A stretch of 46,482 nt of DNA from Lachnospiraceae bacterium (GTDB lineage: Bacteria; Bacillota; Clostridia; Lachnospirales; Lachnospiraceae). The first letter of the stretch is position 1; each line of letters starts with the position of its first letter. A program made the translations under genes and the position numbers. The stretch spans positions 1 through 46,482 of the forward strand of contig JAGAFR010000029.1 of the NCBI GenBank assembly GCA_017612555.1, given 5' to 3'. Below, in pieces: positions 1 to 46,482 of this stretch. Under the pieces are notes generated by a model. That model did no database searches, was not told the origin of the DNA, and was given only the letters and a program-made list of their open reading frames with translations.

Positions 1-152
1 ACGGTGCAATCGCATCACTTTCATCAGTATCAAAGCTTCCGTTCAACGATGCACAGGATGGTATCTCAAATACATTCACGATCATCCCGGGAGCACTCGG
101 TAAGGAAGATCAGGTATTCGCAGGAGATATCGAATTAGATTTAAATAAATAA
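1..152 (+). CDS. pflB: Pyruvate formate-lyase body, 3' end only (lacks glycyl-radical domain)
   Basis: The reading frame is open from the window edge and ends at TAA 150-152. The translation contains [17 protein letters not shown] and [13 protein letters not shown], which match my memory of the PflB region just before the C-terminal glycyl-radical domain (E. coli has ASLTSVAKLPF and NALGKDDEV). In E. coli PflB the chain continues for roughly 75 residues with the radical glycine; here it stops within about 10 residues of that junction. The enzyme converts pyruvate and CoA to acetyl-CoA and formate. The missing radical domain is supplied by the separate gene at 384-626, so this is a split enzyme rather than a frameshift: stop, SD and new start codons lie between the parts. 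The N-terminal part is outside the window. Confidence 0.9.
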
Positions 153-172
153 TGTAGACAGGAGGTGGTGTT

Positions 173-367
173 ATGGACCAGATTGATGATCTTGTAGCTT
201 TTCTTGACGGTTCGGTTGAGTCCGGAGTCGGACATCTGAACGTAGATGTTGATGAAGCGCAGCAGGAGATGAGAAGTACTGAGACAATGGGCTGTACGGA
301 TTGCTCCAGAACACCTCTCGCATGCAGTGTCCCCACGCTTCATCAGGGATTAGATGATTATAGTTGA
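173..367 (+). CDS. Small protein resembling the front half of a glycyl-radical domain, with Cys-rich tail
   Basis: A 64-residue ORF with GGAGGTGG at 161-168 placed correctly before ATG 173, lying between the PFL body and the free glycyl-radical domain. Its first half ([19 protein letters not shown]) parallels the next gene ([19 protein letters not shown]). Its second half diverges completely: no RVSGY radical loop, but a segment with three cysteines, [17 protein letters not shown]. It therefore cannot carry the radical itself. It could be a degenerate duplicate or a functional small partner that binds the PFL body or its activase, for example as a modulator. The good SD and open frame argue for translation. 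I do not recognise a named family, and the function is unknown. Confidence 0.6.
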
Positions 368-383
368 AAAGGAGGAAAACATC

Positions 384-626
384 ATGGCAGCAAATCAGGC
401 ACAGGTTGATAACCTGGTAAATCTTTTAGACGGATATGCAACAAAGGGTGGACATCACCTTAACGTTAATGTTCTTAACAGAGAAACTCTTCTTGATGCT
501 CAGGCTCATCCGGAGAACTATCCTCAGCTTACGATCAGAGTAAGCGGATATGCCGTAAACTTCATCAAGCTTACACCGGAGCAGCAGGCAGACGTAATCT
601 CAAGAACATTCCACGAAGCAATTTAA
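384..626 (+). CDS. grcA: Free-standing glycyl-radical domain (GrcA-like) completing split PFL
   Basis: An 80-residue protein that equals the C-terminal domain of pyruvate formate-lyase. It has [10 protein letters not shown] (25-34), YPQLT and the radical loop RVSGYAV with Gly55, then the family ending with DVISRTF. GrcA/YfiD proteins in enterobacteria and phage T4 repair oxygen-cleaved PFL by replacing this domain; here the upstream PFL has none, so this protein is probably an obligatory subunit. ATG 384 was chosen over an in-frame ATG at 354 because GGAGG lies at 371-375, eight bases upstream. The PFL activase follows downstream, consistent with installation of a radical on Gly55. Confidence 0.9.
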
Positions 627-788
627 GTGAGATAAGCAGGCAAGGGACTGCACCCTGATGCTCGCATCAATGGGTGCAGGGCTTTGACTGCAAGACAGAT
701 ATGAGGAAGTAGCAAGTCGAAGACGAAGCGGATTCCGAATGTCTGTAGGATTGCGAAAGTGCGAAGCACGTAGCAATCCGTATCTCAC
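627..788 (+). ncRNA. Candidate structured RNA / 3' UTR element after the split pfl genes
   Basis: This noncoding stretch begins directly after the stop codon of the glycyl-radical gene. GTGAGATA (627-634) is perfectly complementary to TATCTCAC (781-788) and could close the whole segment. Inside are three further helices: CTGCACCC/GGGTGCAG with an inner TGATG/CATCA (648-679); CAGATAT/ATGTCTG with an inner GTC-GAA-GAC hairpin (about 694-746); and GGATTGC/GCAATCC with an inner GTGC-GAA-GCAC (748-779). That gives a multibranched fold of about 162 nt. I match it to no RNA family I know. Pairing was done by eye, without an energy calculation or covariation. Confidence 0.45.
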
Positions 789-807
789 GATTAATCTGTA
801 ACCACAC

Positions 808-836
808 AAGCCCGAAGCAAATACTTCGGGCTTATT
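808..836 (+). terminator. Hairpin, probable terminator or attenuator between pfl and pflA
   Basis: AAGCCCGAAG (808-817) and CTTCGGGCTT (824-833) form a perfect 10-bp stem around a 6-nt loop, followed by a short ATTT. The T run is weak, so partial read-through into pflA is plausible. The pflA start is only 18 bases further on, with its SD at 842-846. Confidence 0.6.
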
Positions 837-851
837 TACACGGAGGACCAT

Positions 852-1619
852 ATGACACAAGGTCGTATTCATTCACTCGAGAGTTTCGGAACTGTAGACG
901 GCCCCGGGACCAGATACGTGGTATTCGTCCAGGGCTGTCCCATGAGATGCCTGTATTGTCATAACCCGGATACATGGGCGATGACAGGCGGAGAGCTTAT
1001 GGATCCCGAGTATATATTTGAACAGTATCTCCATAATGAGGCCTTTTACAAAAACGGCGGAGGTCTGACGGTTACGGGCGGAGAGCCCCTGATGCAGGTT
1101 GATTTTCTGATCGATCTGTTCACGCTGTGCAAGGATCACGGTGTTCATACATGCATCGATTCGTCCGGTATTGCGTATCGTCCGGATAATACCGAATTCA
1201 TAAAAAAACTGGACCGGCTCATGGAACTTACGGATCTGGTGATGCTTGATATCAAACATATAGATCCCGAAATGCACAAGAAGATAACGGGTCAGCCCAA
1301 TGACGGGATACTTGCGTTTGCGCGGTATCTGTCAGATAAGGGTGTTGATATATGGATAAGGCATGTCATCGTACCGGGACTTACCGATGATGATAAGTAT
1401 CTGTATGACCTTGGTTATTTCATAGGAGGACTTAAGACGCTAAAGGCGCTCGATGCGCTTCCTTATCATACAATGGGAAAGCCCAAGTATGAAAAGCTCG
1501 GGATCGAGTATCCCCTCGGTGACACACCGCCCATGGACAAGAAGGATCTGGTAGCCAAGAAGCAGGTTATCCTTGATGGTATCAAGGCAAGAAGAAAAGA
1601 TGACGAAGAAGGCAGATAA
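852..1619 (+). CDS. pflA: Pyruvate formate-lyase activating enzyme (radical SAM)
   Basis: A 255-residue radical SAM enzyme that abstracts hydrogen from the glycyl-radical domain to switch PFL on. The 4Fe-4S cluster motif CX3CX2C is seen in GCPMRCLYCHNPDTW near residue 30, followed by the SAM-binding TVTGGEPL. The start ATG 852 has GGAGG at 842-846. Its length is typical for PflA. It lies downstream of the split PFL genes, behind a structured segment and a terminator-like hairpin, so its level could be set separately from its substrate. It probably must recognise the small free radical domain rather than a full-length PFL, which is an inference from the neighbouring genes. Confidence 0.95.
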   Translation: MTQGRIHSLESFGTVDGPGTRYVVFVQGCPMRCLYCHNPDTWAMTGGELMDPEYIFEQYLHNEAFYKNGGGLTVTGGEPLMQVDFLIDLFTLCKDHGVHTCIDSSGIAYRPDNTEFIKKLDRLMELTDLVMLDIKHIDPEMHKKITGQPNDGILAFARYLSDKGVDIWIRHVIVPGLTDDDKYLYDLGYFIGGLKTLKALDALPYHTMGKPKYEKLGIEYPLGDTPPMDKKDLVAKKQVILDGIKARRKDDEEGR

Positions 1620-1624
1620 CGGTT

Positions 1625-2260
1625 ATGAGCTTTGCCCAAACGCTTAATTCGAAGTTTAAGATAATACTGGCGTCTGCTTCTCCCAGGCGCAAGGAACTGA
1701 TGGAACTGGCGGGTCTGGAGTTTGATATATGGCCTTCGGACAAGGAAGAAGCAGTTACATCAACCGTACCGAAGGAAATATGCATGGAGCTGTCGCGTCA
1801 GAAAGCGGAAGACGTGGCGGCGTCTATCAAGACATACAATGAAAGTCACGAGGATCTTGTGACTCCGACGGATATGCTGATCATTGGCGCGGATACCATA
1901 GTAGCACTCGGTGATACGGTATTTGGCAAGCCAAGAGATGAAGATGATGCAAGAAGAATGCTGAATGCATTGTCGGGAAATACCCACAGCGTATTTACCG
2001 GAGTGACATTTGTGTTCATGAGCAGCAGTGGAAGGGTTGGAGAACATGTTTTCTGCGAAGAGACCAAAGTCACATTCTGTGACCTTGATGAAGACGATAT
2101 AGACTCTTATATAGCCACGGGAGATCCTTTTGACAAGGCCGGTTCATACGGAGTACAGACGTCCTCGGCTGTATTTGTCAGATCCATCGAAGGTGATTTT
2201 TTCAATGTGATGGGTCTGCCGATCTCGGGGATGATGCAGGAACTCAAAAGGATAGTATGA
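1625..2260 (+). CDS. maf: Maf-family nucleotide pyrophosphatase (septum-associated)
   Basis: A 211-residue protein beginning with the Maf signature ILASASPRRKELMELAGLEF and containing GADTIV and FDKAGSYGVQ, both conserved in the family. Maf proteins hydrolyse non-canonical or methylated nucleoside triphosphates (dTTP/UTP/m7GTP subfamilies) and are linked to division arrest in Bacillus. It begins five bases after pflA with no clear SD of its own, suggesting translation coupled to pflA. Its length is slightly above the usual 190-200 residues because of an insertion around residues 70-78. Confidence 0.9.
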   Translation: MSFAQTLNSKFKIILASASPRRKELMELAGLEFDIWPSDKEEAVTSTVPKEICMELSRQKAEDVAASIKTYNESHEDLVTPTDMLIIGADTIVALGDTVFGKPRDEDDARRMLNALSGNTHSVFTGVTFVFMSSSGRVGEHVFCEETKVTFCDLDEDDIDSYIATGDPFDKAGSYGVQTSSAVFVRSIEGDFFNVMGLPISGMMQELKRIV

Positions 2261-2264
2261 ACTG

Positions 2265-2293
2265 TTGTATTTAGCGGCGGGATGATGTACAAT
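2265..2293 (+). promoter_or_regulatory. SigA-type promoter for the ferredoxin gene
   Basis: TTGTAT at 2265-2270 and TACAAT at 2288-2293 are separated by exactly 17 bases. They lie in the gap between maf and the ferredoxin, leaving a leader of about 55 nt. Together with the terminator at 2570 this makes the ferredoxin a single-gene transcript. Confidence 0.6.
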
Positions 2294-2355
2294 TAATCAG
2301 ACCGTAAGGTAAACAGTACAGACAATTTATTATTGAAATAAAGGAGGATGCGGAT

Positions 2356-2526
2356 ATGGCTTTTGTTATCAAAGACGGATGTATCTCATGCGGAGCTTGC
2401 GCAGGACAGTGTCCCGTAGGCGCTATCTCTGAGGGAGACGGCAAGTTCGAGATCGACGAGAATACATGTGTAAGCTGCGGAGCTTGCGCAGCACAGTGCC
2501 CTGTAGGTGCTATTGAAGAAGGCTGA
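2356..2526 (+). CDS. 2[4Fe-4S] clostridial-type ferredoxin
   Basis: A 56-residue protein with two copies of the CxxCxxCxxxCP cluster motif: CISCGACAGQCP in the first half and CVSCGACAAQCP in the second. Each half is followed by VGAI. This is the size and layout of clostridial 8Fe-8S ferredoxin, a low-potential electron carrier for pyruvate oxidation, hydrogenase and Rnf. AAGGAGG at 2341-2347 precedes ATG 2356. The two halves are unusually similar in DNA: 33 of 37 bases match between 2389-2425 and 2476-2512. The gene has its own promoter and terminator, fitting a highly expressed carrier. Confidence 0.95.
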   Translation: MAFVIKDGCISCGACAGQCPVGAISEGDGKFEIDENTCVSCGACAAQCPVGAIEEG

Positions 2527-2532
2527 TAGGGG

Positions 2533-2563
2533 GGCGACACACCTTAGCAGACCCGCGAAGCAA
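2533..2563 (+). repeat. 31-nt intergenic repeat, copy 1 (after ferredoxin)
   Basis: This segment matches 16249-16279 (after atpG) at 29 of 31 positions. The shared core starts CGACACACCTTAGC and ends CGAAGCAA; the two differences are A/C and G/A. Both copies start within a few bases of a stop codon. Nothing coding is evident, and its role is unknown. Confidence 0.75.
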
Positions 2564-2569
2564 ATAATA

Positions 2570-2612
2570 AATGGCGACATCTGACACACAGATGTTGCCA
2601 TTTTCTTTTTTT
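2570..2612 (+). terminator. Rho-independent terminator of the ferredoxin gene
   Basis: A 14-bp stem, AATGGCGACATCTG (2570-2583) with CAGATGTTGCCATT (2589-2602), contains one G-T pair and has a 5-nt loop. It runs directly into TTTTCTTTTTTT. This is the strongest terminator in the window. Confidence 0.93.
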
Positions 2613-2623
2613 GACAATTGCGT

Positions 2624-2629
2624 TATAAT
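2624..2629 (+). promoter_or_regulatory. Probable -10 box for the gdpP-rplI-dnaB operon
   Basis: A perfect TATAAT follows the ferredoxin terminator. The -35 position at 17-bp spacing is only T-rich (TTTTCT). A nearby TTGACA at 2611-2616 is just 7 bases away and cannot pair with it. Transcription would start near 2636, downstream of which the TTG start at 2683 has an SD. Confidence 0.45.
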
Positions 2630-2682
2630 ATCTCTTAATGGGTAATATGGCATATCGTACGATGTGCCGGAAGAGGTGTGAT

Positions 2683-4734
2683 TTGAGCAACAGTAACATC
2701 AGATTCAAGGGGCAGATAAGGACATATATCATGTGGCCGCTTTGGATGACGATCTTGGTCATTGTATTTGCCCTCGCCATGTATTTTGTTGACATCAGAG
2801 CAGGTGTGATGGCAACGGCATTTGCCGTGATCTATGCCGGTGTTGCTTATTTTTTATATTTCCATAACAGGAACAGGGTGTTCAAGGATCTGATCTCCTT
2901 TGCCACCCAGTACGGACAGGTGCAAAAGCAGCTGCTCCGCGATCTGGAGATCCCATATGCTCTTCTTGACGAGTCGGGTAAGCTCATATGGATGAACGAT
3001 GCATTTGAACAGACGATGCAGATCTCCAGGAAACACAGTAAAAACATCTCAACGGTAATACCGGAGATCACAAAAGAAAAGCTCCCGGGTATGGAGCATG
3101 AGACCGAGATGATCATCACCGTGAACGATCATGATTTTCGCGCCAGCATGAACAAGGTGTCGATGGAAGCTCTCATGGATGCGCCGGAAGCAGTCGAAGC
3201 CGTTGATTATGACAGCTATCTGATCGCTCTGTACATGTTCGATGTTACAGAGGTCAATACACTTTCCAGACAGATCGAAGAACAGAAGATGGTGTGCGGA
3301 CTCATCTACATGGATAACTATGATGAGGCGCTTGAAAGCGTTGAGGAAGCAAGAAGATCACTTGCCGTTGCACTGATCGACAGACAGATCAACAAAAAAT
3401 TCAAGAATATAGATGCGATCGTCAAGAAACTTGAAAAGGATAAGTTCCTTGTCATCATGACGCGCAGAGACCTTAACGGAATGATAGAAAACCGTTTTGA
3501 CATACTTGAAGAAGTCAAGAATGCCAATATCGGTAACGAAGTGTCGTTCACTCTGTCGATCGGTATCGGAGCCGGCGGAGATTCTCTGATGCAGAATTAT
3601 GAGTACGCAAGGACTGCCATCGATCTGGCTCTCGGACGTGGAGGCGATCAGGCGATCATCAAGACCGATGACGAGATCAGCTACTTCGGCGGTAAGCGCG
3701 AGATGACCGGCAAGAATACGAGAGTCAAGGCAAGAGTCAAGGCGCACGCTTTCCGAGAGATAATAGAAAACAGTGATCATATCGTGATCATGGGTCACAG
3801 GATCCTGGATGTCGATGCATTCGGTTCATCTGTCGGGATCTACCGTGTGGCCAAGACATTTAACAAGAAAGTCAGTATCGTGGTAGATGAGGTCACAACA
3901 TCGATCCGTCCGATGCTGGATATGTTAAAGCGTGACGGACATCACGAGGAAAGCATATTCGTATCGAATGAAAAGGCGATCGAGATCGCATCATCGTCGG
4001 ACTGCACACTTGTTGTCGTGGATGTGAATAAGCCCAGCTATACCGGCTGTCCCGAGCTTTTGGAATTGTGCCATACGATCGTGGTCCTGGACCATCACAG
4101 GCAGGGGTCCGAGAAGATAGAGAACGCAACGCTTTCTTATGTCGAGCCGTATGCATCGTCTGCGGCGGAGATGGTATCGGAAGTCCTCCAGTATATCAGC
4201 GACAATGTAAAGCTCATGTCAGATGAGGCGGACTGCCTGTACGCCGGCATGATGATAGATACCAACAATTTCATGACCAAGACAGGTGTACGTACATTCG
4301 AGGCTGCAGCATATCTTCGAAGGAACGGCGCGGATGTAACGAGAGTCCGTAAGATGTTCAGGGATGATGCGGCATCATACAAGGCAAAGGCCGAGATAGT
4401 CAGCAACGCCGAAGTATATGACGGAGCATTCGCCATCGCGGTAACACCCGAGACGATCACTGACAGTCCCACGATAATCGGTGCGGAAGCGGCTAACGAA
4501 CTTCTTAACATCAACGGCATCAGAGCATCGTTTGTACTTACGATGCATCAGGGCGAGGTTTATATAAGTGCCCGTTCAATAGACGATGTTAATGTACAGG
4601 TGATCATGGAGAATCTTGGCGGAGGCGGGCACATGAATGTTGCCGGCGCACAGCTTTCGAACGTATCGATCGAAGGTGCAAGAAAGGCTCTTATCATGGT
4701 ACTTAGTGAAATGAAAGAAAGAGGAGAACTTTAA
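2683..4734 (+). CDS. gdpP: Cyclic-di-AMP phosphodiesterase GdpP (TM-PAS-GGDEF-DHH/DHHA1)
   Basis: A membrane protein of 683 residues from the proposed TTG start, which has AGAGGTG at 2673-2679; an in-frame ATG at 2638 lacks an SD and sits at the likely transcription start. Two N-terminal membrane helices (about 15-65) are followed by a PAS-like segment and a degenerate GGDEF-like region. The DHH-DHHA1 phosphodiesterase carries HRILDVDAFG (372-381), DHH (470-472), MIDTNNF and GGGGH (646-650). These are the metal and substrate residues of the family that cleaves c-di-AMP to pApA, controlling potassium and wall homeostasis. The neighbours rplI and dnaB are the usual Firmicute companions. The stop overlaps the rplI start by one base. 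Confidence 0.95.
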   Translation: MSNSNIRFKGQIRTYIMWPLWMTILVIVFALAMYFVDIRAGVMATAFAVIYAGVAYFLYFHNRNRVFKDLISFATQYGQVQKQLLRDLEIPYALLDESGKLIWMNDAFEQTMQISRKHSKNISTVIPEITKEKLPGMEHETEMIITVNDHDFRASMNKVSMEALMDAPEAVEAVDYDSYLIALYMFDVTEVNTLSRQIEEQKMVCGLIYMDNYDEALESVEEARRSLAVALIDRQINKKFKNIDAIVKKLEKDKFLVIMTRRDLNGMIENRFDILEEVKNANIGNEVSFTLSIGIGAGGDSLMQNYEYARTAIDLALGRGGDQAIIKTDDEISYFGGKREMTGKNTRVKARVKAHAFREIIENSDHIVIMGHRILDVDAFGSSVGIYRVAKTFNKKVSIVVDEVTTSIRPMLDMLKRDGHHEESIFVSNEKAIEIASSSDCTLVVVDVNKPSYTGCPELLELCHTIVVLDHHRQGSEKIENATLSYVEPYASSAAEMVSEVLQYISDNVKLMSDEADCLYAGMMIDTNNFMTKTGVRTFEAAAYLRRNGADVTRVRKMFRDDAASYKAKAEIVSNAEVYDGAFAIAVTPETITDSPTIIGAEAANELLNINGIRASFVLTMHQGEVYISARSIDDVNVQVIMENLGGGGHMNVAGAQLSNVSIEGARKALIMVLSEMKERGEL

Positions 4735-5180
4735 TGAAAGTCATATTATTACAGGATGTTAAGTCTGTCGGAAAAAAAGGTGATGTTGTGGAGGTATCCG
4801 ACGGATATGCCAAAAACTTCATCTTCAAGAAGAAGCTGGGAAAACTTGCGGATACGAAGAACTTAAACGACCTGAAGCTCCAGAAGGCAAATGAGGAAAA
4901 GGTCGCAGCGCAGAATCTGGCAGACGCACAGGAATTTTCGAAAGAGATAGAGAAGAAAACAGTCGTTGTAAAGCTTAAGGCAGGAGAAGGCGATAAGCCT
5001 TTCGGAAGCGTGTCGAGCAAAGAGATCGCGCAGGAAGCCAAGACACAATTCGACATGGACATAGATAAGAAGAAGATCGTCCTCGCGGAGCCCATCAAAG
5101 CATTCGGAACATTCGAGGTTCCGGTGAAGCTTCATCCGCAGGTCACGGCAACACTCAAAGTAAAAGTTGAGGAGTGCTGA
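4734..5180 (+). CDS. rplI: 50S ribosomal protein L9
   Basis: A 148-residue protein starting MKVILLQDVKSVGKKGDVVEV, with the L9 N-domain signature and GYAKNFIF, then a long connecting helix rich in K/E/A and the C-terminal domain. Its length is standard (147-150). L9 binds 23S rRNA near the L1 stalk base and helps maintain reading frame. ATG 4734 overlaps the gdpP stop (TAATG), and AGAGGAG at 4721-4727 provides the SD inside gdpP. Confidence 0.97.
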   Translation: MKVILLQDVKSVGKKGDVVEVSDGYAKNFIFKKKLGKLADTKNLNDLKLQKANEEKVAAQNLADAQEFSKEIEKKTVVVKLKAGEGDKPFGSVSSKEIAQEAKTQFDMDIDKKKIVLAEPIKAFGTFEVPVKLHPQVTATLKVKVEEC

Positions 5181-5181
5181 A

Positions 5182-6516
5182 ATGGATGAAGCTGTCCTGA
5201 AAAAACTGCCGCCACACCATAAGGAATCCGAAAGAGGCGTTGTGGGAGCAATGATGCTTGACCGCGATGCTGCTATCATCGCTATAGGAGCGCTTACATC
5301 GGATGATTTTTATCTGAAGGAATGCGCTTATGTTTTCGATGCGGTAAAGTCCGTCGTGGATGAAGGTGCAACGGTGGATCCGACGACTATATCCAACAGG
5401 CTCATCGAGATGAATGCTCCCGCAGAGATCGCATCCGGAGAATTTCTTCGGAATCTGTGCATGTGGGCTTCAACGGCTGCGGTCATTGAGCAGCACATAG
5501 ACATAGTCAAGAAAAAATCATTGCTGCGAAGCATGATAAAGCTTTCTCAGGATATAGAGAATAAGTGTTACTCCGATTCGGGAGATGCCGACTATATCCT
5601 CGAAGAAGCCGAAAGAAAAGTATTTGAGCTGACAAACAGCAAGAACACGGCCGATCATGTGCCTATCAGGCAGATCGTAAAAGAGGCTGTTGAAAAGATC
5701 GGCATAGCGGCAAGGACCGACGGAGTTGTAACCGGAGTTGCCACCGGGTTTACGGATCTTGATTACAAGACAGCGGGGCTTCAGCCTTCGGATCTGATAC
5801 TGATAGCTGCCAGACCTTCAATGGGAAAGACCGCTTTTGTCCTAAACATAGCACAGCATATCTGTTTCAGGGAAAGAAAAGGTGCTGTCATCTTTTCTCT
5901 GGAAATGTCGAGACAGCAGCTGGTCAATCGTCTGTTGTCACTTGAATCACATGTCAATTCCAATTCGATAAGAAACGGCAGCGTGTCCGCAAGAGACTGG
6001 GAAGGAATTATAGAAGGTGCCAGCGTTATCGGTGAGTCCAAGCTCATAATAGATGATACTCCGGGAATATCGGTCGGAGAGCTGCGGAGCAAATGTCGTA
6101 AATATAAAGCAGAAAACAAAGATCTTGCAGTGATAATGATTGACTACCTGCAGCTTATGTCAGGATCGGGACGGACCGACTCAAGGCAGCAGGAGATATC
6201 GGATATATCAAGATCACTGAAGGCTTTGGCAAGAGAGCTGAACGTTCCGGTTGTGGCATTGTCGCAGCTGTCCCGTGCGGTGGAAAAGCGTGACGATCAC
6301 AGGCCGATGCTGTCGGACCTTCGTGAGTCCGGAGCGATAGAGCAGGATGCGGATGTGGTAATGTTCCTGTACCGTGACGATTACTACAATCCGGATACCG
6401 AGAAAAAAGGAATAGCGGAAGTCATAATAGCCAAGCAAAGAAACGGTCCCATCGGTAAGACGGAACTCGTATGGTTACCTGATCTGACCAAGTTTGCAAA
6501 CAAAGCAAAGAACTAG
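5182..6516 (+). CDS. dnaB: Replicative DNA helicase DnaB/DnaC
   Basis: A 444-residue RecA-type hexameric helicase. The N-terminal domain has PPHHKESERGVVGAMMLD. The ATPase domain has Walker A ARPSMGKTAF (GKT at 215-217), SLEMSRQQL, the Walker B IMIDYLQLM, and LSQLSRAVEKR followed by LRESGAIEQDAD. ATG 5182 was chosen because GAGGAG at 5169-5174 is well placed; an in-frame TTG at 5167 would overlap that SD. It lies one base after rplI, and the gdpP-rplI-dnaB order is conserved in Firmicutes. It unwinds DNA at the replication fork. Confidence 0.97.
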   Translation: MDEAVLKKLPPHHKESERGVVGAMMLDRDAAIIAIGALTSDDFYLKECAYVFDAVKSVVDEGATVDPTTISNRLIEMNAPAEIASGEFLRNLCMWASTAAVIEQHIDIVKKKSLLRSMIKLSQDIENKCYSDSGDADYILEEAERKVFELTNSKNTADHVPIRQIVKEAVEKIGIAARTDGVVTGVATGFTDLDYKTAGLQPSDLILIAARPSMGKTAFVLNIAQHICFRERKGAVIFSLEMSRQQLVNRLLSLESHVNSNSIRNGSVSARDWEGIIEGASVIGESKLIIDDTPGISVGELRSKCRKYKAENKDLAVIMIDYLQLMSGSGRTDSRQQEISDISRSLKALARELNVPVVALSQLSRAVEKRDDHRPMLSDLRESGAIEQDADVVMFLYRDDYYNPDTEKKGIAEVIIAKQRNGPIGKTELVWLPDLTKFANKAKN

Positions 6517-6531
6517 GACAAGGAGATCTGC

Positions 6532-7026
6532 ATGGACAAGCCGATTTTGTATCGTAAACGAATCATTCCGGAAGAGATCGTTCTGCTTGATAAAGACGAG
6601 GTGCTCTATCTTGATGATGAGCATATCGTGACCAGATGGAATGCTATCAAGCCGAAGAAGGTTCTTCATCATGGATGTTCATGCTATTTTCTGAAAGAGG
6701 GATTCAAGGTCAGCAAGTTCTATCGCGAGGATGGAACGCTGATGTACTGGTATTGCGACATAATCGACTATACATATGATCCGAAGGACAACTCGTATGT
6801 ATTTACGGATCTTCTTGCGGACGTTCTCATATATCCCGATGGAAAGGTCGAGGTTGTGGATGTCGGTGAGATTGCCGACGCACTTACTGACGGTACATTG
6901 TCGATCGAAAAGATGATACCTGCTCTTCGAAGTCTAGATAAACTTCTGAAGATAATATACTCGGGTGAGTTCGCACAGATACAGGATAAGATAAACAATA
7001 TAGAGGAGGGGAAAGACCCTGCGTGA
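6532..7026 (+). CDS. DUF402-family protein (possible nucleotide phosphatase)
   Basis: A 164-residue protein with AAGGAG at 6520-6525. The central part, FYREDGTLMYWYCDIIDYTYD followed by FTDLLADVLIYPDGKVEVVDVGEI, matches the DUF402 fold known from FomD and staphylococcal Ntdp. Some members hydrolyse nucleoside di- or triphosphates, using acidic residues such as those in this stretch. The specific substrate here cannot be told. It sits between dnaB and tsaC, and its stop TGA overlaps the next start. Confidence 0.75.
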   Translation: MDKPILYRKRIIPEEIVLLDKDEVLYLDDEHIVTRWNAIKPKKVLHHGCSCYFLKEGFKVSKFYREDGTLMYWYCDIIDYTYDPKDNSYVFTDLLADVLIYPDGKVEVVDVGEIADALTDGTLSIEKMIPALRSLDKLLKIIYSGEFAQIQDKINNIEEGKDPA

Positions 7027-8078
7027 TGAACACGATATACAAAAGCGTGGATGCAGGAAATATCGATCAGTCGGTCATTAAAGAAGCCGGGCAGATCGTA
7101 CGCCGCGGAGGACTGGTGGCGTTTCCGACGGAAACGGTATACGGACTCGGAGGAGATGCATTAAGCCCTTCATCCTCGAAGAAGATATATGAAGCAAAGG
7201 GTCGTCCGTCTGACAACCCGCTGATAGTGCACATAGCCGATATGGATGATCTTGACCGTATCGCTGAGAATATACCCAAGGCGGCATATGCCCTTGCAGA
7301 CAGATACTGGCCGGGACCTCTAACGATGATCTTTAAGAAAAAAAGCGTTGTTCCTTCCGAGACGACGGGGGGCCTTGATACGGTAGCTGTAAGGTTTCCG
7401 TCACACCCCGTGGCGCAGGCTCTTATCAAAGCTTCCGGCGGGTACATAGCGGCGCCTTCAGCCAACATTTCCGGAAGACCTTCTCCGACAAGCGGAGATC
7501 ATGTCAGGCAGGATATGGACGGGCGGATAGATATGATAATAGATTCCGGGCCGTGCGACATCGGGCTTGAGTCCACGATAATAGATCTGTCGACGGATGT
7601 TCCGATGATGCTCCGACCGGGATTTGTGAGTGCCGAAATGCTCCGGCAGGTGGTGGGAGAACTTGATACGGATCCGGCTGTTTTTCATAAGGCGGGTGCC
7701 GATATAAGGCCGAAAGCTCCCGGTATGAAATACAGGCATTATGCTCCGAAAGGAAAGGTTGCGATCGTATCGGGTAACAGAGACGACGTGATACGGTATA
7801 TCAGGGATAAGATTGACGGGAATAAAGGCAAAGTGAGAACGGCAGTGCTTTCCGATTCGGAAGACGCCGGGCAGTTTAAAGAGGCTGATCTTGTCGCGGA
7901 TATGGGAGAGCGAAGCGACGAGTCGGCCATCGCCTCAAGGCTGTATGACATGCTCCGCGCATGCGATGATGAAAATATAGAGGAGATATATTCCGAAGAG
8001 TTTAATACCCCGCAGCTGGGGCAGGCGATAATGAACAGGCTCATAAAGGCTGCAGGTCATAATACGATAAAGGTTTAG
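7026..8078 (+). CDS. tsaC: L-threonylcarbamoyladenylate synthase (Sua5/TsaC type)
   Basis: A 350-residue Sua5-type enzyme making threonylcarbamoyl-AMP for the t6A modification of ANN-decoding tRNAs. Visible motifs are FPTETVYGLGGDAL, KGRPSDNPLIVHI, RYWPGPLTMIF and PSANISGRPSPTS. The C-terminal Sua5 domain begins after APGMKYRHYAP. The length fits Sua5 with its extra domain rather than short TsaC. Start choice is uncertain: ATG 7026 or the adjacent GTG 7023; GAGGAGGGG at 7003-7011 serves either. The start overlaps the preceding stop (GTGATG). Confidence 0.93.
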   Translation: MNTIYKSVDAGNIDQSVIKEAGQIVRRGGLVAFPTETVYGLGGDALSPSSSKKIYEAKGRPSDNPLIVHIADMDDLDRIAENIPKAAYALADRYWPGPLTMIFKKKSVVPSETTGGLDTVAVRFPSHPVAQALIKASGGYIAAPSANISGRPSPTSGDHVRQDMDGRIDMIIDSGPCDIGLESTIIDLSTDVPMMLRPGFVSAEMLRQVVGELDTDPAVFHKAGADIRPKAPGMKYRHYAPKGKVAIVSGNRDDVIRYIRDKIDGNKGKVRTAVLSDSEDAGQFKEADLVADMGERSDESAIASRLYDMLRACDDENIEEIYSEEFNTPQLGQAIMNRLIKAAGHNTIKV

Positions 8079-8088
8079 GAGAAAAGAG

Positions 8089-8535
8089 ATGAAGGTTGCG
8101 ATAGGCGCCGATCACGGCGCATTTGACAGAAAATCAGAGGTGATCGAGCATTTACGCTCCACGGGACATGAGGTCAAGGACTTCGGAACATATACGCCCG
8201 ACAGTTGTGATTATCCCGCAATAGGAAGAAGCGTAGCCGAGGCGGTGGCGTCCGGAGAGTATGACAGAGGCATCGTAATGTGCACAACGGGTATAGGGAT
8301 CTCAATCGTTGCAAACAAGGTGCGTGGGATCAGATGTGCACTCTGCTCTGATGTTACGAGTGCAAAGCTTACAAGGCTGCACAACGATGCGAACATGCTT
8401 TCCATGGGAGCAGGTATTATAGGCCCGAACCTTACGATGGACATAGTAGATATGTTCATGAACACTGAGTTTTCAAACGAAGAAAAGCACGTCAGAAGGA
8501 TTTCGCAAATAGTAGAGATGGAGGACAAGGCATGA
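8089..8535 (+). CDS. rpiB: Ribose-5-phosphate isomerase B
   Basis: A 148-residue protein with GADHGAF at the N-terminus (Asp8, His9) and the catalytic Cys65 in [10 protein letters not shown], followed by [11 protein letters not shown] and [14 protein letters not shown]. These are the RpiB/LacAB active-site signatures for interconverting ribose 5-phosphate and ribulose 5-phosphate. The SD AGGAGAA lies just upstream. The stop overlaps upp by four bases (ATGA), so the two are likely co-translated. Ribose phosphate supply fits the neighbouring uracil salvage gene. Confidence 0.95.
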
Positions 8536-9179
8536 AACAGTATCCGGGAATCGACAACATTTACGTAATGGATCATCCGCTCATTCAGCACAAGATCGGA
8601 TATATCAGAAGGACTGATACGGGAACGAAGGATTTCCGTCAGACGATCGGTGAGATAGCGATGCTCATCTGTTATGAGGCAACAAGGAATCTGGAACTTG
8701 AGGATGTGGAGATCGAAACTCCGATCTGCAAGACAACTGCCAAGACCCTGAAGGGTAAAAAGATGGCGATCGTCCCGATCCTTCGTGCAGGACTTGGAAT
8801 GGTAGACGGATTGTTAAATATGATCCCTACGGCAAAGGTAGGACACATCGGTCTGTACCGCGATCCCGAAACACTTAAGCCTGTGGAGTACTATTGCAAG
8901 CTTCCCGAAGACTGTGCAAACAGAGAAGTGTTTGTTGTAGACCCTATGCTTGCAACGGGCGGATCCTCAAGCGCTGCTATCACGATGCTCAAGAACAAGG
9001 GCTGCACCCACATTCATTTCATGTGCATAATCGGTGCTCCCGAGGGAGTTGCGGTGATGCACAGGGATCATCCGGATGTTGATGTATATATCGGAGCGCT
9101 TGATGAAAAGCTCAATGATCACGGTTATATAGTTCCCGGTCTCGGAGATGCGGGAGACAGGATCTTCGGTACAAAGTGA
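8532..9179 (+). CDS. upp: Uracil phosphoribosyltransferase
   Basis: A 215-residue enzyme that converts uracil and PRPP to UMP. It begins with [15 protein letters not shown] and carries the PRPP-binding loop [15 protein letters not shown] near residue 140 and [24 protein letters not shown] at the end, all typical of Upp. ATG 8532 overlaps the rpiB stop, with GGAGGA at 8520-8525 as SD. The next gene, a dCMP deaminase, overlaps its stop, forming a small pyrimidine salvage group. Confidence 0.97.
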
Positions 9180-9664
9180 TGAGTGACAAAAGACAGGATT
9201 ACATTTCATGGGATGAGTATTTTATGGCGGTGGCAAAGCTTGCCGGCATGAGATCCAAGGATCCCAATACACAGGTCGGAGCGTGTATCGTTAGTCAGGA
9301 TAATAAGATCCTTTCGATGGGTTACAACGGGTTTCCGAGAGGGTGTTCAGATGATGAATTTCCCTGGGCCAGAGAGGGCGAGACTCTTGAGACGAAATAC
9401 GTCTATACGGTCCACAGCGAACTTAACGCGATACTTAACTACAGAGGCGGAAGCCTTGAGGGGGCAAAGCTGTATGTGTCACTGTTCCCGTGTAATGAAT
9501 GCGCCAAGGCGATCATCCAGAGCGGCATCAAGACGATCATATACGACTGTGACAAATATGGCAGCACCGATCCTTTCATAGCATCAAAAAAGATGCTCGA
9601 TGCAGCGGGGGTTGCCTATTACAGATACGAGCCTTCGGGAAGAGAGATCACGATATCGGTTTAA
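9179..9664 (+). CDS. comEB: Deoxycytidylate (dCMP) deaminase
   Basis: A 161-residue zinc-dependent deaminase turning dCMP into dUMP for thymidylate synthesis. Zinc and catalytic residues are visible: His79 and Glu81 in VHSELNAIL, Cys105 and Cys108 in PCNEC. The N-terminal DPNTQVGACIV is also characteristic. ATG 9179 overlaps the upp stop (TGATG); an in-frame GTG at 9176 is an alternative. The homologue in Bacillus lies in the late competence operon (comEB), but nothing here suggests a competence role. Confidence 0.92.
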   Translation: MSDKRQDYISWDEYFMAVAKLAGMRSKDPNTQVGACIVSQDNKILSMGYNGFPRGCSDDEFPWAREGETLETKYVYTVHSELNAILNYRGGSLEGAKLYVSLFPCNECAKAIIQSGIKTIIYDCDKYGSTDPFIASKKMLDAAGVAYYRYEPSGREITISV

Positions 9665-9665
9665 C

Positions 9666-10844
9666 ATGCACTTACGCACATTCAGATACAACTTAATAGC
9701 ATATTTGCTGTGTGCGGTCTGCACCGTTTCCTGGATCGGACAGGAGGCTGCAGTTCCCGTAAGGGCATCCGTGGAAGATACTTCCAAGAAGATCAAGGAG
9801 GCTGAGCAGTTAAAAAAGGCCACCGAAGAGATGAAGGATGCCACAGAGCAGAAAAAGGAAGGACTCATGGACCAGAAGCAGGAGCTTGAGTCTTACCTTA
9901 AGGAGCTTAATGATAATCTGACAAAGATCACCGATAATATCGGTGAGATAGAGGATCGTATTGCATCCAAACAGGAAGAGATAGAAGACGCCATGGAAGA
10001 GCTTGAAGTGGCCAAAGGCGAAGAAGCGGATCAGTACGAGCTGATGAAGAAGCGCATTAAATTCATGTATGAGCGCGGAGACAGATCGATCGTTAATACT
10101 TTTTTCTCTTCCAGAAGCTATGCTGATTTTCTGAATAAGGCTGAGTATACGACCCGTGTCGAGGATTACGACAAGAAGATGTACGACAACCTTGCGCAGA
10201 TCCGCAAGGACGTTGAGGAAAAAGAGAGCGTACTCCGTGAGGAGGAAGAACAGCTTCAGAGCCTTAAGAAGCAGGCGCAGACCGAAGAAAAGAAAGTCAA
10301 TAATCTCGTGACTTCGACCAACGGATCGATAGCGCAGACCGACGGTCAGATATCCGCAGCCGAGCTTGAAACGGCCGCATATGAAGCGGAGCTTGCAGCT
10401 CAGGAAGAGAACCTGGCAGCTCTTCGAAAGCAGCTTGCCGAAGAACAGGCAATGATAGCAAAGGCATCCAAGATGGCATGGCGTGATATATCCGAGCTGG
10501 AGTTCCAGGATGGAGACAGAGATCTTCTTGCGTGCCTTATATATTGTGAAGCGGGCAATCAGCCGTATACGGGACAGGTTGCGGTGGGAGCCGTGGTGAT
10601 CAACCGTGTAAGATCCGCCGCATATCCCAATACCGTTTCCGGAGTCATATATCAGAGCAGACAGTTTTCTCCGGTAGGAAGCGGAAGACTGGCAACCCGT
10701 CTGGCACTCGGTGCAACATCAGCGTGCTATCAGGCGGCAGACGAAGCGATGAGAGGAGCTACGCCTGTGGGGAACTGCCTGTATTTCAGAACTGTCATTC
10801 CGGAAATTAACGGAACGATAATCGGAGATCATGTTTTTTACTGA
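9666..10844 (+). CDS. Secreted coiled-coil cell wall hydrolase with SleB-type domain
   Basis: A 392-residue protein with an N-terminal signal segment (LIAYLLCAVCTVSWIG, about 9-25). A long coiled coil rich in E/K/Q follows to about residue 270, like PcsB/CwlO regulators, and then a hydrolase_2 (SleB) domain. The catalytic domain contains LIYCEAGNQPYTGQVAVGAVVINRV with the expected glutamate, and SRQFSPV. SleB enzymes are lytic transglycosylases of peptidoglycan; the coiled coil suggests control by FtsEX-like partners (inference). ATG 9666 starts right after the preceding stop with no SD, so translation is probably coupled. It is the last gene before the ATP synthase promoter. Confidence 0.85.
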   Translation: MHLRTFRYNLIAYLLCAVCTVSWIGQEAAVPVRASVEDTSKKIKEAEQLKKATEEMKDATEQKKEGLMDQKQELESYLKELNDNLTKITDNIGEIEDRIASKQEEIEDAMEELEVAKGEEADQYELMKKRIKFMYERGDRSIVNTFFSSRSYADFLNKAEYTTRVEDYDKKMYDNLAQIRKDVEEKESVLREEEEQLQSLKKQAQTEEKKVNNLVTSTNGSIAQTDGQISAAELETAAYEAELAAQEENLAALRKQLAEEQAMIAKASKMAWRDISELEFQDGDRDLLACLIYCEAGNQPYTGQVAVGAVVINRVRSAAYPNTVSGVIYQSRQFSPVGSGRLATRLALGATSACYQAADEAMRGATPVGNCLYFRTVIPEINGTIIGDHVFY

Positions 10845-10860
10845 CGATATGTCATATGTA

Positions 10861-10889
10861 TAGACTTTTTGAGCTTTCGCGGTTATACT
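10861..10889 (+). promoter_or_regulatory. Probable SigA promoter of the atp operon
   Basis: TAGACT (10861-10866) and TATACT (10884-10889) have a 17-bp spacing. The predicted start, near 10896, falls at or just before the first start codon of atpZ, leaving almost no leader. Confidence 0.5.
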
Positions 10890-10902
10890 ATTCAATGTGA
10901 CT

Positions 10903-11217
10903 ATGAAGTACCAGAAGGAAGTATTTCGAAATCTTACACTAGTGTTACAGTTTGGGATCAATATGATCATTCCGATACTGCTGTGTACATTCGCCGGGAT
11001 ATTTCTGGACAGACTGTTTTCCACTTCGTTCATAGTGATAATCATGTTCTTTCTGGGAGCCTTGGCCGGCTTTCGCAACATATTCGTATTTGCGAAGAAC
11101 ATGAACAAACACACTACACATTTGGGCAGTGATACGGACGAAAAAGTGTCCGGACATGCCGAAGAAGATTTTGCAGAAAAGATGGACAGGGTATACAGGG
11201 ATCATATGAATGAATAG
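10903..11217 (+). CDS. atpZ: AtpZ/AtpI-family ATP synthase accessory protein
   Basis: A 104-residue protein (106 if GTG 10897 is used) with two membrane helices: INMIIPILLCTFAGIFLDRLF and IVIIMFFLGALAGFRNIFVF. The GIFLD and GALAGFRN motifs match the AtpZ/AtpI subfamily, thought to help assemble the c ring or import Mg2+. The tail is hydrophilic and acidic. No SD precedes either start, and the predicted transcription start is at the codon, so a leaderless mRNA is possible. The end overlaps atpI by eight bases. Confidence 0.8.
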   Translation: MKYQKEVFRNLTLVLQFGINMIIPILLCTFAGIFLDRLFSTSFIVIIMFFLGALAGFRNIFVFAKNMNKHTTHLGSDTDEKVSGHAEEDFAEKMDRVYRDHMNE

Positions 11218-11614
11218 GCTCAGGATCATCTTAAGAGACAATCATACCCTCCATGAAATGATGATAGGTATAGCAGCGGCCAATGCGGTTCTGGCCATCA
11301 TTGCTTTATTTGTCGGTGACAGAAAACCGGCACTTTCCGCAGTCGCGATCGGTATGGTGACTGCAATCATATATACGATCCACATGGCAGTGACTGTTGA
11401 TGATGCTCTCTGTCTTGATGAAAAGGGGGCGGCGGCAGAGCTTCGCAAGAACATGCTGATAAGATATTTGTTCGTATGTGTGGTCGTGGCCGTAAGCATT
11501 TACACGAAGGTTGCTCATCCGGTATTTCTCGTACTGTCGGTGATCACCATCAAAGCAGGTGCATATCTGCAGCCTTCCGTACATAAATTAATCCGTAGGA
11601 GGAAAGATAATTGA
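11210..11614 (+). CDS. atpI: ATP synthase subunit I (AtpI)
   Basis: A 134-residue membrane protein with four hydrophobic segments (about 17-36, 41-63, 84-100 and 103-121) and a basic C-terminus ending HKLIRRRKDN. Position between atpZ and atpB, size and topology fit the ATP synthase I chain, an assembly factor for the c ring. Sequence conservation in this family is low, so the call rests mainly on context. Its TGA overlaps the TTG start of atpB. Confidence 0.75.
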   Translation: MNRLRIILRDNHTLHEMMIGIAAANAVLAIIALFVGDRKPALSAVAIGMVTAIIYTIHMAVTVDDALCLDEKGAAAELRKNMLIRYLFVCVVVAVSIYTKVAHPVFLVLSVITIKAGAYLQPSVHKLIRRRKDN

Positions 11615-12330
11615 ACGGTGTTCTTCTGGCATCAGATGTCAACTTCATGATCAAGGGAATATTCTCTTATCAGCTGTTCGGCAATACTGTATGGATCACA
11701 ACGACTCATGTTAGTCTCTTGATAGTTCTTCTGCTTTTCGCAGTTTTTTCCATATGCGCTCATCATGTGATAGTAAATGCGGATCCTTATGCCAAGCCCG
11801 GCACGTTTCAGAACATAGTCGAGCTTATGGTGGAGATGCTTGACAATATGATCACGGGTTGTATGGGCAAGAGCGCGCCGAAGTTCCTCGGTTATATTTC
11901 CACATTATTCGCATTCATACTTGTGAGCAACATCTCGGGACTGTTGGGGCTTCGTCCGCCCACAGCCGACTATGGCGTAACGTTCCCCCTCGGTGTTATC
12001 ACATTCTGCCTTATATTCTTCAACAAGATCAAGCATCAGGGCGTTGGCGGATTCATAAAGGGATTGTGCGATCCGTGGCCGATATGGGCTCCTATCAACA
12101 TCATCGGAGATCTGGCGGTTCCGGTATCGATCTCGCTGCGTCTGTTTGCAAATATACTTTCAGGTACGGTCATGATGGCACTTGTCTACGGGCTGCTCAC
12201 CAAGATAGCATGGGGCTGGCCGGGATTTTTGCACTTGTATTTCGACCTGTTCTCAGGTGCGATCCAGACGTACGTATTTTGTATGCTCACAATGACGTAT
12301 GTAACGGATGCTATAGGAGCTGCAGATTAG
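11611..12330 (+). CDS. atpB: ATP synthase F0 subunit a
   Basis: A 239-residue integral membrane protein forming the ion half-channels. It shows FILVSNISGLLGLRPPTADYGVT and the essential arginine in SLRLFANILSG; the C-terminal helix carries SGAIQTYVFCMLTMTYV. The start is TTG 11611, supported by TAGGAGGA at 11597-11604; the alternative ATG further in would remove the N-terminus. A TTG start may hold translation below that of atpE. It is followed by a structured 138-base gap. Confidence 0.95.
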   Translation: MNGVLLASDVNFMIKGIFSYQLFGNTVWITTTHVSLLIVLLLFAVFSICAHHVIVNADPYAKPGTFQNIVELMVEMLDNMITGCMGKSAPKFLGYISTLFAFILVSNISGLLGLRPPTADYGVTFPLGVITFCLIFFNKIKHQGVGGFIKGLCDPWPIWAPINIIGDLAVPVSISLRLFANILSGTVMMALVYGLLTKIAWGWPGFLHLYFDLFSGAIQTYVFCMLTMTYVTDAIGAAD

Positions 12331-12335
12331 GGATA

Positions 12336-12402
12336 CCGCGAAGCGGAGGGACCCTTGTCTGCACCGCGAGCCCCCATTCTCCGAAGGAGAATCCCAATGG
12401 GC
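12336..12402 (+). promoter_or_regulatory. Structured atpB-atpE intercistronic region
   Basis: Two C(GAA)G-loop hairpins lie here: CCGC-GAA-GCGG (12336-12346) and ATTCTCC-GAA-GGAGAAT (12376-12392). The second can be extended by GCCC (12370-12373) with GGGC (12399-12402). In E. coli the segment ahead of atpE boosts translation of the multicopy c subunit; a similar role or mRNA processing is possible here. The rest, to 12468, is AT-rich with the atpE SD AGGAGG. Confidence 0.5.
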
Positions 12403-12447
12403 GAGCGTCCTAATCATACAGCTATATAATCTATATTATAGAACTAA

Positions 12448-12723
<276 letters not shown>

Positions 12724-12741
12724 TCATAAGGAGGCATTAGA

Positions 12742-13257
12742 ATGGAACGTCTTTTTGACTTGGATTTCCAACTGCTTCATGATGCAGTCATCACAGCGGT
12801 TGCCGTATTCGTTCTGTTCCTTTTCATGTCCTACATGCTGTTCAAACCGACGCGCGAGCTTCTTCGCAAGCGCCAGGAGAGGATCGAGGCTGATCTTGAA
12901 TCTGCAAGATCGGATAAGGATGATGCAGAGGCTCTGAAGAATGAGTATGAAGCAAAGATGGCAAACGCCCAGAAGGATGCAGATGCAGTTCTTGCCGAGG
13001 CGCGCCAGAAAGCTGTCAAGAATGAAGAGATGATCATATCCCAGGCCAAAGATGAAGCAGCGGGCATTATCCGTCAGGCTCATAATGAGGCAGAACTTGA
13101 AAAACGCAAGGTTGCCGATGAGGTTAAGACGCAGATCATCGATGTTGCGTCGGTTTTGGCCGGAAAGGTTGTCGCAGCCGGTATCGATACGAACATTCAG
13201 GATTCTCTGGTTGAGGAAACCCTGAAAGAAGTAGGTGAGAGCACATGGCAAAGCTAG
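12742..13257 (+). CDS. atpF: ATP synthase F0 subunit b
   Basis: A 171-residue protein with one N-terminal membrane helix (AVITAVAVFVLFLFMSYMLF, about 15-34) and a long charged helix rich in A/E/K/R (about 38-140) forming the peripheral stalk. RQERIEADLESAR and AEARQKA are typical b-subunit heptads. AAGGAGG lies upstream of ATG 12742. Its end overlaps atpH by 13 bases, implying coupled translation of the two stalk subunits. Confidence 0.95.
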   Translation: MERLFDLDFQLLHDAVITAVAVFVLFLFMSYMLFKPTRELLRKRQERIEADLESARSDKDDAEALKNEYEAKMANAQKDADAVLAEARQKAVKNEEMIISQAKDEAAGIIRQAHNEAELEKRKVADEVKTQIIDVASVLAGKVVAAGIDTNIQDSLVEETLKEVGESTWQS

Positions 13258-13799
13258 TCACGAAAACCTATGCGGATGCATTGTTTCAATTGGCTGTTGA
13301 AGAGAACAGAGTCGATGAGTTGTATTCGGAGGTAGAGACGCTTCTTGGTATACTCGATGCCAATCCGGAACTTGCGAAGGTCATGAGCCATCCGAGTGTG
13401 GACAAGAACGAGAAGCTCAGCGTCATCAAGAATATCTTCACGGGTAAAGTATCGGCCGAGGTATGCGGTCTTCTCTATCAGATAGTGGAAAAGGGAAGAT
13501 ACGAGGAGATCGACGGAATACTTGCATGCTTTATCGATGAAGTCAAGGAATACAAGAAGATCGGGGTTGCACAGGTTGTTACACCGACGGCTCTTACGGA
13601 TGCTCAGAAGAAGCGTATCGAGCAGAAGCTTCTTGATACTACCGATTATGTCAAGATGGAGATCGATTACAGGATCGATGAATCTCTTATCGGTGGCATG
13701 AGGATACGTATAGGCGATAAAGTCATCGACAGCAGTATATCCACTAAAATAAATGAACTGGCGAAGAATCTTCGCCGGATTCAGATAAGTACAGTATAG
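13245..13799 (+). CDS. atpH: ATP synthase F1 subunit delta
   Basis: A 184-residue protein starting VTKTYADALFQLAVEENRVDEL, the normal delta N-domain signature, and ending with DESLIGGMRIRIGDKVIDSSI, the conserved C-terminal motif of OSCP/delta. It joins the b dimer to the top of the F1 hexamer. The start lies within the atpF 3' end; the upstream GTAGGTGAG at 13231-13239 may act as SD. Confidence 0.96.
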   Translation: MAKLVTKTYADALFQLAVEENRVDELYSEVETLLGILDANPELAKVMSHPSVDKNEKLSVIKNIFTGKVSAEVCGLLYQIVEKGRYEEIDGILACFIDEVKEYKKIGVAQVVTPTALTDAQKKRIEQKLLDTTDYVKMEIDYRIDESLIGGMRIRIGDKVIDSSISTKINELAKNLRRIQISTV

Positions 13800-15320
<1,521 letters not shown>

Positions 15321-15339
15321 AATAGGTGGTGTGTAGATA

Positions 15340-16248
15340 ATGGCGTCGATGCGCGACATCAAAAGACGTAAAACAGGAATACAGTCTACCCAGCAGATAA
15401 CCAAAGCTATGAAGCTTGTATCCACGGTCAAGCTTCAGAGAGCCAAGGCGAGAGCGGAGCAGAACAAGAACTACACAATGCTCATGTATGATACGATAGT
15501 TTCGATAATCAACAAGTCGGGATATATCGATCATCCGCTCATGAAGCCCAACGGTTCAAACAAGAAAGCAGTCATCCTCATTACTTCAAACCGCGGTCTT
15601 GCCGGAGGATACAACAGCAACATCATCAAGCTTGTAACGGGAAGCGGTTGGAGTACCGATGAGACGCTTGTGTATGCGATAGGAAAAAAAGGCCGTGACG
15701 GCGTAAGAAGAAAAGGCTTTGAGATAGCATTCGACAGTTCGGACATGATCGAAGAGCCTATATATGCCGATGCCATGGATCTGGCCGATGATCTTCTTGA
15801 TAAATACTCAGCAGGGGAGATAGGAGAGATCTATATCGCATATACGATCTTTAAAAATACGGTAGTTCACGTTCCGAAGCTCCAGAAGCTGCTCCCCCTC
15901 GGTAAGGAAAGCACCCCTACCGAATCGGTTGCGGGCAGGGAAGGAGAGGAAACGATACTTCCGGATGCCGAACAGGAAAGTGCCAAGCGTGCGCTCATGA
16001 CCTACGAGCCGGATTCGGACGAGGCACTGTCGGCTATCATACCGAAGTATGTGACAAGTCTGATATACGGAGCGCTGATTGAGGCGGTGGCCAGTGAAAA
16101 CGGTGCCAGAATGCAGGCAATGGATTCTGCTACAGATAATGCGGAGAAGATGATCTCCACGCTGGAACTTCAGTATAACCGTGCAAGACAGGGCGCGATC
16201 ACACAGGAATTGACCGAGATAATCGGGGGAGCTGAGGCATTAAGTTGA
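15340..16248 (+). CDS. atpG: ATP synthase F1 subunit gamma
   Basis: A 302-residue rotor shaft protein starting MASMRDIKRRKTGIQSTQQITKAMKLVS and ending with NRARQGAITQELTEIIGGAEAL, both diagnostic of gamma. ITSNRGLAGGYNSN is also conserved. A middle stretch of about 20 residues (STPTESVAGREGEETILPDAEQES region, given here by end points only: about 186-209) is acidic and variable, as in many Firmicutes. It is immediately followed by the second copy of the 31-nt repeat, which separates it from atpD. Confidence 0.97.
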   Translation: MASMRDIKRRKTGIQSTQQITKAMKLVSTVKLQRAKARAEQNKNYTMLMYDTIVSIINKSGYIDHPLMKPNGSNKKAVILITSNRGLAGGYNSNIIKLVTGSGWSTDETLVYAIGKKGRDGVRRKGFEIAFDSSDMIEEPIYADAMDLADDLLDKYSAGEIGEIYIAYTIFKNTVVHVPKLQKLLPLGKESTPTESVAGREGEETILPDAEQESAKRALMTYEPDSDEALSAIIPKYVTSLIYGALIEAVASENGARMQAMDSATDNAEKMISTLELQYNRARQGAITQELTEIIGGAEALS

Positions 16249-16279
16249 GGCGACACACCTTAGCCGACCCACGAAGCAA
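16249..16279 (+). repeat. 31-nt intergenic repeat, copy 2 (between atpG and atpD)
   Basis: Begins immediately after the atpG TGA and matches 2533-2563 at 29 of 31 bases, including CGACACACCTTAGC and CGAAGCAA. After it come about 13 AT-rich bases and the SD of atpD. The copy is transcribed within the atp mRNA. Function unknown. Confidence 0.75.
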
Positions 16280-16289
16280 TAGAAACTAA

Positions 16290-17711
<1,422 letters not shown>

Positions 17712-17720
17712 GGAGTAGTC

Positions 17721-18125
17721 ATGGCAGGTACGTTTCATCTCAAGGTCACCAGTCCCGACAGGATATTTTTCGAAGGCGAAGTGACAATGGTTGAGATCAA
17801 TACAACGGAAGGGCAGATAGGTGTTCTTCCGAACCATATACCGCTTACAAGCGTTCTGGCACCGGGAGTGTGTTATCTGCACGTTCCTGACGGTGACCCG
17901 AAAGTATGTGCGATCCACGGCGGATTCTTTGAGATCCTTCAGGATTCGATGACGATACTTGCGGAAGTATGTGAGTGGCCGGATGAGATCGATGTCGGAA
18001 GGGCAGAGGCAGCAAGAGTCCGAGCAGAGAGGCGGCTATCGGAAAGCAAGGACGGAACAGATCTGGGACGTGCGATCCTTGCACTGAAGAGAAGTGTGGC
18101 AAGGATCGAAGCAGCTGGGAAATGA
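17721..18125 (+). CDS. atpC: ATP synthase F1 subunit epsilon
   Basis: A 134-residue protein with the epsilon beta-sandwich signature FHLKVTSPDRIFFEGEV, TTEGQIGVLPNHIPLTSVL and IHGGFFEI, followed by a two-helix C-terminal domain (AEAARVRAERRLSES to the end). It links gamma to the c ring and may inhibit ATP hydrolysis. It is the last atp gene, and a terminator hairpin starts six bases after its stop. Confidence 0.96.
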   Translation: MAGTFHLKVTSPDRIFFEGEVTMVEINTTEGQIGVLPNHIPLTSVLAPGVCYLHVPDGDPKVCAIHGGFFEILQDSMTILAEVCEWPDEIDVGRAEAARVRAERRLSESKDGTDLGRAILALKRSVARIEAAGK

Positions 18126-18130
18126 TTTTG

Positions 18131-18166
18131 ATGACGGCGAAGGATACTTCGTCGTCATACTTTTAT
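18131..18166 (+). terminator. Terminator of the atp operon
   Basis: ATGACGGCGAAG (18131-18142) pairs with CTTCGTCGTCAT (18147-18158), with one G-T pair and a GATA loop, followed by ACTTTTATT. The next gene starts only a few bases later. Confidence 0.8.
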
Positions 18167-18170
18167 TCAA

Positions 18171-20738
18171 ATGGATCGAAGCAAACTAATCAGAAGAATA
18201 ATAAAGCTTAGCGTCACATTGGTATTATTTGTCATATCGCTGTTCGTGTCCAACATAGTCCTTAACAGGGGCAATACGGACATGACGGCCGAGATGGCCG
18301 GCGCAACGCTTCCAATCGTATACATGAATGTCAATGACCAATACATAAATCCGCTCCATGGCTATACGGATGAAATGGAGGGAAATTTTATGCGTGGTCC
18401 GATCACTCCTCTTATGGCCAACAGATCCGTCTCGTTTCGGGCAGATCTGTATGATGCCGTTATAGCAAAGGTCGCTTATGAAGTCAGGCCTGTTGATATG
18501 TCAAGATTGATAGAGGAGACTGAAGTATCTGATTTTTCATATGAAGGTGATGTGATCTATGCGACGGCAACACTCAAGGATCTTATAGAAGACGACACGG
18601 AGTACATGCTGATCATCAAACTCACGACATCCGGCGGAGAAGTCATAAGATATTATGCAAGAGTCATAAACAGAGCCGAGCTGTACCTGTCGGAGAAGAT
18701 GGATTTTGTACGTTCTTTTTCGGACAAGACAATGGACGGTGCAAATGCACCCGATCTGAAGAAATATATGGAATCCAATGCCGACGGAGACAACAGCAGT
18801 TACGCATACGTAAATATACACTCCAGTTTCAACCAGCTGACGTGGGGAGACCTGGAGCCAAAGGTCGTTACCGATAAGGATCTGGAACTATTGGAGATAG
18901 ATGAGACCACGGCATCCATAAGGCTGAAATACCAGGTTGAGATAATGTCCGAGGTTCATAACGTGAGCGAATTCTTCCGCCTGCAGCGCGGTAAAAGAAT
19001 GTATCTGATGGAATACGAAAGGATAATGGATCAGATAATAGACGAAGACAGAAGTGTTATTGTCAACGGTAAGATCATACACGGAATGATACATAACAGA
19101 CCGGTCAGGATCGAGAATGCCAACGGATCGATTTATGCTTTCGTACAACAGAATGCTCTTTACTCATACAATATCTCATCGCAGACACTTTCAAGACTGT
19201 TCGCGTTTGACGATAAAGAGAATGATGACGCAAGGACCAGGTATAACGAACATTCCATCAAGCCGCTGTATATCGACGGTGTGGGAAACGTGACGTTCAT
19301 CGTCTACGGTTACATGAATCGGGGGATCAATGAAGGCAGGATGGGAGTGGCTTTGTACTATTATGATTGCGCGGTCAATACGATAGAAGAGCAGTTGTTC
19401 ATCCCCTACAGGAAATCGTTCGAAGTGCTCGAAAAAGAAGTCGATAACCTCGCATATGTCAGTCCCCGAAACAGGATGTATATCCTGCTTGACGGAAGCG
19501 TTTACACGATCAACATAGCCACGAGAGAGTCGGAGGTAATGCAGGACCGTATCAGTGAGACCGGATTTTTCTCATCCGATGATGAGAGTACTATCGCATG
19601 GCAGACAGGGGATTCCGTCATAGAACGTACGGAGATACAGCTGTACAAACTCGACGCCATGACACCTTCGGTCATCTCCGCATCTGCCGGAGAGATAGTG
19701 ATCCCGCTCGGATTTATGGATAATGATGTTGTATACGGTGCGGCAAAAGTATCCGATATCACGACCGATTACACAGGCAAGACAGTTATCCCGATGTACA
19801 GTATAAAGATCCGGGATCAGAACGGCAACATACTGAAGGATTACCGTCAGGACGGTATATATGTACTCGGTCTTGAGAAAAACGACAACATGCTGATCCT
19901 TCAGCGCGTGACAAAAGACTCCGAGACAGGGATGCTTGTCGCGGTGGATGATGACCAGATAGTGAACAACAAAACAGAGACAACTCTTAAAAATGTATTG
20001 TCAAGCGTTGTCACGGAAAGCACCGAGACTACATACCAGACAGTGCTGTATAAAGCCGGAGATACGGACGGATCGGGTGTTAAGGTCACAAATCCCAAGG
20101 AGGTCGTGTTTGAAGGGAGCAGAGATGTTACGCTGACAAACGTTGATCCTCTCAAGAGATACTATGTGTATGCAAAGGGTGATCTTACGGGTATATACAC
20201 ATCGGCGTCAGAATCCGTCAACGAAGCGAGTGATCTGTACGGCGTCGTTGTTAACAAACAGATGAGATACGTGTGGGAAAATGGAAACCGCAAGACCAGT
20301 GCCAAATTGTCCGAACTTGAGGTGAACGCTGCGGCAGCTGAAGGTGATGAGCAGGAGGAAGAGATATCTTCCGAAGATGATTCCCAGCTGGTTTACTCAA
20401 AATGCCTGGATACGATGCTCAAGTACGGAGGAGTATACAAGAGTACGGAAGAAGAGATCAGGACAAAATCCATTGTGCGTGTCCTGTCGGATAATCTGGA
20501 GGCTGATGTACTTGACCTGTCAGGCTGCAGTCTGGCAGATGTTCTCTACTACATATCTGAGGGAACACCGGTCATGGCTATGACAGGGGAGGGAAAGGCA
20601 GTAGTGATCATAGGATATGATGCCAAAAACACGATATTGTATGATCCTTCGCAGGAACGCGTATACAAGATGGGAATGAATGATTCCGGAAATATGTTTG
20701 AAAGAGCCGGAAACAGGTTTATCACATATGTGAAATAG
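18171..20738 (+). CDS. Large membrane-anchored extracytoplasmic protein with C39-like C-terminal domain
   Basis: An 855-residue protein with a basic N-terminus and one membrane helix (about 13-32, LSVTLVLFVISLFVSNIVLN), the rest predicted outside. The centre (about 270-560) has repeated aromatic beta-strand patterns with YxYxIxxxT-like motifs, suggesting a beta-propeller-like fold (weak). The C-terminus (about 735-855) resembles C39-like peptidases: SKCLDTML with Cys745, LDLSGCSLADVLYYISEGTPVMA, then KAVVIIGYD and ILYDP. Lys809 occupies the place where the catalytic His is normally found before AVVI, so it may be a pseudo-peptidase. No SD is seen; the start lies directly after the atp terminator. 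I recognise no named family. Confidence 0.75.
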   Translation: MDRSKLIRRIIKLSVTLVLFVISLFVSNIVLNRGNTDMTAEMAGATLPIVYMNVNDQYINPLHGYTDEMEGNFMRGPITPLMANRSVSFRADLYDAVIAKVAYEVRPVDMSRLIEETEVSDFSYEGDVIYATATLKDLIEDDTEYMLIIKLTTSGGEVIRYYARVINRAELYLSEKMDFVRSFSDKTMDGANAPDLKKYMESNADGDNSSYAYVNIHSSFNQLTWGDLEPKVVTDKDLELLEIDETTASIRLKYQVEIMSEVHNVSEFFRLQRGKRMYLMEYERIMDQIIDEDRSVIVNGKIIHGMIHNRPVRIENANGSIYAFVQQNALYSYNISSQTLSRLFAFDDKENDDARTRYNEHSIKPLYIDGVGNVTFIVYGYMNRGINEGRMGVALYYYDCAVNTIEEQLFIPYRKSFEVLEKEVDNLAYVSPRNRMYILLDGSVYTINIATRESEVMQDRISETGFFSSDDESTIAWQTGDSVIERTEIQLYKLDAMTPSVISASAGEIVIPLGFMDNDVVYGAAKVSDITTDYTGKTVIPMYSIKIRDQNGNILKDYRQDGIYVLGLEKNDNMLILQRVTKDSETGMLVAVDDDQIVNNKTETTLKNVLSSVVTESTETTYQTVLYKAGDTDGSGVKVTNPKEVVFEGSRDVTLTNVDPLKRYYVYAKGDLTGIYTSASESVNEASDLYGVVVNKQMRYVWENGNRKTSAKLSELEVNAAAAEGDEQEEEISSEDDSQLVYSKCLDTMLKYGGVYKSTEEEIRTKSIVRVLSDNLEADVLDLSGCSLADVLYYISEGTPVMAMTGEGKAVVIIGYDAKNTILYDPSQERVYKMGMNDSGNMFERAGNRFITYVK

Positions 20739-20762
20739 TTACAGATACATAAGGAGGAAAAA

Positions 20763-21878
20763 ATGGATCCGAGACTGGAACGACTGGCCAAAAATCTTGT
20801 AAACTATTCCGTGGCTGTAAAGCCCGGTGACAAGGTTTGGATAAACTATATCGGAGAGGATACGACAGATCTTGCAAGGGCTCTTGTAAAGGAAGTGTAT
20901 GCTGCGGGTGGATTGCCTTTTCCGCACTGCGAAAATCAGCGCGTCCACAGGGAGATGCTCATGAACTGCAGCAAAGAGCAGCTTGATCTGATGTGCAGGA
21001 CCGACAGCCTGATGATGTCCGGGATGGACTGTTTTATCGGAGTAAGGGCCGCGGAGAATGCATCGGAGCTTTCCGATGTCCCGACAGAAAAGATGAGCCT
21101 TTATAATCAGCTGTACTCTTCGCCGGTTCACCACGGTATAAGGGTTCCGAAGACGAGGTGGGTCGTACTTCGTTACCCTACACCTGCAATGGCTCAGCTT
21201 ATGGATTCAAGCTTCGAAGAGTTCGAGGATTTTTACTATAACGTTTGCAATCTGGACTATGCGAAGATGGGACGGGCGATGCAAAATCTTGTCGATCTTA
21301 TGAACAGGACCGACAAGGTCCGCATCGTGGCGAAAGATACGGATCTCACGTTCTCGATAAAGGGAATCCCTGCGATCGCATGCGACGGACATATGAACAT
21401 ACCCGATGGAGAAGTATATACCGCGCCCGTTAAAGATTCGGTAAACGGTGTCATCACATACAACACTCCGTCAAGATATGAAGGATTCACATACGAGAAC
21501 GTGTCTCTTACTTTTAAGGACGGTAAGATAATAAAAGCTTCGGCCAATGACAATGAACGTGTAAACAGGCTGTTTGATACCGATGAGGGCGCAAGATATG
21601 TGGGTGAATTTGCGATAGGTGTAAACCCTTACGTATTAAAGCCGATGAAGGAGATACTGTTCGATGAGAAGATATGCGGAAGCATTCATTTCACGCCTGG
21701 CATGAGCTACGATGATGCACCCAACGGAAATAAATCGGCGATACATTGGGATCTGGTCCTGATACAGACGCCTGAGTACGGCGGTGGGCAGATATGGTTT
21801 GATGATGTTCTGATCCGAAGCGATGGACGCTTTGTGATACCGGAACTTGAATGTCTCAATCCGGAATCACTGATCTAA
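20763..21878 (+). CDS. M29-family aminopeptidase
   Basis: A 371-residue metallo-aminopeptidase of the AmpS/PepS (M29) family. N-terminal LAKNLVNYSVAVKPGDKVWI is typical. The metal-binding half has NIPDGEVYTAP, EFAIGVNP, GSIHFTPGMSY and AIHWDLV, providing the expected Glu, His and Asp ligands. The end is GRFVIPEL. AAGGAGG lies at 20751-20757. It is cytoplasmic, with a role in peptide turnover. Its 3' end overlaps the convergent glycosyltransferase by 12 bases, so the two transcripts are complementary there. Confidence 0.92.
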   Translation: MDPRLERLAKNLVNYSVAVKPGDKVWINYIGEDTTDLARALVKEVYAAGGLPFPHCENQRVHREMLMNCSKEQLDLMCRTDSLMMSGMDCFIGVRAAENASELSDVPTEKMSLYNQLYSSPVHHGIRVPKTRWVVLRYPTPAMAQLMDSSFEEFEDFYYNVCNLDYAKMGRAMQNLVDLMNRTDKVRIVAKDTDLTFSIKGIPAIACDGHMNIPDGEVYTAPVKDSVNGVITYNTPSRYEGFTYENVSLTFKDGKIIKASANDNERVNRLFDTDEGARYVGEFAIGVNPYVLKPMKEILFDEKICGSIHFTPGMSYDDAPNGNKSAIHWDLVLIQTPEYGGGQIWFDDVLIRSDGRFVIPELECLNPESLI

Positions 21879-22580
21879 CTTATCGTTAATAACGATGAAG
21901 CTTCTGATCGATGCGAGACCAACCTTAAAGATCTTGATGAGATTGATCGAATTCTTGCCGCCCTGCCTTGGTCTGAACGTGATCGGGATAAAATGGACCT
22001 TCTGCCTGCGCTTTTTGTAGACAGCCGAGAGCGCGACGTTTGTCAGGAAAAAGTCATCCGGGATGAACGCAAGATTTTCCCGGAGCGTAGCGGCACTCAT
22101 CAGTCTGTAAGGTGTGTTCGCATCAAGTACATATACTCTGAAGCAGATATATACAACGAGACGGAGGATCCTTGTGACGAATATCCTGGATAAACCGTCT
22201 CTTCTTTTATTCCTGTATCCTATGGTGACATCATATTTGTTCCGGGCGATCCAGAAAGGTTCAAATTCCGAAGGAAGGGTCTGTCCGTCGGAATCGGTCT
22301 GAAATACGTAGTCGGCACCGTTGTCGAGAGCATACTTATATCCGTACATAACGGTTGCGCCATGGCCGCCGTTGGGCTTGGTGAGAGCGGTGAGCTTTGG
22401 CATTGACTGTGTCATCTCCTGAAGAATGGCAAATGTATCGTCGCGGCTTCCGTCATCTATCACAACAAGGCGAGAATCGTTGCCGTGCTTCTCCACAACA
22501 GGGTACCAGTCAGTCACAACCTGCCTGATGTTGTCCTGCTCGTTATATGCCGGGATCACGATGAATAATCTGTCTGCCAT
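21867..22580 (-). CDS. GT2 glycosyltransferase (dolichol-phosphate-mannose-synthase-like)
   Basis: A 237-residue protein, the only convincing gene on the - strand. It starts MADRLFIVIPAYNEQDNIRQV and has VIDDGSRDDT, NGGHGATVMYGYKYAL and the metal/sugar motif QTDSDGQ; DANTPYRLM and FRPRQGGKNSIN are typical of the DPM1-like branch of GT2 that loads sugars on polyprenyl phosphate. No membrane segments follow the catalytic domain. The start was taken at 22580 because GGAGG lies just upstream on that strand; an in-frame TTG at 22595 would overlap the SD. Acceptor unknown. Confidence 0.88.
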   Translation of the reverse strand: MADRLFIVIPAYNEQDNIRQVVTDWYPVVEKHGNDSRLVVIDDGSRDDTFAILQEMTQSMPKLTALTKPNGGHGATVMYGYKYALDNGADYVFQTDSDGQTLPSEFEPFWIARNKYDVTIGYRNKRRDGLSRIFVTRILRLVVYICFRVYVLDANTPYRLMSAATLRENLAFIPDDFFLTNVALSAVYKKRRQKVHFIPITFRPRQGGKNSINLIKIFKVGLASIRSFIVINDKLDQ

Positions 22581-22764
22581 ATATGCCGCCTCCAATCAAA
22601 TCCTATTCTACACCAAATCAAAATCCAATTAAACCCCAAAATAGACTAATTGGTGCGATAACAAAATCGGATTACGCATTTGCCCCAAAAGGCGCTTGCG
22701 CTCTATGTCACGATTGAGTAACAATCGTGACACGGCGACGCCGACGAAGTCGGTGTTGGATAGT

Positions 22765-22808
22765 CCGCTCAAACGCCGCTCGGGCTGTCACGATCGAAGA
22801 TCGTGACA
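22765..22808 (-). repeat. Hairpin-plus-module repeat, copy A
   Basis: Read on the - strand: a 10-bp stem around TTC, then AGCC-C-GAGCGGCGTTTGAGCGG. The same module follows a different 8-bp stem at 31144-31184. The module matches at 21 of 22 positions, whereas stem arms differ in a compensating way (CAC/GTG here, CCC/GGG there). Confidence 0.65.
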
Positions 22809-22902
22809 TTTCCTCGTCAAGTAACAACGCGCTCCAAGTCTTTTGGGACAAACGGTAACCGATTTCGTTATCTTCGGCATGGCGGTCATATAAGGAGTTC
22901 TC

Positions 22903-22931
22903 TTGCCGATTTCGGTATAGTGTGATAAACT
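22903..22931 (+). promoter_or_regulatory. SigA promoter of vanW-type gene
   Basis: TTGCCG (22903-22908), a 17-bp spacer and TAAACT (22926-22931) preceded by an extended TGA. Start near 22938, giving a leader of about 27 nt with SD AAGGAG at 22952-22957. Confidence 0.65.
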
Positions 22932-22964
22932 AACTCCGTATGTGAACCAATAAGGAGAGATATT

Positions 22965-24023
22965 ATGAAAAAGAGTTTGAGAGCCATCATTACGATGGTT
23001 ACCGTGATCGCAGCAATGATCGCGGCGGTTCCGCAAAGCGTGTACGCCGAACCGATCACCAGCGTTGTGATGAAGTATGAAGACAAGGTATACACGAAGC
23101 AGATCTACGGGGTCGAGATCGATCAGATCAAGAACGGTGCCGAGACAGACGGGCTTCGCGATATAGGAGGTCTTCTTGATAATCTTGCTTTTCAGACAAA
23201 CGGAGATGTCAAAGTTAACAAGCCGGCCGTGATAAATGCAGTCAAGACTGCGATAATAGCGGGACAGACAGGGATCAATATCGATCTTACAAAATATACG
23301 GAAGATGCACTGAAGAGTACTGCAGCTGCAGCGGCTTCCAATACGACTACTGATACAAACACAGCGACAGCGGCAGCAACAGCAACACCGACAGCTGCCC
23401 AGACAGCAACGGTTGCGCTTCCGGGACTTGAGTCCATGGGGATCGATTGCAAGCTGTCGGAAGCTTCTACGAGATTTCGTGCGAATGAGGACAGAGCCCA
23501 GAATATCAGAAACGCAGCTTCCAAGATCAACGGAATGGTGATCCAGCCGGGTCAGCTCTTTTCGGCTACTACCGCATTCGGACCCAGAACGGTAGCAAAC
23601 GGATACGGTCTCGGAAATGTCATATCGGGAACCACGTATGTCAAAGGCATAGGCGGAGGTATATGCCAGGTAAGCTCTACCCTCAACCTTGCCATGCTCC
23701 GCGCCGGAGTGGCACCTATGGAAAGACATAATCACAGCCATCGTTCAAGTTATATAGGATCGGGACTTGATGCGACTATCTCGGGAACAGCCCTTGATTA
23801 CAAGTTCGTCAATCCTTATGAGTATCCTTTATATATTTCTGCGGTCACAAACGGCGGAGTCATTTCAATATCGGTCTACAGCAGCCACAATGCTACCGGC
23901 GGTGTTGTATATGAGCCTGTTGTTGTCGGCGGAAAAATGTCAAATACGACACATATAGTAGGTAAGCTTGCCGGAGTGCAGGTCAGCGACAGAATAGCAT
24001 ACAGCAGCAGGTATAGACAGTAG
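22965..24023 (+). CDS. Secreted VanW-family protein
   Basis: A 352-residue protein with a signal peptide (MKKSLRAIITMVTVIAAMIA to about PQSVYA). The N-domain of about 90 residues resembles the putative peptidoglycan-binding part of VanW proteins. A Thr/Ala-rich linker (about 120-148) leads into the VanW domain: NIRNAASKINGMVIQPGQLFS, FGPRTVANGYG and GGGICQVSSTLNLAML with its conserved Cys, then ERHNHSH. VanW is named for vancomycin clusters but is widespread and its activity is not established; no resistance genes surround it. It has its own promoter and SD. Confidence 0.9.
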   Translation: MKKSLRAIITMVTVIAAMIAAVPQSVYAEPITSVVMKYEDKVYTKQIYGVEIDQIKNGAETDGLRDIGGLLDNLAFQTNGDVKVNKPAVINAVKTAIIAGQTGINIDLTKYTEDALKSTAAAAASNTTTDTNTATAAATATPTAAQTATVALPGLESMGIDCKLSEASTRFRANEDRAQNIRNAASKINGMVIQPGQLFSATTAFGPRTVANGYGLGNVISGTTYVKGIGGGICQVSSTLNLAMLRAGVAPMERHNHSHRSSYIGSGLDATISGTALDYKFVNPYEYPLYISAVTNGGVISISVYSSHNATGGVVYEPVVVGGKMSNTTHIVGKLAGVQVSDRIAYSSRYRQ

Positions 24024-24058
24024 AGGCATTCTCAAGATAAGGGCAGGAATAAGTATAA

Positions 24059-24619
24059 ATGTACAAAGGAAAGTTTGCTAAGATAATCCAATTCGTAGTC
24101 ATTGCGGCTTTGTACGCCGGACTTACGATAACAGAGCAGTTTACGGTAGGTATGACCAAGGACATCATTCAGGTCAGACTCTCCGATGCGCTCCTCATCC
24201 TTCCGGTATTTACACCGGCGGCTATTCCGGGATTGTTTGCGGGGTGTCTGATATCCAATTATGTAATAGGGTGCCACATATATGATGTCATATTCGGAAG
24301 CGTTGCGACACTAATTGGTGCCATAGGAACGTATCTTGTCAGGAAGCATAAGCTCCTGGCACCTGTTCCTCCGATAATCATCAATATGATCGTAATACCG
24401 ATCCTGTTCGCTTATGTATACCGCTATGAAAACCCGGTCTGGTATTTTGTGGTAGCTATAGGCGTCGGTGAGCTCATCGCGTGCGGAGTACTCGGCATCG
24501 CCCTGATGCTGGGACTTGAGGATCACAAGGACAGACTGTTCCCCGGTAATGATCTTAAAGCCTCGGATAAGAGGTCGGCAAATAAAGACAATAAAGAAAC
24601 AATGCAGGAGATAAAGTGA
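24059..24619 (+). CDS. queT: QueT-family transporter (queuosine precursor uptake)
   Basis: A 186-residue membrane protein with about five or six hydrophobic helices. VIAALYAGLTI, QVRLSDALLILPVFTPAAIPGLFAGC and CHIYDVIFGSVATLIGA are the conserved QueT features. QueT proteins are S components of ECF transporters for queuosine precursors. The last 25 residues are charged. Only 35 bases separate it from vanW, with no preQ1 riboswitch recognised. The stop overlaps ileS (GTGATG), so uptake of a tRNA-modification precursor is co-expressed with a tRNA synthetase. Confidence 0.85.
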   Translation: MYKGKFAKIIQFVVIAALYAGLTITEQFTVGMTKDIIQVRLSDALLILPVFTPAAIPGLFAGCLISNYVIGCHIYDVIFGSVATLIGAIGTYLVRKHKLLAPVPPIIINMIVIPILFAYVYRYENPVWYFVVAIGVGELIACGVLGIALMLGLEDHKDRLFPGNDLKASDKRSANKDNKETMQEIK

Positions 24620-27600
24620 TGTACAAAAAGGTATCCACGGATCTGGGATTCGTCGACAGAGAAAAAGAAGTTGAGAAATTCTGGGCCGATAACAATATTT
24701 TCGAAAAGAGCATGAAAAACCGTGAAGGGGCCGAAACATATATGTTCTACGACGGACCTCCCACGGCAAACGGCAAGCCCCATATCGGTCACGTGCTTAC
24801 ACGTGTCATCAAGGACATGATCCCGAGATACCGTACGATGAAGGGATACTATGTTCCCCGTAAGGCAGGATGGGATACTCACGGTCTTCCCGTTGAGCTT
24901 GAGGTGGAAAAGCTCCTCGGCCTTGACGGAAAAGAACAGATCGAAGAGTACGGGCTTGCTCCTTTTATAGATAAGTGTAAAGAGAGCGTCTGGAAATATA
25001 AGGGTATGTGGGAAGATTTCTCGGGAACCGTCGGTTTCTGGGCTGACATGGATGACCCTTATGTAACGTATCATGATGATTTTATCGAATCCGAATGGTG
25101 GGCGCTCAAGACGATATGGGATAAGGGACTTCTGTATAAAGGATTCAAGATAGTTCCGTACTGCCCCAGATGCGGTACTCCGCTTTCTTCACATGAGGTG
25201 GCGCAGGGCTATAAGACGCTTAAGGAAAGAACGGCGATCGTAAGGTTCAAGATCAAGGATGAGGATGCATATTTCCTTGCATGGACGACAACACCGTGGA
25301 CTCTTGCGAGCAATATCGGTCTGTGTGTTAACCCCGAAGATACATATGTCAAAGTAAAAGCTGCTGACGGGTATACATACATACTTGCCGAGGCACTTTG
25401 TGACAATGTGCTCGGAGGAATAGAAAGAGAAGAAGGCAAGCCTGCCTACGAGGTGCTTGAGACTTACAAGGGAACGGACCTTGAATACAAGGAGTACGAG
25501 CCTTTGTATCAATGCGCCAAGGACTGCGCCGATGCGCAGAACAAGAAAGCGTTCTTTGTATACTGCGATGACTATGTAACAATGGCCGACGGTACCGGTA
25601 TCGTACATATAGCTCCGGCATTCGGTGAAGACGATGCGAGAGTCGGCAGAAAATATGATGCACCTTTCGTGCAGATGGTAGACGAAAAAGGTGTGATGAA
25701 ACCCGAGACTCCTTTTGCGGGAATGCGTGCAAAGCCTACCCAGGCTGAGATCGACGCCGGTGCGATCAGCGCGGATCCGGAAGTTCTTAAGGAACTTGAT
25801 AAGAGGGGTATCCTCTTCAGTGCACCGAAAGTTGAGCATGATTATCCTCACTGCTGGAGATGCTCGACACCTCTTATATACTACGCCCGTGAGTCATGGT
25901 ACATCGAGATGACCAAGGTCAGGGATGACCTTATAAGGAACAATAATACGATCAACTGGATACCAGAATCGATCGGAACCGGAAGATTCGGAAACTGGCT
26001 CGAGAACATACAGGACTGGGCCGTATCCCGTAACAGATACTGGGGAACACCGCTGAATATTTGGGAGTGTGAATGCGGACACAGACATTCGATCGGAAGC
26101 AGGCAGGAGCTTCGTGACATGTCGGGTAATGACGCGGCTCTGACCGTTGAACTTCACAGACCTTATATAGATGAGATCACGATCACGTGTCCCAAGTGCG
26201 GAAAGCAGATGCGCCGTGTACCGGAAGTCATAGACTGCTGGTTTGATTCGGGTGCGATGCCTTTTGCTCAGTATCACTATCCGTTTGAGAACAAAGAACT
26301 GTTCGAGTCGAGATTCCCGGCGCAGTTCATATCAGAGGCTGTAGACCAGACAAGAGGATGGTTCTATTCACTGCTTGCCGAGTCAACGCTTTTGTTCAAC
26401 AAAGCTCCTTACGAAAATGTCATAGTGCTCGGACTCGTTCTTGACGAGAACGGTGAAAAGATGAGTAAGTCAAAAGGTAACGCAGTCGATCCTTTTGAGG
26501 CGCTTAAGTCAATGGGAGCGGATGCGATAAGATGGTATTTCTACATCAATTCCGCACCGTGGCTTCCCAACAGATTCCATGACAAGGCCGTTATGGAAGG
26601 ACAGCGCAAGTTCATGGGAACGCTTTGGAATACATACGCATTCTTCGTGCTGTATGCGAACATAGATGATTTTGACGCTTCAAAATATAAGCTGGAATAC
26701 GATAAGCTCCCTGTCATGGACAGATGGATATTAAGCAAGCTCAACTCCACGATAGGGGCAGTGGATTCCAATCTTGAAAAATACCAGATACCTGAGGCTG
26801 CAAGAGCGCTCCAGGAATTTGTCGACGATCTGTCCAACTGGTATGTAAGAAGATGCCGTGAGAGATTCTGGGCAAAAGGAATGGAGCAGGACAAGATCAA
26901 TGCTTACATGACACTTTACACTGCATTGGTAGAGACCGCGAAGGCAGCGGCTCCGATGATACCGTTCATGACCGAGCAGATATACCGCAACCTTGTATGC
27001 TCGATAGACGCAAGCGCTCCCGAGAGCGTGCATTTGTGTGATTTTCCGAAGGTTAATAAGGAATGGATCGATACGGAGCTTGAGGCTAACATGGATCACG
27101 TCCTTAAGAGTGTTGTAATGGGAAGAGCATGCAGAAATGCAGCCAACATCAAGAACAGGCAGCCTATAGCCAAGATGCTCATCAAGGCTGATTTTGAACT
27201 GAATGATTTTTACATAGAGATCATAGAAGACGAGCTTAACGTCAAGTCCGTCGAGTTCACCGATGATGTCAGAGAGTTCACGACCTACACCTTTAAGCCG
27301 CAGCTCAAGACCGTAGGACCGAAGTACGGAAAGCACCTCGGAAGCATCAAGAAGTATCTTGAGGGAATAGACGGTAACGCTGCGATGGATCAGCTGAACG
27401 AGTCGGGATCCATAAAGTTTGACGCGGACGGAGAAGAGATCGAGCTTACGAAGGACGATCTTCTTATAGAGATGACACAGCAGGAAGGCTTTGAATCGCT
27501 TTCCGAAGGTTCGGTTACGGTAGTCCTTGATACAAAGCTTACTGATGAACTCATCGAGGAAGGATTCGTTCGCGAGATCGTATCCAAGGTCCAGACGATG

Positions 27601-27807
27601 CGTAAGGAAGCCGGATTTGAGGTCATGGACAGGATCGTTGTATTCGCAAAGGATAACGAAAAGATCGCGAAGATACTCTCGGACAATAAGGAAGAGATAT
27701 GCGGCGAAGTGCTTGCCGATGAAATCGTAACGGGAAGTTGCGACGGATATGTTAAGGACTGGAACATCAACGGAGAGAACGTTACTCTCGGTGTTAAGAA
27801 GCAATAA
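24619..27807 (+). CDS. ileS: Isoleucyl-tRNA synthetase, long (type 2) form
   Basis: A 1062-residue class I synthetase with HIGH at 55-58 and KMSKS at 614-618 (GEKMSKSKGN). The editing domain has AWTTTPWTLASN and GTGIVHIAPAFGEDD. WAVSRNRYWGTPLN and SWYIEMTKVRD, the length and the lack of a C-terminal zinc finger point to the eukaryote-like IleS2 class, which is commonly less sensitive to mupirocin (known for the class; not tested here). ATG 24619 overlaps the queT stop, with GCAGGAGA at 24603-24610 as SD. No T-box leader precedes it. Confidence 0.96.
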   Translation: MYKKVSTDLGFVDREKEVEKFWADNNIFEKSMKNREGAETYMFYDGPPTANGKPHIGHVLTRVIKDMIPRYRTMKGYYVPRKAGWDTHGLPVELEVEKLLGLDGKEQIEEYGLAPFIDKCKESVWKYKGMWEDFSGTVGFWADMDDPYVTYHDDFIESEWWALKTIWDKGLLYKGFKIVPYCPRCGTPLSSHEVAQGYKTLKERTAIVRFKIKDEDAYFLAWTTTPWTLASNIGLCVNPEDTYVKVKAADGYTYILAEALCDNVLGGIEREEGKPAYEVLETYKGTDLEYKEYEPLYQCAKDCADAQNKKAFFVYCDDYVTMADGTGIVHIAPAFGEDDARVGRKYDAPFVQMVDEKGVMKPETPFAGMRAKPTQAEIDAGAISADPEVLKELDKRGILFSAPKVEHDYPHCWRCSTPLIYYARESWYIEMTKVRDDLIRNNNTINWIPESIGTGRFGNWLENIQDWAVSRNRYWGTPLNIWECECGHRHSIGSRQELRDMSGNDAALTVELHRPYIDEITITCPKCGKQMRRVPEVIDCWFDSGAMPFAQYHYPFENKELFESRFPAQFISEAVDQTRGWFYSLLAESTLLFNKAPYENVIVLGLVLDENGEKMSKSKGNAVDPFEALKSMGADAIRWYFYINSAPWLPNRFHDKAVMEGQRKFMGTLWNTYAFFVLYANIDDFDASKYKLEYDKLPVMDRWILSKLNSTIGAVDSNLEKYQIPEAARALQEFVDDLSNWYVRRCRERFWAKGMEQDKINAYMTLYTALVETAKAAAPMIPFMTEQIYRNLVCSIDASAPESVHLCDFPKVNKEWIDTELEANMDHVLKSVVMGRACRNAANIKNRQPIAKMLIKADFELNDFYIEIIEDELNVKSVEFTDDVREFTTYTFKPQLKTVGPKYGKHLGSIKKYLEGIDGNAAMDQLNESGSIKFDADGEEIELTKDDLLIEMTQQEGFESLSEGSVTVVLDTKLTDELIEEGFVREIVSKVQTMRKEAGFEVMDRIVVFAKDNEKIAKILSDNKEEICGEVLADEIVTGSCDGYVKDWNINGENVTLGVKKQ

Positions 27808-27828
27808 GAAACATTAAGGAGGAATCTA

Positions 27829-30294
27829 ATGGCAGGACGCAAGGCGGGATTTAACAAGGAAACATTCAAGAAGCAGGTCAAGGAGAACGTTAAAGCGCTC
27901 TTCCGCAAGACTCTTGAAGAAGCTAATGAGCAGCAGTTATATCAGGCAGTTGCATATACGGTAAAGGATACGATAATCGACAACTGGCTGGAGACCCAGA
28001 AGGCGTATGAGAAGCAGGACGCCAAGATAGTGTACTATCTTTCGATGGAATTCCTTATGGGAAGAGCTCTCGGCAATGCCATGATCAACCTGAAGGAGTA
28101 TAAAGAAGTGGCTGAAGCGCTTGATGAGCTCGGCATCAACATCAACCTCATTGAAGATGAGGAAAGGGATCCGGCTCTCGGAAACGGTGGTCTCGGAAGA
28201 CTGGCTGCCTGCTTCCTTGATTCGCTCGCTACACTCGGATATAACGCATACGGCTGCGGTATCAGATATCGTTACGGTATGTTCCGTCAGCAGATAAGAG
28301 ACGGTTTCCAGGTCGAGGCTCCGGATAACTGGCTCAAGGACGGATATCCGTTTGAACTTCGCCGTCCCGAGTATGCGAAGATCGTTAAGTTCGGCGGAAA
28401 CGTTGCCGTAAGCGTTGATGAGAAGGGCGAAAATCATTTCTCCCAGGAAAACTACCAGTCGGTACAGGCGATCCCCTATGATCTGCCGATCCCCGGCTAC
28501 GGAAACGGAGTAGTCAATACGCTTCGTATATGGGACGCACAGCCTGTAGAGTGCTTCCAGCTTGATTCTTTTGATAAAGGTGATTACCGCCTGGCGGTAG
28601 AACAGGAAAACCTTGCCCGCAACATTTGTGAGGTCCTGTATCCCAATGATAACCATTACGCAGGAAAGGAGCTTCGTCTCAAGCAGCAGTATTTCTTTGT
28701 ATCCGCAAGCCTGCAGGAGGCAGTGGAGAAGTACATGCGCAAGCATGATGACATCAAGAAGCTCTATGAGAAGGTAACATTCCAGATGAATGATACCCAT
28801 CCCACCCTTGCGGTTCCCGAGCTCATGCGTATCCTTATGGATGAGTACGGACTCGGCTGGGAGGATGCCTGGTCTGTAACAACGAAGACAGTTGCGTATA
28901 CGAACCATACGATCATGTCAGAAGCACTGGAGAAATGGCCTATCGAGCTGTTCTCAAGTCTGCTTCCGAGAATATATCAGATAGTGGAGGAGATCAACAG
29001 AAGGTTCTGCCTGCTCATCGAGGCATCACATCCGGGCAACGTGGACAAGATCCGTAAGATGGCCATCATCTACGACGGACAGGTCAAGATGGCACATATG
29101 GCTATATGCGCATCATACTCTGTAAACGGTGTTGCAAGACTTCATACCGAGATCCTCAAGAAACAGGAACTTCGTGATTTCTACGAGCTGATGCCCGATA
29201 AGTTCAACAACAAGACAAACGGTATCACACAGAGAAGATTCCTTCTTCATGCCAATCCGCTTCTTGCCGACTGGGTTACGGATCATGTCGGAGATGAGTG
29301 GATCACCGATCTTACCGTGCTGCGCCACCTCAAGGTATATGCCGATGACAAGAAGGCTCAGCATGAGTTCATGAACATCAAGTATCAGAACAAGGTAAGG
29401 CTTGCAAAATACATACTCGAGCACAACGGTATTGAAGTAGATCCCAGATCGATCTTCGATGTTCAGGTTAAACGTCTGCACGAATACAAACGTCAGCTCA
29501 TGAACATCCTTCATATCATGTATCTGTATAATGAGCTCAAAGAGCATCCCGATATGGATTTCATTCCGAGGACGTTCATATTCGGAGCCAAGGCTGCAGC
29601 AGGCTACAAGAATGCGAAGCTTACGATCAAGCTGATCAATTCGGTCGCTGATGTGATCAACAACGACGGATCGATAGGCGGCAAGATCAAGGTTGTGTTC
29701 ATAGAGGATTACTGTGTATCCAATGCCGAACTCATCATTGCGGCCGCAGATGTATCCGAGCAGATATCAACTGCTTCCAAGGAAGCATCTGGAACAGGTA
29801 ACATGAAATTCATGCTCAACGGTGCGGTTACGATCGGTACGATGGACGGTGCCAACGTAGAGATACATGAGGAGGTCGGAGAGGACAACATCTTCATATT
29901 CGGTCTGTCTTCCGATGAAGTTATCAACTTCGAGCAGAACGGCGGATACGATCCGAACGAGATATTCAACAGCAATGCCGATATACGTAAGGTACTCATG
30001 CAGCTTGTAAACGGTACATACAGCCCTAACGACACCGAGCTGTTCAGAGACCTTTACAACTCGCTTCTTAATACACAGTGCACCGCAAAGGCCGATACGT
30101 ACTTTATCCTCAAGGATTTCGAGTCATATGCCAAGACTCAGAAGCTCATCGGAGAGGCATATAAGGATACGAAGCGCTGGAACAAGATGGCTATCATGAA
30201 CGTTGCATGCTCGGGTAAGTTCTCATCAGACAGAACTATCCAGGAGTACGTAGACGATATATGGCATCTTGATAAAGTCAATCTTAAAAAGTAA
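27829..30294 (+). CDS. glgP: Glycogen/starch alpha-glucan phosphorylase
   Basis: An 821-residue PLP enzyme releasing glucose 1-phosphate from glycogen. N-terminal YLSMEFLMGRALGNAMINL, RDPALGNGGLGRLAACFLDS and the PLP-binding EASGTGNMKFMLNGAVTIGT (Lys660 in GNMK) are diagnostic, as is FNDTHP-like MNDTHPTLAVPELMR. Strong SD AAGGAGG at 27816-27822. Its length is normal. It suggests glycogen storage; no other glg gene is in the window. The following C39-like gene begins four bases after its stop. Confidence 0.97.
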   Translation: MAGRKAGFNKETFKKQVKENVKALFRKTLEEANEQQLYQAVAYTVKDTIIDNWLETQKAYEKQDAKIVYYLSMEFLMGRALGNAMINLKEYKEVAEALDELGININLIEDEERDPALGNGGLGRLAACFLDSLATLGYNAYGCGIRYRYGMFRQQIRDGFQVEAPDNWLKDGYPFELRRPEYAKIVKFGGNVAVSVDEKGENHFSQENYQSVQAIPYDLPIPGYGNGVVNTLRIWDAQPVECFQLDSFDKGDYRLAVEQENLARNICEVLYPNDNHYAGKELRLKQQYFFVSASLQEAVEKYMRKHDDIKKLYEKVTFQMNDTHPTLAVPELMRILMDEYGLGWEDAWSVTTKTVAYTNHTIMSEALEKWPIELFSSLLPRIYQIVEEINRRFCLLIEASHPGNVDKIRKMAIIYDGQVKMAHMAICASYSVNGVARLHTEILKKQELRDFYELMPDKFNNKTNGITQRRFLLHANPLLADWVTDHVGDEWITDLTVLRHLKVYADDKKAQHEFMNIKYQNKVRLAKYILEHNGIEVDPRSIFDVQVKRLHEYKRQLMNILHIMYLYNELKEHPDMDFIPRTFIFGAKAAAGYKNAKLTIKLINSVADVINNDGSIGGKIKVVFIEDYCVSNAELIIAAADVSEQISTASKEASGTGNMKFMLNGAVTIGTMDGANVEIHEEVGEDNIFIFGLSSDEVINFEQNGGYDPNEIFNSNADIRKVLMQLVNGTYSPNDTELFRDLYNSLLNTQCTAKADTYFILKDFESYAKTQKLIGEAYKDTKRWNKMAIMNVACSGKFSSDRTIQEYVDDIWHLDKVNLKK

Positions 30295-30297
30295 TGT

Positions 30298-31155
30298 ATG
30301 AACATTGCCAGAGCCGGACAACTGCAGATCACGGGCCCCGATAGAAAGCCAAGCTACGGCGGCGATCAGAGATGGTTTTCGTCCAATACGAAAGCCGCAG
30401 GCGGTTGCGGCTCGGTGGCCGGCGCCAATGTGCTGCGCTCCCTTGCAATGGTCAATACCCAGTTCAGAGATCAGATAATATCATCTTCTACCATCCCTGT
30501 GGCGGTAAAGGATGCACTATGCTCAAAAAATCCCGGCCACGACAGTTTTTCGCTGCTTATGACCGGGATTTATGAAACTATGGGGTCATTTGAGGTATTT
30601 CCCCTCAATCGCATCTACGACCGCATGGACAGGTCGTCAAAAGCTTTTACCAGGATAAAGAGTACATTTGGGCTTTCAAACGTAGGGTTCATAATCGGGA
30701 TCATCCGCTTTGCGAGGAAGTTTTCACTCGATCTGGCTGTAAAGTCATGTCCTACGGCATTTATGTCCAAAGAAGAGGCCGGAGCCTTTATAAGGGAAGG
30801 ACTTGCCTCAAGCGGGGCCGTTGTGATGCTTACGTGCCGAAACCGCCATAATGCAAGGCTGTTCGACCCCGGGTGTGACTTAAAAGACCGGCTCATTGAC
30901 GGAAAAGATGCAACAATTAAGGGTCATTACACGACTATCACGGACATGGATGGCGACAGGCTCCTTATCACGACCTGGGGAAAGCCGGGAGTTGTGGATC
31001 TTAACGAGCTTGCAGGCAGCTGGCAGAGCATCAGGGCCTATGAATCGTGCCTTATGTATATCTACCCCTGCACCCGCAAGGAGGCCACGTCGTGCATGCT
31101 CGGTTCGTGGAAGCTGTTTGTGGCCGGGATAAAACATGCTATAACCCGATCGTAG
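30298..31155 (+). CDS. C39/papain-like cysteine-peptidase-fold protein
   Basis: A 285-residue protein with no signal peptide. RWFSSNTKAAGGCGSVAGANVLR holds a likely catalytic Cys37 in the GCGxVA context seen in C39-like enzymes, and GHYTTIT (His210) with the following TTWGKPGVVDL supplies a matching His and a polar partner. This suggests a cytoplasmic cysteine peptidase or transglutaminase-like enzyme. It starts four bases after glgP with no SD, so it is likely translationally coupled. Substrate unknown; I recognise no named family. Confidence 0.65.
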   Translation: MNIARAGQLQITGPDRKPSYGGDQRWFSSNTKAAGGCGSVAGANVLRSLAMVNTQFRDQIISSSTIPVAVKDALCSKNPGHDSFSLLMTGIYETMGSFEVFPLNRIYDRMDRSSKAFTRIKSTFGLSNVGFIIGIIRFARKFSLDLAVKSCPTAFMSKEEAGAFIREGLASSGAVVMLTCRNRHNARLFDPGCDLKDRLIDGKDATIKGHYTTITDMDGDRLLITTWGKPGVVDLNELAGSWQSIRAYESCLMYIYPCTRKEATSCMLGSWKLFVAGIKHAITRS

Positions 31156-31184
31156 ATCGGGTAGCCGGAGCGGCGTTTGAGCGG
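31144..31184 (+). repeat. Hairpin-plus-module repeat, copy B
   Basis: ACCCGATC-GTA-GATCGGGT (31144-31162) is a perfect 8-bp hairpin, overlapping the last codons and stop of the upstream gene. It is followed by AGCC-G-GAGCGGCGTTTGAGCGG (31163-31184), the inverse of 22765-22786. An A-rich tract (31195-31210) follows it, just before the flgM promoter. Confidence 0.65.
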
Positions 31185-31216
31185 GGACGGTATCTAAAAA
31201 AAATAAAAAATAGGTA

Positions 31217-31243
31217 TAAAGATTCTCCGCGAATATCCGATAA
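31217..31243 (+). promoter_or_regulatory. SigD (sigma-28) promoter of flgM operon
   Basis: TAAA (31217-31220), exactly 15 bases, then TCCGATAA (31236-31243), one mismatch from the flagellar consensus TAAA-N15-GCCGATAA. An A-rich tract upstream may act as an UP element. It should drive flgM-flgN-flgK-flgK and perhaps flgL. Confidence 0.88.
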
Positions 31244-31333
31244 ATAATATGAAACTTGTAATATGTCTTCACTGACAGCCAAGGATGGCACAGTGGATGA
31301 GGGGACACTCCAGGGAAGGAAGGAGGAATGGTT

Positions 31334-31615
31334 ATGCGTATAGAAGCATACAATGCCGTAAGTCAGATATATTCTGCACAAAAGCCCGGCAAGGTTAACA
31401 AGACCTCGGCTGCTTACGGAAGAGATCAGGTTCAGATATCAAGCATAGGAAAAGATATCCAGACCGCAAAAGCTGCAGTAGCTAATTCATCCGATATCAG
31501 GAAGGAGATAACGGAGCCGATCAAAAATGCTATTGCAAACGGTACATACAATGTAAGCAATGATGATTTTGCATCAAAGCTTCTTGCAAAGTACGAAGAA
31601 AAGTTAGGTTTTTAG
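31334..31615 (+). CDS. flgM: Anti-sigma-28 factor FlgM
   Basis: A 93-residue protein beginning MRIEAYNAVSQIYSAQK and ending in the sigma-binding part IRKEITEPIKNAIANGTYNVSNDDFASKLL, which matches FlgM. It holds SigD inactive until it is exported through the finished hook-basal body. ATG 31334 was chosen over 31328 because AAGGAGG (31320-31326) is then seven bases away. It lies directly under a SigD promoter, giving negative feedback. Confidence 0.93.
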   Translation: MRIEAYNAVSQIYSAQKPGKVNKTSAAYGRDQVQISSIGKDIQTAKAAVANSSDIRKEITEPIKNAIANGTYNVSNDDFASKLLAKYEEKLGF

Positions 31616-31625
31616 GGGATGACCG

Positions 31626-32141
31626 GTGGCTAGCCTTATTGAAGAACTCATTGATACACTGAACAAAGAAAATGATGAATACGGCAAGCTGCTGGAATTG
31701 TCCCGGCGCAAGGCGACCGTGATAGTCTCGAGAGACATCCCGGCCCTTGAAAAGATCACGGATGATGAACAGATCGTTGTGTCAAGGATCGGAAAACTGG
31801 ACGCCAAAAGGGCCCAGGTAACACGCGACATAGCGGATGTAATCAACAAGGATGTTGAATCATTAAAGCTATCTGTACTGATAGAACTGCTTTCAAAGCA
31901 GCCTGACGAACAAAGAGCCCTGTCTGAGGTTCATGACAAGCTCAAGACAACGGTAGGTAACGTCAGGACCATCAATGAAAGCAACAGGCAGCTCATAGAG
32001 CAGTCTCTGGAAATGGTCGAGTTTGATCTTAATATGGCAAGATCGATGAGACAGGCTCCCGAGACGAATAATTACGGAAGGAGCGCCGTTAGTGTGGGAG
32101 AGACCCTCGGATCGGTCAGAGGCTTTGATGCGAAGCAGTGA
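31626..32141 (+). CDS. flgN: Flagellar export chaperone FlgN
   Basis: A 171-residue helical protein with GTG start (31626) and AGGGGATG as SD. MASLIEELIDTLNKENDEYGKLLELSRRKATVIV and the following helices (ERALSEVHDKL-like, NRQLIEQSLEMVEFDL) fit the FlgN antiparallel hairpin, which keeps FlgK and FlgL monomers soluble for export. Position between flgM and flgK is the usual one. Confidence 0.9.
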   Translation: MASLIEELIDTLNKENDEYGKLLELSRRKATVIVSRDIPALEKITDDEQIVVSRIGKLDAKRAQVTRDIADVINKDVESLKLSVLIELLSKQPDEQRALSEVHDKLKTTVGNVRTINESNRQLIEQSLEMVEFDLNMARSMRQAPETNNYGRSAVSVGETLGSVRGFDAKQ

Positions 32142-32167
32142 TAACTGTTAATGTATGAGGTGATTAC

Positions 32168-33913
32168 ATGTCGCTTATGAGCGGTCTTTTCGTGGGCGCG
32201 ACCGGACTCCAGACCAGTCAGAACTCGCTGCACACGACAGCACACAACCTTTCAAATATCGAAACACCCGGTTATGTCCGTCAGCAGACGCTTCATGCGG
32301 ACATGACCTATAATAATATAGCCAACGCACCCGTATCAAAAATGCAGATAGGCCTCGGGGTTGAGTACGATATCGTACGCCAGGTCAGGGATGAATTTCT
32401 TGACAAGTCGTATCGTAAGGAAACCGGAAGGTCTTCTTTTTATGAAATATGTCAGGAAACCACACAGGAAATTGAAACACTTCTCGGAGAGTTTGACGGT
32501 GTGGCATTTCAGGATTCTATCGCAGATCTGTGGGTATCCGTTCAGGAACTGCAGAAGGACCCCTTAAGTGCAGTCACAAAAGGTTCATTTGTAAATAACG
32601 CCGCACAGTTCATCGAACGTGCACAGGCTGTATATAAAGGCCTTATGGATTATCAGGACAACCTGAACGCAAGGGTCAATGAGTTTGTCGACAGGATCAA
32701 TGATCTTGCCGATGAGATCCATGTTCTTAATGAGAAGATCCATAAGGAAGAACTTGGCGAGCAGGAGGCAAACGATCTTCGCGACCAGAGGAATAAAGCA
32801 CTGGATGAATTGTCAACACTCGGCAATATCTCATATTTTACCAATGCAGACGGTGCGACGGAAGTGCTCTTTGAGGGCGTATCGCTTGTGGCTAGAGACA
32901 GAGTCTTCCACATGGATACGATCGTTGAAGAGGGTACCGGATTCTATACACCTGTATGGCCTCAGAACATGAACACGGAAGTGTTTATAAGAGATGAAGA
33001 GATAGCTACCGAGTTTAATACCGATATAGGTGAGCTTAAGGCGATCATCCTTCAGAGAGGTGACAGAAGAGCAAACTATACGGATATGAGAGATGATCCG
33101 GATAATGCCGACAGACCGTATGCTAACGGGAGTTATCGCTATTCCGAAACAGAACTTCCGGAAAAGTTGATACCTACATCCAAGTCTGTTGTCATGAAGG
33201 TCCAGGCTGAGCTTGACAGTATGGTACACAGCCTCATGACAGAAGTTAACAATATTCTGACGGGCGAGAAGGACGCGATAGATGCTTACAACAAGTCCGG
33301 TCCGACCAAAGATGAAAGTCTCCTCCCTAAATATAAGAAGACAGATGTTGATAACGGAACGATAGATCTTCCCAAGGAGCTTTTCGTAAGACTTGGAACA
33401 AGCAGGTATGAAGTTAAGGATATCGGGGGAACCGAATACTACGTGTATAAGCCTGAAGCCGACTACACTACACATGCTGATATAGACAGTCTGTATACGA
33501 TATCAAATATGAAGATCAATCCGGATCTTCTTAAGACACCGTCACTTTTGGGTGATTCATTCCTGACCGATCAGAAAGAAGTCGATCATGCCAAGGCGGA
33601 TGCACTTGTTGATGCATTTAATAAGCCTTTTTCGACGCTTACTCCGGATCTTGCGACAGAGTACGATTACAGAGACTTTTATTCAGCTCTTGTAGGTCAG
33701 ATCGCAACAGAAGGAAGTGTATATGACAGTATAGTCACGGCGCAGCAGGCTGCCGTACATAATCTTTCCGACAGCAGGGATTCGATAATGGGTGTATCTT
33801 CGAATGAAGAGCTGACGAACATGATCAAGTACCAGAACGCATATAATGCGGCATCAAGATATATAACGGCATGCAATGACATGCTGGAGAACCTGATACA
33901 GAATCTCGCCTGA
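32168..33913 (+). CDS. flgK: Flagellar hook-associated protein FlgK, copy 1
   Basis: A 581-residue hook-filament junction protein. N-terminal GLFVGATGLQTSQNSLHTTAHNLSNIETPGYVRQQT is the FlgK D0/D1 signature. C-terminal GVSSNEELTNMIKYQNAYNAASRYITACNDMLENLI closes the same domain. AGGTG before ATG 32168 gives the SD. A second, divergent flgK follows 19 bases later, so the junction may contain two proteins or the copies may be used alternatively. Confidence 0.93.
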   Translation: MSLMSGLFVGATGLQTSQNSLHTTAHNLSNIETPGYVRQQTLHADMTYNNIANAPVSKMQIGLGVEYDIVRQVRDEFLDKSYRKETGRSSFYEICQETTQEIETLLGEFDGVAFQDSIADLWVSVQELQKDPLSAVTKGSFVNNAAQFIERAQAVYKGLMDYQDNLNARVNEFVDRINDLADEIHVLNEKIHKEELGEQEANDLRDQRNKALDELSTLGNISYFTNADGATEVLFEGVSLVARDRVFHMDTIVEEGTGFYTPVWPQNMNTEVFIRDEEIATEFNTDIGELKAIILQRGDRRANYTDMRDDPDNADRPYANGSYRYSETELPEKLIPTSKSVVMKVQAELDSMVHSLMTEVNNILTGEKDAIDAYNKSGPTKDESLLPKYKKTDVDNGTIDLPKELFVRLGTSRYEVKDIGGTEYYVYKPEADYTTHADIDSLYTISNMKINPDLLKTPSLLGDSFLTDQKEVDHAKADALVDAFNKPFSTLTPDLATEYDYRDFYSALVGQIATEGSVYDSIVTAQQAAVHNLSDSRDSIMGVSSNEELTNMIKYQNAYNAASRYITACNDMLENLIQNLA

Positions 33914-33932
33914 TCTTTTATAGGAGGGGCAC

Positions 33933-35855
33933 ATGAGTACATCACAATTTTTCGGACTGAATATAGGATATACCGGACTGCAGGCTGCAAATGCTGCTCT
34001 TAACGTAACCGGCAACAATATCTCAAATGTTGAGACGAAGGGTTATACGAGACAGGAAGCACAGCGGGTTGCGGCTGATGCTCTGCGCACCAATACCTCC
34101 TACGGTATGGCGGGTGCCGGAGTAGATACGAAGTCCATCGACCAGATCAGGGATGAGTACTATGATCTCAAGTACTGGCAGAACAATGCCAGTAAGGGTA
34201 TATATGATATCAAGCAGCAGTACTATCGCCAGATCGAGGATTACTTTACGGATACGGACGACGTTATGGGATTTAACGCCGTTTTTTCCGATATGTTCGA
34301 TGCTCTTGATGAAGTGTACAAGAGTTCCGGAGATGATACGAAGAAGGCGGCTTTCCTGTCGCAGTGCAAGAGCCTTACAGAGTATTTCAACAACATGCAC
34401 ACATCCCTCCAGAAGCTGCAGATCGATGTGAACAACGAGATACAGAACAAGGTAAATCAGATCAATTCACTCGCATCCGAGATCGCTACACTTAACAAGC
34501 AGATCAATACGATAGAGGTCAACAAGATCAGGGCCAATGAGCTTCGCGACAAGAGAAATCTTCTGATAGACGAACTGTCTGAGATAGTTGATGTCAAGGT
34601 GACCGAGGTTCCCATCTATACAACTGAGGGTGGATCCGAAGAGTCCGGGATATACAGATATATAGTCGATATCGCAGGCGGACAGAACCTTGTCAACAGC
34701 TATGAGTATTCGCAGGTTAAATGCGAGGCAAGAGGCGGCGATGCGAAGGTGAACCAGTCCGATGCAGACGGGCTGTATGATATATACATCAACGGACTGC
34801 CTCTTAATCTGTACGGCGGAAGCCTCGGCGGACAGCTTAAGGGCCTTATCGAGATGCGTGACGGTAATAACGGCGAGAACTTTTCATCGAAAGGAAAGGC
34901 CAAAAACGGGACAAATCTTGTAGATTGCACCGCAACTACAGTAACTGTTAAGATCAGTAAAGATGAAAATCCCAACTACAGTTTCCTTACGGATATGAAC
35001 AAAGTCACGATGAATGCAAGCGGTACCATCGTTGTCGGTAATGTTGAGCTGCTGTATGATTCGTGGGAATACTTCGAATATAATGATCCCAGTATTCCTC
35101 CGACGTATACATTTAATCTTAAGCCATCAACGACGGAGCGCCCCAACAGTGCGGAAGGCCTTAGCGGTAAGGACTGCTATATAGGCGTGGGAATAGATTA
35201 TCAGGGCATTCCTTATTACATGGCCCAGATGAACGAGTGGGTAAGGTCATTTTCCCAGGCTATGAATAAGATCGAAAAGACAGCCCAGATCGGAATGGAC
35301 AATGGGAAGCCGGAAAAAGCCGATGTTCTGTTCACAAGCGGTTCCGATGAAAGAAGGTTTGATAGCTACGATTATGAGAAAAAATGTGATGAATACTCGG
35401 GCGTAGGCAAAAAGACCGAAACAAAGAATAACAATTATCTGCAGCTTACAGCGGGCAATTTCAATATAAATTCGGACATGATGAATGACGTGAACCTGTT
35501 CGGAACGACTGCCGACTATACTAAGGGACAGGATGCACAGGATATCACGGAACTGCTCATGCAGGTAAGGACTGACAAGTCGAAGATGACATACAGAGGA
35601 TGCTCTTCGGAAGAGTTCCTTCAGTGCCTTACGAGTGATGTGGCTCTCGGAGCGGCATCAGCCAATACGTTTTATTCGAATTTTGACAAGATATCAAAGG
35701 CGATCGTGGCACAGCGTACGAGCGTATCGGGCGTTGATAACGATGAAGAAGCGCTCAATCTCGTCAAGTTCCAGGAAGCATACAACCTGTCATCGAAGAT
35801 GATACAGGTCATGACGGAAATTTATGACCGTCTGATACTTCAGACAGGCGTCTAA
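33933..35855 (+). CDS. flgK: Flagellar hook-associated protein FlgK, copy 2
   Basis: A 640-residue FlgK with N-terminal GLNIGYTGLQAANAALNVTGNNISNVETKGYTRQEA and C-terminal NDEEALNLVKFQEAYNLSSKMIQVMTEIYDRLI. It is larger than copy 1 and differs strongly in the middle (about 230-480), which is exposed in the assembled junction. AGGAGGGG lies ahead of ATG 33933. Its N-terminus is closer to the usual FlgK pattern than copy 1. Both copies keep the terminal polymerisation helices, so neither is a pseudogene. Confidence 0.92.
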   Translation: MSTSQFFGLNIGYTGLQAANAALNVTGNNISNVETKGYTRQEAQRVAADALRTNTSYGMAGAGVDTKSIDQIRDEYYDLKYWQNNASKGIYDIKQQYYRQIEDYFTDTDDVMGFNAVFSDMFDALDEVYKSSGDDTKKAAFLSQCKSLTEYFNNMHTSLQKLQIDVNNEIQNKVNQINSLASEIATLNKQINTIEVNKIRANELRDKRNLLIDELSEIVDVKVTEVPIYTTEGGSEESGIYRYIVDIAGGQNLVNSYEYSQVKCEARGGDAKVNQSDADGLYDIYINGLPLNLYGGSLGGQLKGLIEMRDGNNGENFSSKGKAKNGTNLVDCTATTVTVKISKDENPNYSFLTDMNKVTMNASGTIVVGNVELLYDSWEYFEYNDPSIPPTYTFNLKPSTTERPNSAEGLSGKDCYIGVGIDYQGIPYYMAQMNEWVRSFSQAMNKIEKTAQIGMDNGKPEKADVLFTSGSDERRFDSYDYEKKCDEYSGVGKKTETKNNNYLQLTAGNFNINSDMMNDVNLFGTTADYTKGQDAQDITELLMQVRTDKSKMTYRGCSSEEFLQCLTSDVALGAASANTFYSNFDKISKAIVAQRTSVSGVDNDEEALNLVKFQEAYNLSSKMIQVMTEIYDRLILQTGV

Positions 35856-35984
35856 TATGCCGATATATAATTAAATATATGGTGAAATGGAATTCGCCTC
35901 ATAAACACATCACAAAAGGCAGGATAAGGATATCAGCCGTTTGTGGCAGATTTATTTTTGTCTGAAGATACGGAGGACACGGTT

Positions 35985-37787
35985 ATGATGCGAATCACCA
36001 ACGCCATGATGACGTCGAATACCAAGAATAACATCAATATCAACAAGCTCAACGAAGACAGGCTCAATACCCAGATCGCAACGGGACAGGTCATATCCCG
36101 TCCTTCGGAGGATCCGGTCGTAGCTATCCGTGCGCTTCGTCTGAATACGAATCTTTCGCAGCTTACCCAGTACTACAAGAAGAATATACCTGATGCGCAG
36201 GCGTGGCTCAATGTAACTGAGACCGCGCTTAAGCAGACTGACCAGATATTTACGAATATCAAGGAAAACCTTACGACGGGTGCAAGTGATACGAATACCG
36301 CAACAGACCGCCAGAAGATACTTGAGAGCCTTAAGGGTCTTCGTGCTGAGCTGTATTCATCGGGAAATGCCGATTATGCGGAGCGTACCGTATTTACCGG
36401 ATACAGAACCAACGAGCCGCTGACTTTCCTTGCAACGGATACGGATCTTAACAGCAATTATAAGATATGTGAGCCGATAGGTGCAGAAGATCTTGAGAAG
36501 GTCACATATATCACTTCACAGAAAGACAATGAAACGGATGTTAAGAGCAAGGAGATATACAGGGTAAGACTTGCCTATGACAACAATAATCCGGAAGGAT
36601 CCTTTGTAGCACCGAATGATAATAAGATAGTTCTTCCAAATGGGGATACGATAACAGTTGAAACAACATCCATCGCCGGAAAGTCACAGGCGGTTATTGA
36701 TAAAGTGTATACGGATTTTACAGGAAAGGAAGATACGATCCGTTATATCCCCGAAACAGGAGAACTGATATTTGGAAGTAGTGCCGTAACAGCTTACAAA
36801 GCCGGATTCAATGGGATCACATTTGACAAGTTCACCTTGGGAGGGAAATCGTTCAAGGTTACGGAACAGAGCGCGTCATCAGGGCCTTTTCCCAACGCTG
36901 ATGAGATTGTGTATGATCCGAAAAATGGTGAGTTAACATTAGGAGCAAACGTATTAGAAACAATAAATAATATTATAACGCTCCCGGACCACAAGATCAC
37001 ATTGCCTAATGGAAAAACTTATGATTTCCCAGGCTCAGATGTATTATATAATAGCGGTAAGATCACATTTCCCAGCCTCAAGTCCCAATTCAAATCCGCT
37101 GATACGGCAGATGTAATATACAATAAGAGCCAGTGGAAGTCGGGAGATCTTCGCCCGGAACACTATTTTGCATGCGTTCAGACGGTTGACGGGAAAGAAA
37201 CATATTTCAATTACGCGCAGAAGTCTGACGGAGCGCCTGATCCCGAAAGACCGCTCTTTCAAAACCGGAATATGGAGGTCGAGATCAGCTTCAATCAGAA
37301 AATAACTATTAACACGCACGCAAATGAAGTGTATACTCATGATATAGGGCGTGACATCGACGAACTTCTTTCAGTGACGCAGGCAGTGGTAGATGCGGAT
37401 GAAAGAATGGCAAAGCTTGAGGAAGAGTACAAGAATAATCCGACGGATGCCACATTAAAGGCTAAGCTTGATGCAGCCGGTAAGGAATACTCTCTCAAGA
37501 AGGACAAGATGCAGAAGATGTTCTCGGCTGCTCTTGATACTTTTGAAGGATATGCCGACAGGAACAACCTTGCGATAGCCAATATCGGCAGCCTGCAGCA
37601 GAGACTGACCATTACGAAGGAAAGGGTTGCTGACCAGCTTCAGAGCTTCAAGGAACTTGCGGATGCGAACATCAATGCGGAGCTTACGGAGTCATCGATA
37701 GATTTTGCAAGTGCCAAGCTTGCGCTTGAAGCTGCACAGATGGCAGCAGGCAAGATAGCACAGCAGACGTTGCTTAATTACTTATAA
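35985..37787 (+). CDS. flgL: Flagellar hook-associated protein FlgL, with large central insertion
   Basis: A 600-residue protein, about twice the usual 300 of FlgL. The N-terminal MMRITNAMMTSNTKNNININKLNEDRLNTQIATGQVISRPSEDPVVAIRALRL start region (given by its end points, residues 1-50) and the C-terminal TESSIDFASAKLALEAAQMAAGKIAQQTLLNYL mark it as FlgL. The middle (about 190-420) is an extra surface domain with repeated LPNG and GEL motifs and lower G+C than the ends. ATG 35985 has GGAGG at 35972-35976; the longer GTG 35943 frame has no SD. It lies 129 bases after flgK copy 2. Confidence 0.9.
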   Translation: MMRITNAMMTSNTKNNININKLNEDRLNTQIATGQVISRPSEDPVVAIRALRLNTNLSQLTQYYKKNIPDAQAWLNVTETALKQTDQIFTNIKENLTTGASDTNTATDRQKILESLKGLRAELYSSGNADYAERTVFTGYRTNEPLTFLATDTDLNSNYKICEPIGAEDLEKVTYITSQKDNETDVKSKEIYRVRLAYDNNNPEGSFVAPNDNKIVLPNGDTITVETTSIAGKSQAVIDKVYTDFTGKEDTIRYIPETGELIFGSSAVTAYKAGFNGITFDKFTLGGKSFKVTEQSASSGPFPNADEIVYDPKNGELTLGANVLETINNIITLPDHKITLPNGKTYDFPGSDVLYNSGKITFPSLKSQFKSADTADVIYNKSQWKSGDLRPEHYFACVQTVDGKETYFNYAQKSDGAPDPERPLFQNRNMEVEISFNQKITINTHANEVYTHDIGRDIDELLSVTQAVVDADERMAKLEEEYKNNPTDATLKAKLDAAGKEYSLKKDKMQKMFSAALDTFEGYADRNNLAIANIGSLQQRLTITKERVADQLQSFKELADANINAELTESSIDFASAKLALEAAQMAAGKIAQQTLLNYL

Positions 37788-37830
37788 ATTGCCGAGCGGC
37801 CTATAATTAATTAACAGGAGGTTACACAAC

Positions 37831-38289
37831 ATGAAGATCACCACAAAACTGTTCAATGAGATAGAGGTTGATGAGGACAAGCTTATCAATTTCCCTCAGG
37901 GGATAATAGGATTCCCCGAACTCACTGATTTTCTCCTCATTCACGACAGTGAATCCGAGGGAGGCATCAGATGGATGCAGTCAATCCAGGAGCCTGCATT
38001 TGCAATGCCTGTGATCGATCCGCTCATTGTGATGCCGGATTACAATCCTTCGATAGAGGATGATCTTCTGAAGCCTCTCGGAGAGATCAACGATGATAAT
38101 ACACTTGTTCTTGTGACCATCACGGTTCCTCATGATATAGAGAAGATGACGGTCAATCTCAAGGCTCCCATCGTTATCAACGGTGAGAACCGTAAGGCTA
38201 ACCAGATCATCACCGAGGATGAGCAGTATCTTGTGAAGTTCCCTATCTATCAGATACTCAAGGACAACATGGAAAGGGCAGGTGAATAA
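37831..38289 (+). CDS. fliW: Flagellar assembly factor FliW
   Basis: A 152-residue protein with [29 protein letters not shown] and [19 protein letters not shown], the FliW signatures. FliW binds flagellin or CsrA; when flagellin is exported, free FliW removes CsrA from the flagellin mRNA. AACAGGAGG at 37815-37823 is the SD. It is followed by csrA with a two-base gap, and both act on the flagellin leader at the end of this window. Confidence 0.96.
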
Positions 38290-38291
38290 TT

Positions 38292-38507
38292 ATGCTGGCA
38301 TTATCAAGAAAGAAGAATGAAGCACTTGTCATTGACAATAAGATAGAAGTAACGATCCTTGAGATCAAGGGAGACCAGGTTAAGGTCGGTATCAGCGCTC
38401 CCAAGGAGGTTCCGATCTACCGTAAGGAAGTATTCCTGCAGATACAGGAAGCCAACAAGCAGTCTCTTGAAGCAGAGGGATTTGAGGCTCTTAAAAAAAT
38501 TTTCTGA
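38292..38507 (+). CDS. csrA: Carbon storage regulator CsrA (RNA-binding)
   Basis: A 71-residue protein with [45 protein letters not shown] and the RNA-binding Arg44 in the expected place. It binds GGA motifs, commonly overlapping SDs, to block translation. The adjacent fliW and the GGA sites in the flagellin leader (45711-45756) make flagellin its likely target. The tail ends in an Ala/Glu-rich helix. Confidence 0.96.
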
Positions 38508-38515
38508 AAAAGTGT

Positions 38516-38542
38516 TAAGTATTTACGATAATGTGTCGATAT
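38516..38542 (+). promoter_or_regulatory. SigD-type promoter for flaG-fliD
   Basis: TAAG (38516-38519), 15 bases, then GTCGATAT (38535-38542), two mismatches in the -10 to GCCGATAA plus one in the -35. Similar to the flagellin promoter. It lies in the csrA-flaG gap, with transcription of flaG, fliD and maybe fliS. Confidence 0.6.
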
Positions 38543-38609
38543 AAAGCACAAGAAACCATAAGTGTCGGTTTTTGTTTGTTTTTGTATGATCACATGGAGG
38601 TGATATAAA

Positions 38610-39059
38610 ATGGCAATAGAACCAATCAGCAGTGCAATGACATTTAATGCACAACCGGTAGCTTCGCAGATAACTGCACCGAAGCCGGTAGAAAAAAGCG
38701 CAGATGAATTCACGGAAGGGTCTATGCAAAATGCCACTCAGCCGGTAGATAATGTTACCCTGTCGGTAAATGCGGCACAGGCCAAGGATGGCGAGTCAGG
38801 AAATCAGCAGAACGGTCAGCAGGACCAGCAGCCCAGTGCCAGCGCAGATGCTGTCAAGAAAGCTGTTGAAGAAATGAACAAGAAGATGGCTAATTCGGTT
38901 GCTCAGTTCGGTATTCATGAGGAAACGAATCATATAACCATCAAGATCGTCGATAAAGAGACTAAGAAAGTCATCAAAGAGCTTCCTCCCGAGAAGACCC
39001 TGGATATGATAGCCAAGGTTTGGGAAATGGCCGGACTCCTCGTGGACGAGAAGAGGTAA
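38610..39059 (+). CDS. flaG: FlaG-family flagellar protein
   Basis: A 149-residue protein with a variable, Gln/Ser/Asn-rich first half and a conserved C-terminal domain: VKKAVEEMNKKMANSVAQFGIHEETNHITIKIVDKETKKVIKEL ending PPEKTLDMIAKVWEMAGLLVDEKR (segments named by their ends). This is the FlaG domain, linked to filament length. TGGAGGTG precedes ATG 38610. It sits directly upstream of fliD, as in many flagellates. Confidence 0.92.
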   Translation: MAIEPISSAMTFNAQPVASQITAPKPVEKSADEFTEGSMQNATQPVDNVTLSVNAAQAKDGESGNQQNGQQDQQPSASADAVKKAVEEMNKKMANSVAQFGIHEETNHITIKIVDKETKKVIKELPPEKTLDMIAKVWEMAGLLVDEKR

Positions 39060-39071
39060 GGAGGGCTTAGC

Positions 39072-40619
39072 ATGGGTAAGATCAGGATAACCGGGGCGTC
39101 ATCGGGCCTTGACACTGATGCAATGGTCAAGGAACTTGTCAATGCCTACGAAGAAAAAGGACAGAAATATAAGAAAGCCAAGACCAAGACCGAATGGAAG
39201 CAGGAGGCTTGGGCTACTCTTAATACCAAGATCAAGAGCTTCTATACGAAGCAGGCCAGCAATATGCGATTTTCTTCCGCATATATGAAGAAGAAGACGA
39301 CTGTCTCCGATACATCGAAGGCAAGCGTTGTTTCTTCCGATGGCGCTGTTAACGGAACGCAGACTCTTGAGGTTAAGAAGCTTGCCACATCCGGATACCT
39401 TACGGGCGCACAGCTTACGAAAGACAAGAACGGCAAGGATGTTACGGGTTCCACCACGCTTGCCGAGCTCGGATACGAAGGCGGTGACACATGGGTTCAG
39501 ATCGGTCAGGGCAAGAAGGCAGATTCTTATGACAATGATCATATCAAGAAGTTTGAGGTAAATGGCTCAACAACCATAGATGAGTTTGTTTCCTGTGTTA
39601 AGTCTGCGGGATACAATGCAAGCTTTGACTCCGCGAACGGAAGACTCTTTATAAGCAGTAAGGAGTCGGGTGATGCTGCCAACTTCAACTTCATAAGCAG
39701 CGGCACAGGATCTCCGGCAGATGTTCTGGGACTTACGGAGAAGTTCGATAATGAAGGAAAGAGGACTGCAGACAGTGCAGTCAAGATCGAGGGCGAGAAT
39801 GCCGAGATCATACTTAACGGTGCAACATTTACTTCAGGAACCAATACTTTCTCGGTGAACGGACTTACGATAACGGCCAAGGATCTTACGAGTGGGCCTC
39901 TCTCGCTTGTTACCGACACCGATTATGACCAGATATACGACAGCATCAAGGACTTCTTCAAGGAGTACAATTCTCTTATAAATGAGATGGACAAGCTCTT
40001 TAATGCAAAGTCATCAAAGGGTTATGAGCCCCTTACTTCGGAAGAGAAGGAAGCTATGACCGATGAAGAGGTCAAGCTTTGGGAGCAGAAGATCAAGGAT
40101 TCGCTTCTTCGTAACGATTCCGATCTTGATAAGATCGCATCCACAATGAGAAGCGCAATGCTGTCAACGTTTGATATCGGTGGCAAGACATATTCGCTTT
40201 CAAGTTTCGGTATCGGTACTCTCGGATACTTTGAGGCAGGCGACAATGAGAAGAATGCATACCATATCGACGGTAACCCTGATGACCCGGATAAGTCGGG
40301 CGAGACTGACAAGCTTCGTGCCATGATCGCATCCGATCCGGAGACAACGACATCGTTCTTCCAGCAGCTTGCAGGTAATCTGTACAACGCGATGAACAAG
40401 ATCCAGAGCGTATCGGATAACTATACAAGCTACGGCAACTTCTACAACGATAAGAAGCTGACCACGGAATACACGGATCAGACCAAGCAGATCGATAAGT
40501 GGGAAAAATACGTTGCTGACATAGAAGAGAAGTACTACAAGCAGTTTACGGCTATGGAATCTGCAATGTCCTCACTTCAGTCACAGCAGTCATATATCTC
40601 GCAGCTGTTTGCAGGTTGA
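39072..40619 (+). CDS. fliD: Flagellar filament cap protein FliD
   Basis: A 515-residue protein with GASSGLDTDAMVKELVNAYEEK and the N-domain motif TLNTKIKSFYTKQASNM, then SVNGLTITAK and LSSFGIGT in the cap domain; the C-terminus ends SSLQSQQSYISQLFAG, typical of FliD. It forms the cap under which flagellin polymerises. SD TAAGGAGGG lies just upstream. It is separated from fliS by an inverted repeat and a probable promoter. Confidence 0.95.
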   Translation: MGKIRITGASSGLDTDAMVKELVNAYEEKGQKYKKAKTKTEWKQEAWATLNTKIKSFYTKQASNMRFSSAYMKKKTTVSDTSKASVVSSDGAVNGTQTLEVKKLATSGYLTGAQLTKDKNGKDVTGSTTLAELGYEGGDTWVQIGQGKKADSYDNDHIKKFEVNGSTTIDEFVSCVKSAGYNASFDSANGRLFISSKESGDAANFNFISSGTGSPADVLGLTEKFDNEGKRTADSAVKIEGENAEIILNGATFTSGTNTFSVNGLTITAKDLTSGPLSLVTDTDYDQIYDSIKDFFKEYNSLINEMDKLFNAKSSKGYEPLTSEEKEAMTDEEVKLWEQKIKDSLLRNDSDLDKIASTMRSAMLSTFDIGGKTYSLSSFGIGTLGYFEAGDNEKNAYHIDGNPDDPDKSGETDKLRAMIASDPETTTSFFQQLAGNLYNAMNKIQSVSDNYTSYGNFYNDKKLTTEYTDQTKQIDKWEKYVADIEEKYYKQFTAMESAMSSLQSQQSYISQLFAG

Positions 40620-40646
40620 TCGGGATAAGTTAACAGAATAACAGTA

Positions 40647-40685
40647 AACTGTCAGCGCATTCACGGGTTGAATGTGCTGACAGTT
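40647..40685 (+). repeat. 17-bp inverted repeat between fliD and fliS
   Basis: AACTGTCAGCGCATTCA (40647-40663) and TGAATGTGCTGACAGTT (40669-40685) pair fully except for one G-T, with a 5-nt loop. No T run follows, so a simple terminator is unlikely. The right arm overlaps the -35 of the proposed fliS promoter and could be an operator or RNA switch. Confidence 0.7.
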
Positions 40686-40695
40686 ATGATAGAAT
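40668..40695 (+). promoter_or_regulatory. Possible SigA promoter for fliS
   Basis: TTGAAT (40668-40673), 16 bases, then TGATAGAAT with extended TG and -10 TAGAAT (40690-40695). The -35 is part of the inverted repeat. Confidence 0.4.
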
Positions 40696-40733
40696 GAATA
40701 CAGCCGGATGTTCCAAACAAGGAGGTTACGTAT

Positions 40734-41117
40734 ATGGCAGTCATGACCGGAAATCCATATGCACAGTACAGTCAGAACAAGATACTGACGGCTTCGCCTG
40801 CGGAACTGACTCTGATGCTCTACGATGGAGCGATCAAGTTCTGTAATATAGCGATAATGGGTATCGAACAGAAGGATCTTCAGAAGGCTCATAACAACAT
40901 AATGAAGGTTCAGAAGATCATAGAAGAGTTCCAGCTGACTTTGAACTTCAAATATGAGATCGCCAATGATTTTAACAACGTATACAATTACCTCATGAAG
41001 AGACTGCGCGAGGCCAACATGACCAAGGATAAAGCGATCCTCGAGGAAGTGTCGGAACATCTTCATACGATGCGTGACACATGGAAAGAGGTCATGAGAC
41101 TGAATCATAAAATGTAG
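40734..41117 (+). CDS. fliS: Flagellin export chaperone FliS
   Basis: A 127-residue helical protein with NPYAQYSQNKILTASPAELTLMLYDGAIKFC, the FliS signature, and TMRDTWKEV near the end. It binds the C-terminus of flagellin and prevents cytoplasmic polymerisation. AAGGAGG precedes the ATG. The stop overlaps a GTG that opens the frame of the next gene, so the two are probably coupled. Confidence 0.95.
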   Translation: MAVMTGNPYAQYSQNKILTASPAELTLMLYDGAIKFCNIAIMGIEQKDLQKAHNNIMKVQKIIEEFQLTLNFKYEIANDFNNVYNYLMKRLREANMTKDKAILEEVSEHLHTMRDTWKEVMRLNHKM

Positions 41118-41137
41118 TGAGGAGGGGCCCATCGAAG

Positions 41138-41626
41138 ATGCCCGTTGATGACTATATTCAGATAATGATAGAAAGCCTTACCAAGAAGTCGGAGCTCCTT
41201 GATAAGATCATTCGCAAGAATGAGGCTCAGAATGAGTGCATAGCAGGTAAGGAATACGATGATATAGATTGGGATGCCTTTAATCTGCTCGTTGCGGAAA
41301 AAGAAACCGCGATCACCCGTATAGTCAAGATGGATGAAGGTTTCCAGAGCCTGTATGACAGGGTGAAGGAACAGCTTGGCGAGGATAAGGACAAATATGC
41401 GGACAAGATCAGGGAGATCCAGAGACTGATCGAGATGATCACCGGGCAGGGTGTTAAGATCCGGACCGGTGAAGAGCGCAACCGCAAGATCATAGAAAAG
41501 GTTCTTGGTAACCGTAAGAACTTTATCAGAAAATCCAGAAACAGTCTGAAGGCAGCAAACAGCTATGCACAGACGATGAGCGGCAATTTCGGTATGGACC
41601 TGTCCTCGCAGGACATTAAGCAATAG
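41138..41626 (+). CDS. fliT: FliT-like flagellar protein (helical, putative chaperone)
   Basis: A 162-residue, highly charged helical protein: DYIQIMIESLTKKSELLDKIIRKNEAQN, LLVAEKETAITRIVKMDEGFQSLYDRVKEQL and a long C-terminal helix with TGEERNRKIIEKVLGNRK. The layout is that of FlgN/FliT chaperones and its position after fliS is where fliT lies, though sequence recognition is weak. ATG 41138 was preferred to GTG 41117 because AGGAGGGG (41120-41127) lies between them. It may serve FliD or the export ATPase. Confidence 0.65.
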   Translation: MPVDDYIQIMIESLTKKSELLDKIIRKNEAQNECIAGKEYDDIDWDAFNLLVAEKETAITRIVKMDEGFQSLYDRVKEQLGEDKDKYADKIREIQRLIEMITGQGVKIRTGEERNRKIIEKVLGNRKNFIRKSRNSLKAANSYAQTMSGNFGMDLSSQDIKQ

Positions 41627-41647
41627 ATTAGGAAAACAACAGCGCAG

Positions 41648-41683
41648 AAGAGATGGGATGGAAACATTTCATCTCTTTTGTTA
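41648..41683 (+). terminator. Terminator after the fliS-fliT genes
   Basis: AAGAGATGGGATG (41648-41660) pairs with CATTTCATCTCTT (41665-41677) with two G-T pairs and a GAAA loop, followed by TTGTTA. Confidence 0.75.
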
Positions 41684-41700
41684 TACAGTGACAGAATCTA

Positions 41701-41709
41701 TGGTAAACT
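41701..41709 (+). promoter_or_regulatory. Extended -10 element before the glycosylation cassette
   Basis: TGGTAAACT matches the extended -10 pattern and resembles TGATAAACT at vanW. No good -35 at 16-18 bp is visible. It lies 20 bases before the first gene of the cassette, with AAGGAA as a modest SD. Confidence 0.4.
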
Positions 41710-41728
41710 ATGATAAGGAAATAAAACA

Positions 41729-42220
41729 ATGGAACGAATACTATATTTGATTAATTCAAAAGAATACAATTACCACAAGAGAATGGCAGAGGATTTCTGT
41801 GCGATCATACCCGGAAATATCCTGGATATGTCGGATGGAAAAGCTCCGGCCGAGCGCTACTACGAAATCGAGGAGATGCACCCGGAAGTAATCATCACAT
41901 TTGATCTGGCAGGGTATGAACTTCGGACAGGGAATGATACTCTGTCACTAAACAACATCTATGCCAGATATGCACATATTCTATTTCACCGATCTGAACG
42001 ATACGGAAACGATCTCAAATGCAGACAAAATCTGTCGATGTTTACATTTGTTACAGAAGGAGAGGATATCAATGCATTCCGGGAGAGGTTTCCGGAGATT
42101 CCAAACGTCTGTGAGTTTGTTGATGTTTCGTACAAAGCTGATAACGAATATGAAAGGGCGGATAATCGAAACAAGATAAGATCATGGTGGGAAGGATTCA
42201 AAGAGGAAGCCATGTTATGA
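41729..42220 (+). CDS. Uncharacterised protein of the flagellin-glycosylation cassette
   Basis: A 163-residue protein, not recognised as a named family. MERILYLINSKEYNYHKRMAEDF and HPEVIITFDLAGYELRT look like alternating strands and helices of a Rossmann-like fold, as found in the N-terminal half of CgeB-like glycosyltransferases. There is no catalytic half. It overlaps the next gene by four bases (ATGA), so the two products may form one enzyme or complex (inference). Base composition is more AT-rich than upstream genes. Confidence 0.6.
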   Translation: MERILYLINSKEYNYHKRMAEDFCAIIPGNILDMSDGKAPAERYYEIEEMHPEVIITFDLAGYELRTGNDTLSLNNIYARYAHILFHRSERYGNDLKCRQNLSMFTFVTEGEDINAFRERFPEIPNVCEFVDVSYKADNEYERADNRNKIRSWWEGFKEEAML

Positions 42221-43383
42221 AACTATTGATATTTGAATGGGCAGCAGGCACATATACGTATAAGGACATAACGGAAACCCTTGACAGGATGGGTATATCA
42301 TACAGAACTGTCTCGTATCAGTTTGATGATAAGAATGAAGACGAATTCTTCGTATACCGTTTTTTCAAAGTTCTTGACGAAGATTCCTATGATGCTGTAT
42401 TCTCAGTCAACTATTTTCCGCTGGTCGCTAAATGCTGTGAAGACCGTTCGGTAAAGTATATCTCGTGGAGCTACGATAATCCGCTTGATGTGCCTGATAT
42501 TGAAAAGACACTGGGACTTCCGGCAAATCATGTGTTTCTGTTTGACAGGATACAGGCAGAGGGATACCAAAAGATGGGATTTTCAAATGTTCATCATATG
42601 CCCCTTGCCGTAAACTGCAGAAGGCTTGATAAGATAAAAGCCACAAAGAGGGAGGCAGATCTGTATGCATCGGATATATCTTTTGTAGGGAAGATGTATG
42701 ATTCGATGTTCGAGCAATACAGAGATCTTATGAATGATTACTGCAGGGGATATATAGATTCAATCGTAAGTTCACAGTCCAAGATTTACGGATATTATTT
42801 CATAGATGAGTTACTGACGGATCAGATGATGGATGAGATAAACGGGCATTTTAAGGAACTACAGGCAGACACGCAGTTCAGTCTTGTAAGACCGGCACTC
42901 TCATATGCCATAGCTGCACAGATAACAAGGAATGAGCGCCTTATCATTCTTAATATCCTGGCAAAGAGGATGAAGGTAAACATATATTCATGGAGCAGCT
43001 GCGATCTGTTGCAAAATGTTAATTACATGGGATCTGCCGACTATTATGAGCAGATGCCGAAGATATTTAAGGAGAGCAGGATCAATCTAAATATCACTCT
43101 TAAGATACTGCAGTCGGGAATACCGTTGAGAGTAATGGATATCCTTGGGGCCGGTGGGTTTTTACTTACCAACTATCAGCCGGAGATAGCAGAAAACTTT
43201 ATTGACGGTACAGATGTCGTTATGTATGAGAGCATCGAAGACGCTATCGAAAAAGCTCTGTACTATATAAACAACGATGAAAAGCGTAGGATGATCGCTC
43301 AAAGCGGACATGATAAGGCAGCTGATATGTTCTCCTATGACAGACAGATTGGGAAGATTTTTGGGATCGCAGGGTTGCTTTGA
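42217..43383 (+). CDS. CgeB-like glycosyltransferase
   Basis: A 388-residue protein starting MKLLIFEWAAGTYTYKDITETL. It has YDAVFSVNYFPLVAKCCED, ISWSYDNPLD and FDRIQAEGYQKMGF, then KESRINLNITLKILQSGIPLRVMDILGAGGFLLTNYQPEI as the C-terminal nucleotide-sugar part (region about 275-335). This is the CgeB/YkvP pattern of GT-B-type enzymes, often next to flagellin in Lachnospiraceae and related clostridia. The longer frame from 42184 lacks an SD; ATG 42217 overlaps the preceding stop. The likely acceptor is flagellin. Confidence 0.8.
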   Translation: MKLLIFEWAAGTYTYKDITETLDRMGISYRTVSYQFDDKNEDEFFVYRFFKVLDEDSYDAVFSVNYFPLVAKCCEDRSVKYISWSYDNPLDVPDIEKTLGLPANHVFLFDRIQAEGYQKMGFSNVHHMPLAVNCRRLDKIKATKREADLYASDISFVGKMYDSMFEQYRDLMNDYCRGYIDSIVSSQSKIYGYYFIDELLTDQMMDEINGHFKELQADTQFSLVRPALSYAIAAQITRNERLIILNILAKRMKVNIYSWSSCDLLQNVNYMGSADYYEQMPKIFKESRINLNITLKILQSGIPLRVMDILGAGGFLLTNYQPEIAENFIDGTDVVMYESIEDAIEKALYYINNDEKRRMIAQSGHDKAADMFSYDRQIGKIFGIAGLL

Positions 43384-43411
43384 TGATCTGAGGTATGACT
43401 GAAAGGATACT

Positions 43412-44605
43412 ATGAAGAATAAGGTTGCGTGCTGTTATCTGACATATGGTCATCCGGAAGCGATGGAAGAGGTGCTTGAACATATATGTGAGCCTTATGG
43501 AAAGAAGGGAATAGATATTTATGTATATGATTCAAGTGAGGATAATGATACTGAGGAGATAGTTCGCCGTTATACTGAAAAAGAACGGTGCCGCCTGTAT
43601 TATATTCCTGTGCGTTTTATCGCGAGCGGTGATGAGAAGTATCTGTATGTTATCCGGCAAAACGGGCTTGAGGATCACTATGATTATGTGTGGCCGGTAA
43701 AAGACCGTTGCTGGTTTTCGGGAGAAACTCTGGATAATATATGCACTGCAATAGATGAAGACCATGATCTTGTATTTACCGCTGATGAGCGTGACAGGTT
43801 TGAACTTGTGAAGCATAATCTTAAGGAAGTATATACCGATCCGGTGGAATTCTTTGCTGATTACGGAGCACTTACAACTAACTGGGAATGTATCATCAGA
43901 CGGACCGATACAATGCTTGATCCTGTTGATTGGGATAAATATGTATCTTTGTATGGAATCGGAGAGGATAACAATTTTAATCAGACCGTGACCACGTTCG
44001 TGCGTTTATCGGAAATGGATAAATGCAGTGTCCGAGTGGTCCCAAACGGTATAAATGACAAGCATTACAGCGATAAAGCGGTTTCTATGTGGAATTCGCG
44101 CCTGCTCGAAGTGTGGATAGACAGGTGGATCCCTGCAATATATTCTCTGCCATCAATATATGATGAACATAAACTTGCAGTTATCAAGACTCAACTGGGT
44201 CATGTGTCGCTGTTTGGATCAAATGACTCGCTCATTGCGATGAGAGATTCGGGACTACTGACTTCTGATCGAATTGATCAATTATCGTCAATGTGGGGAA
44301 TGATATCAAGACTGCCATATGACAATCTGCAGAAGATACTTGCACATGAAGAAAAATCATTATTTAACGGAATCTATGAGGAGTATATCCATTCTTTTTC
44401 CGATCATGACTATGAAAAGGGATACTATCTGTTTTTTCAAAATGGCTGGATGTCGGACAGAATTGACAGCAAAGACTATGTTGACATTGGCCGTTCGTAT
44501 TATATTTATGCGTTCGAGATACGAACGAGGGGGTATTCGATGTTGTTTGACGGTGTAGATAGTATAGAGGATCTGACGGAAAAGTTCAGAAAGATGGGGG
44601 GATAG
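43412..44605 (+). CDS. Putative GT-A-type glycosyltransferase
   Basis: A 397-residue protein. The start KNKVACCYLTYGHPEAMEEVLEHI and YVYDSSEDNDTEEIVRRY resemble the nucleotide-binding part of GT2 enzymes, and DYVWPVKDRCWFSGETLDNI is in the place of the sugar-binding part, but a clear DxD is not seen. The C-terminal 150 residues match nothing I know. AAAGGATAC precedes ATG 43412. Context with two other glycosyltransferases and flagellin suggests protein glycosylation. Confidence 0.6.
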   Translation: MKNKVACCYLTYGHPEAMEEVLEHICEPYGKKGIDIYVYDSSEDNDTEEIVRRYTEKERCRLYYIPVRFIASGDEKYLYVIRQNGLEDHYDYVWPVKDRCWFSGETLDNICTAIDEDHDLVFTADERDRFELVKHNLKEVYTDPVEFFADYGALTTNWECIIRRTDTMLDPVDWDKYVSLYGIGEDNNFNQTVTTFVRLSEMDKCSVRVVPNGINDKHYSDKAVSMWNSRLLEVWIDRWIPAIYSLPSIYDEHKLAVIKTQLGHVSLFGSNDSLIAMRDSGLLTSDRIDQLSSMWGMISRLPYDNLQKILAHEEKSLFNGIYEEYIHSFSDHDYEKGYYLFFQNGWMSDRIDSKDYVDIGRSYYIYAFEIRTRGYSMLFDGVDSIEDLTEKFRKMGG

Positions 44606-44609
44606 TGTT

Positions 44610-45638
44610 ATGGACAGGTTATTCAGCATAATCATTCCGTGCTATAACGCAGAAGAATATATCGATAGGATGATGAGTTCTCTTATGAATCAGACCATAG
44701 GTGCTGATCTGTTTGAGATCATTGCGGTAAATGACGCCTCAACAGACAATACGCTATCGTTGTTGAACAAGTGGGAAATAAGCTATCCTAATACTGTCAG
44801 GGTTATAACATATGATGAAAATCTGCGTCAGGGGGGTGCCAGGAATAAGGCGATTAAGGCTGCATCGGGGAAATACATATGTTTTCTTGATGCGGACGAC
44901 TGGATGGAGCCTGATGCCCTTGAAACTTTTATGGTAGCGACAGACAGCGGATATGATATAGTGACCGCACTGTTTACTGAAGACAGTGAGTATTCGGTAT
45001 TATATGAAGAAACAGGCGGTGGAGCTCGTGAGGATGCACATATCCAGAGGATTTTTGATAATAGGGACCCGGGGGAATATATAGCGTTTGATCTTGGATT
45101 TGTCTGGTCTTCGGTGTATCGAAGGGAGATTATTACGGAAAATGAAGTGTGGTTTCCGGAACACCTTGCGTACGAGGATATATACTGGCAGCGACTGATC
45201 AAGTTCTATTCACAAAAAGCGTGTGTACTGGACAAAGTAACTCATCACCACTATTTTCATCCGGAATCTACGATGAATAAGAAAAACGCATCGCATCATA
45301 TTGACAGGCTTACCTGTTATGAGATGCTGCTTGATGAATATCAAAAGAGGGCGTTGATTGGGAAGTATTATCCGCAGATATTGAAGGACTCAGTGGAAAC
45401 ATATGTGTTTAACAGTTACTTCATGTTTTTTACGCTGATGGATGATATACCGGATGTGTATAACAGAATAAGGAAGACGCTATACAAATATTTTCCGGAT
45501 TGGGAAAGGGCATATGACAGCACCGATATCCCGATCGTATTTCAATATCTGCTGAAATTCCTGGCAAAGGCAAGCAGCGCAAAACCCGCGGATTTACAGC
45601 CTTTCAAGGACTCCATACTCGAGCTTATTCAAGAATAA
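44610..45638 (+). CDS. GT2 glycosyltransferase
   Basis: A 342-residue protein starting MDRLFSIIIPCYNAEEYIDRMMSSLMNQT with VNDASTDNT, NLRQGGARNKAIKAASGKY and the metal/sugar motif FLDADDW, a textbook family 2 N-terminal domain. The remaining 230 residues include AYEDIYWQR and HHYFHPESTM, as in many capsule and flagellin glycosyltransferases. It starts five bases after the previous stop with a G-rich SD. It is the gene directly before flagellin. Confidence 0.9.
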   Translation: MDRLFSIIIPCYNAEEYIDRMMSSLMNQTIGADLFEIIAVNDASTDNTLSLLNKWEISYPNTVRVITYDENLRQGGARNKAIKAASGKYICFLDADDWMEPDALETFMVATDSGYDIVTALFTEDSEYSVLYEETGGGAREDAHIQRIFDNRDPGEYIAFDLGFVWSSVYRREIITENEVWFPEHLAYEDIYWQRLIKFYSQKACVLDKVTHHHYFHPESTMNKKNASHHIDRLTCYEMLLDEYQKRALIGKYYPQILKDSVETYVFNSYFMFFTLMDDIPDVYNRIRKTLYKYFPDWERAYDSTDIPIVFQYLLKFLAKASSAKPADLQPFKDSILELIQE

Positions 45639-45672
45639 GAGAAAGAAAAATGAAAAAAATTTCAAAAAGGGG

Positions 45673-45699
45673 TTAAGTAATCGCAAATGACTCCGATAT
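45673..45699 (+). promoter_or_regulatory. SigD (sigma-28) promoter of flagellin
   Basis: TTAA (45673-45676), 15 bases and TCCGATAT (45692-45699), two mismatches from GCCGATAA. A-rich sequence upstream (45650-45670) may be an UP element. The leader is about 55 nt. Confidence 0.8.
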
Positions 45700-45710
45700 A
45701 TAGTACAAGT

Positions 45711-45756
45711 AAAGGAAACAGTCGGGACGAAAGTCGCTGATAATTCAAGGAGGATA
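45711..45756 (+). promoter_or_regulatory. Probable CsrA-binding sites in flagellin leader
   Basis: TCAAGGAGGAT (45745-45755) includes the SD within a CsrA-like RUACARGGAUGU context, and AAAGGAAA (45711-45718) gives a second GGA about 30 bases upstream. Two such sites control hag in Bacillus. fliW and csrA are in the same gene cluster. Confidence 0.5.
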
Positions 45757-45761
45757 AGATT

Positions 45762-46482
45762 ATGGTAGTACAACACAACTTACAGGCATCAAACGCAAAC
45801 AGACAGTTAGGAGTTACAACATCAGCACAGGGTAAGGTAACTGAGAAGTTATCAAGCGGATACAAGATCAACCGCGCAGCTGATGATGCAGCAGGACTTA
45901 CAATAAGTGAGAAGATGAGAAGTAACATCCGTGGACTTACACAGGCTTCTTCAAACGCACAGGACGGAATCTCATGTGTACAGACAGCAGAAGGTGCTCT
46001 TACAGAAGTTCACTCAATGCTTCAGAGAATGAACGAGCTTGCAGTTAAGGCTGCAAACGGAACAAATACAACAGCAGATCGTACAGCTATCCAGTCTGAA
46101 GTATCTGCACTTGCAAAAGAGATCACACGTGTAGCTGAGTCTACTCAGTTCAATACTCTGAACCTTCTTAACGGTTCATTCGCAGCCGGCAAGAACATTC
46201 AGGTTGGTGCTGCTAACAGAACGGAGCAGAGGATCACGATCAGCATCGCTAAGATGGATGCTACAACACTCGGAGTCAGCGCAGATAAGGTTGATGTTAA
46301 GACTGAGAGTGGTGCACAGAAGGCTATCTCGAAGATTACATCAGCTATCGCTAGAGTATCTAAGCAGAGATCTGACCTTGGTGCTATCCAGAACAGACTT
46401 GAGCACACGATCGCAAACCTTGACAACGTTGTTGAGAACACCACAGCAGCAGAGAGCCAGATTCGTGATACAGATATGGCTA
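45762..46482 (+). CDS. Flagellin (3' end outside window)
   Basis: The frame is open for 240 codons to the window edge. MVVQHNLQASNANRQLG, EKLSSGYKINRAADDAAGLTISEKMRSNIRGL and AIQSEVSALAKEITRVAESTQFN form the flagellin N-domain, and ISAIARVSKQRSDLGAIQNRLEHTI-like helix and AAESQIRDTDMA the start of the C-domain. The two are joined by only about 55 residues, so D2/D3 are nearly absent and the full protein should be about 270 residues. Cys72 in DGISCVQTAEGAL is unusual. Codon use is biased to a few codons, as in highly expressed genes. AAGGAGGAT is the SD. Confidence 0.97.
   Translation, partial: MVVQHNLQASNANRQLGVTTSAQGKVTEKLSSGYKINRAADDAAGLTISEKMRSNIRGLTQASSNAQDGISCVQTAEGALTEVHSMLQRMNELAVKAANGTNTTADRTAIQSEVSALAKEITRVAESTQFNTLNLLNGSFAAGKNIQVGAANRTEQRITISIAKMDATTLGVSADKVDVKTESGAQKAISKITSAIARVSKQRSDLGAIQNRLEHTIANLDNVVENTTAAESQIRDTDMA

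Follow-up and report, generated by a model that had tools for sequence, protein, structure and literature searches.

Our main finding is that a radical-less protein of 64 residues is encoded between the two parts of a split pyruvate formate-lyase (PFL), as it is in many gut bacteria with a two-piece PFL. Purifying selection acts on its gene, most strongly on the tail, and profile alignment shows its N-terminal half to be related by descent to that of GrcA3, the free-standing glycyl-radical protein. PFL is central to the fermentation of sugars by anaerobes, and oxygen destroys it at its radical glycine. As its putative docking half is kept, the radical is lost and two Cys are invariant, this protein, hereafter the companion, is best read as a dummy that would occupy the PFL pocket, a tentative reading that is weighed below against several others.

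The companion gene and its locus

The window - that is, the whole stretch of DNA analyzed, 46,482 nucleotides of contig JAGAFR010000029.1 from a Lachnospiraceae bacterium (GenBank assembly GCA_017612555.1) - begins with the following features:

3..152, + strand: 3' end of the PFL body gene, last 49 codons (...GDIELDLNK, stop), NCBIfam TIGR01255 positions 628-665 of 744
160..168, + strand: ribosome-binding site AGGAGGTGG, from the sequence
173..367, + strand: 64-aa radical-less companion protein (ATG to TGA open reading frame, homologues, dN/dS)
173..250, + strand: companion N half, residues 1-26, helix and GHLNVDV strand, related by descent to the start of GrcA3
251..283, + strand: companion variable linker, residues 27-37 (dN/dS 0.43; indels)
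284..364, + strand: companion conserved Cys tail, residues 38-64 (dN/dS 0.028; C44, C51, P54 and T55 conserved)
384..626, + strand: free-standing glycyl-radical protein GrcA3, 80 aa, radical loop RVSGY (NF038360)
852..1619, + strand: PFL-activating enzyme PflA (TIGR02493, E 2.2e-86, above cut-off)

The PFL gene is already under way where the window starts, so that those 49 codons alone are visible here; homologous PFL bodies in other loci likewise stop ahead of the glycyl domain. The product of 384-626 matches NCBIfam NF038360 over its full length (E 3e-48, above cut-off). An initial annotation of this DNA had described a frame lying between two PFL parts and preceded by a strong SD; indeed, the companion gene sits between the end of the body at 152 and the start of GrcA3 at 384, and AGGAGG at 160-165 stands ahead of its ATG at 173. 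In the companion family, with start codons chosen by rule, GGAGG precedes 59 of 136 starts, AGGAG 16 more and a weaker word 34, while 27 have none; in the window as a background, GGAGG is found at a comparable distance for 27 of 1176 ATGs.

The locus has a second copy in the same assembly, at G000:C85 (95.8% identity over window 1-626, 83% over 852-2224), probably from another strain or species within the bin. Separately, the spacer that follows GrcA3 (window 691-791) has an 80% identical copy of a part of it at G000:C55:44796-44902.

The initial annotation had also seen in the frame a copy of the HLNVDV strand and of the helix before it, with the radical loop replaced. Both observations are borne out: companion residues 2-27 align to positions 4-29 of NF038360 with an E of 1.2e-4 (22.1 bits, below the curated cut-off of 158), and SGY, the core of RVSGY, occurs in 0 of 140 family members, the window's own included. 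A single profile-profile comparison of the family with GrcA3 gave a probability of 85% (E 7.5e-7); its alignment spans 69 columns, and the likeness is confined to the N half. Pfam, including Gly_radical PF01228, gave no match to the companion at E up to 1, nor did Pfam or NCBIfam beyond residue 27 at the same threshold, nor PDB sequences at E up to 10. Pfam and NCBIfam have no family for the companion, relatives included. Titles and abstract openings in the literature yielded no paper on split PFL or on the companion protein, and the main text of a paper on small gut proteins (PMC13376575) has none of the words 'formate', 'glycyl', 'radical' or 'GrcA'.

Spread, selection and invariant residues

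When the window's own genome and relatives, 61 genomes in all, were searched, the companion turned up in 25 at E below 1e-5: in 23 of 37 same-genus genomes at 75-100% identity, the other 14 of 37 giving no match, and in two of 24 other genomes, at 47% and 41% identity. Of 392 order-level genomes, 98 match the companion profile at E 1e-3, and 60 of these, in 24 genera, hold a member above 40 bits (the stop-interrupted G350 among them); the weaker matches resemble the starting portions of PFL or GrcA3. Scanning named genomes for the tail or helix peptide confirmed at least 119 relatives, at least 80 of which were kept; Kineothrix alysoides and Acetatifactor muris are among the relatives carrying the companion. 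At the class level, 391 genomes gave 10 matches at E 1e-8, three of them beyond the order. Altogether 182 loci, many overlapping, reduced to 168 frames and then to 140 distinct sequences, one of which is the window's own.

The initial annotation had named Ka/Ks and position in relatives as checks, and lack of conservation or a decaying substitution pattern as refuting outcomes; neither of these outcomes was found. The first check indicates purifying selection: companion dN/dS is 0.094 among 23 same-genus sequences (summed NG86 dN over summed dS, 139 pairs, with 114 saturated pairs excluded); GrcA3 from the same loci gives 0.061 (241 pairs, 12 excluded). By part, dN/dS is 0.127 in the N half (142 pairs), 0.43 in the linker (99 pairs) and 0.028 in the tail (127 pairs), so that the part without likeness to GrcA3 is the most constrained. 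As to position, 134 of 140 members have a PFL body no more than 400 bases upstream and GrcA3 no more than 600 bases downstream. Among the remaining six, one shows the order PFL, GrcA3, frame; two lie at a contig edge with GrcA3 downstream; and three, all of one genus, have the companion beside a YitT-family gene (identified by Pfam for L150, by eye in the other two genomes), with PFL, PflA and GrcA3 together elsewhere. Seven companion-operon genomes (L206-L209, L211-L213) possess an additional gene for free-standing GrcA3, in a 4-6.5 kb stretch that contains neither PFL nor companion; these second genes are possibly true spare parts.

Two cysteines dominate the conservation of the tail. C44 is kept in 140 of 140 members and C51 in 139 of 139, the truncated L172 ending ahead of it; P54 and T55 are present in all members except L172, and G20, H21 and N23 in 139 of 140 each. 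The three Cys noted by the initial annotation are all present in the window's companion (41, 44 and 51), but C41 is missing in 27 of 140 members, leaving two that are invariant. Since 60 of the 140 members were first found by a scan demanding the tail or helix peptide, the collection favours conserved tails; the 80 members first found without that pattern show the same conservation, C44 and C51 included. In the three members from beyond the order, two Cys are retained as C-x(n)-A-C-x-[VI]-P, and one of these members has Asn for T55. In L172 (genome G350), a stop interrupts the companion between the two conserved tail Cys, which is probably a loss in progress.

A metal site of four ligands, C41, C44, C51 and H57, was considered and is weakened by the presence of C41 in 113 of 140 members and of H57 in 84 of 140. 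Fe-S accessory subunits of glycyl radical enzymes require four conserved cluster ligands; in the companion family, C44 and C51 are the only invariant ligands of that kind among 140 members. By such membership tests, the companion belongs neither with GrcA3 nor with the Fe-S accessory subunits. Nor do we claim that the tail imitates the cysteine finger of PFL (ACCVSSM..G). A profile comparison of tail and PFL came out empty; at the finger itself, 61 of 5000 shuffles reached the observed score, and over the full length of PFL the tail matches best at another site, with an unremarkable score that 29 of 200 shuffles also reached. Sought as a domain in other proteins of 41 genomes, the tail gave, apart from the companion frame itself, nothing better than a match of 18.5 bits, which covers 12 positions and contains a stop.

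The distance from the strand His to C51 is 29-31 residues in 119 of 139 members, and that from the strand His to the radical Gly of GrcA3 is 30 in 140 of 140. For C51 the distance varies: by-eye counts give 27-28 for the three genomes from beyond the order, and values reach up to 38. The match between C51 and the radical Gly is suggestive only; as the spacing varies, the correspondence may be a coincidence.

Association with the split PFL

In the order-level sample (n = 392), 80 genomes have a free-standing GrcA3 among the matches listed, defined as an open frame under 150 aa with a match above about 132 bits, so that weaker ones would be missed. All 60 companion-bearing genomes are among those 80, the companion being found in 0 of 312 genomes without a listed free-standing GrcA3. 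The Fisher value of this association is 9e-54, which overstates independence because the sampled genomes are related. A second, overlapping sample of 120 family genomes gave 30 companion matches at E 1e-8, counting the stop-interrupted G350 as well as G818, whose match is limited to positions 1-49; a free-standing GrcA3 is present in 29 of the 30, and the genome that lacks one is 67% complete. This co-occurrence supports the view that the companion belongs to the split PFL. It is not obligatory in the other direction: among the matches listed, 20 of the 80 order-level genomes with free-standing GrcA3 have no companion, as do 16 of 45 in the 120-genome sample.

A tree of 60 PFL bodies (31 with companion, 15 split without, 14 fused) placed all split PFLs within one group, with companions on both deep and shallow branches and with several companion-less split lineages, a presence pattern that requires several changes. 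Both groups submitted to AU tests were defined after inspection of the tree; a single clade of companion bearers was rejected (p 0.00015), and a single clade of split PFLs was not (p 0.12). The companion is therefore dispensable, given the 20 of 80 genomes that lack it, the several changes on the tree and the rejection of a single clade of bearers. Five fused PFLs (L183-L187) are nested among split ones, in genomes all without companion; re-fusion of PFL in this lineage is suggested only, because the alternative survives the AU test.

Possible roles of the companion

Our leading, though tentative, candidate is that the companion is a radical-less dummy glycyl domain, which would fill the empty PFL pocket and compete with GrcA3. 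Its helix and GHxNV strand would bind the body at the GrcA3 site and hold the pocket when usable GrcA3 is absent, either destroyed by oxygen or because PFL is to be off. The two-Cys tail would reach toward the active-site Cys-Cys pair and shield it, or hold it by thiol chemistry, and GrcA3 would later replace the companion in the pocket. Having no radical glycine, the companion would not be activatable. The initial annotation had proposed docking in the PFL cavity, by a competitor, a placeholder or a redox switch, and from the resemblance in sequence this is plausible; we likewise infer docking, competition, tail position and a role of oxygen from sequence features.

The dummy reading draws support from the G-H-x-N-V strand being kept while the radical loop is gone, and also from purifying selection, operon position, co-occurrence with GrcA3, the C51 spacing, the E. 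coli work described below and the nested fused PFLs of L183-L187 without companion. It is weakened by the 20 of 80 losses, the one genus in which the gene lies away from PFL, the variable C51 spacing, a tail without profile similarity to PFL and the bias of the scan toward conserved tails. The losses point to a conditional role, such as oxygen survival or shut-down, rather than to an essential catalytic part.

Studies of E. coli bear on this reading and on its main rival. According to the available text of PMC8683613, proteases very readily attack PFL once it is cut at the radical loop, including between residues 690 and 695, and YfiD is proposed to put its strand copy in place of PFL strand beta10. 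Stretch 696-733 is needed for good binding of YfiD to cut PFL and for activation; in PFL truncated at 695, YfiD binding is undetectable by calorimetry and activation is 32-fold less (PMC8683613, same portion). The split body aligns to E. coli PFL as far as residue 681 and GrcA3 to residues 680-758, so the split falls near the E. coli proteolysis and truncation site. The closest PDB sequences to the split body, 38la_A and 38lb_A, are formate acetyltransferases, and 38la_A (687 aa) stops just ahead of the glycyl domain, near the ends of split bodies.

The rival in question, which we consider unlikely, is that of a loading or activation adaptor: the companion would stand in for the stretch before the radical glycine (E. 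coli 696-733) and help GrcA3 to bind the body or to reach PflA. The truncation at 695 argues for such a part, as does a split body that ends at 681 beside a companion copying some of the missing stretch. However, GrcA3 itself covers 680-758, so that little is missing, the 20 companion-less genomes manage with free-standing GrcA3, and the tail is left unexplained.

That few residues are as invariant as C44 and C51, in a tail with so low a dN/dS, would also suit a thiol switch or radical quencher, in which docking only brings in two Cys; these would quench thiyl or glycyl radicals by reduction or, when oxidized, pair as a disulfide, turning PFL off safely. We judge this distinctly unlikely: two conserved Cys could equally bind a metal or a partner, and the radical is already gone if the companion replaces GrcA3. 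Improbable, in our view, is a permanent structural subunit, with each PFL dimer holding one GrcA3 and one companion, or with metal bridging the assembly, so that half-of-sites reactivity would result. The nearly constant operon position between both PFL parts is consistent with it, and another glycyl radical enzyme does have accessory subunits (PMC12590467, in the portion available); its absence from a quarter of free-standing-GrcA3 genomes (20 of 80) and the E. coli evidence in the accessible part of PMC12338860 count against it. A pseudo-substrate of PflA, whose tail, with a Cys near the radical-Gly position, would bind and block the activase, is very improbable, for although the H-to-C51 spacing resembles the H-to-Gly spacing of GrcA3, it is not strict, and the tail is unlike the RVSGY loop in the profile alignment. 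Finally, a decaying or chance duplicate of the GrcA3 start, which the short length of the companion and the stop in L172 might suggest, is scarcely credible and is ruled out by a dN/dS of 0.09 and by family conservation, with 140 distinct sequences and a conserved tail that is not derived from GrcA3.

Should the companion indeed be a dummy glycyl domain, a further step, possible but doubtful, would be a new control of a glycyl radical enzyme, in which GrcA3 serves as an exchangeable cartridge and a radical-free decoy, made of the docking half of GrcA3 and a two-Cys plug, alternates with it in the pocket. A widespread form of PFL would then have its oxygen-sensitive piece as a protein of its own and a radical-free partner dedicated to the enzyme, which would reveal how PFL is protected or switched in these bacteria. 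Body, GrcA3, PflA and companion together make a compact system for asking how a spare part finds PFL and enters it.

A second small family, with a GrcA3-like front half and another conserved tail (HHGRCDVGSPWAKG), is found at G000:C69:3843-4031 (L232:3843-4031), with further loci at L210, L233-L245 and L249-L277. Against the GrcA3 profile, L241 gave an E of 4.7e-5, the others matching barely or not at all. It is present in 28 of 37 genomes of the genus. In the sample of 120 family genomes, 15 contain it at more than 36 bits, and the PFL-linked companion occurs in 14 of these 15. Within the genus, 13 of 30 loci have it next to an activase gene of the nrdG2 type, that of anaerobic ribonucleotide reductase, against 0 of 14 loci of other genera. 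The second family would, if the decoy principle is true, widen it.

Among known systems, the closest is GrcA3 itself (NF038360): the companion shares with it an N-terminal helix and HxNV strand, a start codon at about the same point and an operon, but it lacks the radical loop and carries a different, two-Cys tail. E. coli YfiD/GrcA is likewise small and has a duplicate of PFL strand beta10 (PMC8683613, available text); unlike the companion, it carries the radical glycine and restores PFL activity. The beta and gamma subunits of benzylsuccinate synthase are Fe-S accessory subunits with [4Fe-4S] clusters and a HiPIP-like fold. Like them (PMC12590467, available part), the companion would be a small partner tuning a glycyl radical enzyme; unlike them, it has only two conserved Cys and a docking part that resembles the glycyl domain.
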